Below, piece by piece: positions 1 to 64,000 of a stretch of DNA of 64,000 nt (positions are counted from its first letter, which is position 1; the number at the start of each line of letters is the position of its first letter). The DNA is from Pseudomonadota bacterium (GTDB lineage Bacteria; Pseudomonadota; Gammaproteobacteria; Xanthomonadales; Rhodanobacteraceae), in NCBI GenBank assembly GCA_029561145.1, contig JAKQJM010000034.1, positions 37,033-101,032 on the forward strand, written 5' to 3'. The position numbers and the translations under genes are program-made. The notes below the pieces were generated by a model that made no database searches, was not told where the DNA came from, and worked only from the letters and a program-made list of their open reading frames with translations.

Positions 1-441
1 TCCGACAATGTCGACTGGCTGATCTGGCTCGATGGGCCCGCACCCGAGGCACTGACGCCGTGGATCACGCGCGGCGGGCGCGTGCTGCAGGTCGCGACCG
101 CGCCGGACGTCGGCGAAATCGTCTGGCGGGATGAGGACGGCGCGCCGATTGCCGGTGACCGTCGTATCGGCTCGGGTCACCTCGTCAGCCTGCTGCGACC
201 GTTGTCGCCGGGCGAGCTGCCAGGCCTGCTCGATGCCGATTTTCCTGGGCGCCTGCGGGCCTTGTTCGAAGACAAGCCGCCGCCACCGACGCTCGCGCCT
301 GCCGGCAGCGCGCAGCCACTGCACGTCGAGCGGCAGCGCCAACCGTCGCAAACCAGCCTGATCGCCTTGCTCGGACTGCTTGCAGCGGTCCTTTTCCTGA
401 TCGAGCGGCTCCTCGCCACGCGTCGGCGGAGCGCGCCATGA
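1..441 (+). CDS. BatA-like membrane protein, C-terminal part (5' end outside window)
   Basis: Frame 1 is open from base 1 (SDNVDWLIWLDGPAPEAL...), C-terminal TM helix (SLIALLGLLAAVLFLIERLLA); stop overlaps the next gene. Confidence 0.55.
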   Translation, partial: SDNVDWLIWLDGPAPEALTPWITRGGRVLQVATAPDVGEIVWRDEDGAPIAGDRRIGSGHLVSLLRPLSPGELPGLLDADFPGRLRALFEDKPPPPTLAPAGSAQPLHVERQRQPSQTSLIALLGLLAAVLFLIERLLATRRRSAP

Positions 442-2585
442 GTCATCCGGCGATCGGTCGGTTGCAGGGCAGGCTGCGGCGGCGCTGGATCGCGCAGTTC
501 GCCCTGTCGACCCTGCCGCTGCTGATCGCGCTTTTCGCGCTGGTTTCGCGGATCGCGACAGCGCAGGTCGCCATCGCGTTCGCCGGTATCGCGGCGGTCA
601 TCCTGGTCGTGTTCGCGAGTCGCCACCTGCGTGCGATCACGCCCGGCATGATCGTGCGCAGGCTCGATGCCGGCACGGTCACGCTCGAAGACAGCGCCGA
701 TCTGCTGCTGCGCACGCCCGACGATCTCGATGGCCTGGCCCACTTGCAGCGTGAGCGAGTCGCGGCTCGGCTTGATCTCGCCGCGCTGCCCGAACTGCGC
801 GATCCCTGGCCATGGCGACGCATCCTGATCGGTGTGCTGCTGGCGATCGCGACTGCGGTGATTCCGCTCCCCACGAAGAACCCGCCGGCCACACAGCCTC
901 CAGCGACAGTCGCCACAGGCGCAGACGCAAATAAGATCGAGCAGACGACCCTGGTTTCCGCCCGCCTAGACATCAAGGCGCCGGGCTACACCGGGCTGCC
1001 GGAGCGTGTCGAGGCCGTACTCGACACCCAACTCGCCGAAGGATCGGTCGCACGCTGGCAGTTGCGCCTCGATCCGCCACCCGGCGCGGTGAGCCTGCGC
1101 TTCCTCGATGGTTCGCTGCTTGCGCTGAAGGAGGATGCCGGGACCTGGCAGGGCGAACGCCGCATTGATGCGTCGATGCTCTATCGCCTTGAAGTCGAGG
1201 GTGCTGCGCCGCTCGCCGACGATCGTCTGCATCGCCTCGACGTGATCGTCGATCTCGCGCCGGAGATACGCGTCAACGCGCCGGACAAGACCCTGAGCGT
1301 GCTCGACAGCGACCAGAAATCGTGGTCGCTCGACTTCGAGGTCAGCGATGACTATGGCGTCGTCGATGCGCAGCTCGCGATGACCCTGGCCCAGGGCAGT
1401 GGCGAGCAGGTCACGGTCAGCGAGCGCAGCCTGCGCCTGCAAGCCGATGCGGGTGGCGATCCGCGCCAGCGACGTTATCGTCGTCGACTTGATCTCGCCG
1501 AGCTGGGCTTCGTCGCCGGCGACGACCTGATCGTGCGCCTGCTCGTCCATGACAATCGCAGGCCCGCCGCAAACCTGTCACGCAGTCCGAGTTACATCCT
1601 GCGCTGGCCTGCCGACAACGCGGTCGCGAGCGAAGGCGTCGATGGCATCGTGCAGAAGGTGCTGCCGGCGTATTTCCGCAGCCAGCGCCAGATCATCATC
1701 GACACCGAGGCGCTGATCGCCGAACGCCCACTCCCGGCTGCCGAAAAGTTCCTCGCGCGTTCGGATTCGATTGGCGTCGACCAGAAGATCCTGCGCCTGC
1801 GTTACGGCCAGTTCCTCGGCGAGGAATTCGAATCGGGTGATCGTGGCAAGCCGCCGGCAAAGCAGGACAAGGGTGAACACGATGAGCACGCGTCGCAGCA
1901 GGACGCATTGACCTCGGAACACGATCACGAGGTTGCCGGCGGGGGCGCGCCGGTGTTCGGCAGCGCGACCGACGTGTTGAGCGAATACGGACACACCCAT
2001 GACCACGCCGAGGCAGCGACCCTGCTCGATCCCGAGACAAGGAAGATCCTCAAGGCCGCACTGGCGGAAATGTGGCAGGCGGAGCTGCATCTTCGCCAGG
2101 CGGACCCGACCGCCGCCTTGCCCTACGAAAATCGCGCGCTGCTCCTGATCAAGCAGGTCCAGCAATCGACACGCATCTATCTTGCCCGGGTCGGGCTCGA
2201 ACTGCCGCCGGTCGATGAGAGTCGCCGCCTCTCCGGTGAACGCAAGGATCTGCGCGATCCACGCGGACCGCTCCGCGCGGCGAGCCTTGAGCATGCCCCG
2301 ATTGGCGAGGTCTACCAGGCCTTGCTCGCTGGCGCGCCCGCCGATCTCGGATCGTTCGAGACCTGGTTGCGTGCGCATGACAAGAACATTCCCGATGCGC
2401 TCGGCGTGCTTGCGGCGATCGATGTCCTGCGTCGTGATCCGGATTGCGCCGGATGTCGCGAGCGCCTGCTCGACGTGTTGTGGCCCCTCGTGCCGACACC
2501 ACCGGCCGCAGTGCGCATGCGCGCGCGTCCCGACGAGATCGGCCGGCACTACCTCGATGCATTGGGCAAGGAGGGGCGACCATGA
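438..2585 (+). CDS. DUF4175-like large membrane protein
   Basis: 715-aa ORF with N-terminal TM helices, long extracytoplasmic region and His-rich stretch; overlaps neighbours on both sides. Confidence 0.6.
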   Translation: MSHPAIGRLQGRLRRRWIAQFALSTLPLLIALFALVSRIATAQVAIAFAGIAAVILVVFASRHLRAITPGMIVRRLDAGTVTLEDSADLLLRTPDDLDGLAHLQRERVAARLDLAALPELRDPWPWRRILIGVLLAIATAVIPLPTKNPPATQPPATVATGADANKIEQTTLVSARLDIKAPGYTGLPERVEAVLDTQLAEGSVARWQLRLDPPPGAVSLRFLDGSLLALKEDAGTWQGERRIDASMLYRLEVEGAAPLADDRLHRLDVIVDLAPEIRVNAPDKTLSVLDSDQKSWSLDFEVSDDYGVVDAQLAMTLAQGSGEQVTVSERSLRLQADAGGDPRQRRYRRRLDLAELGFVAGDDLIVRLLVHDNRRPAANLSRSPSYILRWPADNAVASEGVDGIVQKVLPAYFRSQRQIIIDTEALIAERPLPAAEKFLARSDSIGVDQKILRLRYGQFLGEEFESGDRGKPPAKQDKGEHDEHASQQDALTSEHDHEVAGGGAPVFGSATDVLSEYGHTHDHAEAATLLDPETRKILKAALAEMWQAELHLRQADPTAALPYENRALLLIKQVQQSTRIYLARVGLELPPVDESRRLSGERKDLRDPRGPLRAASLEHAPIGEVYQALLAGAPADLGSFETWLRAHDKNIPDALGVLAAIDVLRRDPDCAGCRERLLDVLWPLVPTPPAAVRMRARPDEIGRHYLDALGKEGRP

Positions 2586-4294
2586 CGCTCGCACTGGCCA
2601 CCATGCTCGTGCTCGCGCTGGCCGCCATGCTCGGCACGTGGCGCGTGATCACGGGGCGGCAGCGCTGGCGCTGGCCGCGCATGCTTGGCCAATGGCTGAT
2701 GGCAGGCCTGCTTTTCCTGCTGCTGTTCCCGCCGACCATTCCGCACAGCGCACAGACGATGCGCGTGCTGACGCCCGGTTCGAGCGATGTGCAGATCCAC
2801 GCGCCGAAACCCGGCGTGATCGGCGTGGTGCTGCCGGGTGTCGTTGCAAATTCGCCGATGTTCGAATCCGTGCCCGACCTCGCCACCGCATTGCGCCGCC
2901 ATCCGCGGGTCAATCGATTGGAGATCGTCGGCGACGGCCTGCCCGCACGCGATCGCGAATCGGTATCGGACCTTGCGCTGGATTTCGAACGAGGGCCCGA
3001 TCCTGTCGGCATCATCGGACTGGATGTGCCCTACGACGTGGGTGCCGGCACGTGGTGGTCGCTGCGCGGCAAAGTCGCTGGCGTGCCCGGCGCGCGACTT
3101 GAGCTGCGCGATCGCTCCGGTGCGGTCGTGTCGACAGCCAGCATGGATCCACAGGGCCTGTTCCGCTTTTCGATCCTGGCCAGATCGGCGGGCGAAGCCG
3201 TGTATCGGCTGCGCCTGCTCGGCGCCGGTGATGCCATGATCGAGGACGTGCCGATCGCCACGCGTGTGCGGAAAGGAGAGTCGTTGCGCAGCATCGTCGT
3301 GGCCGGAGCGCCCGACGCCGAACTCAAGTACTTGCGTCGCTGGGCGATCGATGCCGGTCATGCGTTCTCGACCCGGATCGCGTTGAGTCCGGGCATCGAA
3401 CAGCAACAGGATGTCGTGACGCTCGATGCGAAGAGCCTGTCCGAAGCCGACCTGCTGATCGTCGATGAACGCTCATGGGCCGGGTTTTCCCGATCGACCA
3501 AGGCATTGATCGGCGATGCCGTCGCGAATGGCCTCGGACTGATCCTGCGCGTGACCGGCGCGCTGCCGAAAGGCGTCGCTTCGGATTGGGCGGGTTTCGG
3601 ATTCAAATCCAGCGTTGCGGACACCGCGCAATCCGTGACCATCGCCAATGAATTCGGCAACGGCGCAGGCGAGGCGAGCCTTTCCCGCGTACCGCTGCGG
3701 ATCGACGCCGACGACGCGGTTGTCCTGCTGTCGGCGACCGACGGCAGTCCACTCGCGCTGTGGCGGGCCGTGGGACAAGGGCGCGTGGCGCTGTGGATGC
3801 CGGTTGACACCTATCGCATCCAGCTTGGCGGAGACAGTGCCCGTCACGGCTCGCTCTGGAGCCGCCTGTTTTCGACGGCGGCGCGAGCGCATGCCGAACG
3901 CGCGCCCGGATTGCCGCACGACGCGCGCGTCGGCCAGCGCAGCGTGATCTGCGGGCTCTCCGCTCCGGCTGCGATCGAGCATGGCGCGCAGCCGCGCGTC
4001 GAACTGTCGATCGTTCCCGGGGCATCCGGTTGCGCAGCGTGGTGGCCATCCGCTGCGGGATGGCAGTACCTGTCCGATGCCCGTGGTCGATGGCCCATCC
4101 ACGTTCTTGCCGAGGATGAGGCAGTGAACGTCCTGCGTGCGCAGAATCGCGACGCCACCGCAGAGCTCGTAGGCAACTCCGCGTCGGAGCGCGAACCGCG
4201 AGCCGACATGCCGCGCTGGCCGCTGTTCCTGCTCTGGCTCGCGATCAGCGCGCTGTTCTGGTGGATCGAACGCCGTTCGGCCAGCGCTTCCTGA
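2582..4294 (+). CDS. Membrane protein of the BatA/DUF4175-type cluster
   Basis: ATG at 2582 overlaps upstream stop (ATGA); N-terminal TM helices and C-terminal TM (WPLFLLWLAISALFWWIERR). Confidence 0.6.
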   Translation: MTLALATMLVLALAAMLGTWRVITGRQRWRWPRMLGQWLMAGLLFLLLFPPTIPHSAQTMRVLTPGSSDVQIHAPKPGVIGVVLPGVVANSPMFESVPDLATALRRHPRVNRLEIVGDGLPARDRESVSDLALDFERGPDPVGIIGLDVPYDVGAGTWWSLRGKVAGVPGARLELRDRSGAVVSTASMDPQGLFRFSILARSAGEAVYRLRLLGAGDAMIEDVPIATRVRKGESLRSIVVAGAPDAELKYLRRWAIDAGHAFSTRIALSPGIEQQQDVVTLDAKSLSEADLLIVDERSWAGFSRSTKALIGDAVANGLGLILRVTGALPKGVASDWAGFGFKSSVADTAQSVTIANEFGNGAGEASLSRVPLRIDADDAVVLLSATDGSPLALWRAVGQGRVALWMPVDTYRIQLGGDSARHGSLWSRLFSTAARAHAERAPGLPHDARVGQRSVICGLSAPAAIEHGAQPRVELSIVPGASGCAAWWPSAAGWQYLSDARGRWPIHVLAEDEAVNVLRAQNRDATAELVGNSASEREPRADMPRWPLFLLWLAISALFWWIERRSASAS

Positions 4295-4300
4295 TCAGTT

Positions 4301-5225
4301 TCAGGCCTGTGGATCGGCCTTGCCGATGCCGGCGACGAGGTTGTGCTCCCGCGCCATGCGCGATTCGCGTCGCGCGATATACAAGCTCGCACCAATCACG
4401 ATCGCTGCACCGATCGCGGTGTAACGATCGATCGTTTCATCGAACAGCAGCCAGGCGAGCATGCCGACCACGAGGAACTGCAGATAGCTCAAGGGCGCCA
4501 GCGCCGAGGCTTCGGCCATCCTGAGGGCGCGCGTCCAGCAGTAGTGACCACTGGTGCCGAGCGCACCCGAGAGGATCAGCCAGGGCCAGATGTCCGCATC
4601 GGGCCAGCGCCAGACCGTCAACGCGGCAGGCAGGCTCAGCGGTACCCAGAGCAGGGTGGTCAGCAGCACGATGCGATCGGGTGGATCGGTGCGCGACAGG
4701 TACTTGATGCTGATCGTGACCATGCCGCTGATGGCCGCTGCGAGCAGGGCTATCAGTGTGGCCGAACTGAAATCCGCGGCGGTCGGACGGACGATCACGA
4801 TGACGCCGATGAACCCTGCTATCACGGCGCTCCAGCGCCGCATGCGGACGATCTCGCCGAGCACGAGCACCGCACCGATCGTCACGAACAACGGGGTCGA
4901 GTAGGAGAGGGCGACCGCCTGGGCCAGCGGCAGATGCACGAGCGCCCAGAACCCGCAGACCATCGACACGGTGCCGGCCGCACAGCGCACCAGATAGAAG
5001 CCGAGCCGCCGCGTGCGCAGGATCTCGATGCCGTGGACGCGCAACAGGGGCAGGGCGAAAAGCGCACCGAAAAAACAGCGGAAGAAGGCGATCTCGAACG
5101 GATGCTGCTGCTTCGATGCGAAGCGGATCGCCACAGCCATCATGCCGAACAGGGTGGCGCTTCCGGCCATCAGCAATGCGGCGCGCGGCGGAAGCGCGGA
5201 CGGCACGCTGATCGGGCTGTTCATT
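4301..5225 (-). CDS. EamA/DMT family transporter
   Basis: Multi-TM protein MNSPISVPSALPPRAALLMAGSATLFGMMAVAIRFASK..., EamA-like repeats; alternative start further upstream at about 5258. Confidence 0.75.
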
Positions 5226-5331
5226 GCAGAAGGGGGCACCTCTGGGCGGTCGGGCATTGTACATCGTGCCCCTGTATTCACCGGATCGACTCGATTAGTC
5301 TGATGGACTGTGTTCAGGCGGAATCTGCTGC

Positions 5332-6111
5332 ATGACCTCCGATCCCGATTTTGTCGTCGCGATTCCGGCCCGGCATGGTTCGACCCGCCTGCCGGGCAAG
5401 CCGTTGCTGCCGCTCGCCGGTGTGCCGATGATCGTGCATGTGGCCCTTCGTGCCTTGCGCGCCGGTGCGCGCGAAGTTGTCGTTGCGACGGATGACCAGC
5501 GCATCGTCGACGCGCTGGAAGGCAGTGGCGTCGCGGTATGCCTGACCCGCTCCGACCATGCCTCGGGTTCCGATCGCCTGGCCGAAGTCGTCGGTCTGCG
5601 CGCCTGGCCCGAAGACTGCATCGTGGTGAACCTGCAAGGCGACGAGCCACTCGCCCCGGCGAGCGGCATCCGCGCGGTGGCAATGGCCCTGGCAGCCAGT
5701 CCGGCACCGATGGCGACGCTGGCCACCCCGCTGCTGTCCACCGAGGAACTGTTCGATCCGAACTGCGTCAAGCTCGTGCGCAGGCTCGACGGCCATGCGC
5801 TCTATTTCAGCCGTGCCCCCGTGCCGTGGGCACGCGATGCGCTTGCGGTGGATCGGCAGCGGCTGCCGCCGGATACCTCGTTCCTTCGCCATGTCGGCAT
5901 CTATGCCTACCGGGCGGGGTTCCTTGCCCAGCTCGCCAGGTTGCCGCGTACGCCGCTCGAAGTCGCCGAGTCGCTCGAACAATTGCGAGCGCTCGAACAC
6001 GGTCATGACATCGCCGTCGCGATCGCGCCCGAGCCCTTTCCTGCAGGTGTCGATACGCCAGCGGACCTGGTTCGCGTCAAACGGATCCTGGCGGCAAGCG
6101 CCGACCGGTGA
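5332..6111 (+). CDS. kdsB: 3-deoxy-manno-octulosonate cytidylyltransferase
   Basis: FVVAIPARHGSTRLPGKPLLPLAGVPMI...VVNLQGDEP: KdsB signature. Confidence 0.93.
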   Translation: MTSDPDFVVAIPARHGSTRLPGKPLLPLAGVPMIVHVALRALRAGAREVVVATDDQRIVDALEGSGVAVCLTRSDHASGSDRLAEVVGLRAWPEDCIVVNLQGDEPLAPASGIRAVAMALAASPAPMATLATPLLSTEELFDPNCVKLVRRLDGHALYFSRAPVPWARDALAVDRQRLPPDTSFLRHVGIYAYRAGFLAQLARLPRTPLEVAESLEQLRALEHGHDIAVAIAPEPFPAGVDTPADLVRVKRILAASADR

Positions 6112-6566
6112 GGATGTTGTTCGTGTGCATGGGCAATATCTGTCGATCGCCGACGGTCGAAGCGGTCGCGCGGGTCGAGTTCGCGCGTGCCGGCCTCGAC
6201 ATTGAAGTCGCTTCGGCAGGTACCGAGGGTTTCCACGTCGGCAACCCCGCCGATCGTCGTTCGATCGCGATGGCCGAGGCGAATGGCTATCCGCTCGGCG
6301 CGCATCGGGCGCGCCAGGTCTGCGCCGCGGATTTCTCGCGTTTCGATCACCTGCTGGTCATGGATCGGACCAACGAAGCGACCTTGTTGCGCCGGACTCC
6401 AGCGGAAGCACGACAGCGTGTGGCGCTGTTTCTTCCGTTCGTCGGAATTTCCGAACCTGTCGAACTGCCCGATCCGTATTACGGTCGAACCCGTGACTTC
6501 CAGCTTGCCCTCGACCTGGCTCGCGATGGCATCATGGCGTTCACCCGGCGTTTTGTCGGGTCATAA
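6108..6566 (+). CDS. Low molecular weight protein tyrosine phosphatase
   Basis: LFVCMGNICRSPT P-loop and C-terminal DPYYG; GTG start overlaps kdsB stop. Confidence 0.88.
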   Translation: MRMLFVCMGNICRSPTVEAVARVEFARAGLDIEVASAGTEGFHVGNPADRRSIAMAEANGYPLGAHRARQVCAADFSRFDHLLVMDRTNEATLLRRTPAEARQRVALFLPFVGISEPVELPDPYYGRTRDFQLALDLARDGIMAFTRRFVGS

Positions 6567-6632
6567 TCGTCTCCGTCCGGCGGAACATGTAGGGCCGGCC
6601 GATACAGGACCTGGATCGCAAGAGGGAATCGG

Positions 6633-8057
6633 ATGGACTCGCGTTCGCCAGCGCCGGAGTTTCCGGCAGGACTCGATTGGGTCAACGTCAGTGAGGCACC
6701 GATGCTTTCGGGCCTGCGCGGGCGCGTCGTTCTGATCTGGTTCTGGAGCTACGACAACGTCCACTGCTGGAATCTGCTGCCCGATCTCGCCTACCTCGAG
6801 AGTCGCTATCACGACGGCTTGACCGTGATCGGCATCCACACCCCGAAATATCCGCACCAGCATGAATCCGGTGCCGTGCTCAAGGCGGTCAACCGCCTGC
6901 AGATCCGTCATCCGGTCGCGAACGACAAGGATTTCGCGCTGTGGCAGCACTACGCAATCGATGCCTGGCCCAGCGCGGTCCTGATCGATGCAGAAGGCCA
7001 GATTGCCGCCGTGGTCCCGGGTGAGGGACGCCGCCAGGATCTCGTCGAGCAGATCGGTCACCTGCTCGATGAAGCAGCCGAACGCGACCTGCGTGAGTAC
7101 GATGCGGCAACGCCCGCCGCGCGACCGGAGCCGCGCCTGCCCCTGCTGTTTCCGGGCAAGCTGCTCGCCACCGACACGCTGCTGTATGTCGCCGACAGCG
7201 GCCACCACCGCGTGCTCGAGTGCAATCACGATGGCCGCATCCTGCGCCAGTTCGGTTCGGCCGATCCGGGCTACTGGAACGGGCGCAATGAGGAATGCGG
7301 TTTTCGCGACCCGCAGGGTCTCGCCCTGCGCGACGATTTTCTCTTCGTCGCCGATCGCGGCAATCATGCGGTTCGTCGCATCCGCCTCTACGGCGGCGAC
7401 GTCGAAACGGTGCTCGGTACGGGCGAACCCGGTCGACTGCGCCCGCATGCTGCGATAGCCACGGAAACGCCGATCGGCAATCCGACCGGGCTAGCCGTGA
7501 TTGCCGACAAGCTCTATGTCACATCGGCCAGCCAGAACCAGATCTGGGAACTCGATCTGGGCAGGGGGCGTGTCGGCATGCTTGCCGGAACCGGGAAATT
7601 CGAGCTGCAGGACGGGCTTTCGCTCGAGGCGAGCTTTGCCCAGCCCAGCGGCATCGCACCGAGTGGGCTGCAGTTGCTGGTCGTCGATTCGGCATCATCG
7701 GCCGTGCGCCTGGTGCGCCTCAACGATGGTCGCGTGACCACCCTCGTCGGCACCGGTCTTTACGAATTCGGTGATGCCCCCGGCACGCGCGAGACGGCGC
7801 GACTGCAGAATCCGCTCGACATCGCGATGGACCCGCGCGGCATCATCTTCGTCGCCGACAGCTACAACGGCAAGATCAAGGCATTGAGCCTCAAGAGCGG
7901 AGCCGTGCGTGCCCTCAATCTCAACTACCGCCTGGTCGAGCCGGGCGGACTGTCGATCGCCGCCGGCGCGCTCTGGATCGCCAATACCAATGTGCACGAG
8001 GTCGTCCGCATCGATCTTTCGAGCGGCGTCGGCAAGCGCGTACCGATCGGCGAATAG
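6633..8057 (+). CDS. Thioredoxin-like / NHL-repeat protein
   Basis: Thioredoxin-like N-terminus (VVLIWFWSYDNVHCWNLLPDLAYLE) and NHL-type repeats (LYVADSGHHRVLE, LFVADRGNHAVRRI). Confidence 0.75.
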   Translation: MDSRSPAPEFPAGLDWVNVSEAPMLSGLRGRVVLIWFWSYDNVHCWNLLPDLAYLESRYHDGLTVIGIHTPKYPHQHESGAVLKAVNRLQIRHPVANDKDFALWQHYAIDAWPSAVLIDAEGQIAAVVPGEGRRQDLVEQIGHLLDEAAERDLREYDAATPAARPEPRLPLLFPGKLLATDTLLYVADSGHHRVLECNHDGRILRQFGSADPGYWNGRNEECGFRDPQGLALRDDFLFVADRGNHAVRRIRLYGGDVETVLGTGEPGRLRPHAAIATETPIGNPTGLAVIADKLYVTSASQNQIWELDLGRGRVGMLAGTGKFELQDGLSLEASFAQPSGIAPSGLQLLVVDSASSAVRLVRLNDGRVTTLVGTGLYEFGDAPGTRETARLQNPLDIAMDPRGIIFVADSYNGKIKALSLKSGAVRALNLNYRLVEPGGLSIAAGALWIANTNVHEVVRIDLSSGVGKRVPIGE

Positions 8058-8138
8058 ACGCGCTGCCTCCAAGGGTTCGGAATTCATCGGCGGACACGAC
8101 GGTTCCCGATTTCCGGTTTCCACGCCACAATCGAAACC

Positions 8139-9956
8139 ATGCAGGATGATCCCCCGTTCGATGGCAAGGCGTTTGTCGCCAACCTGAGCAGTGCGCCCGG
8201 CGTCTATCGCATGCTCAGCGTGGCCGGCGACCTGCTCTATGTCGGCAAGGCCGGCAACCTCCGCAAGCGGGTCGGCAGCTATTTCCTGAAGCCGACTCTG
8301 CAGCCGCGCATCGCCGCGATGGTCGCGCAGATCGCGCGGATCGAGATCACGCTGACGCGCACCGAAGCCGAAGCCCTGCTGCTCGAAGCGCAACTGATCA
8401 AGAACCTGCGTCCGCGCTACAACATCCTGCTTCGCGACGACAAGAGTTATCCGTACATCCACCTGACGCCCGGCGACTATCCGCGGCTGGCCTTTCATCG
8501 GGGTGCCCGCAATGGCGGTGGTCGCTACTTCGGCCCCTATCCGAGCGCGATTTCGGTACGCGAGACGCTCAGCCTGCTGCAAAAGCTCTTCCGCATCCGC
8601 AATTGCGACGACAGTTATTTCAAGAACCGTTCGCGTCCCTGCCTGCAGCATCAGATCGGCCGGTGCAGCGCGCCTTGCGTCGATTTCATTTCGGCCGTGG
8701 ACTACCAGGCCAGCGTACGTCACGCCGCGATGTTCCTCGAAGGCAAGAGCAATGCCCTGCTCGACGAACTGATCGCGCAGATGGAGCAGGCCAGCGTGAA
8801 CCTCGATTTCGAGCGTGCGGCGCTGATGCGCGACCGCATCGCTGCCGTGAAGAAAGTGCAGGCCCGGCATTACGTGCATGGGGCGGGGCGCGACATGGAC
8901 ATCCTCGCCTGCTCGATCGCCAACGGCATCGCCTGCGTCAGCGTGATGTTCTTCCGCGAAGGCAACAGTCTCGGTTCGCGCGATTTCTATCCGCGCCTTG
9001 GCCTGGACGACGATGAATCCGCCGTGATCGGTTCCTTCCTCGGCCAGTACTACCTCGAACGACCGGTACCGGTCGAACTGATCCTGAGCCATGCTCCCGA
9101 GGGAATCGATGTTCTCACCGAAGCCTTGAGCGAACATGCCGGGCACAAGGTCGAACTGAAGACCTCGGTACGAGCCGACCGGGCGCGTTTCCTCGAGATG
9201 GCCGTGACCAACGCGGCTGCAGCGCTGGCCGCGCGACTGGCCAGCCGCCAGACCCTGCTCAAGCGATTCGAGGCCCTGCGTGACCTGCTCGGGCTCGACG
9301 AACTGCCGCAACGCATCGAGTGCTTCGACATCAGCCACACGATGGGCGAGGCGACCGTCGCCTCCTGCGTCGTGTTCGGCCCGGAAGGACCCGAGAAATC
9401 ACAATACCGCCGCTTCAACATCACCGGCATCACCGGTGGTGACGATTACGCGGCGATGCATCAGGCGCTTGAACGTCGCTATCGACGCATCCAGGCCGGC
9501 GAGGGGCGATTGCCCGATATCCTGCTCATCGATGGCGGGCTCGGCCAGGTGCGCCAGGCGATCGACGTGCTCGCAACGCTGGGCGTCGAGGGCGTGCGGG
9601 TGGTCGGGGTGGCCAAGGGCGAAGCGCGCAAGGCCGGGCACGAAAGCTTGATCCTCGGCGATTCCGGCCGCAGTTTGTGGCCAGGACCACAATCTCCAGC
9701 GTCGCACCTGATCCAGTCCGTGCGTGACGAGGCACATCGATTTGCCATCACGGGCCACCGCGGACGCCGCGAAAAGGCCCGCGAAGCCTCCAGCCTCGAG
9801 GAGGTGGCCGGCGTCGGCGCCAAGCGCAGGTCCGCCCTGTTACGCCAGTTTGGCGGGCTGGCCGGCGTCACGAGGGCAGGGGTCGAGGAACTCATGCAGG
9901 TCGACGGGATCAATCGTGGGCTTGCCGAACGCATCTACGCCGCACTCCACGGGTAA
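8139..9956 (+). CDS. uvrC: Excinuclease ABC subunit C
   Basis: GIY-YIG-like N-terminus (PGVYRMLSVAGDLLYVGKAGNLRKRV), CLQHQIGRCSAPC, C-terminal HhH. Confidence 0.96.
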   Translation: MQDDPPFDGKAFVANLSSAPGVYRMLSVAGDLLYVGKAGNLRKRVGSYFLKPTLQPRIAAMVAQIARIEITLTRTEAEALLLEAQLIKNLRPRYNILLRDDKSYPYIHLTPGDYPRLAFHRGARNGGGRYFGPYPSAISVRETLSLLQKLFRIRNCDDSYFKNRSRPCLQHQIGRCSAPCVDFISAVDYQASVRHAAMFLEGKSNALLDELIAQMEQASVNLDFERAALMRDRIAAVKKVQARHYVHGAGRDMDILACSIANGIACVSVMFFREGNSLGSRDFYPRLGLDDDESAVIGSFLGQYYLERPVPVELILSHAPEGIDVLTEALSEHAGHKVELKTSVRADRARFLEMAVTNAAAALAARLASRQTLLKRFEALRDLLGLDELPQRIECFDISHTMGEATVASCVVFGPEGPEKSQYRRFNITGITGGDDYAAMHQALERRYRRIQAGEGRLPDILLIDGGLGQVRQAIDVLATLGVEGVRVVGVAKGEARKAGHESLILGDSGRSLWPGPQSPASHLIQSVRDEAHRFAITGHRGRREKAREASSLEEVAGVGAKRRSALLRQFGGLAGVTRAGVEELMQVDGINRGLAERIYAALHG

Positions 9957-9966
9957 ACTCCAGTCA

Positions 9967-10557
9967 ATGCACCTGACCCTTCCGACCATCCTCACCCTGT
10001 TCCGCATCGTCCTTTTGCCGGTGATCGTCATCGTTTTCTACCTGCCGGAATATTTCCCGACGACGCGTAGCTGGTCCAATCTCGCCGCCGCTGGCATCTT
10101 CATCACTGCCGGCATCACCGACTGGCTCGATGGCTGGATCGCGCGCCGCTACAACATGAGTTCGGCCTTCGGTGCCTTTCTCGACCCGGTCGCCGACAAG
10201 CTCATGGTCGCCGTGGCCCTGTTCCTGATCGTCCAGCAGAACCCGAGTGCACTGATGGCCGTCGCCAGTGCCGTCATCGTCGGCCGCGAAATCAGCATCT
10301 CGGCCCTGCGTGAGTGGATGGCCGAGCTCGGCCAGCGCGCTGCGGTCGGTGTCGCCTGGATCGGCAAGTTCAAGACCGTGATGCAGATCGTAGCGATCGT
10401 GGTCTGCCTGCATCAGCGCGATCTGCCCGAGCTGCGCCTGTACCGGATCGGCGAAGGCCTGCTCGTCGTCGCGGCCGTGCTGACGATCTGGTCAGCCTTC
10501 GTCTATGTGCGCGCGGCCTGGCCGATCATGCGCGATGCCGACAGCGGAAAAATCTGA
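9967..10557 (+). CDS. pgsA: CDP-diacylglycerol--glycerol-3-phosphate 3-phosphatidyltransferase
   Basis: MHLTLPTILTLFRIVLLPV; CDP-alcohol phosphatidyltransferase motif DWLDGWIARRYNMSSAFGAFLDPVADK; start trimmed from ORF 9724. Confidence 0.94.
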   Translation: MHLTLPTILTLFRIVLLPVIVIVFYLPEYFPTTRSWSNLAAAGIFITAGITDWLDGWIARRYNMSSAFGAFLDPVADKLMVAVALFLIVQQNPSALMAVASAVIVGREISISALREWMAELGQRAAVGVAWIGKFKTVMQIVAIVVCLHQRDLPELRLYRIGEGLLVVAAVLTIWSAFVYVRAAWPIMRDADSGKI

Positions 10558-10658
10558 GGATTTGCATGCGACCGGTCGCCGCAGCGACGCGTAATCGCCA
10601 TCAATTCGGGCGAGACGGGTTGACACCTGCGGTGCATTCCGTAATATGCGCGTCCCAC

Positions 10659-10734
10659 GCGGGAATAGCTCAGTTGGTAGAGCGCAACCTTGCCAAGGTT
10701 GAGGTCGCGAGTTCGAGCCTCGTTTCCCGCTCCA
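10659..10734 (+). tRNA. tRNA-Gly (anticodon GCC)
   Basis: GCGGGAATAGCTCAGTTGG...TTGCCAA...GTTCGAGCC...TTCCCGCTCCA; complete cloverleaf with encoded CCA. Confidence 0.96.
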
Positions 10735-10813
10735 GTTTGTGCATGACGATCCGGCTTCCAGCAGCGTCGTCGTGAAGATCCACAAGGTCGCAACGCTTGC
10801 ACCGACGGATCAG

Positions 10814-10844
10814 AAACCTCGGCGACCCCGGGGTTTTGTTTTTT
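10814..10844 (+). terminator. Putative intrinsic terminator between tRNA-Gly and tRNA-Cys
   Basis: aaacctcgg-cgacc-ccggggttt (9-bp stem with one G-U) followed by tgtttttt. Confidence 0.5.
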
Positions 10845-10875
10845 GATGACGACGCAACCCGGTCGCCATCCCACC

Positions 10876-10949
10876 GGCCTGGTGGCAGAGTGGTCATGCA
10901 GCGGCCTGCAAAGCCGCGTACGCCGGTTCGATTCCGACCCAGGCCTCCA
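10876..10949 (+). tRNA. tRNA-Cys (anticodon GCA)
   Basis: GGCCTGGTGGCAGAGTGGTCATGCAGCGGCCTGCAAAGCCGC...GGTTCGATTCC...CCAGGCCTCCA; intact acceptor stem GGCCTGG/CCAGGCC. Confidence 0.95.
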
Positions 10950-11011
10950 TCCCTTCCGCAATACCGCGAAACGCTGGTCGCTGACCGCGCCATCGGGCAT
11001 CCTGCGCGCTG

Positions 11012-11023
11012 GCCCGGATGGCG
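11012..11023 (+). pseudogene. 5' fragment of tRNA-Leu
   Basis: gcccggatggcg identical to the first 12 nt of the intact tRNA-Leu at 12092, then diverges. Confidence 0.7.
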
Positions 11024-11050
11024 CAATGAGCAATCCGCAATATCGTCGAA

Positions 11051-11086
11051 TTGCGCCGCTTTGGGGCGTACGGTAATATTCCGTAC
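11051..11086 (+). promoter_or_regulatory. Promoter/operator of DUF1778-GNAT toxin-antitoxin operon
   Basis: TTGCGC-17 bp-TAATAT with inverted repeat GTACGG-TAATATT-CCGTAC (11068..11086) over the -10. Confidence 0.6.
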
Positions 11087-11106
11087 AGAAGGAAAGGAGA
11101 TGAGCC

Positions 11107-11370
11107 ATGACGGCAGCCGCCCGACTCGACCTGCGCCTGAGCGCGACAGACAAGGACCGCATTGCCCGTGCCGCCGACCTGCGCGGTGTGCCGGTGTCTG
11201 CGTTCGTGCGCGATGCGATATTGCGTGAGGCAGAGAACGTGATGACGGCGGAACTGTCCGTTACGTTGTCTCCGGCAGAGTCGCGCCGTTTTCTCGCAGC
11301 GCTGGACAAGCCATTCAAGCCCAATGCAAAGCTGAAGAAGGCCATGGATCGCGGTCTGGTGGCGCGCTGA
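11107..11370 (+). CDS. DUF1778-type (RHH) antitoxin
   Basis: RLDLRLSATDKDRIARAADLRGVPVSAFVRDAILREAENV; adjacent to GNAT toxin; aaggaaaggagatgagcc RBS. Confidence 0.85.
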   Translation: MTAAARLDLRLSATDKDRIARAADLRGVPVSAFVRDAILREAENVMTAELSVTLSPAESRRFLAALDKPFKPNAKLKKAMDRGLVAR

Positions 11371-11373
11371 GCC

Positions 11374-11862
11374 GTGCTGGTCATATGCCGGCTGGATGGC
11401 CGGCTCCACGATCGTGAAGGCTTCGATTGTGGCGAGCCTTCGCTGAACCATTATCTGCACACGCTCGCCACCCAGCATCTTCGCACCGGCATTGCCGCCA
11501 CCCACGTACTGGCCGATGACAAAGCACCCTCTTGCATCTTCGGCTACTACTCGATGGCCGCCGCCCAGATCTCATTGGACGAACTTTCGGTTTCTGACCG
11601 GCGTCGCTTGCCGCGTTATCCGGTTCCCGCCGCACGACTCGCCCGGCTTGCCGTGTCGGTGCAACAGCAAGGTCACGGCCTGGGCGAGGCCCTGCTCCAG
11701 GACGCGGTAACGCGTTGCCTCAACCTGCGCGAGGAGCTCGGCATCCATGCTCTGCTGGTGGACGCGCTGAATGAACGCGCCGCAAGGTTCTACCGCCAAT
11801 ACGGATTCCGCAGTTGCGCAACCAGCGCCATGACGCTGTATCTGCCACTCGGCCGCGGCTGA
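11374..11862 (+). CDS. GNAT-family toxin (TacT/AtaT-like)
   Basis: GNAT motif (RLARLAVSVQQQGHGLGEALLQDAV), ERAARFYRQYGF; GTG start 3 nt after antitoxin stop. Confidence 0.85.
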   Translation: MLVICRLDGRLHDREGFDCGEPSLNHYLHTLATQHLRTGIAATHVLADDKAPSCIFGYYSMAAAQISLDELSVSDRRRLPRYPVPAARLARLAVSVQQQGHGLGEALLQDAVTRCLNLREELGIHALLVDALNERAARFYRQYGFRSCATSAMTLYLPLGRG

Positions 11863-11946
11863 ATGGGCTGTGTATTGTCGAGAAGTACGCGGTAGCCAGG
11901 ATGCAAGAGTTGTCGCACCAGACTTGATGATGATGCTTTGAGCGCT

Positions 11947-12103
11947 CCATCCCGCCGGCCTGGCGGCAGTGTGGTCATGCAGCGGCCTGCAAAGCCGCGT
12001 ACGCCGGTTCGATTCCGACCCAGCCTCCATCCCTTCCGCAATACCGCGAAACGCTGGTCGCTGACCGCGCCATCGGGCATCCTGCGCGCTGGCCCGGATG
12101 GCG
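11947..12103 (+). repeat. Direct repeat copy 2 (degenerate tRNA-Cys, spacer, 5' end of intact tRNA-Leu)
   Basis: 157 bp matching 10866..11023 with a few substitutions and a 1-nt deletion. Confidence 0.9.
11957..12029 (+). pseudogene. Degenerate tRNA-Cys copy
   Basis: Same anticodon arm as 10876 but ggtggcagag->ggcggcagtg and one G deleted in the 3' acceptor (ccaggcctcca->ccagcctcca). Confidence 0.75.
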
Positions 12104-12178
12104 AAACTGGTATACGCAAGGGACTTAAAATCCCTCGGCCGCAAGGCCATGCGGGTTCGACCCCCGCTCCGGGCACCA
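12092..12178 (+). tRNA. tRNA-Leu (anticodon TAA)
   Basis: GCCCGGATGGCGAAACTGGTATACGCAAGGGACTTAAAATCCCTCGGCCGCAAGGCCATGCGGGTTCGACCCCCGCTCCGGGCACCA; class II tRNA with variable arm and CCA. Confidence 0.96.
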
Positions 12179-12180
12179 AT
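12126..12180 (+). repeat. attL-like direct repeat (3' part of tRNA-Leu from anticodon loop)
   Basis: taaaatccctcggccgcaaggcc...gggcaccaat, 53/55 identical to 17641..17695. Confidence 0.85.
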
Positions 12181-12296
12181 AAAACCCTGGTGTTTCGTCG
12201 AAGCATCGACTGCAGCCTCCTATGCCGACGACCGGCCTACCTGAATGGGATGCCCGGAGGCTACTGAGAAGCACGTCTGCTTGGGCGCGCACTGTG

Positions 12297-12336
12297 TTGC
12301 CACAGAACCGCTCACTCAGTAGTATTGAATCATACT
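12297..12336 (+). promoter_or_regulatory. Promoter/operator of parDE-like operon
   Basis: TTGCCA-17 bp-TAGTAT with inverted repeat AGTAT-tgaatc-ATACT (12321..12336) overlapping the -10. Confidence 0.55.
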
Positions 12337-12353
12337 GATACGGAGGCTTCGCC

Positions 12354-12638
12354 ATGCGTTCCACCCAACAATTCAGCATCACCCTGCCACACGAGTTGGC
12401 GGACGCGGTGAAAGCCAAAGTGGCCGGCGGCGAGTACGCGACCGAAAGCGAAGTGATCCGCGAAGGCTTGCGCGCGTTGATGGCCAAGGATCGCGCCGTC
12501 GAGGCGTGGTTGCGCGAGCAGGTTGTCCCTGCGGCGTTGGAATTGGAGGCCAATCCGTCGAGGGCGCTGACGCCAGCGCAGGTTCGCGCGCACTTGGCGC
12601 AGCGGCGACAGGCGCGCGATCGCGCGGGCAAAGCGTGA
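12354..12638 (+). CDS. ParD-like antitoxin
   Basis: QQFSITLPHELADAVKAKVAGGEYATESEVIREGLRAL: RHH ParD family; followed by ParE. Confidence 0.88.
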   Translation: MRSTQQFSITLPHELADAVKAKVAGGEYATESEVIREGLRALMAKDRAVEAWLREQVVPAALELEANPSRALTPAQVRAHLAQRRQARDRAGKA

Positions 12639-12955
12639 GCTACACGGTTCACTTTGTACCGGAAGCCCAAGACCAGCTCGATGCCATCGAAGATTACATC
12701 GCACTCGCCAGCGGACATCCCGGCACGGCGGCGAATTTCGTCGATGGCATCGTGGCCTACTGCGAGAGCTTCGAGACCTTCCCCGAGCGCGGTACGCGGC
12801 GCGACGACTTGTTGCCCGGTCTGCGGATGACAAGCTATCGCAAGAGCACCATGCTCGCGTTCCGGGTAGACACTGACGCCCAAGTCATCGCCATCATCGG
12901 CGTGTTCCACGGCGGGCAAGACTACGAAGCCGCCATGAGCGAGCCGGAACAGTGA
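12635..12955 (+). CDS. ParE/RelE-superfamily toxin
   Basis: SYTVHFVPEAQDQLDAIEDYIAL...FPERGTRRDDLLPGLRMTSYRKSTMLAFRVD...IIGVFHGGQDYE; GTG start overlaps parD stop. Confidence 0.87.
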   Translation: MSYTVHFVPEAQDQLDAIEDYIALASGHPGTAANFVDGIVAYCESFETFPERGTRRDDLLPGLRMTSYRKSTMLAFRVDTDAQVIAIIGVFHGGQDYEAAMSEPEQ

Positions 12956-13071
12956 ATTGGAAACGTGCCGTTTGGCATCGACGTGTACGGGCCAGCGGGC
13001 CTCGCTCGGCAAGACTGGGGGGAATGACTCTTGGAAACTGATCCGTACCGTCTGACAAGGATCGTCCTCGC

Positions 13072-14784
13072 ATGCCTGTATTGAACTGGATCGGCAAGGA
13101 TGCCGTAGCCCGACACGATGCCGAAGTTCCGTTTCGCCTGCTGCATGACGTGCCGGAGTTGGCCTGCGGCGATGCCGACAGCGGCAACCTGATCGTGGAA
13201 GGCGACAACCTGCTGGCGCTCAAGGCGCTGTTGCCGCACTACGGCGGCCAGGTGAAGTGCATCTACATCGACCCGCCGTACAACACCGGGCAGGATGAAC
13301 GCGACGACGAAGGCAAGCGCAACGGCTGGGTCTACAACGACAACGTGAACAGTCCGCAGATGCGCGAGTGGCTGGGCAAGGTGGTTGGTCCGGAGGCTGA
13401 AGACCTGACTCGCCACGACAAGTGGCTGTGCATGATGTACCCACGCCTGAAGCTGTTGAAGCGGTTTCTGCGGGACGACGGAGTGATCTTTGCCAGCATC
13501 GACGATATCGAACTGGCCAGCCTGCGTCTGCTGTTCGACGAGATTTTCGGCGTCGTCAATCGCGTGGGAACCATCGTCTGGAAGAACGCCACGGACAACA
13601 ACCCCACGCAGATCGCCAGTGAGCACGAGTACGTGCTGTGCTACGCGCGCGACAAGAGCAAGCTTCCGAAGGAGTGGAAATCCACCAGCCTCGCGGTCAA
13701 GACGAAGTTGCTCGACATGGGTGAGCAGTTCGTCCGCGACCACGCTGACCAGGAACAGCGGCAGGTCGCGTACACGAAGTGGTTTCGGAAGAACAAGGAC
13801 CAACTCTGGCCGTTCGACAGATACAAATTCATCGATGAAGATGGCGTTTATACCGGCAGCCAAAGCGTGCACAACCCAGGTAAGGAAGGCTATCGCTACG
13901 ACGTGATCCATCCAACGACGGGCCAGCCCTGTCAGCAGCCGATGATGGGTTACCGCTTCCCCGAGGAAACCATGCGCCGCCTGCTCGACGAGGGACGCAT
14001 CCTGTTCGGCGAGAACGAAACCAAGCTGATCGAACTGAAGGTGTACGCCAAGGACTATCGCGCCAAGCTTTCCAGCTTGTTCGAACTGGATGGGCGCATC
14101 GGTACCAACGAGATCAAGGCGATCTTCCCCGAGAGCAAGCGTCCGTTCGACTTTCCCAAACCGATTGAGCTGATCGAGGAGCTATTGAGCTTCACCACCA
14201 GCGACGACGACATCGTGATGGACTCGTTTGCTGGGTCGGGCACCACGGGCCAAGCGGTGCTTTCGCTGAACAAGGCAGATGGTCAGCGTCGGCGTTTCGT
14301 ACTGACGGAAATGAAATCGAGCATCGCGCGCGAGATCACCGCCGAGCGCGTGCGCCGCGTTTCCGAAGGCTACTCGCGAGGGCGTGCGCGCATCCCCGGC
14401 CTCGGCGGCGGTTTCCACTACGCCACCGTGGGCAAGTCGCTGTTCGCTGCCAACGGGCATATCAATCCCGAAGTGACCTTCGCCGAGATGGCGCGCTTCG
14501 TGTGGTTCATGGAGACGGGCACGCCGCTGGCATCGAAGCGACCTTCGTCGCCCTTGCTTGGGGTGCATGAAGGTCGTGCGGTGTACCTGCTGTACAACGG
14601 CATCCTCAAGGACAAGTCCACCGGTGGCGGCAATACCTTGACGTCGCCGTTGCTGGCCGAGTTGCCGCCGCACGAGGGGCCGAAGACGGTCTATGGCACG
14701 CGCTGCCTGATCCGCCCGGAGCGCCTGCGCGGTTTGCGGCTTGCGTTCAAGCAGTTGCCATACGAACTGAAGGTGGCGCGATGA
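13072..14784 (+). CDS. Type III restriction-modification methyltransferase (Mod), beta-class
   Basis: CIYIDPPYNTGQDERDDEG (DPPY) N-terminal and DSFAGSGTTGQAVLSLN (FxGxG) C-terminal; coupled to Res. Confidence 0.92.
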   Translation: MPVLNWIGKDAVARHDAEVPFRLLHDVPELACGDADSGNLIVEGDNLLALKALLPHYGGQVKCIYIDPPYNTGQDERDDEGKRNGWVYNDNVNSPQMREWLGKVVGPEAEDLTRHDKWLCMMYPRLKLLKRFLRDDGVIFASIDDIELASLRLLFDEIFGVVNRVGTIVWKNATDNNPTQIASEHEYVLCYARDKSKLPKEWKSTSLAVKTKLLDMGEQFVRDHADQEQRQVAYTKWFRKNKDQLWPFDRYKFIDEDGVYTGSQSVHNPGKEGYRYDVIHPTTGQPCQQPMMGYRFPEETMRRLLDEGRILFGENETKLIELKVYAKDYRAKLSSLFELDGRIGTNEIKAIFPESKRPFDFPKPIELIEELLSFTTSDDDIVMDSFAGSGTTGQAVLSLNKADGQRRRFVLTEMKSSIAREITAERVRRVSEGYSRGRARIPGLGGGFHYATVGKSLFAANGHINPEVTFAEMARFVWFMETGTPLASKRPSSPLLGVHEGRAVYLLYNGILKDKSTGGGNTLTSPLLAELPPHEGPKTVYGTRCLIRPERLRGLRLAFKQLPYELKVAR

Positions 14785-17441
14785 GTCTCGACCACACCTG
14801 CCCCGAGAACGCGCGCCTGAAGGTTTATCAGTGCCAGGCGCTGGATGCGTTCGAGGCCTTTTTGCGTCGTTATCGCGACGACGGCGCGATACGAGCCTAC
14901 GAGGCCTGCGCGCGTGCGCATTTCGGATTGGGTGTGCCCTATCGCATGCCGCAGCCGTTCGCGGAAGGCGACATTCCTTGCGTCTGCCTGCGTATCCCCA
15001 CCGGCGGTGGCAAGACGCTGATGGCGGGCCACGCGATTCGCCGCGTCAACGATGCACTGCTGGGCGTGGAGTATTCGCTCACCGTGTGGCTGGTGCCGAC
15101 CGACGCCATCCGTGAACAGACGCTGCGTGCGTTGAAGACCACCGGCAACCTGCTGCACGATTCGTTGAGTGAAAAGCTTGGTTTGTTCAATGTGCTGACG
15201 CTGGACGAAGCGCTGAACCTGCAACCCGCCACACTCGACAGCGCCAACGTCATCGTCGTGGCGACCATGCAGTCATTCAAGCAGGAGGACACCGGGCGTT
15301 TGGCGGTGTACAAGCAGAATGGCCAGTTGATGGCGAATTTCAGCAGCATGCCTGGCGCCGAAGCGGGCGGTCACTCCCTGGTGGATCTGCTGCGTCAGCG
15401 CCGTCCGTTCGTAATCGTGGACGAGGCGCACAATCAGGGCACGCAACTCGCGTTCGATACCTTGGCGCGGCTTGACCCCTGTGCCGTGCTGGAACTGACC
15501 GCCACGCCGGATCGCAGCTACCAGCCGTCCAACGTGCTGTTCTCGGTATCGGCAGCGACCTTGCAGGCCGAGGACATGATCAAGTTGCCGGTGGAGCTGG
15601 CTGCACATGGCTCATGGCAGGTGACATTGCGCGAAGCGATCAATTGCCTGGAAGGCTTGCAGACCGAGGCCGACGCCGAGCAAGCCGCGACCGGTGAATA
15701 CCTGCGCCCGATCATGCTGCTGCAGGCCGAGCGGCGCAGCGAAGGACAGGAGACCTTCACTGCCGAGCGGGTGAAACAGGCACTGATCGACGATTTCAAT
15801 GTGCCGGGCAAGGCCATCGCTATTTCTACCGGCACGCTGGACGAGTTGGGCGATACCGACGTTTCCACACCGGATTGCCCGCTGCGCTTCATCATTACCG
15901 TGGACAAACTGCGCGAGGGTTGGGATTGCCCGTTTGCTTACGTGCTGGTGAGCTTTCGTGCCACCAGTACCAGCACGGCGCTGGAACAGATTCTTGGTCG
16001 CGTGCTGCGCATGCCGCGCGCCCAGCGCAAGCAACGTGAAGCCTTGAACAAGGCCTATGCGTTCGCGGTATCGCCACGCATCGTGGAAGTGGCCGAAGCC
16101 CTGCGCGATGGCCTCGTGCATGCCGGCTTCGAGCGCCAGGACGTGAACGATTTGATTCGCGCGGAGCACGGCGAACAAGGCACGAACGACCTGCTGCGGC
16201 AGCGCGACTGCGTGACCGTGCCGCTGCCGCAGGTGGACGACCAGGTGGAGTTGCCTGACCTCTCCGCATTGCCGGAGGCCACGCGCAAGCGCTTCGAGAA
16301 AACGCTGGAAGTGTCACCCGAGACCGGCAGCATGACCTTGCGAGGCGATTGGAGCCGCCCCGGTGACCAGAAGGCGCTGAAGGAAGCATTCCAGTCGCCA
16401 CAAGCCGTCCAGATAGTCGGGCAGGCCATTGCCCTGCTTGCCGCACCGGTGCCCTGGCAGCCCACGCCATCGGAGCGCGGCGAGAGCTTTGCGATACCAA
16501 TGCTGGCGTGGACACAGGGCGATTTGCTGCTGGAGGCGGGTGATGCGCCGCTGCTTGAGTCGGCATGGAACCCCAAGGATGCTTCCGTGGAGCTTCCTGA
16601 TGCGGCTTTTCCGAAGGACCTGGAAGCTGTACAGCGCGCCCGCTTGGCAATCACCGACGCAGGCAAGCTGAGTTACGACACCGGCGAAAAGCTGGATGTT
16701 CAAATGCACTTGTTCGTGCGCGAGCCGGCCAGCGACGAAAGCCTGTTGTGGTGGCTGGAACGACAGTTGCGCGATGACGGCATGATGCCGGAAGACTTGG
16801 CCGCATGGTTGTCGGGCGCACTGGGCTATCTCAAATCGCAGCGCGGCTTTACCACGGACGAGTTGGCATACCGCAAGTTCCGCTTGCGCGAGGCGCTGGC
16901 GGAACACCTGAAGAAGGCCCGGCGCAGTGCTGCCCAACAGGGATTCTTCGCCTTGTTGGGTGACGAGCCACAACTGAGCGCAGATGATCGTCTGCAGCGG
17001 GTTTTCAGCACGGGCCGCTACGCCTGGGACTCTCAATACAACGGTTTCGTCACCCTCAACCGGCACTTCTTTCCGCAGATCGGCAACCTCAAGTCCTCGG
17101 GCGAAGAGTTCAAGTGCGCCGAGTTCATTGCCAACGCGATGGACGGCGTTCGCGACTGGATTCGCAACGTGGAGCGCAAGCCGGGATCGTTCTCGCTGCC
17201 CACGTCGAGCGATCGTTTCTATCCCGACTTCGTGATACGGCTGGCCAACGGTGGAATCATCGCGGCGGAGTACAAGGGCGACCACCTTGCCAGCGGCAAG
17301 GACAGCGACGAAAAGAAACGGATCGGTGAGCTGTGGGAACGTCGTAGCGGTGGACGTTGCGCGTTCGCGTGGGTGGAGTTGCAGAACTGGGTGACACTGA
17401 AAGAGGCTGCCTTGCGCTGCAAAGGTTCACCCGCTCACTGA
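14781..17441 (+). CDS. Type III restriction endonuclease (Res), DEAD/DEAH helicase-nuclease
   Basis: Walker A TGGGKTLMAGH, VIVDEAHN, C-terminal PDFVIRLANGGIIAAEYKGD nuclease-like motif; ATGA overlap with mod. Confidence 0.92.
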   Translation: MSLDHTCPENARLKVYQCQALDAFEAFLRRYRDDGAIRAYEACARAHFGLGVPYRMPQPFAEGDIPCVCLRIPTGGGKTLMAGHAIRRVNDALLGVEYSLTVWLVPTDAIREQTLRALKTTGNLLHDSLSEKLGLFNVLTLDEALNLQPATLDSANVIVVATMQSFKQEDTGRLAVYKQNGQLMANFSSMPGAEAGGHSLVDLLRQRRPFVIVDEAHNQGTQLAFDTLARLDPCAVLELTATPDRSYQPSNVLFSVSAATLQAEDMIKLPVELAAHGSWQVTLREAINCLEGLQTEADAEQAATGEYLRPIMLLQAERRSEGQETFTAERVKQALIDDFNVPGKAIAISTGTLDELGDTDVSTPDCPLRFIITVDKLREGWDCPFAYVLVSFRATSTSTALEQILGRVLRMPRAQRKQREALNKAYAFAVSPRIVEVAEALRDGLVHAGFERQDVNDLIRAEHGEQGTNDLLRQRDCVTVPLPQVDDQVELPDLSALPEATRKRFEKTLEVSPETGSMTLRGDWSRPGDQKALKEAFQSPQAVQIVGQAIALLAAPVPWQPTPSERGESFAIPMLAWTQGDLLLEAGDAPLLESAWNPKDASVELPDAAFPKDLEAVQRARLAITDAGKLSYDTGEKLDVQMHLFVREPASDESLLWWLERQLRDDGMMPEDLAAWLSGALGYLKSQRGFTTDELAYRKFRLREALAEHLKKARRSAAQQGFFALLGDEPQLSADDRLQRVFSTGRYAWDSQYNGFVTLNRHFFPQIGNLKSSGEEFKCAEFIANAMDGVRDWIRNVERKPGSFSLPTSSDRFYPDFVIRLANGGIIAAEYKGDHLASGKDSDEKKRIGELWERRSGGRCAFAWVELQNWVTLKEAALRCKGSPAH

Positions 17442-17640
17442 GTGTCGGCATGGATGCTTGCTGCCAGACGTGTCGACAGCTTCGGGCGCATGGCGGAGGC
17501 GTAACAGCGGTATACAGAGGTCAGCTAGAGCACCTTTCGCAAAACTTCGCTGAGCTGCTGATAGTAGAATTGTCTTGTCTTCTTCAAGTGTCGCCAGATT
17601 ATGCAAGGCAATCAGTAAATTGTTCATTTTAAGACAAACG

Positions 17641-17695
17641 TAAAATCTTTCGGCCGCAAGGCCATGCGGGTTCGACCCCCGCTCCGGGCACCAAT
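17641..17695 (+). repeat. attR-like direct repeat / 3' fragment of tRNA-Leu
   Basis: taaaatctttcggccgcaaggccatgcgggttcgacccccgctccgggcaccaat; no 5' half upstream; 53/55 match to 12126..12180. Confidence 0.85.
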
Positions 17696-17730
17696 TCGAA
17701 AACGTGAGAAACGGCAGCCCCGACTCAGCC

Positions 17731-17758
17731 GTTGGATTTGAAGGCAGGAAAATCCAAC
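17731..17758. repeat. 9-bp stem hairpin just downstream of tRNA-Leu 3' fragment
   Basis: GTTGGATTT-gaaggcagga-AAATCCAAC. Confidence 0.5.
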
Positions 17759-18054
17759 CTCACCTTGGTTCTTCAAATTCCCAGGCGCCAGAGCACAACT
17801 CTGATCAGCATTCCGGCGATCTGATGTGCACGCAGAAAATTTCGCATGCGCCAGTGCGACTCATTGATAGACCGCCTTGGCGAAAGAACTCCCGGTCTCC
17901 CGCATTTGTTAAGAAAGTGTACTGCATGAACGCAATCGCTCAGGTTCAAGTGACGTTGCAATGGCTTCGTACAACCTCCCAACCGTGGGAGCGGATCAGA
18001 TGCCTTCGCTCTCCAGCCATTGCTTCAAACGCCATCTCACCTGGGAGACGTGCC

Positions 18055-18315
18055 ATGAGTTGGAGCCGAAATGCATCCGATTTTTCGCGTATTGGATTGA
18101 GCGCACTGGAGGGGGCCAATGCGATCGGCGCGAATGACCTGATTCCTCTCGATCAGCCGATGAGCGAGGAACAGCTCAGGCAGCGGGCGAAGCTCATCGG
18201 GACCATTCTCGAGATGCGCAAGCGCGTGCAGACGCTTCGTGATCGCGCGGATGCACTGAACGGAGCGCTCGAATCGTTCAGGGATCGCCAGGATCAAATC
18301 CAGCGTCGCGCCTGA
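18055..18315 (+). CDS. Hypothetical coiled-coil protein
   Basis: MSWSRNASDFSRIGLSALEGANAIGANDLIPLDQPMSEEQLRQRAKLIGTILEMRKRVQTLRDRADAL; RBS-like gggag upstream; start trimmed from ORF 17704. Confidence 0.45.
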   Translation: MSWSRNASDFSRIGLSALEGANAIGANDLIPLDQPMSEEQLRQRAKLIGTILEMRKRVQTLRDRADALNGALESFRDRQDQIQRRA

Positions 18316-18513
18316 TTGCTCATTCGTACGACGATGCGCGGACTTTCGCGGAGCGGTGATTCAACAGGCTCGGCAGCCTGACGCACCGTAATCCGTGTGG
18401 CTGCTGGCGTGGAGCACTGCTCGCTTCGTGCAGGCCGCTGCAGTGGCATTGCATTGATTCGTTCGGAGCCGGCTCAAGCGGAAGCGTCGATGCATCGAGT
18501 CGATCGCGATCGA

Positions 18514-18897
18514 TCAGCGATAGTCGCGGTGGCAGCTGTCGCAGGCTCCCTTGATCCGGGTCAGCATGTCAGTGCGCTGCGGGCAGGCACTTGCGGCGGC
18601 GGCCTTGGTGATTCGTTGCATGTCTTCCACATACAGATGGAATACCCGGTCGGGTGTGCCATCGCCGGGCATCGCGGTTTCGATGTCGTTTGCGAGCAGG
18701 GCGAGCTTCGTCAGATCCGGGTCATTGTCGATGCAGGGCGATTGGCTGGCGCTGCGGTTGGCCTGCTTGAGTGCGTGCTGCATGACCACCATCAGTCCCT
18801 TCGGATAGGCACTGCGCTTGGCCAGGACATTGCCGGCCATCGATGCGCATACCGCACCGATCAGCAGGCCGAGGATCAGGCAAATCAGATAGCGCAT
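18514..18897 (-). CDS. Small exported cytochrome c-like protein
   Basis: N-terminal TM/signal MRYLICLILGLLIGAVCASMAG; C-terminal CDSCH heme-attachment motif. Confidence 0.65.
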   Translation of the reverse strand: MRYLICLILGLLIGAVCASMAGNVLAKRSAYPKGLMVVMQHALKQANRSASQSPCIDNDPDLTKLALLANDIETAMPGDGTPDRVFHLYVEDMQRITKAAAASACPQRTDMLTRIKGACDSCHRDYR

Positions 18898-19024
18898 GTT
18901 CGAACTCCGGGAAGCAGCCGGGAATGGTAGCGAGTTCGAGGCGAACAGGTGGATGGCGATAGGTCGCAGCGAGCGGGCTGACGCGCTGCGGTCGCGAAAG
19001 CCACGTGCTAACCTCCCGCGCCGC

Positions 19025-19846
19025 ATGAATACGATCTCTCCAGCGCCACCCCCCGTCGATGAACGCTTTCGCGGGCTCGATCGCCTGTATGGCGTCGGAA
19101 GTGGGGCACGCCTGGCGCAGGCGCACGTATGCGTGGTCGGGGTCGGCGGTGTCGGCTCGTGGGTAGTCGAGGCACTGGCACGCAGCGCGATCGGGCATCT
19201 GACCGTGATCGACGCGGATGATGTCTGCGTCAGTAATACCAATCGCCAGTTGCATGCGCTCGACGGGCAGTACGGACGCGCGAAGGTCGATGTGATGGCC
19301 GAGCGTGCGCAGGCGATCAATCCCGCGATCAGGGTTGATCGATTTGCCGAATTCCTGACGCCGTCGAGTATCGAACGCCTGCTTGATCGCGGCTACGACC
19401 TGGTCATCGACTGTTGCGATGCGTTCCGGGTCAAGGTCGAGATGATTGCCTGGTGCCGACGCCGGAAATTGCCCTTGATCGTCAGCGGATCGGCAGGCGG
19501 CCGGATCGATCCGACCCTCGTGCGCGTGCGCGATCTCTCGCGTACCGAACACGATGCGATGCTCGCCCTGATCCGCAAGAAGCTGCGTGAGGAGTTCCGC
19601 TTTCCGCGCGGACCGAAGCGCTACTTTGGCGTGCAGGCGGTCTACTCGCTCGAGAACGTGCGCTATCCGCAAGCCGACGGCAGCGTTTGCGGACAGCGCC
19701 CGGAGGCAGGAGAGGGCGGGCTCAAGCTCGATTGCGGATCAGGACTCGGTGCTGCGACGCATGTCACCGCGACCTTCGCGTTTGCTGCCGTAGCCAGCGG
19801 AATCCAGAAGTTGCTGGCCGAGCGGAAGGGCCCCGCGTCGGCCTGA
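19025..19846 (+). CDS. tcdA: tRNA threonylcarbamoyladenosine dehydratase
   Basis: E1-like ThiF fold: CVVGVGGVGSWVVEALARSAIGHLTVIDADDVCVSNTNRQ. Confidence 0.9.
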   Translation: MNTISPAPPPVDERFRGLDRLYGVGSGARLAQAHVCVVGVGGVGSWVVEALARSAIGHLTVIDADDVCVSNTNRQLHALDGQYGRAKVDVMAERAQAINPAIRVDRFAEFLTPSSIERLLDRGYDLVIDCCDAFRVKVEMIAWCRRRKLPLIVSGSAGGRIDPTLVRVRDLSRTEHDAMLALIRKKLREEFRFPRGPKRYFGVQAVYSLENVRYPQADGSVCGQRPEAGEGGLKLDCGSGLGAATHVTATFAFAAVASGIQKLLAERKGPASA

Positions 19847-19911
19847 TCGCGAAGCGGCCTCACGGCCTTCGCGATCCATGTCGTCGAACACGCTGGACAT
19901 CCGTCCGATCC

Positions 19912-21621
19912 CTACTGCCGCTCGAAGCAACCGAGATCGCGCGGAGTGTTGACATCGACAACCCATGGCAAATCGACATTTCGCGGTTTCAAGTTTAGGT
20001 CAAACAGGTTGAATCCGTCGTTCCACTCCCGATCCAGCGCGGGCGAATCGGGGGCGAGCTGGAAATCGTGATTGAGCGGATCGACAAATCGCGGATCGTT
20101 CTGTTCGACGAGCGGAAATCCCGACAGGCCGTCTGCATTGCGGACCATCAGCGTGAACGCCGAGGTTTGCGCCGTGATGTTTTCGAGCAGCGCTGCGTCA
20201 TCGGTGAAAATCGAACCGTGCAGATAGATCGCATTCTGCCCGGTGATCAGGGCGGCATGGACCTCGTTTTGCGTGACGGTCGCGGATTCGATGTAGATCG
20301 AGCCGAACCCCTGGGCGTCCACGAGGTTTTTCTCCAGCGCATTTCCCTCGATCAACGCGTTCTTGAAGTGGATTTCCTGTGCCCAGTCCGTTTGCATGTC
20401 GGAGATGTTCTGCACCAGGTTGTAGCCGGCATTGCTTCGCAAACTGGAATTCCAGAAGCGGGCGAATCCCGCCGCGCCCTTGCCCTGGTTGCGGATCGAG
20501 ACCAGTGCTCCAGGGCGCAACGCGCCTTTGCTGTCTCTCGCCTCGTTCTCGCTGAACACATTGCACGAGATCGCCACGTTGCAGTATGCGAACGATCCGC
20601 CACCGACGGGAGGCGCGCTGGCCGAGACGTGGATTCCCCCGAATACCGGGGTGGAATCTTCCGCGCGGATATCCACGGCGGCGAATCCGCCTTCCTCGCT
20701 TGCATGATTCCGGTAGGCCGTGATGCCGCTGGCGTTGAACGCGGCAGAGGTATTCGGCCTGTCATTGAAAACATGGACGCCTCCGCCAATGCGCGCGGAA
20801 TTGTCGGCGAATGCGGCTGGATCGAGACCAGGACTCGTCTCGAACATTTCCATGGCGCCACCATCGATGGCAAGGCCGCCGCCATTGTTTCCGGCGACGT
20901 TCTTGAAGAATCCGCTGCGGTTTTTCCCGTTGCGATTGAACAGGACAGCATCGCGCCCCATCCAGACGCCACCGCCATTGTTGAACGCATGATTGCGCTC
21001 GACCAGCAATCCGGACACGGTGCCATTCGCGTATCGCGCAAACATTCCGCCGCCGTTACCGCTTGCGATGTTCCGATCCAGGACCAGGCGTTCCGCCGTG
21101 ACCCGGATGGTATTGAGATCACTGCCGACTATTGCCAGCCCGCCGCCGTTGTGCGCCGTGTTGCGCGAAATGCGCACGTCCTTCAACTCCACACGGGTCG
21201 CCGCTTGAATGACATTGACTCCACCGCCCGTGGAATCCTCTCCGGGAAGTACCGCCCCTTCGATCTGCAGATTAACGAGAACCAATGCGCCCGCACTGGC
21301 TTCGATCACCGATCTCGGTCCGCCGCTACCGTCGAGCACGGTCGGCGGACCCAGTGGATTGGCGCTGGCGCAGTTGGGGTAGCCTCCGCGGATGGCCAGC
21401 GTATCCGTGTCGGTCTTCGTGATCGCAATGTGGTCGAAGACCATGTTGTTGGCCAGGCGGACTTCATCGTCCTGTGCGTTGGTGTTCGTGATCGCTAGGG
21501 CTGCCTGCAGCGAGTGGACATGGCAGGCAGGATCAGCTCCCACGGTGATCGTTGCTGCCTGCAGTTCCGCCTGCACGAGTGCGATCGCTGCCGTGACGAG
21601 AATCAAACGGATGGATTTCAT
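19912..21621 (-). CDS. Secreted right-handed beta-helix repeat protein
   Basis: Signal peptide MKSIRLILVTAAIALVQAELQA; repeated NNGGG / GNGGG motifs (NTAHNGGGLAI, NIASGNGGGMFA, NHAFNNGGGVWM, VAGNNGGGLAI). Confidence 0.75.
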   Translation of the reverse strand: MKSIRLILVTAAIALVQAELQAATITVGADPACHVHSLQAALAITNTNAQDDEVRLANNMVFDHIAITKTDTDTLAIRGGYPNCASANPLGPPTVLDGSGGPRSVIEASAGALVLVNLQIEGAVLPGEDSTGGGVNVIQAATRVELKDVRISRNTAHNGGGLAIVGSDLNTIRVTAERLVLDRNIASGNGGGMFARYANGTVSGLLVERNHAFNNGGGVWMGRDAVLFNRNGKNRSGFFKNVAGNNGGGLAIDGGAMEMFETSPGLDPAAFADNSARIGGGVHVFNDRPNTSAAFNASGITAYRNHASEEGGFAAVDIRAEDSTPVFGGIHVSASAPPVGGGSFAYCNVAISCNVFSENEARDSKGALRPGALVSIRNQGKGAAGFARFWNSSLRSNAGYNLVQNISDMQTDWAQEIHFKNALIEGNALEKNLVDAQGFGSIYIESATVTQNEVHAALITGQNAIYLHGSIFTDDAALLENITAQTSAFTLMVRNADGLSGFPLVEQNDPRFVDPLNHDFQLAPDSPALDREWNDGFNLFDLNLKPRNVDLPWVVDVNTPRDLGCFERQ

Positions 21622-22026
21622 CGAACACCTCGAAAGTGATGTCTGTCGAACCGCACTTGAGACGCCACAAGTGCAGGCTTCCTTTTTTTTGTTAATGGGC
21701 CCGACATCGGCGGCGTTGATCGGTCGTCCTCGATTTCGCGGCTCTGGCTGGGTTTCTGCCGGGCTTGAAGAACTCGACGCGATTCGATGCCGGAATCCGC
21801 CATCGGAACGATTTTTCGAGGCCACCGGGTTTCCTCGAGCGTTCCGCCTGCCGCCAATTCATTGCCGTCCTGGCCAGGCTATTCGTCGCGAACCAAGGGA
21901 GGGGAAGGGAAGGGTGGCGGATCGTGCGGACGAGCAATGCCCGACGGAAGGCCGCATCGTTCCATCAGCCCGCTTCCGAATCGGCTTCCGACGGTTCTTC
22001 AGATCCGGATCAAGCGCGCCGGTCGG

Positions 22027-22800
22027 TCAGGGCGGTGGCAGACGGAACAGTCGTCGTGCGTTGTCACTGGTGATCGAGGCGATCTGGTCTTCACTCTCAC
22101 CGCGCAATCCGGCTACCGCGCGCAACACCTCGACGAGCAGGGCAGGTTCGTTTCGTTGCCCCTGGTGACCGTGCAATGGCTGATCCGGAGAATCGGTTTC
22201 GAGCAGGAGGTATTCCAGCGGCATGCGAGCGACGATTCCGCGCAGGCGTTGCGCACGCGGATAGGTCACCGGCCCGCTAATGCCGAGCGAGAATCCGAGT
22301 TTCCAGAACGCCTCTGCCTGCTGTTCGCTGCCCGAGAAGCTGTGCACGACGCCGCGCAGCGGGCCGAGCTTGCGAAAACAGGCGGCCACTTCGTCGAACG
22401 CCCGTCGTGCATGCACGATGACGGGCAGGTCGTGTTCGCGCGCCAGTTCAAGCTGGCGATTGAAAAAGCGAAGTTGCGCATCGCGATCGAGACCTTCGAC
22501 ATGGAAGTCGAGACCGCATTCGCCAACCGCACAGGGACGCTCGGACCGGATCAGTTCATCGAGCCGATCGAGATGATCGACGCGATGTTCGGCGAGGTAC
22601 ATCGGATGCAGGCCGTAAGCCGGAAACAATCCCGCCTGTGCGGCACAGAGGTCACGCAACGCGTTCCAGTTCGATGCGGCAACGGCGGGCAGGATCTGCC
22701 GGGTCACACCCGCGCGGTGAGCGCGCTCGATGACAGCGGCGCGGTCGGCATCAAACGCGTCGGCATCCAGGTGGGAATGGCTGTCGACCAGCGCGACCAT
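22027..22800 (-). CDS. TatD-family hydrolase
   Basis: MVALVDSHSHLDADAF...AVGECGLDFH...VIVHARRAFDE...LLLETDSP. Confidence 0.92.
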   Translation of the reverse strand: MVALVDSHSHLDADAFDADRAAVIERAHRAGVTRQILPAVAASNWNALRDLCAAQAGLFPAYGLHPMYLAEHRVDHLDRLDELIRSERPCAVGECGLDFHVEGLDRDAQLRFFNRQLELAREHDLPVIVHARRAFDEVAACFRKLGPLRGVVHSFSGSEQQAEAFWKLGFSLGISGPVTYPRAQRLRGIVARMPLEYLLLETDSPDQPLHGHQGQRNEPALLVEVLRAVAGLRGESEDQIASITSDNARRLFRLPPP

Positions 22801-22807
22801 CGCGGAA

Positions 22808-24010
22808 CTATCGGGCGACCAGCCAGGCGGCGAGGCCGAGGAACATCGCAAGGCTGACGATATCGGTCGCCTTGGTCAGGAAGATGCTCGATGCCGTCGC
22901 GGGATCGGCACCGATACGCTTGAGTATCTGGGGAACGCCTGCGCCGACGATGCCTGCGATCGCGCAACTGCCCGCCATCGCGACCCAGGTGATCACGGCA
23001 AGAACGAGTGCATCGGGATTCCCCTGGTGCCAGGCCAGCGCATACATCGCGAGGCCGCCGAGCAGGCCGGTCAGCGAGCCGTTGATGAGGCCAAGCCATG
23101 CTTCCTTCAACGTCAACCGCCAGCCCTGTCCCGGCTTGAGTTCACCGAACGTCATGCCGCGCAACGTGACCGCGAGCGCCTGGCAACCGGTGTTGTTGCA
23201 CTGGTCGGACAGGACCGGCAGGAAAACCGCGAGCAGGACAATCTGGTTGATCGTGCCCTGGAACGCGCCGACCACCGAAGCGGTAATGAAAGTCGCGAGC
23301 AGATTCAGCTGCAACCAGGGGTGGCGAAAACGCAGGCTGCGCGACCACGACGTGCTCAGGCGCTCTTCCTTTTCGACACCGACCATCGATCCGGCCTGAG
23401 CACTGATCTCGAATGCCTGCTCTTCGAACAACACCGAACCTCGAACGACGCCGATCAGATGCCCCTCGCTGTCACAGACCGGGTAGACCGGATAGTGGCG
23501 GCGAACGACCTCGCGCATCGCATCGACCACGTCGGTTTCGGGCCTCAGCGCAAACGGATGCGAAACCATGATTTCTTCGAGGCGCTGATCGGGGCGCGCG
23601 AAAACCATTTCACGGAACGTGACGACACCGACCAGGCGAGCGGAGGAATCGACTACGAAGACGTAGGTGATCAGGGTTCGCGAAGCAACCGGCCGCAATC
23701 GCTCAAGTACATCGGCGACCTGCGCATCGGCTTCGAAAGATTCGGGTGCAGGTTCGGCCAGGCGTCCAACCGAGCCCTCGGGCCAGTTGCGGCTGGCGAG
23801 CCAATGATCGGTTGTGTTGCGTCCGGCAGCCATCGTGATGCGGCTGCGCCGCTCGGGTCCGAATCGATCGAGCACGGCAAATGCGCGTCCCGGTCCGATC
23901 GCCTGGAGCAGATTGATGATCGTGTGATCCGGCAGGTCAGCCAGACGATTGGCGGCGGCCACTGCGTCCAGATTCCGCAATTCGTCGAGTAACGATGCGT
24001 GGTCTTGCAT
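22808..24010 (-). CDS. MgtE-family magnesium transporter
   Basis: N-terminal MgtE_N-like region, CBS domains, C-terminal TM domain with PVLSDQCNNTGCQALAV. Confidence 0.85.
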   Translation of the reverse strand: MQDHASLLDELRNLDAVAAANRLADLPDHTIINLLQAIGPGRAFAVLDRFGPERRSRITMAAGRNTTDHWLASRNWPEGSVGRLAEPAPESFEADAQVADVLERLRPVASRTLITYVFVVDSSARLVGVVTFREMVFARPDQRLEEIMVSHPFALRPETDVVDAMREVVRRHYPVYPVCDSEGHLIGVVRGSVLFEEQAFEISAQAGSMVGVEKEERLSTSWSRSLRFRHPWLQLNLLATFITASVVGAFQGTINQIVLLAVFLPVLSDQCNNTGCQALAVTLRGMTFGELKPGQGWRLTLKEAWLGLINGSLTGLLGGLAMYALAWHQGNPDALVLAVITWVAMAGSCAIAGIVGAGVPQILKRIGADPATASSIFLTKATDIVSLAMFLGLAAWLVAR

Positions 24011-24208
24011 GGGAGGTCTTTCCAGGGAAAGGCGATGCTAACCGATGCGCATTGGTCGCGGTAGGACAGGCATGCCGTGCGCCCGCGAACACGTGAACGG
24101 GCGATTCAGTCCGTCGACAGCAGGTTCTGCCCGGGTTCATCGAGCGACAGCCAATCTTGCGCGGGCGTTCCGGTTTCGCGGGCGCAATTGAGTAGCGAGG
24201 AAAACAGC

Positions 24209-24658
24209 ATGTTGAATCGGATTTTGCTGGCAAGTGCGACGGCGATCCTGGTCGCGTCATTCTCGATCGCACAACCGGTCCAGGCACGTGGTTACGAGTC
24301 ACGCGGATACCAGCGTGGCTGCGACAATTGTGGGCGCGTCATCCGGGTCGAGTCGATCGGCCAACGCCGCAACCACCTCGGCGGCGGCACCGTGCTCGGT
24401 GCGATCGTCGGCGGAGCACTCGGCAACCAGGTCGGCAAGGGTGATGGACGCAAGGCCGCAACGATAGCCGGTGCGCTGGCGGGTGGAGCAGTCGGCCACG
24501 ATATCGAGAAGAACAACCGCAGATCGCGGAGCTACTATCGCATCGTGGTGGACATGGATCATGGGCGCATCCGCACGTATGAGCAGGACGAAGACTATCG
24601 TCTGCGACGTGGAGATCGCGTCTACATCGACAATGGATACGTCGTACCGGCTCGCTGA
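24209..24658 (+). CDS. Glycine-zipper 2TM-domain protein
   Basis: Signal peptide MLNRILLASATAILVASFSIAQPVQA; GGGTVLGAIVGGALGNQVGKGDGRKAATIAGALAGGAVGHDIE. Confidence 0.8.
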   Translation: MLNRILLASATAILVASFSIAQPVQARGYESRGYQRGCDNCGRVIRVESIGQRRNHLGGGTVLGAIVGGALGNQVGKGDGRKAATIAGALAGGAVGHDIEKNNRRSRSYYRIVVDMDHGRIRTYEQDEDYRLRRGDRVYIDNGYVVPAR

Positions 24659-24679
24659 TCGCAGCTGGATGTCACGCAG

Positions 24680-24709
24680 AAAAAAAGCCGGCGAAAGCCG
24701 GCTTTTTTT
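24680..24709. terminator. Bidirectional intrinsic terminator
   Basis: AAAAAAA-GCCGGC-GAAA-GCCGGC-TTTTTTT between convergent genes. Confidence 0.95.
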
Positions 24710-24724
24710 CAATAGACTGCCCCT

Positions 24725-25162
24725 TCAGTTGACTCGATAGAAACTGTGCGCGCCGATCACGGCCAGGGGTTGTCCTTTCATCCAGGCGGGCGAAGCATGT
24801 TCTTCGGCAACGAAATGATCGGCATTCGGCACGACGAATTCGCGCTTGGCTACCGGCAAGTCCCACATCTGCAGCGCATGGTCCGCGATCTTCCACGCGC
24901 TGTCCCATGCGACCGGGTTGCGCAGAAGGTAATTCTTGTTTGTTGTGGAAATGGCGAACTGCATGCGTGAGCTGACAACTTCACATATGTCGTCACCCCA
25001 GCGGCCGTCTTCGCGGCGACGCATGGCGACTTCCGCAACGGCGGCCTGGCCGAGCTGGGTCTCGCTGCGCGCCTCCAGATAAACCATGGCGGCCAGACAC
25101 GTGCGATCGGCTTCTTGCTGAGGCAGGACCGAGGCCAGCCAAAGTAACCATGCCAATTTCAT
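24725..25162 (-). CDS. Cell wall hydrolase (SleB/CwlJ-type)
   Basis: CLAAMVYLEARSETQLGQAAVAEVAMRR...ICEVVSSRMQFA...ADHFVAEEHASPAW. Confidence 0.85.
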   Translation of the reverse strand: MKLAWLLWLASVLPQQEADRTCLAAMVYLEARSETQLGQAAVAEVAMRRREDGRWGDDICEVVSSRMQFAISTTNKNYLLRNPVAWDSAWKIADHALQMWDLPVAKREFVVPNADHFVAEEHASPAWMKGQPLAVIGAHSFYRVN

Positions 25163-25639
25163 TGTGAGCGTTCTCCTGCTGGGAATCAGGCTTCGGAGAT
25201 GCGGGTCGACTTCTGTTTCGAGTCGATCACTGCGCCTCGTCTTCCTGGTGTGTCCGACAAGAACCATCCGACACTGCAAACCGCCACATGGTTTCATCGC
25301 GCACCGGCAAGATGCGAAAAGTCCGAGCAGCGGCGTTGGATTTGATTCAACCTGCGCGCTTCAATGCGGCGTCTGGTTGGGGATCCGGCGTCTGCCTGTC
25401 TCGGCAGTCGCGCTGTCCCTGGTTTTCGTAAGCCTTCTCAATGACGATCGAACAGCAAGCTGAACATCTGTACATGAAAGCATCTGGCGGGAAATGACAC
25501 CGCCATTCATACGACTCGGCGCGGAGATTACTTGCTTGCGATCCTGTTGTCACTCAAAAATTGCAACGCGGATGAATGAGCCATTCAGGTTGACGGGCGC
25601 AAATCACTCGTTCGATTATCACGCATAATATACGTTGAT

Positions 25640-25655
25640 AGAATAGAACTATTCT
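25640..25655. repeat. Short AT-rich inverted repeat
   Basis: AGAATAG-AA-CTATTCT. Confidence 0.5.
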
Positions 25656-25701
25656 CTTTGCACTTCCAGGCGCGAGTCTGCGATGTCCGCTTGCGCGCTG
25701 A

Positions 25702-26532
25702 CTATTTGTAGCCGTAGAAGCCGCTGAGCATCTGCTGATCGCCGGCATAATCCTTTGCCGTCGCGGGAACCAGTTTGGTGATGCCGAGCTCAAGCAGCAG
25801 CTCAGCCAGCTCGGGAGCGCCATCCGCGTTGAGCAGGGCATCACGCACCTTGTTGCGGAGTTCTTCAGGCACGTTCGGCGCGGCAAGAATTGCCGGACCT
25901 GAAAATTCACGCGAAGTGAATATCGTGGCCAGGCCCGGGTTTCCGTAGGTCTCGAGCATCCATGTGGGGAAGATGGTCGCTTCCGCTTCTCCGCCATTGA
26001 GGATATCGAGGCTGTCGCGCCAGGACGCAGCGCCCGATTTGATCTCCGGTTGCTGGACGGGGTCCGAGAAGATCTGCATGAGCAAGGCATATCCGAGGCT
26101 CGGTGCCGGCATCGTCGAAATGCGCGATCCAAGCAGGTCACGCGGCGACTTGCCCTCGAAGTCGGCATTTGCAAGCAAGGTGTATGACGTTGCCTGCGCC
26201 CTGCGCACCAGCGGCACGAACTGGGAATGCTGGATGCGGTAGTCGGCGAACTGTGCTTCGTCGTACGAAAAATCGGTGACGTCCGGCTTGAGTATGTCGC
26301 GCCAGTAGGTCGAGTAATTGGCGGCGGAAACCAGAACGAATTTCTCGCCCGTGGTCTTGCTCAGGTACTCGAGCAGCGGCTTGTAGATTTCCGCGGCGGC
26401 GGCCGGCGTATAGGTGGGTTCCGGCATGAACCGGTACTCGGCGGCGTGCAGCGGACTCGCCAGAACGACTGCAGCCGCAATCAGGGCGCATGCCCTGCGG
26501 CGCATTTGTGTGGATATCGTTGGTCTGCTCAT
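25702..26532 (-). CDS. PhnD-like phosphate/phosphonate-type substrate-binding protein
   Basis: Signal peptide; YRFMPEPTYTPAAAAEIYKPLLEYLSKTTGEKFVLVSAANYSTYWRDI...TDFSYDEAQFADYRI. Confidence 0.75.
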   Translation of the reverse strand: MSRPTISTQMRRRACALIAAAVVLASPLHAAEYRFMPEPTYTPAAAAEIYKPLLEYLSKTTGEKFVLVSAANYSTYWRDILKPDVTDFSYDEAQFADYRIQHSQFVPLVRRAQATSYTLLANADFEGKSPRDLLGSRISTMPAPSLGYALLMQIFSDPVQQPEIKSGAASWRDSLDILNGGEAEATIFPTWMLETYGNPGLATIFTSREFSGPAILAAPNVPEELRNKVRDALLNADGAPELAELLLELGITKLVPATAKDYAGDQQMLSGFYGYK

Positions 26533-26583
26533 GCGATCGTTTCCTCTGTCGTCACGTGGTCATGCAAGTGCCATACCATCTTG

Positions 26584-27450
26584 TCAGCCCGGGTTCGGCG
26601 CACCCATACGCTCAACCACGACCGGATCTCCGCAGGCCAACGCCAATCCTGCGCCGCGCGGGCAGTCGATGGGAACTATCGCAAGGGCTTGACAGGTTCT
26701 GGAATCCAGACGTGCGGCGTAAAGAATTGTTCCGGACATGGCGCCTGAAGCGGGCACATGCAGCGTTTCACCCGACGCCGGAATACGTTCACTCTCGATC
26801 CTGACCAGCGCGCTGCTGCGCTTGTTGCCGCCGCGAAAGTGCAGGCGCGCGACGATTTCCTGCCCCGGATAGCAGCCTTTGTTGAGGCTGATCGCACCGA
26901 GTCGATCAAGACCCAGCGCGGCTGCCGTGAATTCCGCGCTGGCTGCGTCGTCTATCCACGGCAATCCTGCTTCGATGTCGGCAAGCCGCCACGCGTTGAG
27001 CGCGGCGGGGTCGATCGAGTCGCTGTCTGTCAACGGCCGCAGAACGGCGCGGCGACTGCTGGCGCCAGTCAGTTGCAGGCTCCAGCCACTGTCGGCCTTG
27101 AGCAACTGGCCGGGCGCCGATTGCGCAGGAGCGCCCTCAAGCAACGCGAAGTCCTCGCACGCAGTCAACACGACCTTCGAGCGAAACACGAAACGCGAGA
27201 GCTGTCCGGCAATTTCGGTGGAACGTCCGTATGGCAACCAGGCCAGCAGACGCTCGGCATCCGGGCGGAGCAGGGCGAATACATTGCGCACGCGACCCTG
27301 CGCATCGAGCCAGGCACTCCATTGCCAGTTCGACTCGCCCAGCGAGCTGACATCGCTGCTGAACTGGGCATTCGCGAATGCGAGCGAATCCTTGCCGGAA
27401 ATCTCGAGAATCTGGGCGTGATCGAGCAGGCTGGGCACGTCGGAATGCAT
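26584..27450 (-). CDS. ygfZ: Folate-binding protein YgfZ
   Basis: KGCYPGQEIVARLHFRG signature. Confidence 0.9.
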   Translation of the reverse strand: MHSDVPSLLDHAQILEISGKDSLAFANAQFSSDVSSLGESNWQWSAWLDAQGRVRNVFALLRPDAERLLAWLPYGRSTEIAGQLSRFVFRSKVVLTACEDFALLEGAPAQSAPGQLLKADSGWSLQLTGASSRRAVLRPLTDSDSIDPAALNAWRLADIEAGLPWIDDAASAEFTAAALGLDRLGAISLNKGCYPGQEIVARLHFRGGNKRSSALVRIESERIPASGETLHVPASGAMSGTILYAARLDSRTCQALAIVPIDCPRGAGLALACGDPVVVERMGAPNPG

Positions 27451-27546
27451 GGATCAAATGGCGCGGAACACCACCATGCGTCCTAATCTTCGGCAACGCA
27501 AGCGCAACCGCGGGTTGTCAGAATCCGCCACGGGCATTAAGATTTT

Positions 27547-27732
27547 GTGGCTGACCAGCCCATGTCGAAGCCCATTCCCGACCCCGAATTCGTGCCGCCG
27601 CCGTCCGCCCAATCCGAGCGGGACGACGCGGCGTGCGCTCCGGAGCAATCAACGGAAATCGGCGGACGCGTCGGTCCGGATCCCACGCGCTACGGCGATT
27701 GGGAGAAAAACGGTCGCTGCATCGATTTCTAG
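27547..27732 (+). CDS. DUF1674 / SDHAF4-like succinate dehydrogenase assembly factor
   Basis: C-terminal GPDPTRYGDWEKNGRCIDF motif; directly upstream of sdhC; GTG or later ATG (27562) start. Confidence 0.82.
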   Translation: MADQPMSKPIPDPEFVPPPSAQSERDDAACAPEQSTEIGGRVGPDPTRYGDWEKNGRCIDF

Positions 27733-27781
27733 ACAGTGTCCCGATTGTCGGGCCGCCAGCCAAACGTACAAGGCCAGCCAC

Positions 27782-28177
27782 ATGCCTCCAACTGTCCGCC
27801 CGTTGTCTCCACACCTCCAGGTGTATCGCTGGCAGATCCAGATGGCCACCTCGATCCTGCATCGGGCTACCGGCGTGATCCTGTTCATCGGCAGCCTGCT
27901 GATCGCGGCAGCCTTGCTCGCGCTTGCGAGCGGAGCGGAAGCCTGGTCGTGCGTGACCGGGCTCGCCGGATCCTGGTTCGGCCTGACCGTGCTGTTCGGC
28001 TGGACCTGGGCGCTCGCCTACCACTGGCTCAATGGCATCCGCCACCTGCTGCAGGATGCGGGCTGGGGATTCTCGATCGCGAGCTTCGTCGCCAACGGCT
28101 GGATCTCGGTGATCGGAAGTTTCGTGCTGACCGGACTCGTCTGGACGTGGGTCTATTGCTGCGGGGGAATCGCATGA
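27782..28177 (+). CDS. sdhC: Succinate dehydrogenase cytochrome b556 subunit
   Basis: [29 protein letters not shown]; heme ligand region [14 protein letters not shown]. Confidence 0.94.
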
Positions 28178-28566
28178 GCCATTTCGATCCGTTGCGCAAC
28201 CCGATCAAGAACGCCCGTGGCCTCGGTTCGGCCAAGGAGGGCGTCCATCATTTCATCGTCCAGCGCATCACCGCGCTCGCCTTGCTGGTCCTGGCGGTCT
28301 ATTTCGTCGTCCTGATCGTGAGTCTGGCCGGTGCGGACTACGCGACGGCGCGTGCCGCGGTCGCGCATCCGTGCAACGCGGTCCTGCTGGTCGCCTTCCT
28401 CGTCGCGATGTTCTGGCATGGCCAGCTCGGCATGCAGGTCGTGATCGAGGATTACGTGCACACGCCATGGCTGGCGATGAGCTGCCAGCTCGCCGTACGC
28501 GTGGCCTGTGCTTTTGCTGCCCTGGCGAGCGTTTTCGCTGTGGTCCGAATCGCCTTGGGGGCTTGA
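28174..28566 (+). CDS. sdhD: Succinate dehydrogenase membrane anchor subunit
   Basis: [23 protein letters not shown]...[20 protein letters not shown] overlap with sdhC. Confidence 0.93.
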
Positions 28567-28568
28567 GC

Positions 28569-30359
28569 ATGTCTGCGTACACGATCCAGGAACATGAATA
28601 CGACATGGTTGTCGTCGGCGCCGGTGGTGCCGGGCTGCGTGCGACCTTCGGCCTCGCTGCCAAGGGCTTGAAGACGGTCTGCATCACCAAGGTCTTTCCG
28701 ACGCGATCGCACACGGTGGCGGCGCAGGGCGGAATTTCAGCAGCGCTCGGCAACATGGGAGAGGACGACTGGCGCTATCACTTTTTCGACACGATCAAGG
28801 GTTCCGACTGGCTCGGCGACCAGGATGCGATCGAATACATGTGCAAGGAGGCCCCGGCCGCGATTATCGAGCTGGAACACTACGGTGTGCCGTTCTCGCG
28901 TACCGAGGACGGCAAGATCTACCAGCGCCCGTTCGGCGGCATGACCACCCGGTACGGCGAAGGCCCGGCGGCGCAGCGCACTTGTGCAGCGGCGGACCGG
29001 ACCGGGCATGCCATGCTGCACACGCTGTATCAGCAGTCGCTGGCCCACGACGCGCGCTTCATGATCGAATATTTCGCCCTGGACCTGATCTGGGACGATG
29101 AAGGCGTCTGCCGTGGCGTGCTCGCCCTCGACATGGCCGAAGGCACCCTGCATCTGTTCCGCGGCCATGGTGTCGTTCTCGCCACCGGCGGATACGGTCG
29201 CGCCTACTTCAGCGCCACATCCGCACACACCTGCACGGGAGACGGCGGCGGTCTCGTGCTGCGTTCCGGCCTGGCCCTGCAGGACATGGAGTTCGTGCAG
29301 TTCCATCCGACCGGCATCTACGGTGCCGGCTGCCTGATCACCGAAGGTGTGCGCGGCGAAGGCGGCATCCTGCGCAATTCCAGTGGTGAGCGCTTCATGG
29401 AGCGCTATGCGCCGCACTACAAGGATCTTGCTTCGCGCGACGTGGTCAGCCGATCGATGACGATCGAGATCCGCGAAGGCCGGGGCGTCGGCGCCGAGAA
29501 GGATCACATCCTCCTCGACCTGACCCACCTCGGCCCCGAAGTGATCCACGAGAAGCTGCCGGGCATCGCCGAAAGCGCGCGCATCTTCGCCAACGTCGAT
29601 GTGACAAGGCAGCCGATCCCCGTGCTGCCCACCGTCCACTACAACATGGGTGGCATCCCGACCAACTACCACGGCGAAGTCGTGCAGAAGGTCGGCGAAA
29701 ACCCGGATCAGGTCGTTCAGGGCCTGTATGCGATCGGCGAAGCCGCCTGCGTGTCGGTACATGGAGCGAACCGGCTCGGCTCCAATTCGCTGCTCGACCT
29801 CGTCGTGTTCGGTCGGGCCGCGGCCAACCGCTGTGCGCAGACGATCAAGCCGGGCGCCAGCCACAAGGTTCTGCCGGCTTCGGCCTGCGACAAGGCGCTG
29901 GCCAATCTCGACAAGCTGCGCAACGCCAATGGCGCCTCACCGACCGCCGAAATCCGCCTCAACATGCAACGCACGATGCAATCCGACGCCGCCGTATTCC
30001 GCACCTCGAAGACCTTGAGCGAAGGTTGCGAGAAGATGGCGAAGATCTTCACGAGCTTCGAGGACGTCAAGGTCAGCGATCGCTCGCTGGTCTGGAATTC
30101 CGACCTGATCGAGACCTACGAGTTGCAGAACCTGTTGTACAACGCGGTGGCGACGATCACCTCGGCCGAGCAGCGCAAGGAAAGTCGTGGCGCTCACGCG
30201 CATGAGGATTTCCCCGATCGCGACGACGCCAACTGGCAGAAGCACACCCTGGTCAAGGTAGATGGGAAAGGCGCCTCGAGCTTCGATTTCCGACCGGTGC
30301 ACATGTACACGCTCAGCGACGATGTGGGCGTGGTGCCACCGAAGAAGCGGGTGTACTGA
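28569..30359 (+). CDS. sdhA: Succinate dehydrogenase flavoprotein subunit
   Basis: [19 protein letters not shown]...[20 protein letters not shown]...[21 protein letters not shown]. Confidence 0.97.
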
Positions 30360-30418
30360 GTGCGGAGTTCGGGAATGGGGGATTGGAAACAGGGATTTGT
30401 GACTGACAGGAGAGAGCG

Positions 30419-30643
30419 ATGAGTGGAACGTTCGGACTCGGCTATTTCATCTGGATCGCACTGGTCATTGGCGCAGGGATGGTTTTCCGTCGCTGGTATC
30501 GCGGCAGCCAGCAGCGCAGTGAGCTGGTGTTCTGGGTCCTGTTCTTCCTGCTCTGTCCTCCGCTTGCGGTCATTGTCTATTTGATGCTCAAGATGCCGCG
30601 GATCACGGTTACGGTTCGCACGGAGAACCCGAGTCATGGCTGA
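30419..30643 (+). CDS. Small two-TM membrane protein within sdh operon
   Basis: [62 protein letters not shown] aggagaga; overlaps sdhB start. Confidence 0.65.
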
Positions 30644-31418
30644 GTTTGCACTTCCTAAAAACTCGAAGGTCCAGCAGGGCAAGCGGTTTCCGGCCAAGCC
30701 CGGCGCGAAGAACGTGCGCGAGTTCCGCGTCTATCGGTGGAATCCCGATGACGGCGAAAATCCGCGCATCGACACCTACGAAGTCGATCTGGCGACCTGC
30801 GGACCGATGGTCCTCGACGCCCTGATCAAGATCAAGAACGAGATCGATCCGACCCTGACCTTCCGCCGTTCCTGTCGCGAAGGCATCTGCGGCTCGTGTG
30901 CGATGAACATCGACGGTACCAATACGCTGGCCTGCACCAAGGCGATCGAGGATTGCTCGAAGGGTGATGTACCGATCTACCCTCTGCCGCACATGTCGGT
31001 GGTCAAGGACCTGGTTCCGGACCTGACCCATTTCTACGCGCAGTACGCTTCGATCAAGCCCTGGTTGCGCACGCAAAGCGCGCCACCGCCGAAGGAACGC
31101 CTGCAATCGAAGGCAGATCGCGCCAGGCTCGATGGCCTCTACGAATGCATCCTCTGCGCGTGCTGCTCGACGAGCTGCCCGAGTTACTGGTGGAACGGCG
31201 ATCGCTATCTCGGCCCGGCGATCCTGCTGCAGGCCTATCGCTGGATCGTCGACAGCCGCGACGAGGATACCGGCGAGCGTCTCGACGCACTCGAGGATCC
31301 GTTCCGGCTGTACCGTTGCCACACGATCATGAACTGCACGCGGACCTGCCCGAAAGGCCTCAATCCGGCTAAGGCGATCGCCGAGATCAAGAAGCTCATG
31401 GTCGAGCGTCGCAGCTGA
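30636..31418 (+). CDS. sdhB: Succinate dehydrogenase iron-sulfur subunit
   Basis: [24 protein letters not shown]...[17 protein letters not shown]...[21 protein letters not shown]. Confidence 0.97.
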
Positions 31419-31439
31419 GACAGCGCGCCGGCGTTGCCG

Positions 31440-31685
31440 ATGGATGCCGACTACAAGCGTTTGCGCTGGCGTTGCCGCCGTGGCACGCGTGAACTCGACC
31501 AGTTGCTGGGCTGGTGGCTGGAAAATCGTTACACCGATGCACCTGGCGAACTCCGCACTGGCTTCGCCGCGCTGCTCGAACAGCAGGATCCGCAATTGTG
31601 GGATTGGCTGGTCGGGCTCGGTGCCCCGGCAGATGCCGTCCAGGCCGGCGTGATCGATGAAATCCGCGCCCAACATCGCGTTTGA
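31440..31685 (+). CDS. sdhE: FAD assembly factor SdhE
   Basis: KRLRWRCRRGTRELDQLLGWWLENRY: SdhE RGxxELD motif. Confidence 0.9.
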   Translation: MDADYKRLRWRCRRGTRELDQLLGWWLENRYTDAPGELRTGFAALLEQQDPQLWDWLVGLGAPADAVQAGVIDEIRAQHRV

Positions 31686-32094
31686 CTATCGTCCTTGCCG
31701 AGGCATCGCGATCGCCCTTTGCGGCGTGACCCTGCTCGCAGCGATCGCCGCGGTGCTCAGCGGCCTGGATCCACTGGCCAAGCTGCTGATCGCCGGCATC
31801 GCGGTTGCCTCGGGCGCAGCGGCCTTGCACCGCCATCTCGCCGCGAAGACGGTCCGCATCGCGCATGGCGCCGGCGGCTGGGTACTGGTCGATCGCGAGG
31901 CGACCGAGACTCCGGTTGCCTTGATCGATCACGTTGGTCGCGGGGTCCTGCTCGTGCTCGGATTCCGCGATGAAGGCGGACAGACGCAGCGCTTCGTGCT
32001 GACCCCGACGAACTGCGCGACCGATCTGCGCAGGCGCCTGATCCTCACCCTGGCAGCAGGCCCCCGGCGACGTCCGCCTATCGCCGGGAAGTGA
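31657..32094 (+). CDS. YgfX-like membrane protein
   Basis: Overlaps sdhE; N-terminal two-TM helices as in YgfX family. Confidence 0.6.
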   Translation: MKSAPNIAFDYRPCRGIAIALCGVTLLAAIAAVLSGLDPLAKLLIAGIAVASGAAALHRHLAAKTVRIAHGAGGWVLVDREATETPVALIDHVGRGVLLVLGFRDEGGQTQRFVLTPTNCATDLRRRLILTLAAGPRRRPPIAGK

Positions 32095-32202
32095 CGGTCG
32101 CGCCTTGCCCGGACCCCGTCGCTTCCGGCACTCTTCGCGTTCCGCGCTGTCTCCATGGGTTGCACCGGTTGTTGCGGTGCCCAACAAGGATCGTATTCCG
32201 GC

Positions 32203-33444
32203 ATGTTCCGACCGCTCGAACTCTTCATTGGCCTGCGTTACACGCGCGCCAAGCGTCGCAATCACTTCATCTCGTTCATTTCGCTGGTGTCGATCCTCGG
32301 CATCGCGGTTGGCGTGACTGCACTGATCACGGTCATTTCGGTCATGAACGGATTCGACAAGGAGTTGAAGGACCGCATTCTCGGCATGGTCGCCCATGCC
32401 ACGGTGGAAGGTGTCGATGAGAGCGTGCGCGAGTGGCCGGAGGCGCTCAAGCGCGCCGAGAGCAATCCGCATGTGCTGGGTGCCGCGCCGTACGTCGAGC
32501 GCGAAGCGATGCTGCAGGGCGAGCGCGTGTCGGGCTCGATCGTGCGCGGCGTCTTGCCGGAACTCGAACCGAGGGTTTCCGAAATCGATCGCAAGATGGT
32601 CGACGGACATCTGCAGGATCTCACCCCGGGCAGCTTCAATATCGTGCTAGGTCGAGAGCTGGCGATGAAACTCGGCGTCGGTGTCGGCGATTTCGCGACC
32701 GTGATCACCCCCGAGGTCAGCACATCGCCGGTCGGCGTGCAGCCGCGTTTCAAGCGCTTCAAGGTCAGCGGGATCTTCGAGATCGGCATGCAGGAGTATG
32801 ACGGCGCCCTTGCGGTCGTGCACATGAAGGACGCGGAAACCCTGTACCGGCTCGATGGTCCGAGCGGCATCCGCCTGCGCCTCGACGACATGTTCCTGGC
32901 CTACTCGGTGGCGCGCGACCTGTCCGGCCAGTTGGGCCAGGCGTATCGGGTGTCGGACTGGATGCAGGGGCACAGCAACTTCTTCAAGGCCATTGCGATG
33001 GAGAAGAAGGTGATGTTCCTGATCCTGTCGCTGATCGTCGCGGTCGCCGCATTCAACCTTGTCTCGACCCTGGTCATGCTGGTCACCGACAAGCAGGCCG
33101 ATATCGCGATCCTGCGCACGCTCGGACAGACCCCGCGCAGCATCATGGGAGTGTTCATGGTGCAGGGCGTGCTGGTCGGCACGCTCGGCATCGTCCTCGG
33201 CGTCGGATTCGGCGTCATGCTTTCGCTGAATCTTTCGTCGCTGGTGCGCTGGATCGAGCAGACTTTCGGGGTTTCGTTCCTCTCGGCCGACGTCTACTAC
33301 ATCAGCGAACTGCCCTCGGATCTGCAGTGGGGCGATGTCGGCTGGATCACGGTGACTGCGTTCCTGTTCTGCATCTTTGCCACGCTTTATCCGGCCTGGC
33401 GCGCCGCACGCATCGAACCGGCGGCGGCCCTGCGCCATGAATGA
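32203..33444 (+). CDS. lolC: Lipoprotein-releasing ABC transporter permease LolC/E
   Basis: [44 protein letters not shown]. Confidence 0.93.
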
Positions 33445-34174
33445 GTCGAACATGAAATCCGCAACCGCGAATAGCGCAGATGTCGTCCTGCGGGCGACCA
33501 AGGTGGCCAAGATCTACAAGGAAGGCGAGCTGCGCACGGATGTCCTGCACGAGGTCAGCTTCAGCGTGAAGCGCGGCGAGACGGTATCGATCGTCGGCGC
33601 ATCGGGCACCGGCAAGAGCACCCTGCTGCACATCCTCGGCGGTCTCGACACGGCAACCGGCGGCGAAGTCGAAGTCGAGGGCCAGACCATGTCGCGCCTT
33701 TCCGATCGCGCACGCGGCCAACTGCGCAACCGCTCGCTCGGTTTCATCTACCAGTTCCACCATCTGTTGCCCGAGTTCACTGCACTGGAAAACGTCTGCA
33801 TGCCGTTGCTGATACGCGGCACATCGATCGCGAAAGCACGCACGCTGGCGACCGAATTGCTCGAACGGGTCGGACTCGCCGCACGCGTTGCCCACAAGCC
33901 AGGCGAGCTGAGTGGTGGCGAGCGCCAGCGCGCGGCGGTGGCACGAGCCCTGGTCACCCGGCCGGCCTGCGTGCTCGGTGACGAGCCGACCGGCAATCTC
34001 GACGAAGCCAACGCCGCCCAGGTCTATGAAATGATGCTCGAACTCAATCGCGAGATCGGCACTGCGCTGGTGCTGGTCACGCATGACCGCGGACTTGCCG
34101 CACGCATGGATCGCATGCTCGAATTGCGTGGCGGCAGCCTGCACGAACTCGACCGGAAGTCCGCCACCTACTGA
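33437..34174 (+). CDS. lolD: Lipoprotein-releasing ABC transporter ATPase
   Basis: Walker [12 protein letters not shown], signature [25 protein letters not shown]; overlaps lolC. Confidence 0.95.
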
Positions 34175-34248
34175 TCCGAACGGTATTTACGGGCCGGATC
34201 GATAGCGACAAGGAGCTGTTCGGATCGTTTCCAGGAAGGATCGATGGC

Positions 34249-36630
34249 ATGGCGGCAACGGATTCGGCGATTCGGAGCACCCACGGAGCGCCTTCCCGGC
34301 TGGGCTTGCCGCGACTGACGCCTGTCCGCGTGGTCGCATTGCTGGCCGCTGCGGTTGTCGTACAGACCCTGCCTGCCTTGCCGCCTCACTGGCTGGCCGT
34401 CGCAGTCACGGTGCTCGCGCTAATCCTGTTGTTCGTGCGCAGGACCAGCCGTGTACCAGTCTGGTTTGCGCTCGGTCTTGGCCTCACCCTGCTGCGCGCG
34501 CATGGCGCGCTCGAGACGCGCCTGCCGACCGATCTGCACGGCCGCGATTTCGACCTCATCGGCGTGATACGGGGATTGCCGGATGTTGCCGGTCGCAGCG
34601 CGCGCTTCGAATTCGATATCGAGTCCGCCTCACTCGACCATGCCGCCGTCGATCTGAACGGCTTGGCGCGCCTCAACTGGTATGACCACGCCCCCGAGCT
34701 GGCGCCGTGTTCGCGCTGGTCACTCAGGGCACGCTTGCGCCCGCCGCGCGGGCTGGTCAACCCAGGCGGGCAGGACAGCGAGCGCGGTGCGGTGCAGCGC
34801 GCCGTGGTCGCGGTCGGCTATGTGCGCGAAGCCACGCAAAACGCGGCCATCGGGATCGCGAGTGGAGTTTGCGTCGATGGCTGGCGTCGGGCGATCGCCG
34901 CTGCGATCTCGCGTCGATTCGGCGTCCACCCGTCGGCCGGTCTGTTGCGTGCGCTGGCGGTAGGCGACCAGCAGGGCATCGGCGACCCCGAATGGCAGGT
35001 ATTGCGTGCGACCGGCATCAGTCACCTGATCGCGATTTCGGGGTTGCATGTCGGCATGTTTGCCGCGTTCGGTGCCTTGCTCGCTCGCCTGCTATGGAAG
35101 TCCTTCCCTCGACTGACCCTTCGCGTTCCGGGACCCTTGCTCGAAGCGCCCGCCGCGATGCTGTGTGCCTTCGGCTACGGCCTGCTGGCCGGAATGGGTG
35201 TGCCGACCGTCCGCACCTTGCTGATGATCGCGATCGCCTTGCTGGCCCGCTATTCGCGGCGCGCCAGCTCGGTCGCGCAGGCATTGGCGCTTGCCGCGGC
35301 GATCATCGTGCTATGGGATCCGCTGGCAGTACTCTCGGCCGGTTTCTGGTTGTCGTTCGCCGGCGTGGCCATCCTTCTTTTCGTGACAAGACCCGCCGGA
35401 GTCGCGCATGTCGTGTGGCGGGAAATGCCCCGACTGCAGCTCGTGCTGAGCCTGGCCCTGCTGCCCGTGACGGTGTGGTTCTTCGGACAAGGCTCGTTGA
35501 TCGGGCCGGTGGCAAACCTGATCGCCGTGCCGTGGGTGAGCTTCCTCGTCGTGCCGTTCACGGTCGCAGGTGGCCTGCTGGTCGTGGACCTGCCGGGCAT
35601 AGGCGGACCCTTGCTGGATCTGGCGGACCTGCTGTTGAGGATCCTGTGGCCGATCATGCAGTGGCTGTCGGCCTTGCCATCGGCACAGGTCTACTTCGCA
35701 TCGGCATCGCCCTGGGCTTTCGCACTGGCCGTGACCGGCATTGCCTGGTGCCTGATGCCGCGTGGCGTATCTGCGCGTCCGATGGGCTTGCTGCTGTGTC
35801 TGCCGCTGCTCGTGCCGGCACAGCAGAGGCCTGCTGCCGGCGAATTCGAAGCATGGCTGTTCGACGTGGGGCAGGGCCTCTCGATCCTCGTGAGGACCCG
35901 GGAACACGCACTGCTGTACGACACCGGGCCGCGCTATCCGAGCGGATATGACATCGGCGATGCCGTGGTCACTCCATCGCTTCGTGCGCTCGGAATGGCC
36001 AGCCTCGATCGAATGATCCTCAGTCATGGCGACAACGACCATGCCGGAGGCGCTGCTGCCGTCCACCTGGCATTTCCACAGGCGACGATCAGCAGCGGTG
36101 AGCCGGAACGGCTTGCATTGCCCGCGGCGAGGTGTCGTGAAGGCGAATCCTGGGCGTGGGACGGCGTCACGATGCGCGTCGTGGCGGCTGCGCAAGGCGA
36201 CGCGCCGAGCAGCAATGATCGTTCGTGCGTCGTTCTCATCGAAGGTATATCGGGCAGCCTGTTGCTGACCGGCGACGCCACGTCGGAAGTCGAATCCTCG
36301 ATCACGAAGGCGATCGGCAGGGCCACCGAGCCGCTGGTCCTCGTGGTTGGGCATCACGGCAGCAGGACGGCAACATCGGCTGCTTTCCTCGATGCGCTTT
36401 CACCACAACTCGCCCTCGTCTCGGCCGGTTACCGGAATCACTTTGGCCACCCGCACGGCGAGGTCGTCGAGCGATTCGCGCGGCGATCCATACCACTGTT
36501 CAATACGGCGGATGCTGGGTATCTTCACCTGACGCTTTCCGCTGGCAAGCTGCGGGTCGAGCAGGGCCGTGCAGCACGAGCCGCCTGGTGGCGGTCCGGT
36601 TCGCGGCATCCGGACGCAGGCGAACCCTGA
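34249..36630 (+). CDS. comEC: DNA internalization competence protein ComEC/Rec2
   Basis: HLIAISGLHVGMFA...competence TM domain; C-terminal metallo-beta-lactamase-like ILSHGDNDHAGG, VVGHHGSRTA. Confidence 0.93.
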   Translation: MAATDSAIRSTHGAPSRLGLPRLTPVRVVALLAAAVVVQTLPALPPHWLAVAVTVLALILLFVRRTSRVPVWFALGLGLTLLRAHGALETRLPTDLHGRDFDLIGVIRGLPDVAGRSARFEFDIESASLDHAAVDLNGLARLNWYDHAPELAPCSRWSLRARLRPPRGLVNPGGQDSERGAVQRAVVAVGYVREATQNAAIGIASGVCVDGWRRAIAAAISRRFGVHPSAGLLRALAVGDQQGIGDPEWQVLRATGISHLIAISGLHVGMFAAFGALLARLLWKSFPRLTLRVPGPLLEAPAAMLCAFGYGLLAGMGVPTVRTLLMIAIALLARYSRRASSVAQALALAAAIIVLWDPLAVLSAGFWLSFAGVAILLFVTRPAGVAHVVWREMPRLQLVLSLALLPVTVWFFGQGSLIGPVANLIAVPWVSFLVVPFTVAGGLLVVDLPGIGGPLLDLADLLLRILWPIMQWLSALPSAQVYFASASPWAFALAVTGIAWCLMPRGVSARPMGLLLCLPLLVPAQQRPAAGEFEAWLFDVGQGLSILVRTREHALLYDTGPRYPSGYDIGDAVVTPSLRALGMASLDRMILSHGDNDHAGGAAAVHLAFPQATISSGEPERLALPAARCREGESWAWDGVTMRVVAAAQGDAPSSNDRSCVVLIEGISGSLLLTGDATSEVESSITKAIGRATEPLVLVVGHHGSRTATSAAFLDALSPQLALVSAGYRNHFGHPHGEVVERFARRSIPLFNTADAGYLHLTLSAGKLRVEQGRAARAAWWRSGSRHPDAGEP

Positions 36631-36722
36631 GGCCAGCTTGCCCGCGCTGCTATGATCGCCCGGCCGTGCGCTGATGCCTGGGCGCTCACGACCTTACCTG
36701 GAGTCTCAAGGAGTGTTTCCAA

Positions 36723-37352
36723 GTGCTTGAAATTCTTATTGCTGGCGGCTGGGCGATGGTGCCGATCCTGATTTCCTCGGCCGTCGCGCTCGCCATCATC
36801 CTCGAACGCTTCTGGACCTTGCGGCGCAAGGCCGTGATACCCCCCGAACTGGGTCAGCAGGTGATGACCTGGGCGCGCTCGCGAAAGCTTGACCCGAAGC
36901 ATATCGATGCCCTGCGCGAAACCTCGCCACTTGGCGAACTGCTGGCAGCAGCCCTCGTCGTGCGCCATCGTCCGCGCGAGATCATCAAGGAGCGTGTCGA
37001 GGACACCGGTCGCCATGTCGTCCACCAGCTCGAGCGTTTTCTCAACACCCTCGGCACGATCGCGCTGATTTCGCCCTTGCTCGGCCTGCTTGGCACGGTG
37101 TTCGGCATGATCAGCATGTTCTTCGCGGTCATGGTCAGCGGCGTGGGCGATCCACTGAAGATGGCCGGCGGTATTGGCGAGGCCCTGGTTTGCACGGCCA
37201 GCGGGCTCTGCGTCGCGATTCCCGCGTATTTCTTCCATCGCTATTTCCGCGGCCGCGTCAACGAGCTCGTGATCGACATGGAAAAGCAGGTCATCGCGCT
37301 GACCGACGAATTGAGTCTCGCCTCCGATACTCCGGCACGGACGGCAGGCTGA
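36723..37352 (+). CDS. exbB: MotA/TolQ/ExbB proton channel protein
   Basis: TM topology and GLLGTVFGMISMF...GGIGEALVCTASGLCVAIPAYFFHRYF. Confidence 0.9.
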   Translation: MLEILIAGGWAMVPILISSAVALAIILERFWTLRRKAVIPPELGQQVMTWARSRKLDPKHIDALRETSPLGELLAAALVVRHRPREIIKERVEDTGRHVVHQLERFLNTLGTIALISPLLGLLGTVFGMISMFFAVMVSGVGDPLKMAGGIGEALVCTASGLCVAIPAYFFHRYFRGRVNELVIDMEKQVIALTDELSLASDTPARTAG

Positions 37353-37356
37353 CCTC

Positions 37357-37788
37357 ATGCGCATTGCTTCCGGACGACGCGAAGAGGATTTCGAGATCAA
37401 CGTGATCTCGTTGATCGACGTCATGCTGACCTTGCTGATGTTCTTCGTCATGACGACGACCTTTGTCCAGCATTCGAGCATGAAGGTGACCTTGCCCGAA
37501 GCGTCGACAACCGAGCAGTCGCGCGATGAGCAGAACCTGACCGTGCTGATCGACGCCGACGGGCGCTTCTACATCGACAACAACGAGGTCCTCAATCCCG
37601 CAGTCGACACGCTCAAGGAAGCGATCACGCGGATTGCCGGCGACGACCGCACGCGTGCCGTGGTCCTGCGCGCGGATGCCAAGACCCAGCATCAGGCCGT
37701 GATCACGGCCATGGATGCGCTCGGCCAGCTTGGTTTCGAGCGGCTCAGTCTCGCGACCACGCCAAGCAAGGCAGCCAGCGGCAAGTGA
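37357..37788 (+). CDS. exbD: ExbD/TolR biopolymer transport protein
   Basis: INVISLIDVMLTLLMFFVMTTTF. Confidence 0.92.
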   Translation: MRIASGRREEDFEINVISLIDVMLTLLMFFVMTTTFVQHSSMKVTLPEASTTEQSRDEQNLTVLIDADGRFYIDNNEVLNPAVDTLKEAITRIAGDDRTRAVVLRADAKTQHQAVITAMDALGQLGFERLSLATTPSKAASGK

Positions 37789-37828
37789 ACCTGCCGGCAC
37801 GCCTGCGCGACCGGTCGGTGGCTTGATC

Positions 37829-39592
37829 GTGGCGGTCAGCGCCTTCGCGACCTACCGACGCCTGCTTGGCTATGCCGCGCGCTATCGCCTGTGGGCGATG
37901 GCTGGCGTGTTCGGCATGGTCTTCGATGCGGCAGTCGCTGCGGTGTTCACCGCGATGATCCGGCCGATGCTCGATGATCTTTTCATCAGCCGCAATGCGG
38001 TTGCGATCTTCTGGATGCCGTTCATCATCGTCGGCCTGTTCATCGTGCGCGGTGCGGCGACCTATCTGGCCGATTACGGTCTTGCCCGGATCGGACGCGA
38101 CGTCGTCGAGACCCTGCGTGGCGAAGTGTTTTCGCGCTATCTCGTGCTGCCGGCACCGCACTTCGATCGCGAGGCCTCGGGACAGATGATTTCGCGCCTG
38201 ACCTATACCGTCGAGCAGGTCGCCCAGGCCAGCACGAACGCGGTCAAGGTCGTCATCCTCGACAGCCTGACCGTGATCGGACTGCTCGGCGTGATGCTCT
38301 ACCAGAGCGCGGCACTGACCCTGATGTTGTTCGTCATGGCACCGTTGATCGCCGCTGTCGCATGGATCGTCGGCAGGCGCTACCGGCGGATCAGCGGCAA
38401 GATCCAGCATTCGGTCGGATCGGTCACCGGCATCGTCGACGAAGCGGTCAGCGGCCAGCGCGAAGTCAAGGTCTATCTCGGCCAGGCCGCCGAGCGCGCG
38501 CGCTTTGCCGAGGTCAATGAGCGCAACCGCTCGCTCAACCTGAAGATCGCATCAACCAATGCGCTGTCGACCTCGATCGTGCAGATCGTCGCCGCCTGCG
38601 CACTTGCCCTGGTCATATTTTTTGCGACGCGACCGGCGATGCTGCAGACGATGAGTCCCGGCACCTTCATGTCGCTGATAACAGCCATGCTGATGATGCT
38701 GCCGTCGCTCAAGCGCCTGACGACAGTGCAGGCGATGATGCAACGTGGCGTGGCGGCAGCCGAGGATCTGTTCCGGGTCATCGATACGCCCGGTGAGTCC
38801 GATAGCGGCCATTTCCAGGTCGCGCGTTGTCGCGGCGAAATCGAGCTGCGCGAAGTGACACTGCGTTATCCGGGACAGACGTCACCTGCGCTCGACGGCA
38901 TCAACCTGCATTGCCCGCCTGGAACAGTGACCGCCCTGGTCGGGCGCTCGGGCAGCGGCAAATCGACATTGGCCAGCCTCGTTCCGCGCTTCTACGAACC
39001 CGATTCGGGCAGCATCCTGCTCGACGGCGTACCGCTTGCGGCCTGGCGACTCGACAGCCTGCGTGGCCAGATCGCCTGGGTTGGTCAACAGATCGTGCTG
39101 TTCAACGACACGATTGCGCGCAACATTGCCTACGGTGCGCTCGGTGGTGCTTCGCGCGCTGCGATCGAGGAGGCCGCGCAGGCAGCCAATGCGATGGAAT
39201 TCATCTGTCGCCTGCCCGAAGGGCTGGACAGCCCGGCGGGCGAGGGTGGAGCGTTGCTGTCGGGCGGCCAGCGCCAACGCATCGCGATCGCGCGCGCCTT
39301 GCTCAAGAATGCGCCCTTGCTGATCCTCGATGAAGCAACCAGCGCGCTCGATACCGAATCCGAACGCCTGATCCAGGATGCGCTCAAGCGTTTGCTGCGC
39401 GATCGCACGGTACTCGTCATCGCCCATCGTCTGTCCACGATCGAGCACGCCGACCAGATCGTCGTGCTCGATGGCGGACGCATCGTCGAGCGCGGCACGC
39501 ATCACGAACTGCTCGCGCGCGACGGACACTATGCCGCCCTGCATCGCGTGCAGTTTGGCGACGATGAGAAGCCCGCCGCAGATCCGACATGA
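37829..39592 (+). CDS. msbA: Lipid A export ATP-binding/permease MsbA
   Basis: ABC exporter TM domain; GRSGSGKSTLASLVPRFYEPDSG, LLSGGQRQRIAIARALLKNAPLLILDEATSALDTESE; followed by lpxK; GTG start inferred. Confidence 0.92.
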   Translation: MAVSAFATYRRLLGYAARYRLWAMAGVFGMVFDAAVAAVFTAMIRPMLDDLFISRNAVAIFWMPFIIVGLFIVRGAATYLADYGLARIGRDVVETLRGEVFSRYLVLPAPHFDREASGQMISRLTYTVEQVAQASTNAVKVVILDSLTVIGLLGVMLYQSAALTLMLFVMAPLIAAVAWIVGRRYRRISGKIQHSVGSVTGIVDEAVSGQREVKVYLGQAAERARFAEVNERNRSLNLKIASTNALSTSIVQIVAACALALVIFFATRPAMLQTMSPGTFMSLITAMLMMLPSLKRLTTVQAMMQRGVAAAEDLFRVIDTPGESDSGHFQVARCRGEIELREVTLRYPGQTSPALDGINLHCPPGTVTALVGRSGSGKSTLASLVPRFYEPDSGSILLDGVPLAAWRLDSLRGQIAWVGQQIVLFNDTIARNIAYGALGGASRAAIEEAAQAANAMEFICRLPEGLDSPAGEGGALLSGGQRQRIAIARALLKNAPLLILDEATSALDTESERLIQDALKRLLRDRTVLVIAHRLSTIEHADQIVVLDGGRIVERGTHHELLARDGHYAALHRVQFGDDEKPAADPT

Positions 39593-40563
39593 AGCAGGCC
39601 GACGTCGACCGCATCTGGTATGGCGGCGAACCGGCGCCACTCTGGATGCGCCTGCTGGTGCCGGTCTATCGGCTGCTCAATGCCGCGATGCGTCTCAGTT
39701 GGCGCATCGGCGTGCGCGCGCCGGAACGACTTCCCGTGCCGGTCATCGTGATCGGCAACATCACTACGGGCGGTACCGGCAAGACGCCCCTGGTGCTTGC
39801 CCTGATCGAAGCGCTGAAACATCGCGGCTGGCATCCCGGCGTGGTCAGTCGAGGCTACGGCGGAACAGAAGCCGGTCCGATCCTGCTCGACGATGCGGCG
39901 GATCCGCGCAGGGTCGGCGACGAACCGGCCCTGATCCGGCGCCGCAGCGGTGTGCCGGTGGCGATCGGTCGTCGTCGCGTCGCTGCGGCAAGAAGGCTGC
40001 TCGACGCGAAAGTCGATGTGATCCTTGCCGACGACGGCCTGCAGAATCCATCACTCGCGCGCGATATCGAGATCTGCGTGGTCGATGGCCAGCGTCGTCT
40101 CGGCAACGGACGGCTGCTGCCGGCCGGCCCGCTGCGGGAATCGGCTGAGCGCCTGAAGCAGGTCGATTTCGTCGTGTGCAATGGCGGCCAGGTCGCCGAA
40201 GGCGAGATCCTGATGCACCTGTCCGGAGCCGAGGCGGTGCGACTGGATGGCGCGGGCCCGTCCCGGCCGTTGTCCGCATTCACGGGGCAACCGGTTCACG
40301 CAGTCGCCGCGATCGGCAATCCGCAGCGCTACTTCGAGAGTCTTCGCCGAGCCGGTATCGAGGTCATCGAGCACGCCTTCACCGACCACCACGCGCTGGA
40401 GGCGGCGGATCTCGATTTCGCCGATGAACTGCCGATCCTGATGACCGAAAAGGATGCCGTGAAGTGTGATTCATTCGCGACATCGCGTTGCTGGCAGGTC
40501 CCGGTCACCGCGCAGCTACCGGATTTTTTTCTCGACGCCGTGGACGCCCGTCTTCGCCGATAG
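39589..40563 (+). CDS. lpxK: Tetraacyldisaccharide 4'-kinase
   Basis: VIVIGNITTGGTGKTPLVLALIEAL...VVSRGYGG...DVILADDGLQN. Confidence 0.95.
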   Translation: MKQADVDRIWYGGEPAPLWMRLLVPVYRLLNAAMRLSWRIGVRAPERLPVPVIVIGNITTGGTGKTPLVLALIEALKHRGWHPGVVSRGYGGTEAGPILLDDAADPRRVGDEPALIRRRSGVPVAIGRRRVAAARRLLDAKVDVILADDGLQNPSLARDIEICVVDGQRRLGNGRLLPAGPLRESAERLKQVDFVVCNGGQVAEGEILMHLSGAEAVRLDGAGPSRPLSAFTGQPVHAVAAIGNPQRYFESLRRAGIEVIEHAFTDHHALEAADLDFADELPILMTEKDAVKCDSFATSRCWQVPVTAQLPDFFLDAVDARLRR

Positions 40564-40614
40564 CGTGTTGTCCGCGGGACCTCGCATCCGGTGTCGCCGG
40601 TCAAATGCAACCCT

Positions 40615-41358
40615 TCAGCGATCCTTGACCGGCGGTGGCATGGCGCCGAGCCGGACGATGCGATCCATGCGCTGTTGATTGCGGATGATCCTCAGCGTGA
40701 CTGGTTTGCCTGCCTCGGCACCGAGCATTTCCTGGAACTGCCTGCGATCGACGACGACCGTACCGTTCAGGCCGATCACGTAGTCGCCCGAGATCAAGTT
40801 GGCTTGCGATGCGGGGGTGTTGCCAACCACGGAGCCGATCCGCACGCCGCCGTCGAGCTGCAGGGTCTCGCGCTCGGTGGCGGTCAGATTGCGGAATGTG
40901 GCGCCGAACAGCAGCTTGAATCGCACGTAGTAGGCAGCAAGGAACTGCTCGGGTGACCCTGACCGCTCGTCCTCGCGATAGTGACGGTACAACCAGACCT
41001 GGTCGGCGCCGATGCGTTGCCCGAGCTCGATCGCATCCCGCACCGAATCCTCGTCCGCTTGCGCATAACGCCCGTTGCCGATACGAACGTAGCCTTTCGA
41101 TGCGAGCTCGCGCTGATCGCCGCGTTCATTCTTGCCTTCGATCACGCCAGGATTCGGCGGAGCGGCCTCGGCACGCAGCGCATCGATGTATTCGGGGCCG
41201 CGTTCAATGGTCGCTTCGTAGTGCGTGTCCACGCCGACCTGCGGTTCTTCTGCGGGCAGCTCGACCGGTTGCTCGGTGCGCGTGGCCACCGAACCGCAAC
41301 CGCCGAGGAGGCCCAGTATCACCACCACACCGGTCAGGCGCGTCAGGAAAGTCATCAT
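40615..41358 (-). CDS. PDZ-domain-containing lipoprotein
   Basis: Lipobox LLGGC; C-terminal PDZ-like RIGSVVGNTPASQANLISGDYVIGLNGTVV. Confidence 0.65.
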   Translation of the reverse strand: MMTFLTRLTGVVVILGLLGGCGSVATRTEQPVELPAEEPQVGVDTHYEATIERGPEYIDALRAEAAPPNPGVIEGKNERGDQRELASKGYVRIGNGRYAQADEDSVRDAIELGQRIGADQVWLYRHYREDERSGSPEQFLAAYYVRFKLLFGATFRNLTATERETLQLDGGVRIGSVVGNTPASQANLISGDYVIGLNGTVVVDRRQFQEMLGAEAGKPVTLRIIRNQQRMDRIVRLGAMPPPVKDR

Positions 41359-41449
41359 CGGGGCAGCATAGCGCCAATACCGGGCAGGTGGCGCGCGTCG
41401 CTTCGCGAAATCGCTTGCTTGTCGGTCGGTCCTTGTCGAGTATCCAGCG

Positions 41450-42319
41450 ATGACGACGCCGCAATCGACCCATCTGCGAGGGATCGCGTTCATGCTCGGC
41501 GCGGTCGCCGCGTTCTCGCTGATGGATGTCTGCCTCAAACTGCTCTCCCCGCATTACCCGGCCATGCAGGTGGCCGCCTTGCGCGGCTTGACGTCGGTGC
41601 CGCTGGTCCTGCTCTGGATCGCATTCAGCGGTGGATTCCGGCAGATCCTGACGCGGCGCTGGCGCCTGCATCTGCTGCGCGGGCTGCTCGCGGTGCTGAT
41701 GTTGTCGTCATTCTCGTTCGCCTTGCGCGACCTGCCGCTGGCTGAAGCCTATTCACTGTTCTTCGTCGCTCCACTGATGGTCACCGCGCTCGCTGTGCCG
41801 CTGCTCGGCGAGCGCGTCGGTTGGCGGCGCTGGATCGCGATCGGCGTCGGGCTTGGCGGGGTACTGATCGTGCTGCGGCCCGATGCGGCGCGCATGGCCA
41901 GTCTCGGCAGCATCGCCGTGCTGGTTGCCGCGGCGGCCTACTCGCTGTCGGCAATCACCGTGCGCGCGCTCGGCAAGACCGACTCGACCCAGAGCATGGT
42001 GTTCTGGATGATCAGCCTGCTGACCGTGTTCGCGGTCGCAGCGGCGTGGAACGACTGGGTCGCCGTGCGTTTCGAGCATTGGTCGATCCTGATGGTGCTG
42101 TCGATCAGCGGCGCGCTTGGCCAGTACGCGGTCACCGAGGCGTTCAAGCATGGCGATGTCTCGATCATTGCCCCGTTCGACTATACCGCCCTGATCTGGG
42201 GCGTGCTTTTCGATTGGCTGATCTGGCACACGCTGCCCGATCGGATGATGGTGATGGGTGCCACGATCATCATTGCCAGCGGCGTCTACCTGATCCGTCG
42301 CGGGAACACGCCGCACTGA
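41450..42319 (+). CDS. EamA/DMT family transporter
   Basis: Two EamA-like repeats, about 10 TM helices. Confidence 0.82.
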   Translation: MTTPQSTHLRGIAFMLGAVAAFSLMDVCLKLLSPHYPAMQVAALRGLTSVPLVLLWIAFSGGFRQILTRRWRLHLLRGLLAVLMLSSFSFALRDLPLAEAYSLFFVAPLMVTALAVPLLGERVGWRRWIAIGVGLGGVLIVLRPDAARMASLGSIAVLVAAAAYSLSAITVRALGKTDSTQSMVFWMISLLTVFAVAAAWNDWVAVRFEHWSILMVLSISGALGQYAVTEAFKHGDVSIIAPFDYTALIWGVLFDWLIWHTLPDRMMVMGATIIIASGVYLIRRGNTPH

Positions 42320-42472
42320 GGTGTCGGTACTTCGGCCGCTCGAATCGGGTGATTTTCCTGAACGCCACAAACACCACTGACGAGCAGTTTATTTTGCGTG
42401 CATGCGCGAACGGGCAAGGTGAATCCGGCTGGGCTGCGTCGCAGTCCCGGCAACTCACCAGGAGATCACGCA

Positions 42473-42670
42473 ATGAACGAAGATCGCATCCAGGGCAAGT
42501 GGAAACAACTCAAGGGCAGCATCCAGGAGAAGTGGGGCAAGCTCACAAACGATGATCTCGATGTCGCCGAAGGCAACACCGAATATCTGGCCGGCAAGAT
42601 CCAGGAACGCTATGGCATGGCCAAGGATGATGCGAAGAACGCGGCAAAGGAGTTTGAACGCTCACTTTGA
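42473..42670 (+). CDS. CsbD-family stress protein
   Basis: [54 protein letters not shown]. Confidence 0.93.
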
Positions 42671-42690
42671 TGCCGGCGAAGTCCCGGCCG

Positions 42691-42720
42691 CATCAAACCC
42701 CGAGGAATCGGGGTTTGATG
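42691..42720. terminator. Perfect hairpin downstream of csbD-like gene
   Basis: CATCAAACCCCGA-GGAA-TCGGGGTTTGATG; no strong T-tract. Confidence 0.7.
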
Positions 42721-42971
42721 CTTGATGCGGGCGGGCCCATGCACGCGACCAAGCCGGTTCCTGCGTGCCGCCATGGCGGAAACAGCTCAGGCAGGAATCG
42801 ATTGGACGACGATCGCAGGACCGCGGCGCCTTCAAGTCCGCCTGCATGCCCGATCACGAATCCACGGATGCGGCGATCGAGCCGCTCGTATTCGCGCACC
42901 CGACCTGCGCGCATCGCTACACCCGGGCCGGCATCCATCGGATCAGCTACCCGAACCCGTCGCTGCCTTGA

Positions 42972-44597
42972 TCAGGCAGACCTGCCCACCGACTTGCCGA
43001 TCGAACGCGCAACCGCTTCGGCTACACGTATTCCATCGACTGCTGCGGACAGGATGCCTCCCGCGTAACCGGCGCCTTCGCCAGCAGGAAACAGGCCAAC
43101 GGTGTTGAGGCTCTGCAGATCATCGTCGTTGCGCTTGATGCGTATCGGCGAGGAGGTGCGGGTCTCCACGGCGGTCAGCAGCGCATCGTGCTGGTTGAAG
43201 CCGCGGATCTGCCTGTCAAATGCCGGGATCGCTTCGCGCATCGCCTCCAGGGCAAAGCCGGGCAGGGTGGATGACAGGTCGCACAGGTGCATGCCGGGCC
43301 GGTAGGAAGGCAGGACGCTGCCGAAACTGCTTGATGCCCGACCCTTGACGAAGTCTCCAACCAGTTGGCCGGGCGCATCGTAGTTCGATCCGCCGAGGAC
43401 GAAGGCACGCTCCTCCCAGTGACGCTGGAAGGCGATGCCGGCCAGCGGGTCGCCGGGGTAGTCCTGCGGCGTGATGCCGACAACGATGGCGCTGTTCGCA
43501 TTGCGTTCATCGCGCGAATACTGGCTCATGCCATTCGTTACCAGCCGCCCCGGTTCCGATGCCGCAGCGACGACGGTTCCGCCCGGGCACATGCAGAAGC
43601 TGTACACCGCGCGTCCATTGCGCGCGTGGTGGACGAGCTTGTAGTCCGCAGCACCGAGCTGCGCATGGCCGGCACTCGGTCCGTAACGGGCGCGGTCGAT
43701 CAGTGACTGCGCATGCTCGATGCGGCATCCGATCGAGAACGGTTTGGCTTCGACGTACACGCCGCGCGCATGCAGCATCTCGAAGGTGTCGCGCGCGCTG
43801 TGGCCGATCGCGAGGATCACGTGATCCGCGCGGACCTCGTTGCCGTTGGCAAGCACGACGCCACGCACGCGACCGCTCTCGATCAGGAGATCGTCGACCT
43901 TGCTCGAGAAGCGGAACTCACCGCCCAGGCTCTCGATGCTCGCACGCATGTGCTCGACCATCTTGACCAGCCGGAACGTGCCGATATGGGGTTTGCTAAG
44001 GATGAGGATTTCCTCGGGCGCGCCGGCCTTGACGAATTCGGTCAGCACTTTCCGTCCATAGTGGTGAGGATCCTTGATCTGGCTGTACAGCTTGCCGTCC
44101 GAGAACGTGCCGGCACCGCCTTCGCCGAACTGCACATTCGATTCGGGATCGAGCACGCTCTTGCGCCAGAATCCCCAGGTATCGCGGGTGCGTTCGCGCA
44201 CGGCCTTGCCGCGCTCGAGAATCAGCGGGCGCAGTCCCATTTGCGCGAGCACGAGGGCAGCGAGGATTCCGCAGGGTCCGGTTCCGATCACGACGGGGCG
44301 CGGCGTCGAAGGCGGCAACGTCGCGTTGCGCAGGACGAACTTGTACGTCGTATCCGGCGTCGGGATCAGGTGCGGATCCTTCGCGAACCGCTCGAGCAGA
44401 TGGTCGTCACGCGTCGTGCGGATATCGACTGTATAGATGAACTGGATCGCCGACTTGCGACGCGCATCGACGCCACGGCGGAAGATCGCGACCTCGACCA
44501 GTTCACCCGGCGCCAGGCCGAGCCGGGCAGCGATTGCCGCCGGCAGTTCTTCGGCAGCATGGTCAAGTGGCAGTTTGAGTTCAGTCAGTCGCAACAT
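42972..44597 (-). CDS. NAD(P)/FAD-dependent oxidoreductase
   Basis: PVVIGTGPCGILAALVLAQMGLRPLILERG dinucleotide fold; GLFPAGEGAGYAGGILSAAVDGIRVAEA C-terminus. Confidence 0.85.
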   Translation of the reverse strand: MLRLTELKLPLDHAAEELPAAIAARLGLAPGELVEVAIFRRGVDARRKSAIQFIYTVDIRTTRDDHLLERFAKDPHLIPTPDTTYKFVLRNATLPPSTPRPVVIGTGPCGILAALVLAQMGLRPLILERGKAVRERTRDTWGFWRKSVLDPESNVQFGEGGAGTFSDGKLYSQIKDPHHYGRKVLTEFVKAGAPEEILILSKPHIGTFRLVKMVEHMRASIESLGGEFRFSSKVDDLLIESGRVRGVVLANGNEVRADHVILAIGHSARDTFEMLHARGVYVEAKPFSIGCRIEHAQSLIDRARYGPSAGHAQLGAADYKLVHHARNGRAVYSFCMCPGGTVVAAASEPGRLVTNGMSQYSRDERNANSAIVVGITPQDYPGDPLAGIAFQRHWEERAFVLGGSNYDAPGQLVGDFVKGRASSSFGSVLPSYRPGMHLCDLSSTLPGFALEAMREAIPAFDRQIRGFNQHDALLTAVETRTSSPIRIKRNDDDLQSLNTVGLFPAGEGAGYAGGILSAAVDGIRVAEAVARSIGKSVGRSA

Positions 44598-44617
44598 GAG
44601 GACATCATCAGCGGGAA

Positions 44618-45799
44618 TCAGGCGGCGCTTCCGGCGGCGTGGCCCGAAGCCCAGGCCCACTGGAAATTGTAGCCGCCCAGATGACCGGTCACATCGACCA
44701 CTTCACCGATGAAGTAGAGACCGTCGACCTTTCTTGATTGCATCGTGCTCGATGAGAGCTGATCGGTATCGACACCGCCCAGTGTGACTTCCGCCGTGCG
44801 GTAGCCCTCGGTGCCGCTCGCGACAATCGGCCATGCGCACAGCGCGGCGGCAACCCTGCGCAACTCGGACTCGCGGTACTGGCGCATCGGCTTGCTGCCC
44901 AGCTGGATCTCGCAGAGTCTTTGCGCGAGACGACGCGGCAGCACATCACCAAGCACGGTCCTGAACTCGGCCGCGGGTCGCGATCGCTGCTGCTCAACAA
45001 AGAAATCGACGACATCCGTGTCCGGCAGGAGATCGATCAGCAATTCGTCGCCGGGCTGCCAGTACGAGGAAATCTGCAGGATCGCCGGACCGCTGAGGCC
45101 GCGATGGGTGATCAGCATGTCGGCCTTGAACTGCATGTCCTTGCATGAGCTGACGACGGGCAGGGCGACGCCGCTCAGGTCCTGCAATCGCTCCTGATGC
45201 TTGCCGCTCAAGGTCAGCGGGACGAGACCGGCGCGGGTCGGCAATACCTCGTGGCCGAATTGGCGGGCGAGCTCGTAGCCGAATCCGCTCGCGCCCATGC
45301 TTGGAATCGACAGGCCGCCGGTGGCGACGACCAGGGCGGCGCAATCGATCGATCCGGATCCGGTATCGAGGCGAAATCCGCCGCCGACTGCACGCACCCG
45401 ATCGACGCTGCAGCTCGTTTCGATACGGACGCCCGCGCTTGCGCATTCGTCGAGCAGCATGCGCACGATCTGCTTCGACGAGGTATCGCAGAACAGCTGG
45501 CCAAGCTCCTTCTCGTGCCAGGCGATGCCATGCGCGTCGACCATCGCAATGAAGCTCGCCGGCGTGTAGCGGGCCAGCGCCGACTTGCAGTAGTGCGGAT
45601 TGGTGGAGAGGAAATTGGCCGGCGTCGTTCCGGTATTGGTGAAATTGCAGCGCCCTCCGCCCGACATGAGGATTTTCTTGCCGACACGATTGGCGTGCTC
45701 GATGACGCGAACCCGCTTGCCGCGCCTGCCCGCGGTCAGCGCGCACATCAGCCCGGCCGCACCGCCGCCGATGATCGCGACATCGACACTTTCCGACAT
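44618..45799 (-). CDS. HI0933/YhiN-family NAD(P)/FAD-dependent oxidoreductase
   Basis: VAIIGGGAAGLMCALTAGRRGKRV...KILMSGGGRCNFTNTG...GEVVDVTGHLGGYNFQWAWASG. Confidence 0.92.
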   Translation of the reverse strand: MSESVDVAIIGGGAAGLMCALTAGRRGKRVRVIEHANRVGKKILMSGGGRCNFTNTGTTPANFLSTNPHYCKSALARYTPASFIAMVDAHGIAWHEKELGQLFCDTSSKQIVRMLLDECASAGVRIETSCSVDRVRAVGGGFRLDTGSGSIDCAALVVATGGLSIPSMGASGFGYELARQFGHEVLPTRAGLVPLTLSGKHQERLQDLSGVALPVVSSCKDMQFKADMLITHRGLSGPAILQISSYWQPGDELLIDLLPDTDVVDFFVEQQRSRPAAEFRTVLGDVLPRRLAQRLCEIQLGSKPMRQYRESELRRVAAALCAWPIVASGTEGYRTAEVTLGGVDTDQLSSSTMQSRKVDGLYFIGEVVDVTGHLGGYNFQWAWASGHAAGSAA

Positions 45800-45803
45800 T
45801 GCT

Positions 45804-46361
45804 TCAGCGCCCGGCCGACTCGGAAGTCATGCGCGGCTGCGGATCGATACCGATCACCGTCTCGCCGCTGATTATCTGCACATGGCCATCCTGGATCAGG
45901 CACTGCAGACGCAAGCCGCGCTCGGCCAGTGCTGCGAGCGCATCGACGGCACCGACCGCTATGTCGATCACGCTGAGATTTCTTGAACGCTTGAGGTCGC
46001 TGGCGGATTTGTCCCACCAGATGTCGGCACCGCGTCCACCGTAGTTGATGACGATGACCTGGCCGGCTCGTCCACAGGCCTTGCGGATCCGCGCAGGATC
46101 GGGATGACCCAGGTCGATCCACTGGGCGATGTCGCCATTGCGCTCCTTGCGCCACAGATCCGGTTCGTCGTCGACACTGAGACCCTTGCCGAACTCGAGG
46201 CGTTCATCCGCGTACAACGCGAATGCAAGCACGCGCACCATCATGCGTTCGTCGGTTTCAGACGGGTGGCGGGCAAGCGTCAGGGCATGGGTCGCGTAGT
46301 AATGCCGATCCATGTCACTGATCTGCAGCTCGATCTTGTAGATGGTGGCATTGATCGCCAT
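45804..46361 (-). CDS. YaeQ-family protein
   Basis: MAINATIYKIELQISDMDRHYYATHALTLARHPSETDERMMVRVLAFAL. Confidence 0.92.
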   Translation of the reverse strand: MAINATIYKIELQISDMDRHYYATHALTLARHPSETDERMMVRVLAFALYADERLEFGKGLSVDDEPDLWRKERNGDIAQWIDLGHPDPARIRKACGRAGQVIVINYGGRGADIWWDKSASDLKRSRNLSVIDIAVGAVDALAALAERGLRLQCLIQDGHVQIISGETVIGIDPQPRMTSESAGR

Positions 46362-46479
46362 GCGCGGACCTGGTCGGGCAAAACCGCGATTGTAGGGCCT
46401 GCGAACCCGAAAACAGGAAAGGATCGGTGCAACGCCCGGTCGGGCGCGGCTTGAAAACTTTTTTCGCGACGAGCAGTCT

Positions 46480-46899
46480 ATGCGCGTGCCTGTACTCCTG
46501 GATCCCTCGTTGCTGCGTACTGCCGCCCGATGCCTGCTCGCCCTCACGCTGTGCCTCAACGGTTTCAGCACGCTGCCATCCTTGGCGGATTCCGCCGTTG
46601 CGGCCACTGATTCCGTTGTCGCCGGTGACATGGTGCCCTGTCATGTGGGCGCAGCCGACGGCGTCGCGGACGCAAGCATCGAAATGGGCACGCAAGCCGG
46701 GAAACAGACCCGAGGCAAGAGCGATTCGTCCTGTTGCGCGAATGGCCACTGTGCTTGTGGCTGCATCGTTCCAGCCATACTGAGCGTGTCACTGCTGCCG
46801 CTCATGCCACATGCCGTTTCGCGCCCGTTGTCGACGAGTGGCGATGCGGACTTTCCGCTGGCTCGACGCAGCGTGCTTCAGCGTCCCCCAATCGCCTGA
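46480..46899 (+). CDS. CopL-like metal-binding protein of copper cassette
   Basis: Signal-like N-terminus, Cys-rich SSCCANGHCACGC; precedes TolC-like and multicopper oxidase genes. Confidence 0.6.
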   Translation: MRVPVLLDPSLLRTAARCLLALTLCLNGFSTLPSLADSAVAATDSVVAGDMVPCHVGAADGVADASIEMGTQAGKQTRGKSDSSCCANGHCACGCIVPAILSVSLLPLMPHAVSRPLSTSGDADFPLARRSVLQRPPIA

Positions 46900-47012
46900 C
46901 TCCGGGTTGACGAGCCGCGCTCTCGTCGATGCGGCGCGCCTTCGGGCACGCCTTGCAGTCCTTGCTTGCCGTTGATCGGGACGCGTCACGCGTCTGCAGG
47001 TCGCGACGGTCC

Positions 47013-48743
47013 ATGAGAATCGAAATGAATCGAGTGCTACTACGGCTGCCTTTGGCGGCTCTTATGCTCATCCTGGCGAGTTGCGTGTCGGTCTCGCGCC
47101 GGGAAGGCGCCGAACACGTCCAGTCGCTGGTCGAGGCGCGTGTCGCAAATACCCGCTTGTGGAAAGGCGACAACGCATCAGCGGCCATTGACGCGCGGCT
47201 CGCGGAGCTCATCGCCACGCCACTGACGGTCGAGTCCGCCCGCCAGATCGCGGTGATGAGGAATCCGCAGATCGTCGCGGAATATGCTCGCCTCGGGATC
47301 GCCCAGGCTGACGTGGTCGACGCCAGTCGAATCGCAAACCCGAGTTTCGGTGGCTCGGCGCTCAGGGACGGTGGTCCGGCAAAAATCACGATGAGTCTGA
47401 GTCTGCCGCTTGCCGACCTGCTCCTGCTGCCTTCGAGGCGCCGGTTCGCCGAAGCCGGGTACGTCCGTGCCCAGCAGCTCATCGCCGCGCAGTTGATCAC
47501 GCTCGCCTCCGATATCAGCCAGGCCTGGTACGAAGCCGCCGGAGCGCAACAGGTAGCGGCCATGCGCGACGCGGTTTCGCGGGCTGCCGCGGCTTCGGCC
47601 GAACTCGCCAGGCGCTACCACGAAGCGGGAAACATCAGCGCGCTCGAATTCGAGCTGGAACAGGCTGCCGCGAGTCAGGCACGCCTTGCCTCGGCGGCAG
47701 CCAGGGCCGAATCGGTGCGCGCACGCCTTGCCCTCAACAGCCGGATGGGACTCTCGGGTGCGATGGCATCAAACTGGACGCTGGACGTTCCGCTGGCGGC
47801 GCCGGCAAGCGATGAGGAGGGTCTTGAAACCCTGCAGTCACTCGCGCGGGAGAATCGCCTGGATCTGCTCGCTGCGCACCGCCAGGTCGACCTGCTCGAA
47901 GATGTCGTCGATACGGTAAAGCGTTGGCGCCTGATCGGAAACATCGATGTCGGTGTCGAACGCGAACGGGAGTCCGATGGAGCACGACTGACCGGCCCAA
48001 CCCTGTCGCTCGCCGTGCCGTTGTTCAACCAGGGCCAGGCGGCAGTTGCCCGTGCGGAAGCGCAACTTGAAGTCGCCCGCGGCGATCTTGCCCTGCTCGA
48101 ACTGCAGATCGACAACGAGGTCCGGCTCGGCAAGGAACGCGTCTCTGCGATGCGCGACATCGCCGAGGATTATCGCGTGGCACTCGTCCCGCAACGCGAG
48201 GCCATCGTCAGATACCAGGCCGAGCGCAACAACTACATGCTGATCGGCGCCTTTGAACTCCTGCGCTCCAGACAGCAGGAGTTCGACGCCTACGAGGGCT
48301 ATCTGGATGCCGTGCGCGACTACTGGGTGGCCCGGAACGAACTGAGCAAGGCGATAGGCACGAGTTTGCCAAGCGATGCATCGGTCAAGGCCAGGGTGAT
48401 CGGTGTCGATGCAATCCTCGCGCCGCCCGTCGATCCCGGCATGCAGCACGGACAGCACGGCGAGACCATGCCAGAGGCCGCGCACGACGACCACTCCGGC
48501 CACGACATGTCGAAAATGACGCCGACGACGCCCGCGGCAGTACCCGCACCGCATCGAACCGGGCCCTCGTCGAACCCGGATCTCCCACCGCGCGACACCG
48601 GCAACGTGGATTCCGCTGAACCCGTCACGGATCCGCCGCAGGACATCAAGGCCATCGACCACCACGGTCATGAAGGACACGAACCGATGCCGACACCCAG
48701 CCCTGCGCAAACAGGAAACGAAAAGCCCGGAGAACTTCCATGA
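47013..48743 (+). CDS. TolC-family outer membrane lipoprotein with His/Met-rich C-terminus
   Basis: Lipobox LILASC; TolC-type coiled-coil repeats; tail HGQHGETMPEAAHDDHSGHDMSKM...HHGHEGHEPMP. Confidence 0.85.
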   Translation: MRIEMNRVLLRLPLAALMLILASCVSVSRREGAEHVQSLVEARVANTRLWKGDNASAAIDARLAELIATPLTVESARQIAVMRNPQIVAEYARLGIAQADVVDASRIANPSFGGSALRDGGPAKITMSLSLPLADLLLLPSRRRFAEAGYVRAQQLIAAQLITLASDISQAWYEAAGAQQVAAMRDAVSRAAAASAELARRYHEAGNISALEFELEQAAASQARLASAAARAESVRARLALNSRMGLSGAMASNWTLDVPLAAPASDEEGLETLQSLARENRLDLLAAHRQVDLLEDVVDTVKRWRLIGNIDVGVERERESDGARLTGPTLSLAVPLFNQGQAAVARAEAQLEVARGDLALLELQIDNEVRLGKERVSAMRDIAEDYRVALVPQREAIVRYQAERNNYMLIGAFELLRSRQQEFDAYEGYLDAVRDYWVARNELSKAIGTSLPSDASVKARVIGVDAILAPPVDPGMQHGQHGETMPEAAHDDHSGHDMSKMTPTTPAAVPAPHRTGPSSNPDLPPRDTGNVDSAEPVTDPPQDIKAIDHHGHEGHEPMPTPSPAQTGNEKPGELP

Positions 48744-48819
48744 ACCTGCTTCACCTGCCGCGCGCGCGCGCTGCCTGGTTTTCCCTCATCACGGAGTCAA
48801 AGCATGCACGAGGTGCAGC

Positions 48820-50220
48820 ATGACCAGCCGACGCGATCTCCTGCAGCTGATGAGTATTGGCGGTGCCGGATTGCTGGCTGGCACGAGCCGGCCGGTCTCG
48901 GCCCAGCACGCGGATCATGCGCTCGATGCGGTCACGAATGCGGAGGCGAAGCCGGCATCGGCAGGCCGCACGGGTCAGGGCTATCGACCGGTGCGCACCT
49001 TGAACGGCTGGACCCTGCCGTTCCGCATGAACAACGGCGTCAAGGAATTCCACCTGGTCGCCGAGGAAATCGACCATGAGTTCGCGCCGGGATCACGCGC
49101 CAAATGCTGGGGCTACAACGGCACGACACCGGGGCCGACCCTTGAGGCCGTCGAAGGCGACCGCGTGCGCATCTTCGTGACGAACCGACTGGCCGAAGGC
49201 ACCTCGGTCCATTGGCACGGCATCGACTTGCCGAATGGCCTTGATGGCGTCAGCGGATTGAACCAGACGCCGATCGCGCCAGGCGAAACCTATGCCTACG
49301 AGTTCACCCTCAAGCAGCACGGCACGCACATGTATCACCCGCATGCCGATGAAATGACCCAGATGGCCTTCGGCATGATGGGCATGTTCATCATCCATCC
49401 GCAGGCTGGCGAAGAACTGGCCATCGATCGCGACTATTGCTTCATGCTGCACAACTGGGCGCTGCATCCGGGCACCTATCGTCCCGATCCCAGCATCATG
49501 CTCGATTTCGATTTGTGGACCTTCAACTCGAAATCATTTCCGGCCATCGAACACCTCGTGATGCGCACCGGTGAGCGCATGCGTATGCGCATCGGCAACC
49601 TGTCGATGTGGAATCACCCGATCCACCTGCACAGCAATCCTTTCTGGGTGACCGGTTCCGACGGCGGGCGCTGGCCGCGATCGCAATGGCGACGCGAAGT
49701 GACGGAAATCGTCGGCGTGGGACAGATGCGCGATATCGAGTTCGTCGCGACCGAGCCTGGCGATTGGGCCTTGCACTGCCACATGGCGCACCACACGATG
49801 GGCCCGATGGGGCATGGCATTCCGAATCCGGTCGGCGTGGACCCTTCCGGTGTCGAGAACGAGATCCGCAAGCTGCTGCCAGGCTACATGGCGATGGGGA
49901 AGAACGGCATGACCGAACATGCCGCGCATGTCGCGATGGGCATGAAGGGACCAGCCAACACCCTGCCGATGATGGATGGCCAGGGTCAGTTCGGAAACAT
50001 CCACATGGGTGGCATGTTCACCGTCGTGAAGGTGCGCGACGACCTCGCTGCCGATGACTATCGCGATACGGGCTGGTATCGGCATCCACCTGACAAGATG
50101 GCGCGGCGGGTAAGCACGGATCCGGATTTCGGCACGCCGCATCGCCGATCGACTGGCGTCAAGGTCGAGCTGCCGCGCGCTGGAGTCGAGCCGCTGGCTA
50201 GGCCCGCCGATCGCTCGTGA
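48820..50220 (+). CDS. Tat-exported multicopper oxidase
   Basis: Twin-arginine MTSRRDLLQL; Cu motifs HWHGIDLPNGLDG, HPHADEM, HPIHLHSNPFWV, HCHMAHHTMGPMGHG. Confidence 0.92.
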   Translation: MTSRRDLLQLMSIGGAGLLAGTSRPVSAQHADHALDAVTNAEAKPASAGRTGQGYRPVRTLNGWTLPFRMNNGVKEFHLVAEEIDHEFAPGSRAKCWGYNGTTPGPTLEAVEGDRVRIFVTNRLAEGTSVHWHGIDLPNGLDGVSGLNQTPIAPGETYAYEFTLKQHGTHMYHPHADEMTQMAFGMMGMFIIHPQAGEELAIDRDYCFMLHNWALHPGTYRPDPSIMLDFDLWTFNSKSFPAIEHLVMRTGERMRMRIGNLSMWNHPIHLHSNPFWVTGSDGGRWPRSQWRREVTEIVGVGQMRDIEFVATEPGDWALHCHMAHHTMGPMGHGIPNPVGVDPSGVENEIRKLLPGYMAMGKNGMTEHAAHVAMGMKGPANTLPMMDGQGQFGNIHMGGMFTVVKVRDDLAADDYRDTGWYRHPPDKMARRVSTDPDFGTPHRRSTGVKVELPRAGVEPLARPADRS

Positions 50221-50905
50221 GTTGCCGGTCAATTCGTTCGCTATCCGTCAACGCGGGCACCAGCAGGCCCGTCACGAAGCAAGCGAAGCCAGCGCCCAGC
50301 AGTTGTGCGACAACGAACCCGCCGACGTCCTGCGGCCGAATACCGGCGAACGTCTGCGTCAGTGCGCGCGCCAGTGTTACCGCCGGATTCGCGAACGATG
50401 TGCTCGCGGTGAACCAGTACGCAGCGAAGACATACGCGGCGACGAGCAGCGGAACGGCCTTGGGCCTCAACCGCGCGCCGAGACGGATCGTCAGCAACAG
50501 GCCAAAGCTCGCGACTCCCTCGCTGATCCATTGCGATACGCCCGCGCGCTCATGTGTGCCCGGCTGAAACAGCGGAAGGTCGAACATCGCGTGAGCGAGC
50601 ATTACGCCGGCGATTGCACCCGAGACCTGCGCGCCGATATAGGCGAGTGTGTCCCGGCTTTCCAGATCGCCGTGAACACGCGCCGCGAGCGTGACTGCCG
50701 GATTGAAATGAGCGCCGGAGACCGGGCCCAGCACGGCAATGAGGACATACAGGATCGCCGCCGTGGCGCCTGCGTTGGCCAGCAGGGCGACGCCATCGTT
50801 TCCTTGCGACAGGCTGACGCCCATGATCCCTGAACCGACCACGCAGGCCAGCAGCAGGGCCGTGCCGATGAATTCGGCGAAGATCCTGTTCGTCAGCGGC
50901 ATCAA
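50198..50905 (-). CDS. MIP/aquaporin channel, arsenic-associated
   Basis: Two NPA motifs (GAHFNPAVTLAARVHGDL, SFANPAVTLARALTQTFAGI); last gene of ars operon. Confidence 0.88.
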   Translation of the reverse strand: MMPLTNRIFAEFIGTALLLACVVGSGIMGVSLSQGNDGVALLANAGATAAILYVLIAVLGPVSGAHFNPAVTLAARVHGDLESRDTLAYIGAQVSGAIAGVMLAHAMFDLPLFQPGTHERAGVSQWISEGVASFGLLLTIRLGARLRPKAVPLLVAAYVFAAYWFTASTSFANPAVTLARALTQTFAGIRPQDVGGFVVAQLLGAGFACFVTGLLVPALTDSERIDRQLTSDRRA

Positions 50906-51294
50906 AGCGTCGCCAGCAGATTTCTTACCCGGAGCGAGATCTCATCGCGGACTGCACGATAACCCTCGTCATCCATGTGTCTGGGATCAGGCAATCCCCA
51001 ATCTTCACGGTGCTTCGCCGACACCCATGGGCACGCATCGCCGCAGCCCATCGTGACCACGGCATCGAATTCGCCGACGACGTCATCGAGTGACTTGGAG
51101 CCGTGCTTGCCGAGGTCGTAACCGAGCTCAGCCATGAAGCGGACAGCCTTGGGATTGATCACGCCGGACGGTTTCGATCCGGCGCTCAACGCTTCGATCC
51201 CGGCGCCGCCATGGATGCGCGCGAACGCCTCGGCCATCTGGCTGCGATTGGCGTTTTCCACGCACACGAAAAGAACACGTTTCCTGGAAGTCAT
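50902..51294 (-). CDS. arsC: Arsenate reductase ArsC (LMW-PTP-like)
   Basis: RVLFVCVENANRSQMAEAFAR...VVTMGCGDACPWV...WGLPDP. Confidence 0.88.
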   Translation of the reverse strand: MTSRKRVLFVCVENANRSQMAEAFARIHGGAGIEALSAGSKPSGVINPKAVRFMAELGYDLGKHGSKSLDDVVGEFDAVVTMGCGDACPWVSAKHREDWGLPDPRHMDDEGYRAVRDEISLRVRNLLATL

Positions 51295-51301
51295 GGGTCA
51301 C

Positions 51302-51787
51302 TCAACGCTCGTTGGCAATCAGGCGCAGTTGCTGCTCTCGGGCGAGATGATCGAGCCGGTCCAGGCGCAACGCGCACAGCAGTTCGATTCGACGGCGAAG
51401 GACCAGCCAGACATCCTTGAATGCCTGCCTGTCGTCGGGTGTAAGCGCGGGATCGGGTACGCCCCAATGCGCCATCGCGGGGTGGCCCGGCCAGACAGGA
51501 CAAACCTCGCCAGCAGCGTCGTCGCAGACCGTGATGATGAAATCCATGACTGGCGCATTCGGGGCAGCGAACTCATCCCAGCTCTTGGTTCTGAGCGAAC
51601 TCGGATTGATGCCCAGACTGGCGATAAGCTCGGCCGCGAGCGGCTGCACTGCGGGCGAGGGATGACTGCCAGCGCTGTAGCCACGGATGCGTCCCTTGCT
51701 TAGCGCTGTGATCAACGCCTCGGCCATCTGGCTGCGGGCAGAATTTCCGGTGCACAGGAAAAATGCGTTGTAGGTGCGTTCGCTCAT
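51302..51787 (-). CDS. arsC: Arsenate reductase ArsC, second paralogue
   Basis: AFFLCTGNSARSQMAEALI...SAGSHPS...ITVCDDAAGEVCPVWPGHPAMAHWGVPDP. Confidence 0.9.
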   Translation of the reverse strand: MSERTYNAFFLCTGNSARSQMAEALITALSKGRIRGYSAGSHPSPAVQPLAAELIASLGINPSSLRTKSWDEFAAPNAPVMDFIITVCDDAAGEVCPVWPGHPAMAHWGVPDPALTPDDRQAFKDVWLVLRRRIELLCALRLDRLDHLAREQQLRLIANER

Positions 51788-51795
51788 GATATGGC

Positions 51796-52281
51796 TCAGC
51801 GACAATCCGACTTCGGGCAGCACGACGGGCTTTGCTCGGGCACGGACATCACTTGCGACGCGCCGGGTGTGCAGGCACTGCCGTCAGTGGCGCAGGGCGC
51901 ATCCCCGCCGTGATAGGTGGTCGCACTATCCAGCGTGTGAAAGGTTTCCCAGCGTGTGCCTTGCGGGTCTTCGGTCCATAGCTTGTCGGAACGGGCGTAG
52001 CAGCAAACCGTGGCGTCCTCGGGGATGACGCTGCCACCCGCGGCGTCCAATCGACGCCCGAGATCGGCGAGTTCTTCACGGCTGTCGACCTGGATTCCCA
52101 GGTGGTCGATTCCCGGCGCGCGGCCCACGGTGGAGATCGCGAAGTTGACTCGCGGATCTTCCATCATCCACTTGGCGTAGTCGGGCTTGAGGACAGTCGG
52201 TGGGGATGCGAACAGTTCGGAATAGAAGCGGATGCTGGCGGTGAGATCGGCCACATTGAGGTGTACGTGGAAGCGGTTCAT
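51796..52281 (-). CDS. ArsI/CadI-family VOC metalloenzyme
   Basis: RFHVHLNVADLTASIRFYSELFASPPTVLKPDYAKWMMEDPRVNFAIS...VCCYARSDKLWTEDPQG; Cys-rich tail. Confidence 0.88.
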   Translation of the reverse strand: MNRFHVHLNVADLTASIRFYSELFASPPTVLKPDYAKWMMEDPRVNFAISTVGRAPGIDHLGIQVDSREELADLGRRLDAAGGSVIPEDATVCCYARSDKLWTEDPQGTRWETFHTLDSATTYHGGDAPCATDGSACTPGASQVMSVPEQSPSCCPKSDCR

Positions 52282-52619
52282 GGCGTGGTTCCTGATTTGC
52301 GAGGTGCGCAAAGAGCGACGGGATCACAACTTGCAACTCCAGCGCAGCAGTTTTCGGTGAGATACGCGATCAGGGTGTTCATCTGCAGGTAATTTGCACG
52401 AACACGAATGACCCGGCCTTCGCGCTGGTCGTGGACCAGCGACGCCGCACGCAGGACGTTGAGATGCGCAGTCAACGTAGCGGCCGGCAGGTCGAGGAGC
52501 TCGCGAAGTTCACCCACAGGCAGCCCGCCGGGGCCGACCTGGACAAGCTGGCGGAAGGCCGCCAGCCTCGTTTCGTGACTGAGGGCATTGAGGACCAAAA
52601 CTGCTGACTGACCGTTCAT
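52278..52619 (-). CDS. ArsR-family transcriptional regulator
   Basis: ALSHETRLAAFRQLVQVGPGGLPVGELRELLDLPAATLTAHLNVLRAASLVHDQREGRVIRV wHTH; first gene of ars operon. Confidence 0.92.
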   Translation of the reverse strand: MNGQSAVLVLNALSHETRLAAFRQLVQVGPGGLPVGELRELLDLPAATLTAHLNVLRAASLVHDQREGRVIRVRANYLQMNTLIAYLTENCCAGVASCDPVALCAPRKSGTTP

Positions 52620-52635
52620 TGTTCGATTGTTCCGG

Positions 52636-52648
52636 TATTTACGAAATA
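52636..52648. promoter_or_regulatory. Candidate ArsR operator half-site pair
   Basis: TATTT-ACG-AAATA inverted repeat 17 nt upstream of arsR start. Confidence 0.35.
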
Positions 52649-52760
52649 TGTCAATGACCCAGCCCCGGCGTCGATGACCGACAACCTCCTTCGAGCTTAT
52701 GAATGAGGCTCTTCGTTCGCGAGAGCGGATCAACCCACAATCACTGGGCCATCGATGGAC

Positions 52761-54176
52761 TTACGTTGCTTGCTGACCCTCAGCGACGGAGGGCAAACCG
52801 AGGAACTCGCGTACCGGCGCAATCCGGCGCAGGATCAGGCGTTCGACCAGCCAGACCGTGATCATCGACAATCCAAGCAGGGGCAACACGGTGCCGAGCA
52901 AGGTCATCAGGACGAAGAATCCGATCGCGAATCGCGTGGATTCCTGCGCAACCGGTGCGCCCAACGTGCCGATGGTTCGACGGCGCCACCACATGACGAC
53001 GGCGCTGATCGACACGAGAATCAGCCCGCTCGTCGTGAACACGCCAAGCGCCTGGTTGAACCAGCCGAACAACTGGCCTTCATGCGCCGCGACGCCATAG
53101 CCGACGATGCGGTCGATCAACGGTCGCGCCGGGAAATCCGTGCGTGACAGTACCTCACCGGTGTCCGCATCGAGGACGAGGTTGCTGCGTCGCGGACGAT
53201 TCTGCGTGTCCGAGCGTGCCGTCCATTGAGGCGCATTGGCCGAGGGCGGGGCGATCCGTACCGGCGGCGGCAGCCGGAGTGCGCCGACATTGACGGCCAT
53301 CCGATCGATTGCACGGTAATCGCTCGCAACGGGGAGCGTGTCGGCCATTGCCATGCCGTGTCCGGCGTGTTCGTTGATCGTCGTGCCGTCATCGTCGGCG
53401 CGTGCCGTGCCTGCATTGCCGGAGCCTGTTGGCCAATCCTGATGAACTGTCGTTTCGCTCGACAATTGACGAGCCTGCTTGAGCAGGTTGCCCCAGGATT
53501 TCGTCCATGGAAGTCCGGACACCAGCAGAAACAGCGCGAACATCGAAACGTGGAAGCCGGTAACCGCGTGCAGGTCCCGCCAGAAAACCCGGCGACCGCC
53601 ATTCAGGCGCGGATAGAGGATTCCGCCGATCCCGGCATTGCGCGGCCACCAGAGGAACAGGCCGCTGATCAACATGACGATGATCCACGAGGCCGCCAGT
53701 TCGACCGTGATCGAACCGCCGTCGCCGAGCATCAGCTCGCCATGCAGGTGGAGGATCACGTTGCTGAAACGGCCTTCGTCATTGACCACGCCAAGGACTT
53801 TCAATGTCTGCGGGTGCACATGGACGCGGAACAATTCCTGTCCCTGGTTGACCAACACGCGCACTGCCGAATGCGCATCAACGGGCAACTCGTAGGCATC
53901 GAGCGTGCCGTGTGGAACGGCTGCCAGGGCGGCCCCGATCTGCGCCGACACGGATGCCGGCGAACCGCTGACTTGCAGGTTGTCATAGCCGCGATCCAGC
54001 CATGCATCGATCTGCGGCTTGAAAAGGTAGATCGTGCCGGTCAGCGACAGCCAAAGCACAAACGGGATGCAGAGCAGCCCTGAATAGAAATGCCAGCGCC
54101 ATACAGTACGCCGCGACGGCCAGCGCCGGCGCAGGGATTCGGATTCGTTGCCGGCCAGCGAAACCGGATCAGTCAT
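52761..54176 (-). CDS. PepSY-associated TM helix protein
   Basis: WHFYSGLLCIPFVLWLSLTGTIYLFKPQID...FWRDLHAVTGFHVSMFALFLLVSGLPWTKSWG. Confidence 0.85.
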   Translation of the reverse strand: MTDPVSLAGNESESLRRRWPSRRTVWRWHFYSGLLCIPFVLWLSLTGTIYLFKPQIDAWLDRGYDNLQVSGSPASVSAQIGAALAAVPHGTLDAYELPVDAHSAVRVLVNQGQELFRVHVHPQTLKVLGVVNDEGRFSNVILHLHGELMLGDGGSITVELAASWIIVMLISGLFLWWPRNAGIGGILYPRLNGGRRVFWRDLHAVTGFHVSMFALFLLVSGLPWTKSWGNLLKQARQLSSETTVHQDWPTGSGNAGTARADDDGTTINEHAGHGMAMADTLPVASDYRAIDRMAVNVGALRLPPPVRIAPPSANAPQWTARSDTQNRPRRSNLVLDADTGEVLSRTDFPARPLIDRIVGYGVAAHEGQLFGWFNQALGVFTTSGLILVSISAVVMWWRRRTIGTLGAPVAQESTRFAIGFFVLMTLLGTVLPLLGLSMITVWLVERLILRRIAPVREFLGLPSVAEGQQAT

Positions 54177-54399
54177 CGCGGGCTCCGGATTGCCGATCGG
54201 CGACCGTCCTGGTGAACCTGTCGAGCTCGTCCATCGTTACGGCGTCGCCTTGCGTGGGTGGGGCAACATACTGAATACAAGCCAGTGGCTGCCAGTACTT
54301 CATGACCGCGCTTATCACCCAGGTCCGCCCGGGATACGGATGATCGCCGTTGTATTCGTCGCTGTTGGGATTTCCTATGCCGAACGAGGCATCCAGCAC
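54169..54399 (-). pseudogene. Possible 3' remnant of TonB-dependent receptor
   Basis: LDASFGIGNPNSDEYNGDHPYPGRTWVISAVMKYW resembles a TonB receptor C-terminal strand; in-frame stop shortly upstream; next to PepSY gene. Confidence 0.3.
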
Positions 54400-54538
54400 G
54401 GCGCGCTGACCTGTTCGACATCAGCGAAGTCCTCTAAGATCGCGTTGCTGAAAAATCGGGACAGCGCTCAAAGAACCCCATCGCTTGCACGTGCATGACT
54501 GTCGCCACTGCAGGCACAAGTCCATTGGAGAAATCGGT

Positions 54539-54967
54539 TTGCCAAATATCGCATCGTTGCTCAAGGACGAAATAACCCGCCTGTGCCGGAAGGAGTTGCG
54601 CGCGCAGCTCGATCCGGTCAGGAACGCGTCGGCCGGATACCGCAAGGAAATCGCGCAACTCAAGCGGCGCATCGACCAGTTGGAGCGCCAGGGCAGGAAA
54701 CTGCAGAAGCAGGTACCGCCAGCCCAAGGGCAATCCATCGAAGAGGATCGAAAGCTCCGCTTCGTCGCAAAGGGTCTCGTTTCGCTGCGCAAGCGCCTTG
54801 GCTTGTCAATCGAAGCTTTTGCAAAACTCCTGCATGTCAGCCCGCAAAGCATCTACAACTGGCAGACCGGGAAAACGACTCCGCAGAGAGCGCAACTGGA
54901 AAAGCTCGCGTCGATCCGAAGTCTCGGCAAACGCGAAGCGGCGGCGCTCCTGAACGCAGCAGATTGA
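54539..54967 (+). CDS. XRE-like helix-turn-helix regulator
   Basis: LPNIASLLKDEITRLCRKELRAQ...coiled coil...LRKRLGLSIEAFAKLLHVSPQSIYNWQTGKTTPQ; TTG start after ggaga. Confidence 0.75.
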   Translation: MPNIASLLKDEITRLCRKELRAQLDPVRNASAGYRKEIAQLKRRIDQLERQGRKLQKQVPPAQGQSIEEDRKLRFVAKGLVSLRKRLGLSIEAFAKLLHVSPQSIYNWQTGKTTPQRAQLEKLASIRSLGKREAAALLNAAD

Positions 54968-55012
54968 TGCCGGGATCGGCCGGCACGCCGAGTTGTTCTC
55001 TGTACGCCTGGC

Positions 55013-55585
55013 TCAGTCTTCGCGCGGAAGCACGGTCAGCACGCGTTCGATGAACAGGTGCAGTTCCTTCATGTAGTTGCCGAGGAACTCCGCGGTGGCG
55101 TCATTGCTAACCGTGCCGTCTTCGGCGATCAGGCCGGGACGGAACTGGATGTACGCCTCGGTCGTGTTCATCAGCGGCGAATTGCAGAAGCACAGCACGC
55201 CACGCAACTGCTGCTGGGCGACGGCGGTACCGATCGCACCGGGTGAGGTGCCGATCACACCCGAAGGCTTGCGCGCAAACGAATTCGTGCCCCATGGACG
55301 GCTTGCCCAATCGATCGCATTCTTCAACGCGCCGGGGATCGAGCGGTTGTATTCCGGCGTGACGAAGAGCACCGCGTCGACATCGGCGATCGCCTGCTTG
55401 AATGCACGCGCGACCGCAGGGAAATCAGCGTCGTAGTCGTAGCTGTACAGAGGCAACTCCCTGATCGGGATCTCGACCATTTCCATTCCGGGCGGCGCGA
55501 GGCGCGTGAGCGCCCTGGCCAACAGGCGGTTGATCGAACCCTGGGCGAGACTTCCAACCAGATAGCCAACCTTGTAGGTCTTCAT
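55013..55585 (-). CDS. NADPH-dependent FMN reductase
   Basis: KVGYLVGSLAQGSINRLLARAL...VLFVTPEYNRSIPGALKNAIDWASRP. Confidence 0.9.
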   Translation of the reverse strand: MKTYKVGYLVGSLAQGSINRLLARALTRLAPPGMEMVEIPIRELPLYSYDYDADFPAVARAFKQAIADVDAVLFVTPEYNRSIPGALKNAIDWASRPWGTNSFARKPSGVIGTSPGAIGTAVAQQQLRGVLCFCNSPLMNTTEAYIQFRPGLIAEDGTVSNDATAEFLGNYMKELHLFIERVLTVLPRED

Positions 55586-55938
55586 GTCGATTCCTCGGCG
55601 GAGGTGATGGTGTGGCGAACTTCCTTGCCTGATCGAATCGCCGCAACGGAGGATATCGATCCTCGTCGCGTCGAACCCTTCCTCGATCCAACAACCAGAA
55701 ACCATGTCGCGTCCGGGACGGATTTTTCCCGTCACCGCCGGCTTCGATCGCCGCGGGATTCACGGGATCCCCGCATACCTCGGCTTCAACGATTCGCACC
55801 CGGGGACGCAGCCTGATAGCCTTTGATGCCGCGCCAGATTGCGTCATCGTTATTGCGAGCCTGGCACGGCGAATGTGAGTATTTCGTGATGGAGCCGGGT
55901 CGGCATGGTCCGCTCGTTGCGACCCGGATGGAGATGCC

Positions 55939-56718
55939 ATGAATTCACGCATGCCGACCATCTTCTTCGGACACGGCAATCCGATGAACGCGTTGCAGGA
56001 CAACGAGTGGAGTCGTGGCTGGGCCGCGATCGGCCAGCGCCTGCCACGGCCGCGCGCGGTGCTGTCGGTGTCGGCACACTGGTACCTGCCTGGCATCGCG
56101 GTCACCGCGGCAACCGTGCCACGCACGATCCACGATTTCGGCGGCTTTCCACGCGAGTTGTTCGAGGTGCAGTATCCAGCGCCGGGCGACCTCGACCTGG
56201 TGCGCCGCGTGCGCGACCTGTTGAGCCCGCAGGAGGTACGTGCCGATCTTTCGTGGGGACTGGACCACGGTACGTGGTCGGTATTGCGCCATGTATTTCC
56301 GGCTGCCGACGTGCCGGTGGTGCAACTGTCGATCGACGAGTCGCAGCCCGCCGCTTTCCATTACGCGCTGGGCCGGATGCTGCGGCCACTGCGCGACGAG
56401 GGCATCCTGCTGATCGGCAGTGGCGACGTCGTGCACAACTTGCACACCTACGCCTGGGGTCGCCATCCGGCCGAGCCTTTCGACTGGGCAGTGCGCTTCG
56501 AACAGAAGGCGCGCGAACTGATGCAGGAGGGCAAACATCGGGCCTTGGTCGATTACGAGACTCTGGGCCGCGACGCCGAATTGTCCATACCCACGCCCGA
56601 GCACTACCTTCCACTGCTCTACGTGCTCGGTGCCAGCGACGGGAATGACGCGGTGACGTTCCCGGTCGAAGGCATGGACGGCGGTTCGATCTCGATGCTT
56701 TCGGTGCAGTTCGGCTGA
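55939..56718 (+). CDS. ygiD: 4,5-DOPA dioxygenase extradiol (LigB family)
   Basis: PTIFFGHGNPMNALQDNEWSRGW...SAHWYLPGIAVTA...IHDFGGFPRELFEVQYPAPG...SGDVVHNL. Confidence 0.92.
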   Translation: MNSRMPTIFFGHGNPMNALQDNEWSRGWAAIGQRLPRPRAVLSVSAHWYLPGIAVTAATVPRTIHDFGGFPRELFEVQYPAPGDLDLVRRVRDLLSPQEVRADLSWGLDHGTWSVLRHVFPAADVPVVQLSIDESQPAAFHYALGRMLRPLRDEGILLIGSGDVVHNLHTYAWGRHPAEPFDWAVRFEQKARELMQEGKHRALVDYETLGRDAELSIPTPEHYLPLLYVLGASDGNDAVTFPVEGMDGGSISMLSVQFG

Positions 56719-56880
56719 GCACGTGATCCGCTTGCGGTTCCGGCGTGACAAATCGGATGCCGACAAGCTTCGAGCGTTTGCAGATCTTCGCGCAGACCGC
56801 ACGCCGATCCATTCCGACGTGCCGCTCCCTGTAAGATCGACGGGTCTGCGTGCGAATGCTGCACCCACAAGAGAGGGACC

Positions 56881-57771
56881 ATGACCGAGCGCCTTTTGTC
56901 GGGAGACCCGCCACAGCGACTGCTGTTGGCCATCGATCTCAGCAGCCGCGGCGATCGCGCGTTCGACCGCGCCATCCAATTGGCGCGCGCATGGCGCGCC
57001 GAGCTCCACCTGGTCCATGCAGTCGAGGCTCCACCGCCAGCGATACCGGCTGGCGTCGACAGCGAGGTTTTCCTGCGCCGGTATCCGGACGTCAAGGCGG
57101 AGGCGTTGCGCCGGATCCGTCGCTACGTGGAAACCAGCGAGCTGGCGACCGCGATTCACGTCGAGGACGCTCCTGCCGCAAAGGCGATACTCGCGGTGGC
57201 GGAGCGGGAAGCCTGCGACCTGTTGATACTCGGCGAGTCGCGCGACGGCCTGTCGGGGCTGCTCGAAAGCACCCTCGAGCAAGTGGTGCGGAAGGCGCCG
57301 ATCTCGGTACTGGCAGTGCGCAATCGTCCGCATGCGCCTTATCGATCGCTGCTCGTCGGCACGGACTTCACCGACGAGGCGCAGCAGGCCCTGGTCGTGG
57401 CCGCACGACTGTTTCCCGCGGCCGACATCACGCTGATGCATGCGCACCAGATGGCGTATGCGGGCCTGCTCGAGAATGCCTCGCAATCGTCAGAGTCGGA
57501 AGCGGAACACCGGGCGCGGTTGCGCGCGCATATCGAGGATACCGACCTCACGCCCGAGCGAAAGGGATCCATTCACACACGGGTCGACGTCGGTGCACCC
57601 GCTGCCGTCCTGCAGCGCTACGTCAATGACAGCGGTGCCGATCTGACCGTCATCGGAGCGCATCCACGCGGAATTCTCTTCGACGCCGTGGTCGGAACTT
57701 CGCGATCGATCCTGGGGGCGATCCCGGGTGACGTTCTCGTTGTGCGGGCAATACGACGCGACATCGACTGA
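56881..57771 (+). CDS. Universal stress protein (tandem Usp domains)
   Basis: RLLLAIDLSSRGDRAFDRAIQLA...SLLVGTDFTDEAQQALVVAARL...DLTVIGAHPRG. Confidence 0.88.
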   Translation: MTERLLSGDPPQRLLLAIDLSSRGDRAFDRAIQLARAWRAELHLVHAVEAPPPAIPAGVDSEVFLRRYPDVKAEALRRIRRYVETSELATAIHVEDAPAAKAILAVAEREACDLLILGESRDGLSGLLESTLEQVVRKAPISVLAVRNRPHAPYRSLLVGTDFTDEAQQALVVAARLFPAADITLMHAHQMAYAGLLENASQSSESEAEHRARLRAHIEDTDLTPERKGSIHTRVDVGAPAAVLQRYVNDSGADLTVIGAHPRGILFDAVVGTSRSILGAIPGDVLVVRAIRRDID

Positions 57772-57917
57772 CGGGCAGAAACACGAAGGCGCTCGTTCGT
57801 TATTGCACATGAGCCAACTGCGAGCGGTTCGCACATTGGCGTATTCGAGTGTCGCTTCGACCGGGGATCGATGCCGCGTGTACGCATCAACCACTCCGTA
57901 GTTGGTAAAGTGCGGTC

Positions 57918-60833
57918 ATGCCTCTCGTCCTGCTCTTGTGTCTGCCGTTTCTCGGAAGCCTGATCACTGCGCTGCTGCCAACACGGGCTCGCACCGTGCA
58001 TGCCGGCGTGGCGGGCGCGGTTGCCACGGTGGTGGCAGGGTGGTTGATCAGCCTGTTCCCGAGAATTCGCGACGGCGAGGTGATCCGCGAAACGGTTCAA
58101 TGGGTGCCGTCACTCGGTCTCGATCTTGTCCTGCGCATCGACGGTTTCGCCTGGATGTTCGCGGTCGTGGTTACTGTCATCGGCGCGTTGGTGTGCCTGT
58201 ACTCGCGTTATTACATGTCGCCGGACGATCCGGCAGCGCGCTTCTACGCCCTGTTCCTCGCATTCATGGGGGCGATGCTCGGCGTGGTGCTGTCGGGAAA
58301 CCTGCTGCAGCTCGTCGTGTTCTGGGAGCTCACGAGTCTCGTCTCGTTCCTGCTGATCGGCTACTGGCATCACCGCACCGATGCCCAGCGTGGCGCGCGG
58401 ATGGCGTTGATCGTCACCGGGATCGGCGGACTCTGCCTGTTCGTCGGCGTGCTGCTGCTCGGCCAGATCGTCGGCAGCTTCGACTTCGACGTCGTCCTCG
58501 CATCGGGCGCGCAGGTCAAGGCGCACCCGTGGTATCCGCTGACGCTGTGCCTGATCGTGCTCGGCGCACTGACCAAGAGCGCGCAGTTCCCGTTCCACTT
58601 CTGGCTGCCGCGAGCGATGGCCGCGCCGACACCCGTATCCGCCTACCTGCATTCGGCAACGATGGTGAAGGCCGGTGTCTTCCTGCTGGCGCGCTTCTGG
58701 CCGGTCCTGTCCGGCACCGAATGGTGGTTCTGGCTGGTCGGCGGGGCAGGCATCACGACGCTGGTGCTCGGCGCTTATGTTGCGATGTTCGAGAACGACC
58801 TGAAGCGCGTGCTCGCCTATTCGACGATCAGCCATCTTGGCCTGATCACGCTGCTGTTTGGCCTGAACAGTCCACTCGCGGCAGTGGCCGGTGTCTTCCA
58901 CATCATGAACCACGCGACGTTCAAGGCATCGCTGTTCATGGCCGCGGGCATCGTCGATCACGAGACCGGCACCCGCGATATCCGACGCCTGAAGGGTTTG
59001 ATCCACGCGATGCCGGGAACCGGTGCGCTGGCGATGGTGGCCAGCGCCGCGATGGCCGGCGTGCCATTGCTCAATGGATTTCTTTCGAAGGAGATGTTCC
59101 TCGCTGAAACCGTCTTCCTGTCCTCCCACCCGATCGTGGAATGGGCACTGCCGGCGCTGGCTACCCTCGCTTCAGCATTCGCCGTGGTCTATTCGCTGCG
59201 CTTTGGTTACGGCATCTTTTTCGGCGTGCCATCGACCGACTTGCCGCGCACGCCGGAGGAAGCGCCGCGCTGGATGCGCACACCGATCCAGCTCCTCGTG
59301 CTGGTCTGCCTCGCAGTCGGCGTCGCACCAGCCTTGACGGTCGGTCCGGTGCTCGCGGCCGCTGCGCAACCCGTGGTCGGTGGCGTGCTGCCGGTGTACA
59401 GCCTTGCGGTCTGGCACGGCGTCACCTGGCCTTTGCTGATGAGTGTGACGGCCTTGGTCGGTGGCATCCTCGGATACCGTTGGCTGCGCGTTCGCCAGGG
59501 CAGGGGGCGCTATCAGACCACGCCATTGCTGTCGCGCTGGAACGGTCGGCATGCGTTCGAATCGATGCTGCTCGCAGCGACCCGCGCCGCACGCCGCGCA
59601 ATCGAAGTGCTTGGCACGCGACGGCTGCAGCCGCAGTTGTTCATCGTGATCGCCACCGCGATTGCACTGGCCTGGATCGCTGCACGCGGCTTTCCCCTCG
59701 CATGGGGTGATCGGCCGCGCCTGCCGGCCACACAGGCCTTCATGCTGTTGTGGGCAGTCGGGATCGTCTGCGCGGTCGGCGCCGCCGTTTTCGCGAAATA
59801 CCATCGACTCGTTGCGGTCAGCCTGATGGGAGGGGCTGGCCTCGTCACTTGCCTGACATTCGCGTGGTTCTCGGCACCTGATCTGGCCTTGACCCAAGTG
59901 GTCGTGGAGGTGGTGACCACGACCCTTTTCCTGCTCGGCCTGCGCTGGCTGCCGATGCGCCAGCATGACCTGACCCTGCACCTGACCTGGCGTGACTGGT
60001 CGCGCAGGACCCGCGACCTCGTGCTTGCGATCACGGCCGGCAGCGGACTGGCGGTCCTGTCGTTCGCGTTCCTGACGCGCCCGGCTCCGAACAGCATCTC
60101 GCCGTTCTTCCTGAGCAACGCCCTTCCCGGTGGCGGTGGCTCCAATGTCGTCAACGTCATGCTGGTCGACTTCCGTGCGTTCGACACACTGGGTGAGATC
60201 ACCGTGCTCGGCGCCGTCGCATTGAGCGTCTACGCCTTGTTGCGACGCTTCCGGCCGCCACCTGAAAGCGTCGCCCAGCCGCGCCAGCAACAGGCGCTGG
60301 CGGACGGGCAGGCCACCGATCTCGTGAAGCCGGAACGCGCCGGGTCGATTGCAGCGGGATACATGCTGGTGCCAGCCGTGATCTCGCGCTTGCTGATGCC
60401 CGTGGCACTTGTCGTGGCCGCGCATCTGTTCCTGCGCGGACACAATGAACCCGGCGGAGGGTTCACCGCCGGCCTGATCGTGGCCATTGCCCTGCTCATG
60501 CAGTACCTGACATCCGGCACGCGCTGGGTCGAAACCCACGCGAATGTTCGGCCGGCGCGCTGGATCGCCTTCGGCCTGCTCATCGGCGCAATCGCAGGCC
60601 TTGGCGCGCTCGCATTCGGCTATCCGTTCCTGACCAGCCACACCGCACACCTGAGCTTGCCGCTGCTGGGCGATCTGCATGTACCCAGCGCCACCTTGTT
60701 CGACATGGCCGTGCTCGCTGTCGTCGTCGGGTCGACCTTGCTGATTCTCACGGCGCTGGCCCACCAGTCCTTGCGCACCCAGCAAGCGTCAACATCGCCA
60801 TCGCCGGTCATGCGATCCCGGGAGGACGCCTGA
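57918..60833 (+). CDS. mrpA: Na+/H+ antiporter subunit A (MrpA, with MrpB-like C-terminus)
   Basis: 971 aa, many TM helices; NuoL-like core and C-terminal MrpB-like HNEPGGGFTAGLIVAIALLMQYL. Confidence 0.92.
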   Translation: MPLVLLLCLPFLGSLITALLPTRARTVHAGVAGAVATVVAGWLISLFPRIRDGEVIRETVQWVPSLGLDLVLRIDGFAWMFAVVVTVIGALVCLYSRYYMSPDDPAARFYALFLAFMGAMLGVVLSGNLLQLVVFWELTSLVSFLLIGYWHHRTDAQRGARMALIVTGIGGLCLFVGVLLLGQIVGSFDFDVVLASGAQVKAHPWYPLTLCLIVLGALTKSAQFPFHFWLPRAMAAPTPVSAYLHSATMVKAGVFLLARFWPVLSGTEWWFWLVGGAGITTLVLGAYVAMFENDLKRVLAYSTISHLGLITLLFGLNSPLAAVAGVFHIMNHATFKASLFMAAGIVDHETGTRDIRRLKGLIHAMPGTGALAMVASAAMAGVPLLNGFLSKEMFLAETVFLSSHPIVEWALPALATLASAFAVVYSLRFGYGIFFGVPSTDLPRTPEEAPRWMRTPIQLLVLVCLAVGVAPALTVGPVLAAAAQPVVGGVLPVYSLAVWHGVTWPLLMSVTALVGGILGYRWLRVRQGRGRYQTTPLLSRWNGRHAFESMLLAATRAARRAIEVLGTRRLQPQLFIVIATAIALAWIAARGFPLAWGDRPRLPATQAFMLLWAVGIVCAVGAAVFAKYHRLVAVSLMGGAGLVTCLTFAWFSAPDLALTQVVVEVVTTTLFLLGLRWLPMRQHDLTLHLTWRDWSRRTRDLVLAITAGSGLAVLSFAFLTRPAPNSISPFFLSNALPGGGGSNVVNVMLVDFRAFDTLGEITVLGAVALSVYALLRRFRPPPESVAQPRQQQALADGQATDLVKPERAGSIAAGYMLVPAVISRLLMPVALVVAAHLFLRGHNEPGGGFTAGLIVAIALLMQYLTSGTRWVETHANVRPARWIAFGLLIGAIAGLGALAFGYPFLTSHTAHLSLPLLGDLHVPSATLFDMAVLAVVVGSTLLILTALAHQSLRTQQASTSPSPVMRSREDA

Positions 60834-61177
60834 TGGAAGTCGTGCTCGCACTCGTCATCGGCGTGCTCGGAGGAGCAGGTGTGTGGTTGATCCTGCGACC
60901 GCGTACGTTCCAGGTGGTCATGGGACTGGTCCTGCTCTCCTACGCAGTGAACCTGTTCATCTTCAGCATGGGCAGCCTCGTCATCGACAGGCCGCCGATC
61001 GTCACGCCTGGACACGCCGCGAGCCTTGAACATTACAGCGATCCGATGCCGCAAGCGCTGGTGCTGACCGCGATCGTGATCGGCTTTGCGACGACCGCGC
61101 TGTTCCTCGTGGTGCTGCTCGCTTCGCGCGGCTTCAGTGGCACCGACCACGTGGATGGAGTACGCGGCGACCCATGA
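60833..61177 (+). CDS. mrpC: Na+/H+ antiporter subunit C
   Basis: LRPRTFQVVMGLVLLSYAVNLFIFSMG...DPMPQALVLTAIVIGFATTALFLVV (NuoK-like). Confidence 0.92.
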   Translation: MEVVLALVIGVLGGAGVWLILRPRTFQVVMGLVLLSYAVNLFIFSMGSLVIDRPPIVTPGHAASLEHYSDPMPQALVLTAIVIGFATTALFLVVLLASRGFSGTDHVDGVRGDP

Positions 61178-62835
61178 GCGCACTGCTGTCCCTGGCCGTC
61201 CTCCCGGTGGTGTTGCCGCTCGTCGCAACAGCAGCGCTGCTGATCATCGGAGAATCGAGGCGGCGTCTCGGCTCGATTGTCAACATGGCGGCCACGCTGG
61301 CCGGTCTCGTTGTTGCCACTCTCATCCTTTGGCAGGTGGATGCGGCAGGGGAGGCCGGCGCGATCGCCGTCTATCTCACTGCGAACTGGCCGGCGCCGTA
61401 CGGGATCACCGTGGTCGCGGACCGACTGTCGGCCCTGATGTTGGTCATGGCCGGACTCGTCGGCGTGGGCACTGCGCTGTATGCATCCGCGGGCTGGTCG
61501 CGGGCTGGTTCGTACTTCTTTCCCCTGCTGCAGATCCTGCTTATGGGCGTCAATGGTGCTTTCCTGACCGGCGACCTGTTCAACCTGTTCGTGTTTTTCG
61601 AAGTCATGCTGGCGGCGTCCTACGGCTTGCAACTGCACGGGTCGGGCGCACCGCGCGTGCAATCCGGTTTGCACTACATCGCCATCAACCTGCTGGCCTC
61701 ATCGCTGTTCCTGATCGGCCTGGCAGTGATTTACGGCGTCATGGGCAGCCTGTCGATGGCCGATGTCGCCGCCAGGATGCCGCTCGTCGCTGAAAGTGAC
61801 CGCGGACTGCTCCACATCGGGGCGGTCATGCTTGCGATGGCCTTCCTGATCAAGGCGGCGATCTGGCCGCTCAACGCGTGGCTGGTACCTGCTTACACGG
61901 CGAGCAGCGTTCCGGTTGCCGCCTTGTTCGTCGTGATGACCAAGGTCGGGTTGTACGCGATCCTGCGCCTGTGGACCTTGTTGTTCCCGGCCGGGGCGGA
62001 GGTGAGTGCGCAGTTCGGAGCAAGCTTTCTTTTCGCCGGCGGGCTGCTGACGCTGTGCTTCGGCGCGCTCGGCGTGCTGGCCTCGATCCGGCTCGACCGC
62101 ATTGCGGCTTTCTCCGTCATCGTATCGTCCGGCACGCTGCTGGCCGCGTTTGCGGTCGGTTCGATCGAGGTCGGTTCCGCGGCGCTGTTCTACCTCGTCA
62201 ACGCCACCTTGGCGACCAGTGCACTGTTCCTGCTGGTCGAAGTGGTGAAACGCACGCGTTCGGAAACCCAGACGCGGCACCTGGACGCCGAAGCCCTGCC
62301 GGATGAAGACGACAACCTCGACGACAATGCGCTTCCACTCGTGGGTCGCGCCTTTCCGATATCGGTGGCGGGCCTGGCCCTCGCATTTCTTGTCTGCGCA
62401 CTTCTCGTCGCCGGCCTTCCGCCATTGGCGGGGTTTCTGGCCAAGGCAGCGTTGCTGCAAGCCCTCGTGCATCAGCTGCCGGCGACGGAAATGAACCCAT
62501 CCACGATCGGGCCCCAGGGCACGTGGTTGATGATCATCCTGATCGTGAGCTCGGGATTGTTTGCGACCATTTCGCTGGCGCGCGCAGGAATCCGCCACTT
62601 CTGGTTGAAGGGCGGCGTGCTCGCATCGCAACTGAGGGCGGCCGAAGCGGGCGCGGTGCTGCTCCTGCTGCTCGCGAGCCTCGGGCTCGCCGTTTTCGCC
62701 GAACCGGCATTGCGCTACACGCAGGCGACGTCTCGCTATCTTCATGCGCCGCAGCCGTATGTCGATGCCGTGCTCGGCGCCCGGGCGCGGCCAGGTCCGG
62801 CGACACCGGCGATCGATGAGGGTAGCGTGCGATGA
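61174..62835 (+). CDS. mrpD: Na+/H+ antiporter subunit D
   Basis: NuoN/MrpD-like; GDLFNLFVFFEVMLAASYGLQLHG, FLIKAAIWPLNAWLVPAYTASSVPVAALFVVMTKVGLYAILR. Confidence 0.93.
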   Translation: MSALLSLAVLPVVLPLVATAALLIIGESRRRLGSIVNMAATLAGLVVATLILWQVDAAGEAGAIAVYLTANWPAPYGITVVADRLSALMLVMAGLVGVGTALYASAGWSRAGSYFFPLLQILLMGVNGAFLTGDLFNLFVFFEVMLAASYGLQLHGSGAPRVQSGLHYIAINLLASSLFLIGLAVIYGVMGSLSMADVAARMPLVAESDRGLLHIGAVMLAMAFLIKAAIWPLNAWLVPAYTASSVPVAALFVVMTKVGLYAILRLWTLLFPAGAEVSAQFGASFLFAGGLLTLCFGALGVLASIRLDRIAAFSVIVSSGTLLAAFAVGSIEVGSAALFYLVNATLATSALFLLVEVVKRTRSETQTRHLDAEALPDEDDNLDDNALPLVGRAFPISVAGLALAFLVCALLVAGLPPLAGFLAKAALLQALVHQLPATEMNPSTIGPQGTWLMIILIVSSGLFATISLARAGIRHFWLKGGVLASQLRAAEAGAVLLLLLASLGLAVFAEPALRYTQATSRYLHAPQPYVDAVLGARARPGPATPAIDEGSVR

Positions 62836-63332
62836 AGGCGCTGCTCGCCGCTTTGCTGCCATCGCCGGGCCTGTCGATGGTCGTGCTCCTCCTTTGGCTG
62901 GTCCTCGCCCGCACGCCGAGCCTTGCTCAGGCGCTGGTCGGATTGTTCCTTGCGTTCACCGTGCCGCACATCGTCGCAAACCTGCGCGCACCACGCGCGC
63001 AGCTGAGGAAGCCTGGCCGCGCGTTGCGCTTCCTCGCGACGGTGGTGCGCGACGTCGTTGCATCGAACTTCGAGATCGCCTGGGGATTGCTCCGCCGCGG
63101 CTCGCGCCAACCCACTGCGGGCTTCGTGGTCATTTCACTGCAGCTGCGCGATCCCGTCGGACTCGCCGTCCTCGCCATGGTCACGACGATCGTGCCGGGC
63201 ACGGTATGGTCGGAACTCGCCATCGACCGCAGCGCCATGCTGCTCCATGTCTGGGATGTTCCGGATCACGCGGCGTTCGTGGCCCGCTTCAAGGCACGCT
63301 ACGAACAGCCCCTTTGCGAGATATTCGAATGA
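62832..63332 (+). CDS. mrpE: Na+/H+ antiporter subunit E
   Basis: Position in operon; TTIVPGTVWSELAIDRSAMLLHVWDV. Confidence 0.9.
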   Translation: MKALLAALLPSPGLSMVVLLLWLVLARTPSLAQALVGLFLAFTVPHIVANLRAPRAQLRKPGRALRFLATVVRDVVASNFEIAWGLLRRGSRQPTAGFVVISLQLRDPVGLAVLAMVTTIVPGTVWSELAIDRSAMLLHVWDVPDHAAFVARFKARYEQPLCEIFE

Positions 63333-63607
63333 ATGCCTTGCTCGACCACGCGATCACATTCACGCTGGGCTGCTACGCCATCGCCTCGATGCTGGTGCTG
63401 GTGCGCCTGGTCCGCGGCCCGCGCGCTCAGGATCGCGTGTTCGCACTCGATCTTCTCTACCTGCATGCGATGCTCATCGTGCTGGTCACAGGGATCCTGC
63501 ACGAGAGCGAGCACTATTTCGAACTCGCGTTGTTGATCGCGCTCTTCAGCTTCGTCAGTTCGGCGGCGATGGCGAAATTCATCCTGCGCGGCGAGGTGAT
63601 CGAATGA
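63329..63607 (+). CDS. mrpF: Na+/H+ antiporter subunit F
   Basis: VRLVRGPRAQDRVFALDLLYLHAMLIVLVTGI; ATGA overlap. Confidence 0.9.
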   Translation: MNALLDHAITFTLGCYAIASMLVLVRLVRGPRAQDRVFALDLLYLHAMLIVLVTGILHESEHYFELALLIALFSFVSSAAMAKFILRGEVIE

Positions 63608-63978
63608 CTGCTCCGGCGTGGCCCGAAGTCGTGGTCGCGGTGCTGCTCGTGCTGAGCGGAATCTTCGTGCTGCTGTCCGCGTTCGGCTTCCTGCGCCTTC
63701 GCACTTTCTTCCTGCGCATGCATCCGCCGGCCTTGGCCTATACCCTGGGAAGCTGGTGCGTCGCGGGCGCTGGCGCCTTGCATTTTTCGATGCTGCAGGG
63801 ACAAGTCGTGCTGCATCCCTTGTTGATTCCGATCCTCCTCGCCATCACGGTGCCCGTCACCACCGTTCTGCTCGCCCGCGTCGCACTGTTTCGCGACCGC
63901 CTGGGCGGTGTCGAGGGCACGCCACCGTCGTTGAAGGTCACGGCAACGCCCGACACTGCACAGGACCAAAGCGAATAG
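63604..63978 (+). CDS. mrpG: Na+/H+ antiporter subunit G
   Basis: VLLVLSGIFVLLSAFGFLRLRTFFLRMHPPALAYTLGSW. Confidence 0.9.
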   Translation: MTAPAWPEVVVAVLLVLSGIFVLLSAFGFLRLRTFFLRMHPPALAYTLGSWCVAGAGALHFSMLQGQVVLHPLLIPILLAITVPVTTVLLARVALFRDRLGGVEGTPPSLKVTATPDTAQDQSE

Positions 63979-64000
63979 CGGGAATTGCATCCAGCACCCT

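Follow-up and report, generated by a model that had tools for sequence, protein, structure and literature searches.

Islands that lack an integrase and are bounded by repeats of a tRNA gene are known as a kind. Cis-mobilizable elements (CIMEs) retain both attL and attR, while integration and transfer genes are absent (PMC5704250). Likewise, fifteen ssrA islands of Dehalococcoides, arranged in tandem and delimited by direct repeats of the tRNA-like gene, are devoid of an integration module and were proposed to be CIMEs (PMC3146451). Phage-defence islands that were recently described at the tmRNA gene of Pseudomonas keep their own integrase, IntY (PMC12595487). In tRNA-dependent lysogeny, a short core within a tRNA gene is used for integration, the tRNA is not rebuilt and the element supplies a replacement tRNA (PMC10865867).

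Here we analyzed a window of 64,000 nucleotides (bases 37033-101032 of contig 12, C12, of a 3.6-Mb draft genome comprising 149 contigs), which contains a new instance of the integrase-less kind. The segment 12126-17695 is probably a small island that entered via site-specific recombination at tRNA-Leu(UAA) and is now non-autonomous and CIME-like, located within an accretion hotspot. Like a CIME, it keeps attL and attR, lacks integration and transfer genes and occupies, next to further elements, the 3' end of a tRNA gene, but it differs in its very small size and in its cargo, ParDE plus a type III restriction-modification (RM) system. The match to the definition comprises its two structural features. 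No relict of an ICE or IME was seen; an accreted neighbor, the TacAT unit, is present. With the ssrA islands of Dehalococcoides it shares the missing integration module and the tRNA(-like) direct repeats as boundaries; those islands, however, employ a serine recombinase system, target ssrA and carry reductive dehalogenase cargo. The tmRNA islands resemble it in their direct repeats at a tRNA(-like) gene, their defence cargo and the lack of autonomous transfer, whereas they possess a tyrosine integrase of their own as well as AlpA, neither of which is found in the window island.

Boundaries and cargo of the island

The island and its boundaries comprise the following features:

12092..12178, + strand: intact tRNA-Leu(TAA), the integration target, its 3' part forming attL (ARAGORN; Rfam tRNA 56.4 bits)
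12126..12180, + strand: left att-like repeat within tRNA-Leu, tRNA nt 35-87 plus AT (repeat search, alignment)
12181..12353, no strand: left spacer (GC 0.57; no integrase relict)
12354..12638, + strand: ParD-type antitoxin (PF03693, E 8.7e-5; TIGR02606 under its cut-off)
12635..12955, + strand: ParE-type toxin (PF05016, E 4.7e-12; GTGA overlap with parD)
13072..14784, + strand: type III methyltransferase Mod (PADLOC MTase_III, E 6e-169; EcoP15I Mod, E 8e-128; DPPY and FAGSG motifs)
14781..17441, + strand: type III restriction subunit Res (PF04851, E 4e-13; PADLOC REase_III, E 6.5e-122; ATGA overlap with mod)
17442..17640, no strand: right spacer, a possible attachment arm or relict (GC 0.49)
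17641..17695, + strand: right att-like repeat (attR), without 5' half (53/55 against the 3' part of tRNA-Leu)

The stretch from the anticodon of tRNA-Leu(UAA) (nt 35) through CCA plus AT occurs a second time downstream, with 53 of 55 identities and at a spacing of 5,515 bp; the repeat search aligned 12123-12180 with 17638-17695 at 95% over 58 nt. Twenty shuffles of the 12 kb downstream delivered at best 30/55. Throughout the 3.6-Mb genome only two matches to tRNA-Leu(UAA) were detected, the gene itself and the copy at 17641-17695, next to which no 5' tRNA half was found. Thus ARAGORN, the repeat search and the shuffles bear out what the sequence-only reading had noticed, namely a 55-bp repeat that starts within an intact tRNA-Leu and recurs where the 5' half is missing. 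The second copy is slightly decayed: both mismatches replace C42C43 by TT, on the 3' side of the anticodon stem and beside the presumed core. When the flanks of the island were joined in silico, tRNA-Leu was restored (ARAGORN). As in other tRNA-integrated islands, an intact tRNA marks the near end and a direct repeat of its 3' part the far end, and the island is absent from the same site in relatives (see below).

Between the repeat copies, Pfam and PADLOC identified ParD, ParE, Mod and Res. An RHH antitoxin gene overlaps the gene of a ParE-fold toxin, as predicted for a ParDE type II toxin-antitoxin (TA) pair. Mod, by its DPPY/FxGxG motifs a putative N6 methyltransferase, adjoins Res, a predicted helicase plus nuclease with GGGKT, DEAH, TATP and PD-ExK-like motifs; with these motifs intact, a type III RM system is predicted. 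Apart from these genes there are only short spacers and no integrase (Pfam/PADLOC; spacer search at E<0.1), just as had been claimed at the outset. The right spacer is AT-richer than the window (GC 0.49 vs. a mean of 0.63). As evidence for an island we dismissed GC content, which is uninformative here (island 0.61, close to the window mean of 0.63). The notion of ParDE-RM as a fixed co-travelling unit was abandoned as well, since the examined relatives of Res have no adjoining ParDE and none is located at tRNA-Leu.

Absence of an integrase and of an evident helper

No homolog or relict of an integrase was detected at E<0.1 in the three island spacers and just outside attR, no phage or conjugation relict was found in the spacers, and contig C12 contains no PF00589 match. 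Autonomous islands carry an integrase gene inside the element; since there is none here, the island is filed as non-autonomous.

An integrase of tRNA-Leu specificity elsewhere in the genome, which the sequence-only reading had suggested to look for, is not evident. Among the integrases of this genome none with known tRNA-Leu(UAA) specificity was found, nor was the recombinase seen; compared to known tRNA-Leu integrases they are distant at best (~22–29% identity in alignments). We therefore rejected the resident enzymes, XerC/XerD-like and IntI-like proteins, as helper. One resident integrase lies beside tRNA-Asn, one beside tRNA-Thr and one close to a contig end. Two loci of this genome (G000), L033 and L035 on contigs C87 and C124, encode integrases that read like those of integrons (IntI-type). 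Given this distant relationship, no resident helper is evident and the present mobility of the island is doubtful. The two attR substitutions beside the core add to this doubt, and because of them the function of attR is uncertain.

The right spacer has no match among 232 family genomes and thus provides no independent att arm. Phage genomes with the tRNA-Leu half as attP were considered and discarded: the best matches were phage tRNA-Leu genes or unannotated stretches with no annotated integrase nearby. Viral contigs contained no exact match of the tRNA-Leu half.

The tRNA-Leu(UAA) site in relatives

The genus was compared by draft genomes, one per species. Among its ten other members Res is absent (0/10) and ParE was not found (0/10), and four of the ten, all of other species (G005, G007, G008, G010), possess tRNA-Leu without a downstream half. 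Hence the empty site that was to be sought in relatives does exist, e.g., in G005 and G010. The surroundings are shared as well: the left flank was found with tRNA-Gly (in the window at 10659..10734, + strand, part of the native left flank; ARAGORN) and tRNA-Cys in G003, G005 and G006, and the right-flank region at ~19.0–19.8 kb shares a contig with tRNA-Leu or its half in G003, G009 and G010. Read by eye from the sequences, we take the left-flank genes to be UvrC and PgsA and the right-flank gene to be TcdA/ThiF-like. A unit identical to that of the window was not found in any second genome.

Further to the right, 18055-18312 encodes an 86-aa protein of a small family present in 7 of 11 genus members and in four members of another genus, three copies being located near tRNA-Leu halves. 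As a hallmark of these elements the protein was dropped, given its paralogs elsewhere in the genus.

Employing the tRNA-Leu 3' half as query, we found second copies ~45–47 kb away in G049, G070, G093 and G173, at 15 kb in G061 and at 9.4 kb in G063, and also in G009, G001 and G003. Tyrosine integrase genes lie near a boundary in G049, G093, G070, G061 and G063, and the integrase-bearing elements at tRNA-Leu in the family span 9–47 kb. The halves begin in or next to the anticodon loop (nt 31 in G009 and G001, nt 33 in G003, nt 30 in G049, G070 and G093, nt 27 in G061, nt 28 in G063). Within the genus, G003 harbors an ICE-like element with TrbL and VirB8, whose tyrosine integrase is encoded ~0.2 kb from a tRNA-Leu half. 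Its insertion divides tRNA-Leu within the anticodon loop, the two parts overlapping by 9 nt (nt 33-41), and the two ends, which lie on different contigs, presumably belong to one element.

This ICE brings along a tRNA-Leu(UAA) of its own, into which a group I intron of 232 nt is inserted (L029:5383-5902 and L028:11538-12968). The tRNA-Leu(UAA) genes of G002 (L012:1234-1552) and G004 (L011:1238-1552) contain an intron of 228–232 nt after nt 35 that is ~85% identical to the ICE copy. With its short core, a tRNA that is not rebuilt and a replacement tRNA, the G003 ICE, not the window island, parallels tRNA-dependent lysogeny; it differs in being ICE-like rather than an actinophage and in the group I intron of the replacement tRNA.

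Judged by the aligned sequences, the anticodon-loop core is common to the window unit, the G003 ICE and the prophages. Such a core is what one would expect of tRNA-specific tyrosine integrases, which argues against chance or homologous recombination as the source of the 12126-17695 unit.

How the island came to lack an integrase is a separate matter. A larger integrase-bearing island or prophage may have entered tRNA-Leu, and a deletion then left the att sites and a few genes as an immobile remnant; alternatively, ParDE and RM later replaced the interior of such an element. Taken together, these two variants appear slightly favored to us. Decay of this type is the published origin of CIMEs (PMC5704250), elements of suitable kind are known from this very site in the family, and both the substitutions in attR and the lack of an evident helper fit to an immobile remnant. 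However, no remains of integrase, phage or conjugation genes are left in the spacers.

Small integrase-less segments in the genus

Other integrase-less cargo at the same site, which the sequence-only reading had anticipated, is indeed present in G009, G001 and G006. G009 comprises a 5.0-kb segment at tRNA-Leu encoding DUF4236 and DUF4468 proteins. G001 packs two complete tRNA-Leu genes, one fragment and one half into 3.6 kb, and the two complete copies flank a RelE/HTH pair (segment of 1.4–3.5 kb). In G006, a 3' fragment lies 0.8 kb downstream of tRNA-Leu, and the interval encodes a VapBC pair (PIN PF01850, AbrB/MazE PF04014). None of these three tRNA-Leu segments includes an integrase. The halves of G001 and G009 share a 113-bp upstream arm (84% identical) next to different cargo, again with an integrase in neither.

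In total, the short integrase-less state occurs in four genomes of one genus, three of which have a TA pair. When 68 tRNA-Leu loci were sampled, a repeat within 12 kb was detected only in G000, G001 and G009 and in none of the 60 loci from other genera, albeit by an ungapped scan that missed the G006 fragment found by BLAST and could miss similar ones elsewhere, and with a few loci shortened by contig ends. The opposite-strand control yielded no repeat. The less expected part of these results is the repeated occurrence of TA units at one tRNA pair within one genus.

This short integrase-less state of four genomes, two of which share an attR arm next to different cargo, is less simply explained by independent decay. 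It rather fits to a cassette that never had an integrase and was mobilized by enzymes from ICEs or prophages in the same cell that recognize the tRNA-Leu core, comparable to a minimal hitcher element with TA/RM cargo. The TA pair in three of these genomes, the conserved arm that G001 and G009 have while lacking an integrase, and the G003 ICE, which uses the same core with its own tyrosine integrase, agree with this scenario. Nevertheless, we regard it as possible but rather unlikely, as no known element has arms like those of the window unit, the integrases of this genome are only distant relatives of the tRNA-Leu enzymes and the identical unit has not turned up in a second genome. We tentatively favor loss of the integrase over a cassette lacking it from the start.

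The neighboring tRNA-Cys unit

The ParDE-RM island is not isolated but one unit of a tRNA-Cys/tRNA-Leu accretion hotspot. Directly upstream of it lies a TacAT unit (10843-12106), which the sequence-only reading had missed:

10843..11026, + strand: left copy of a ~184-nt repeat comprising tRNA-Cys, spacer and 15 nt of tRNA-Leu (repeat search)
10876..10949, + strand: tRNA-Cys copy 1 (ARAGORN; 58 bits)
11107..11370, + strand: TacA-like antitoxin, DUF1778 (PF08681, E 3.5e-20)
11374..11862, + strand: TacT-like GNAT toxin (PF13508, E 3.7e-9; named TacT from its place beside TacA)
11924..12106, + strand: right copy of the ~184-nt repeat (87% over the first 100 nt, 99% thereafter)
11957..12028, + strand: tRNA-Cys copy 2, degenerate, with an acceptor stem one base short (37.7 bits); ends the TacAT unit

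The ~184-nt repeat begins ~33 nt ahead of tRNA-Cys and includes the first 15 nt of tRNA-Leu, and TacA-TacT (11107-11862) is located between its copies. G009 contains a 14.7-kb prophage-like element with an integrase in tRNA-Cys (L306:363-15161), some genes of which read like phage terminase and capsid genes. It is bounded by a perfect repeat of 58 nt beginning at tRNA nt 17, roughly the position from which the window repeat becomes nearly identical. A 3' part of tRNA-Cys that matches it is also present in G001, where the upstream arm resembles that of G009; beside this tRNA-Cys remnant, two adjacent DUF2971 genes (L021 9736-11537, minus strand) match the PADLOC candidate PDC-S31. Since the window repeat does not stop at tRNA-Cys but runs far beyond it, site-specific entry and a Campbell-type duplication are equally likely for the TacAT unit.

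Could the ParDE-RM island have originated in the same way, by homologous or illegitimate recombination within repeated tRNA sequences, be it with incoming linear DNA of a relative that already had a tRNA-Leu half or through tandem duplication? The long, Campbell-like repeat of its neighbor, with a whole tRNA-Cys, spacer and 15 nt of tRNA-Leu, and the second complete tRNA-Leu copy of G001 speak for such events at this locus. However, the repeat of the 12126-17695 unit has one edge at the anticodon loop and the other 2 nt past CCA, like those of independent integrase-bearing sites; homologous recombination predicts no such edge. An origin by recombination alone is thus improbable for this island and less likely than either integrase loss or a cassette that never had an integrase.

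Proposed mechanism

We therefore return to site-specific entry at tRNA-Leu(UAA). This part of the sequence-only reading, an integrase-less site-specific island at the anticodon loop, stands; the choice that it had left between an enzyme supplied in trans and a lost integrase is not settled by our data. The attP of the element would have recombined with the tRNA-Leu(UAA) gene, with strand exchange in the anticodon loop. The element's own 3' half would thereby have rebuilt the tRNA (attL), and the displaced 3' half would have stayed behind as attR at 17641-17695. Core and relatives suggest a tRNA-type tyrosine integrase as the enzyme. In its present state, with neither integrase nor transfer gene, the island might be excised only by an integrase acting in trans or jointly with a neighboring element. 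Since loss of ParDE or of the type III RM system could each harm the cells, the island may persist without mobility. The enzyme class, the order of events, this stabilization and any helper are what we infer.

Significance

One might speculate further that in this genus tRNA-Leu(UAA) and tRNA-Cys serve as a slot for integrase-free micro-cassettes of 0.8–5.5 kb, often with one TA pair, which are moved in trans by resident ICE or prophage integrases using the same tRNA cores. We consider this quite doubtful; if true, tRNA genes would take an integron-like role without a dedicated integrase. The island itself offers a small natural system for two questions: do tRNA islands without an integrase travel on enzymes borrowed from other elements, or are they dead remnants, and are such remnants retained owing to their TA or restriction genes? 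Both can be approached by comparison within the genus, where several units lacking an integrase occur alongside an ICE and prophages whose integrases target the same or the neighboring tRNA gene.
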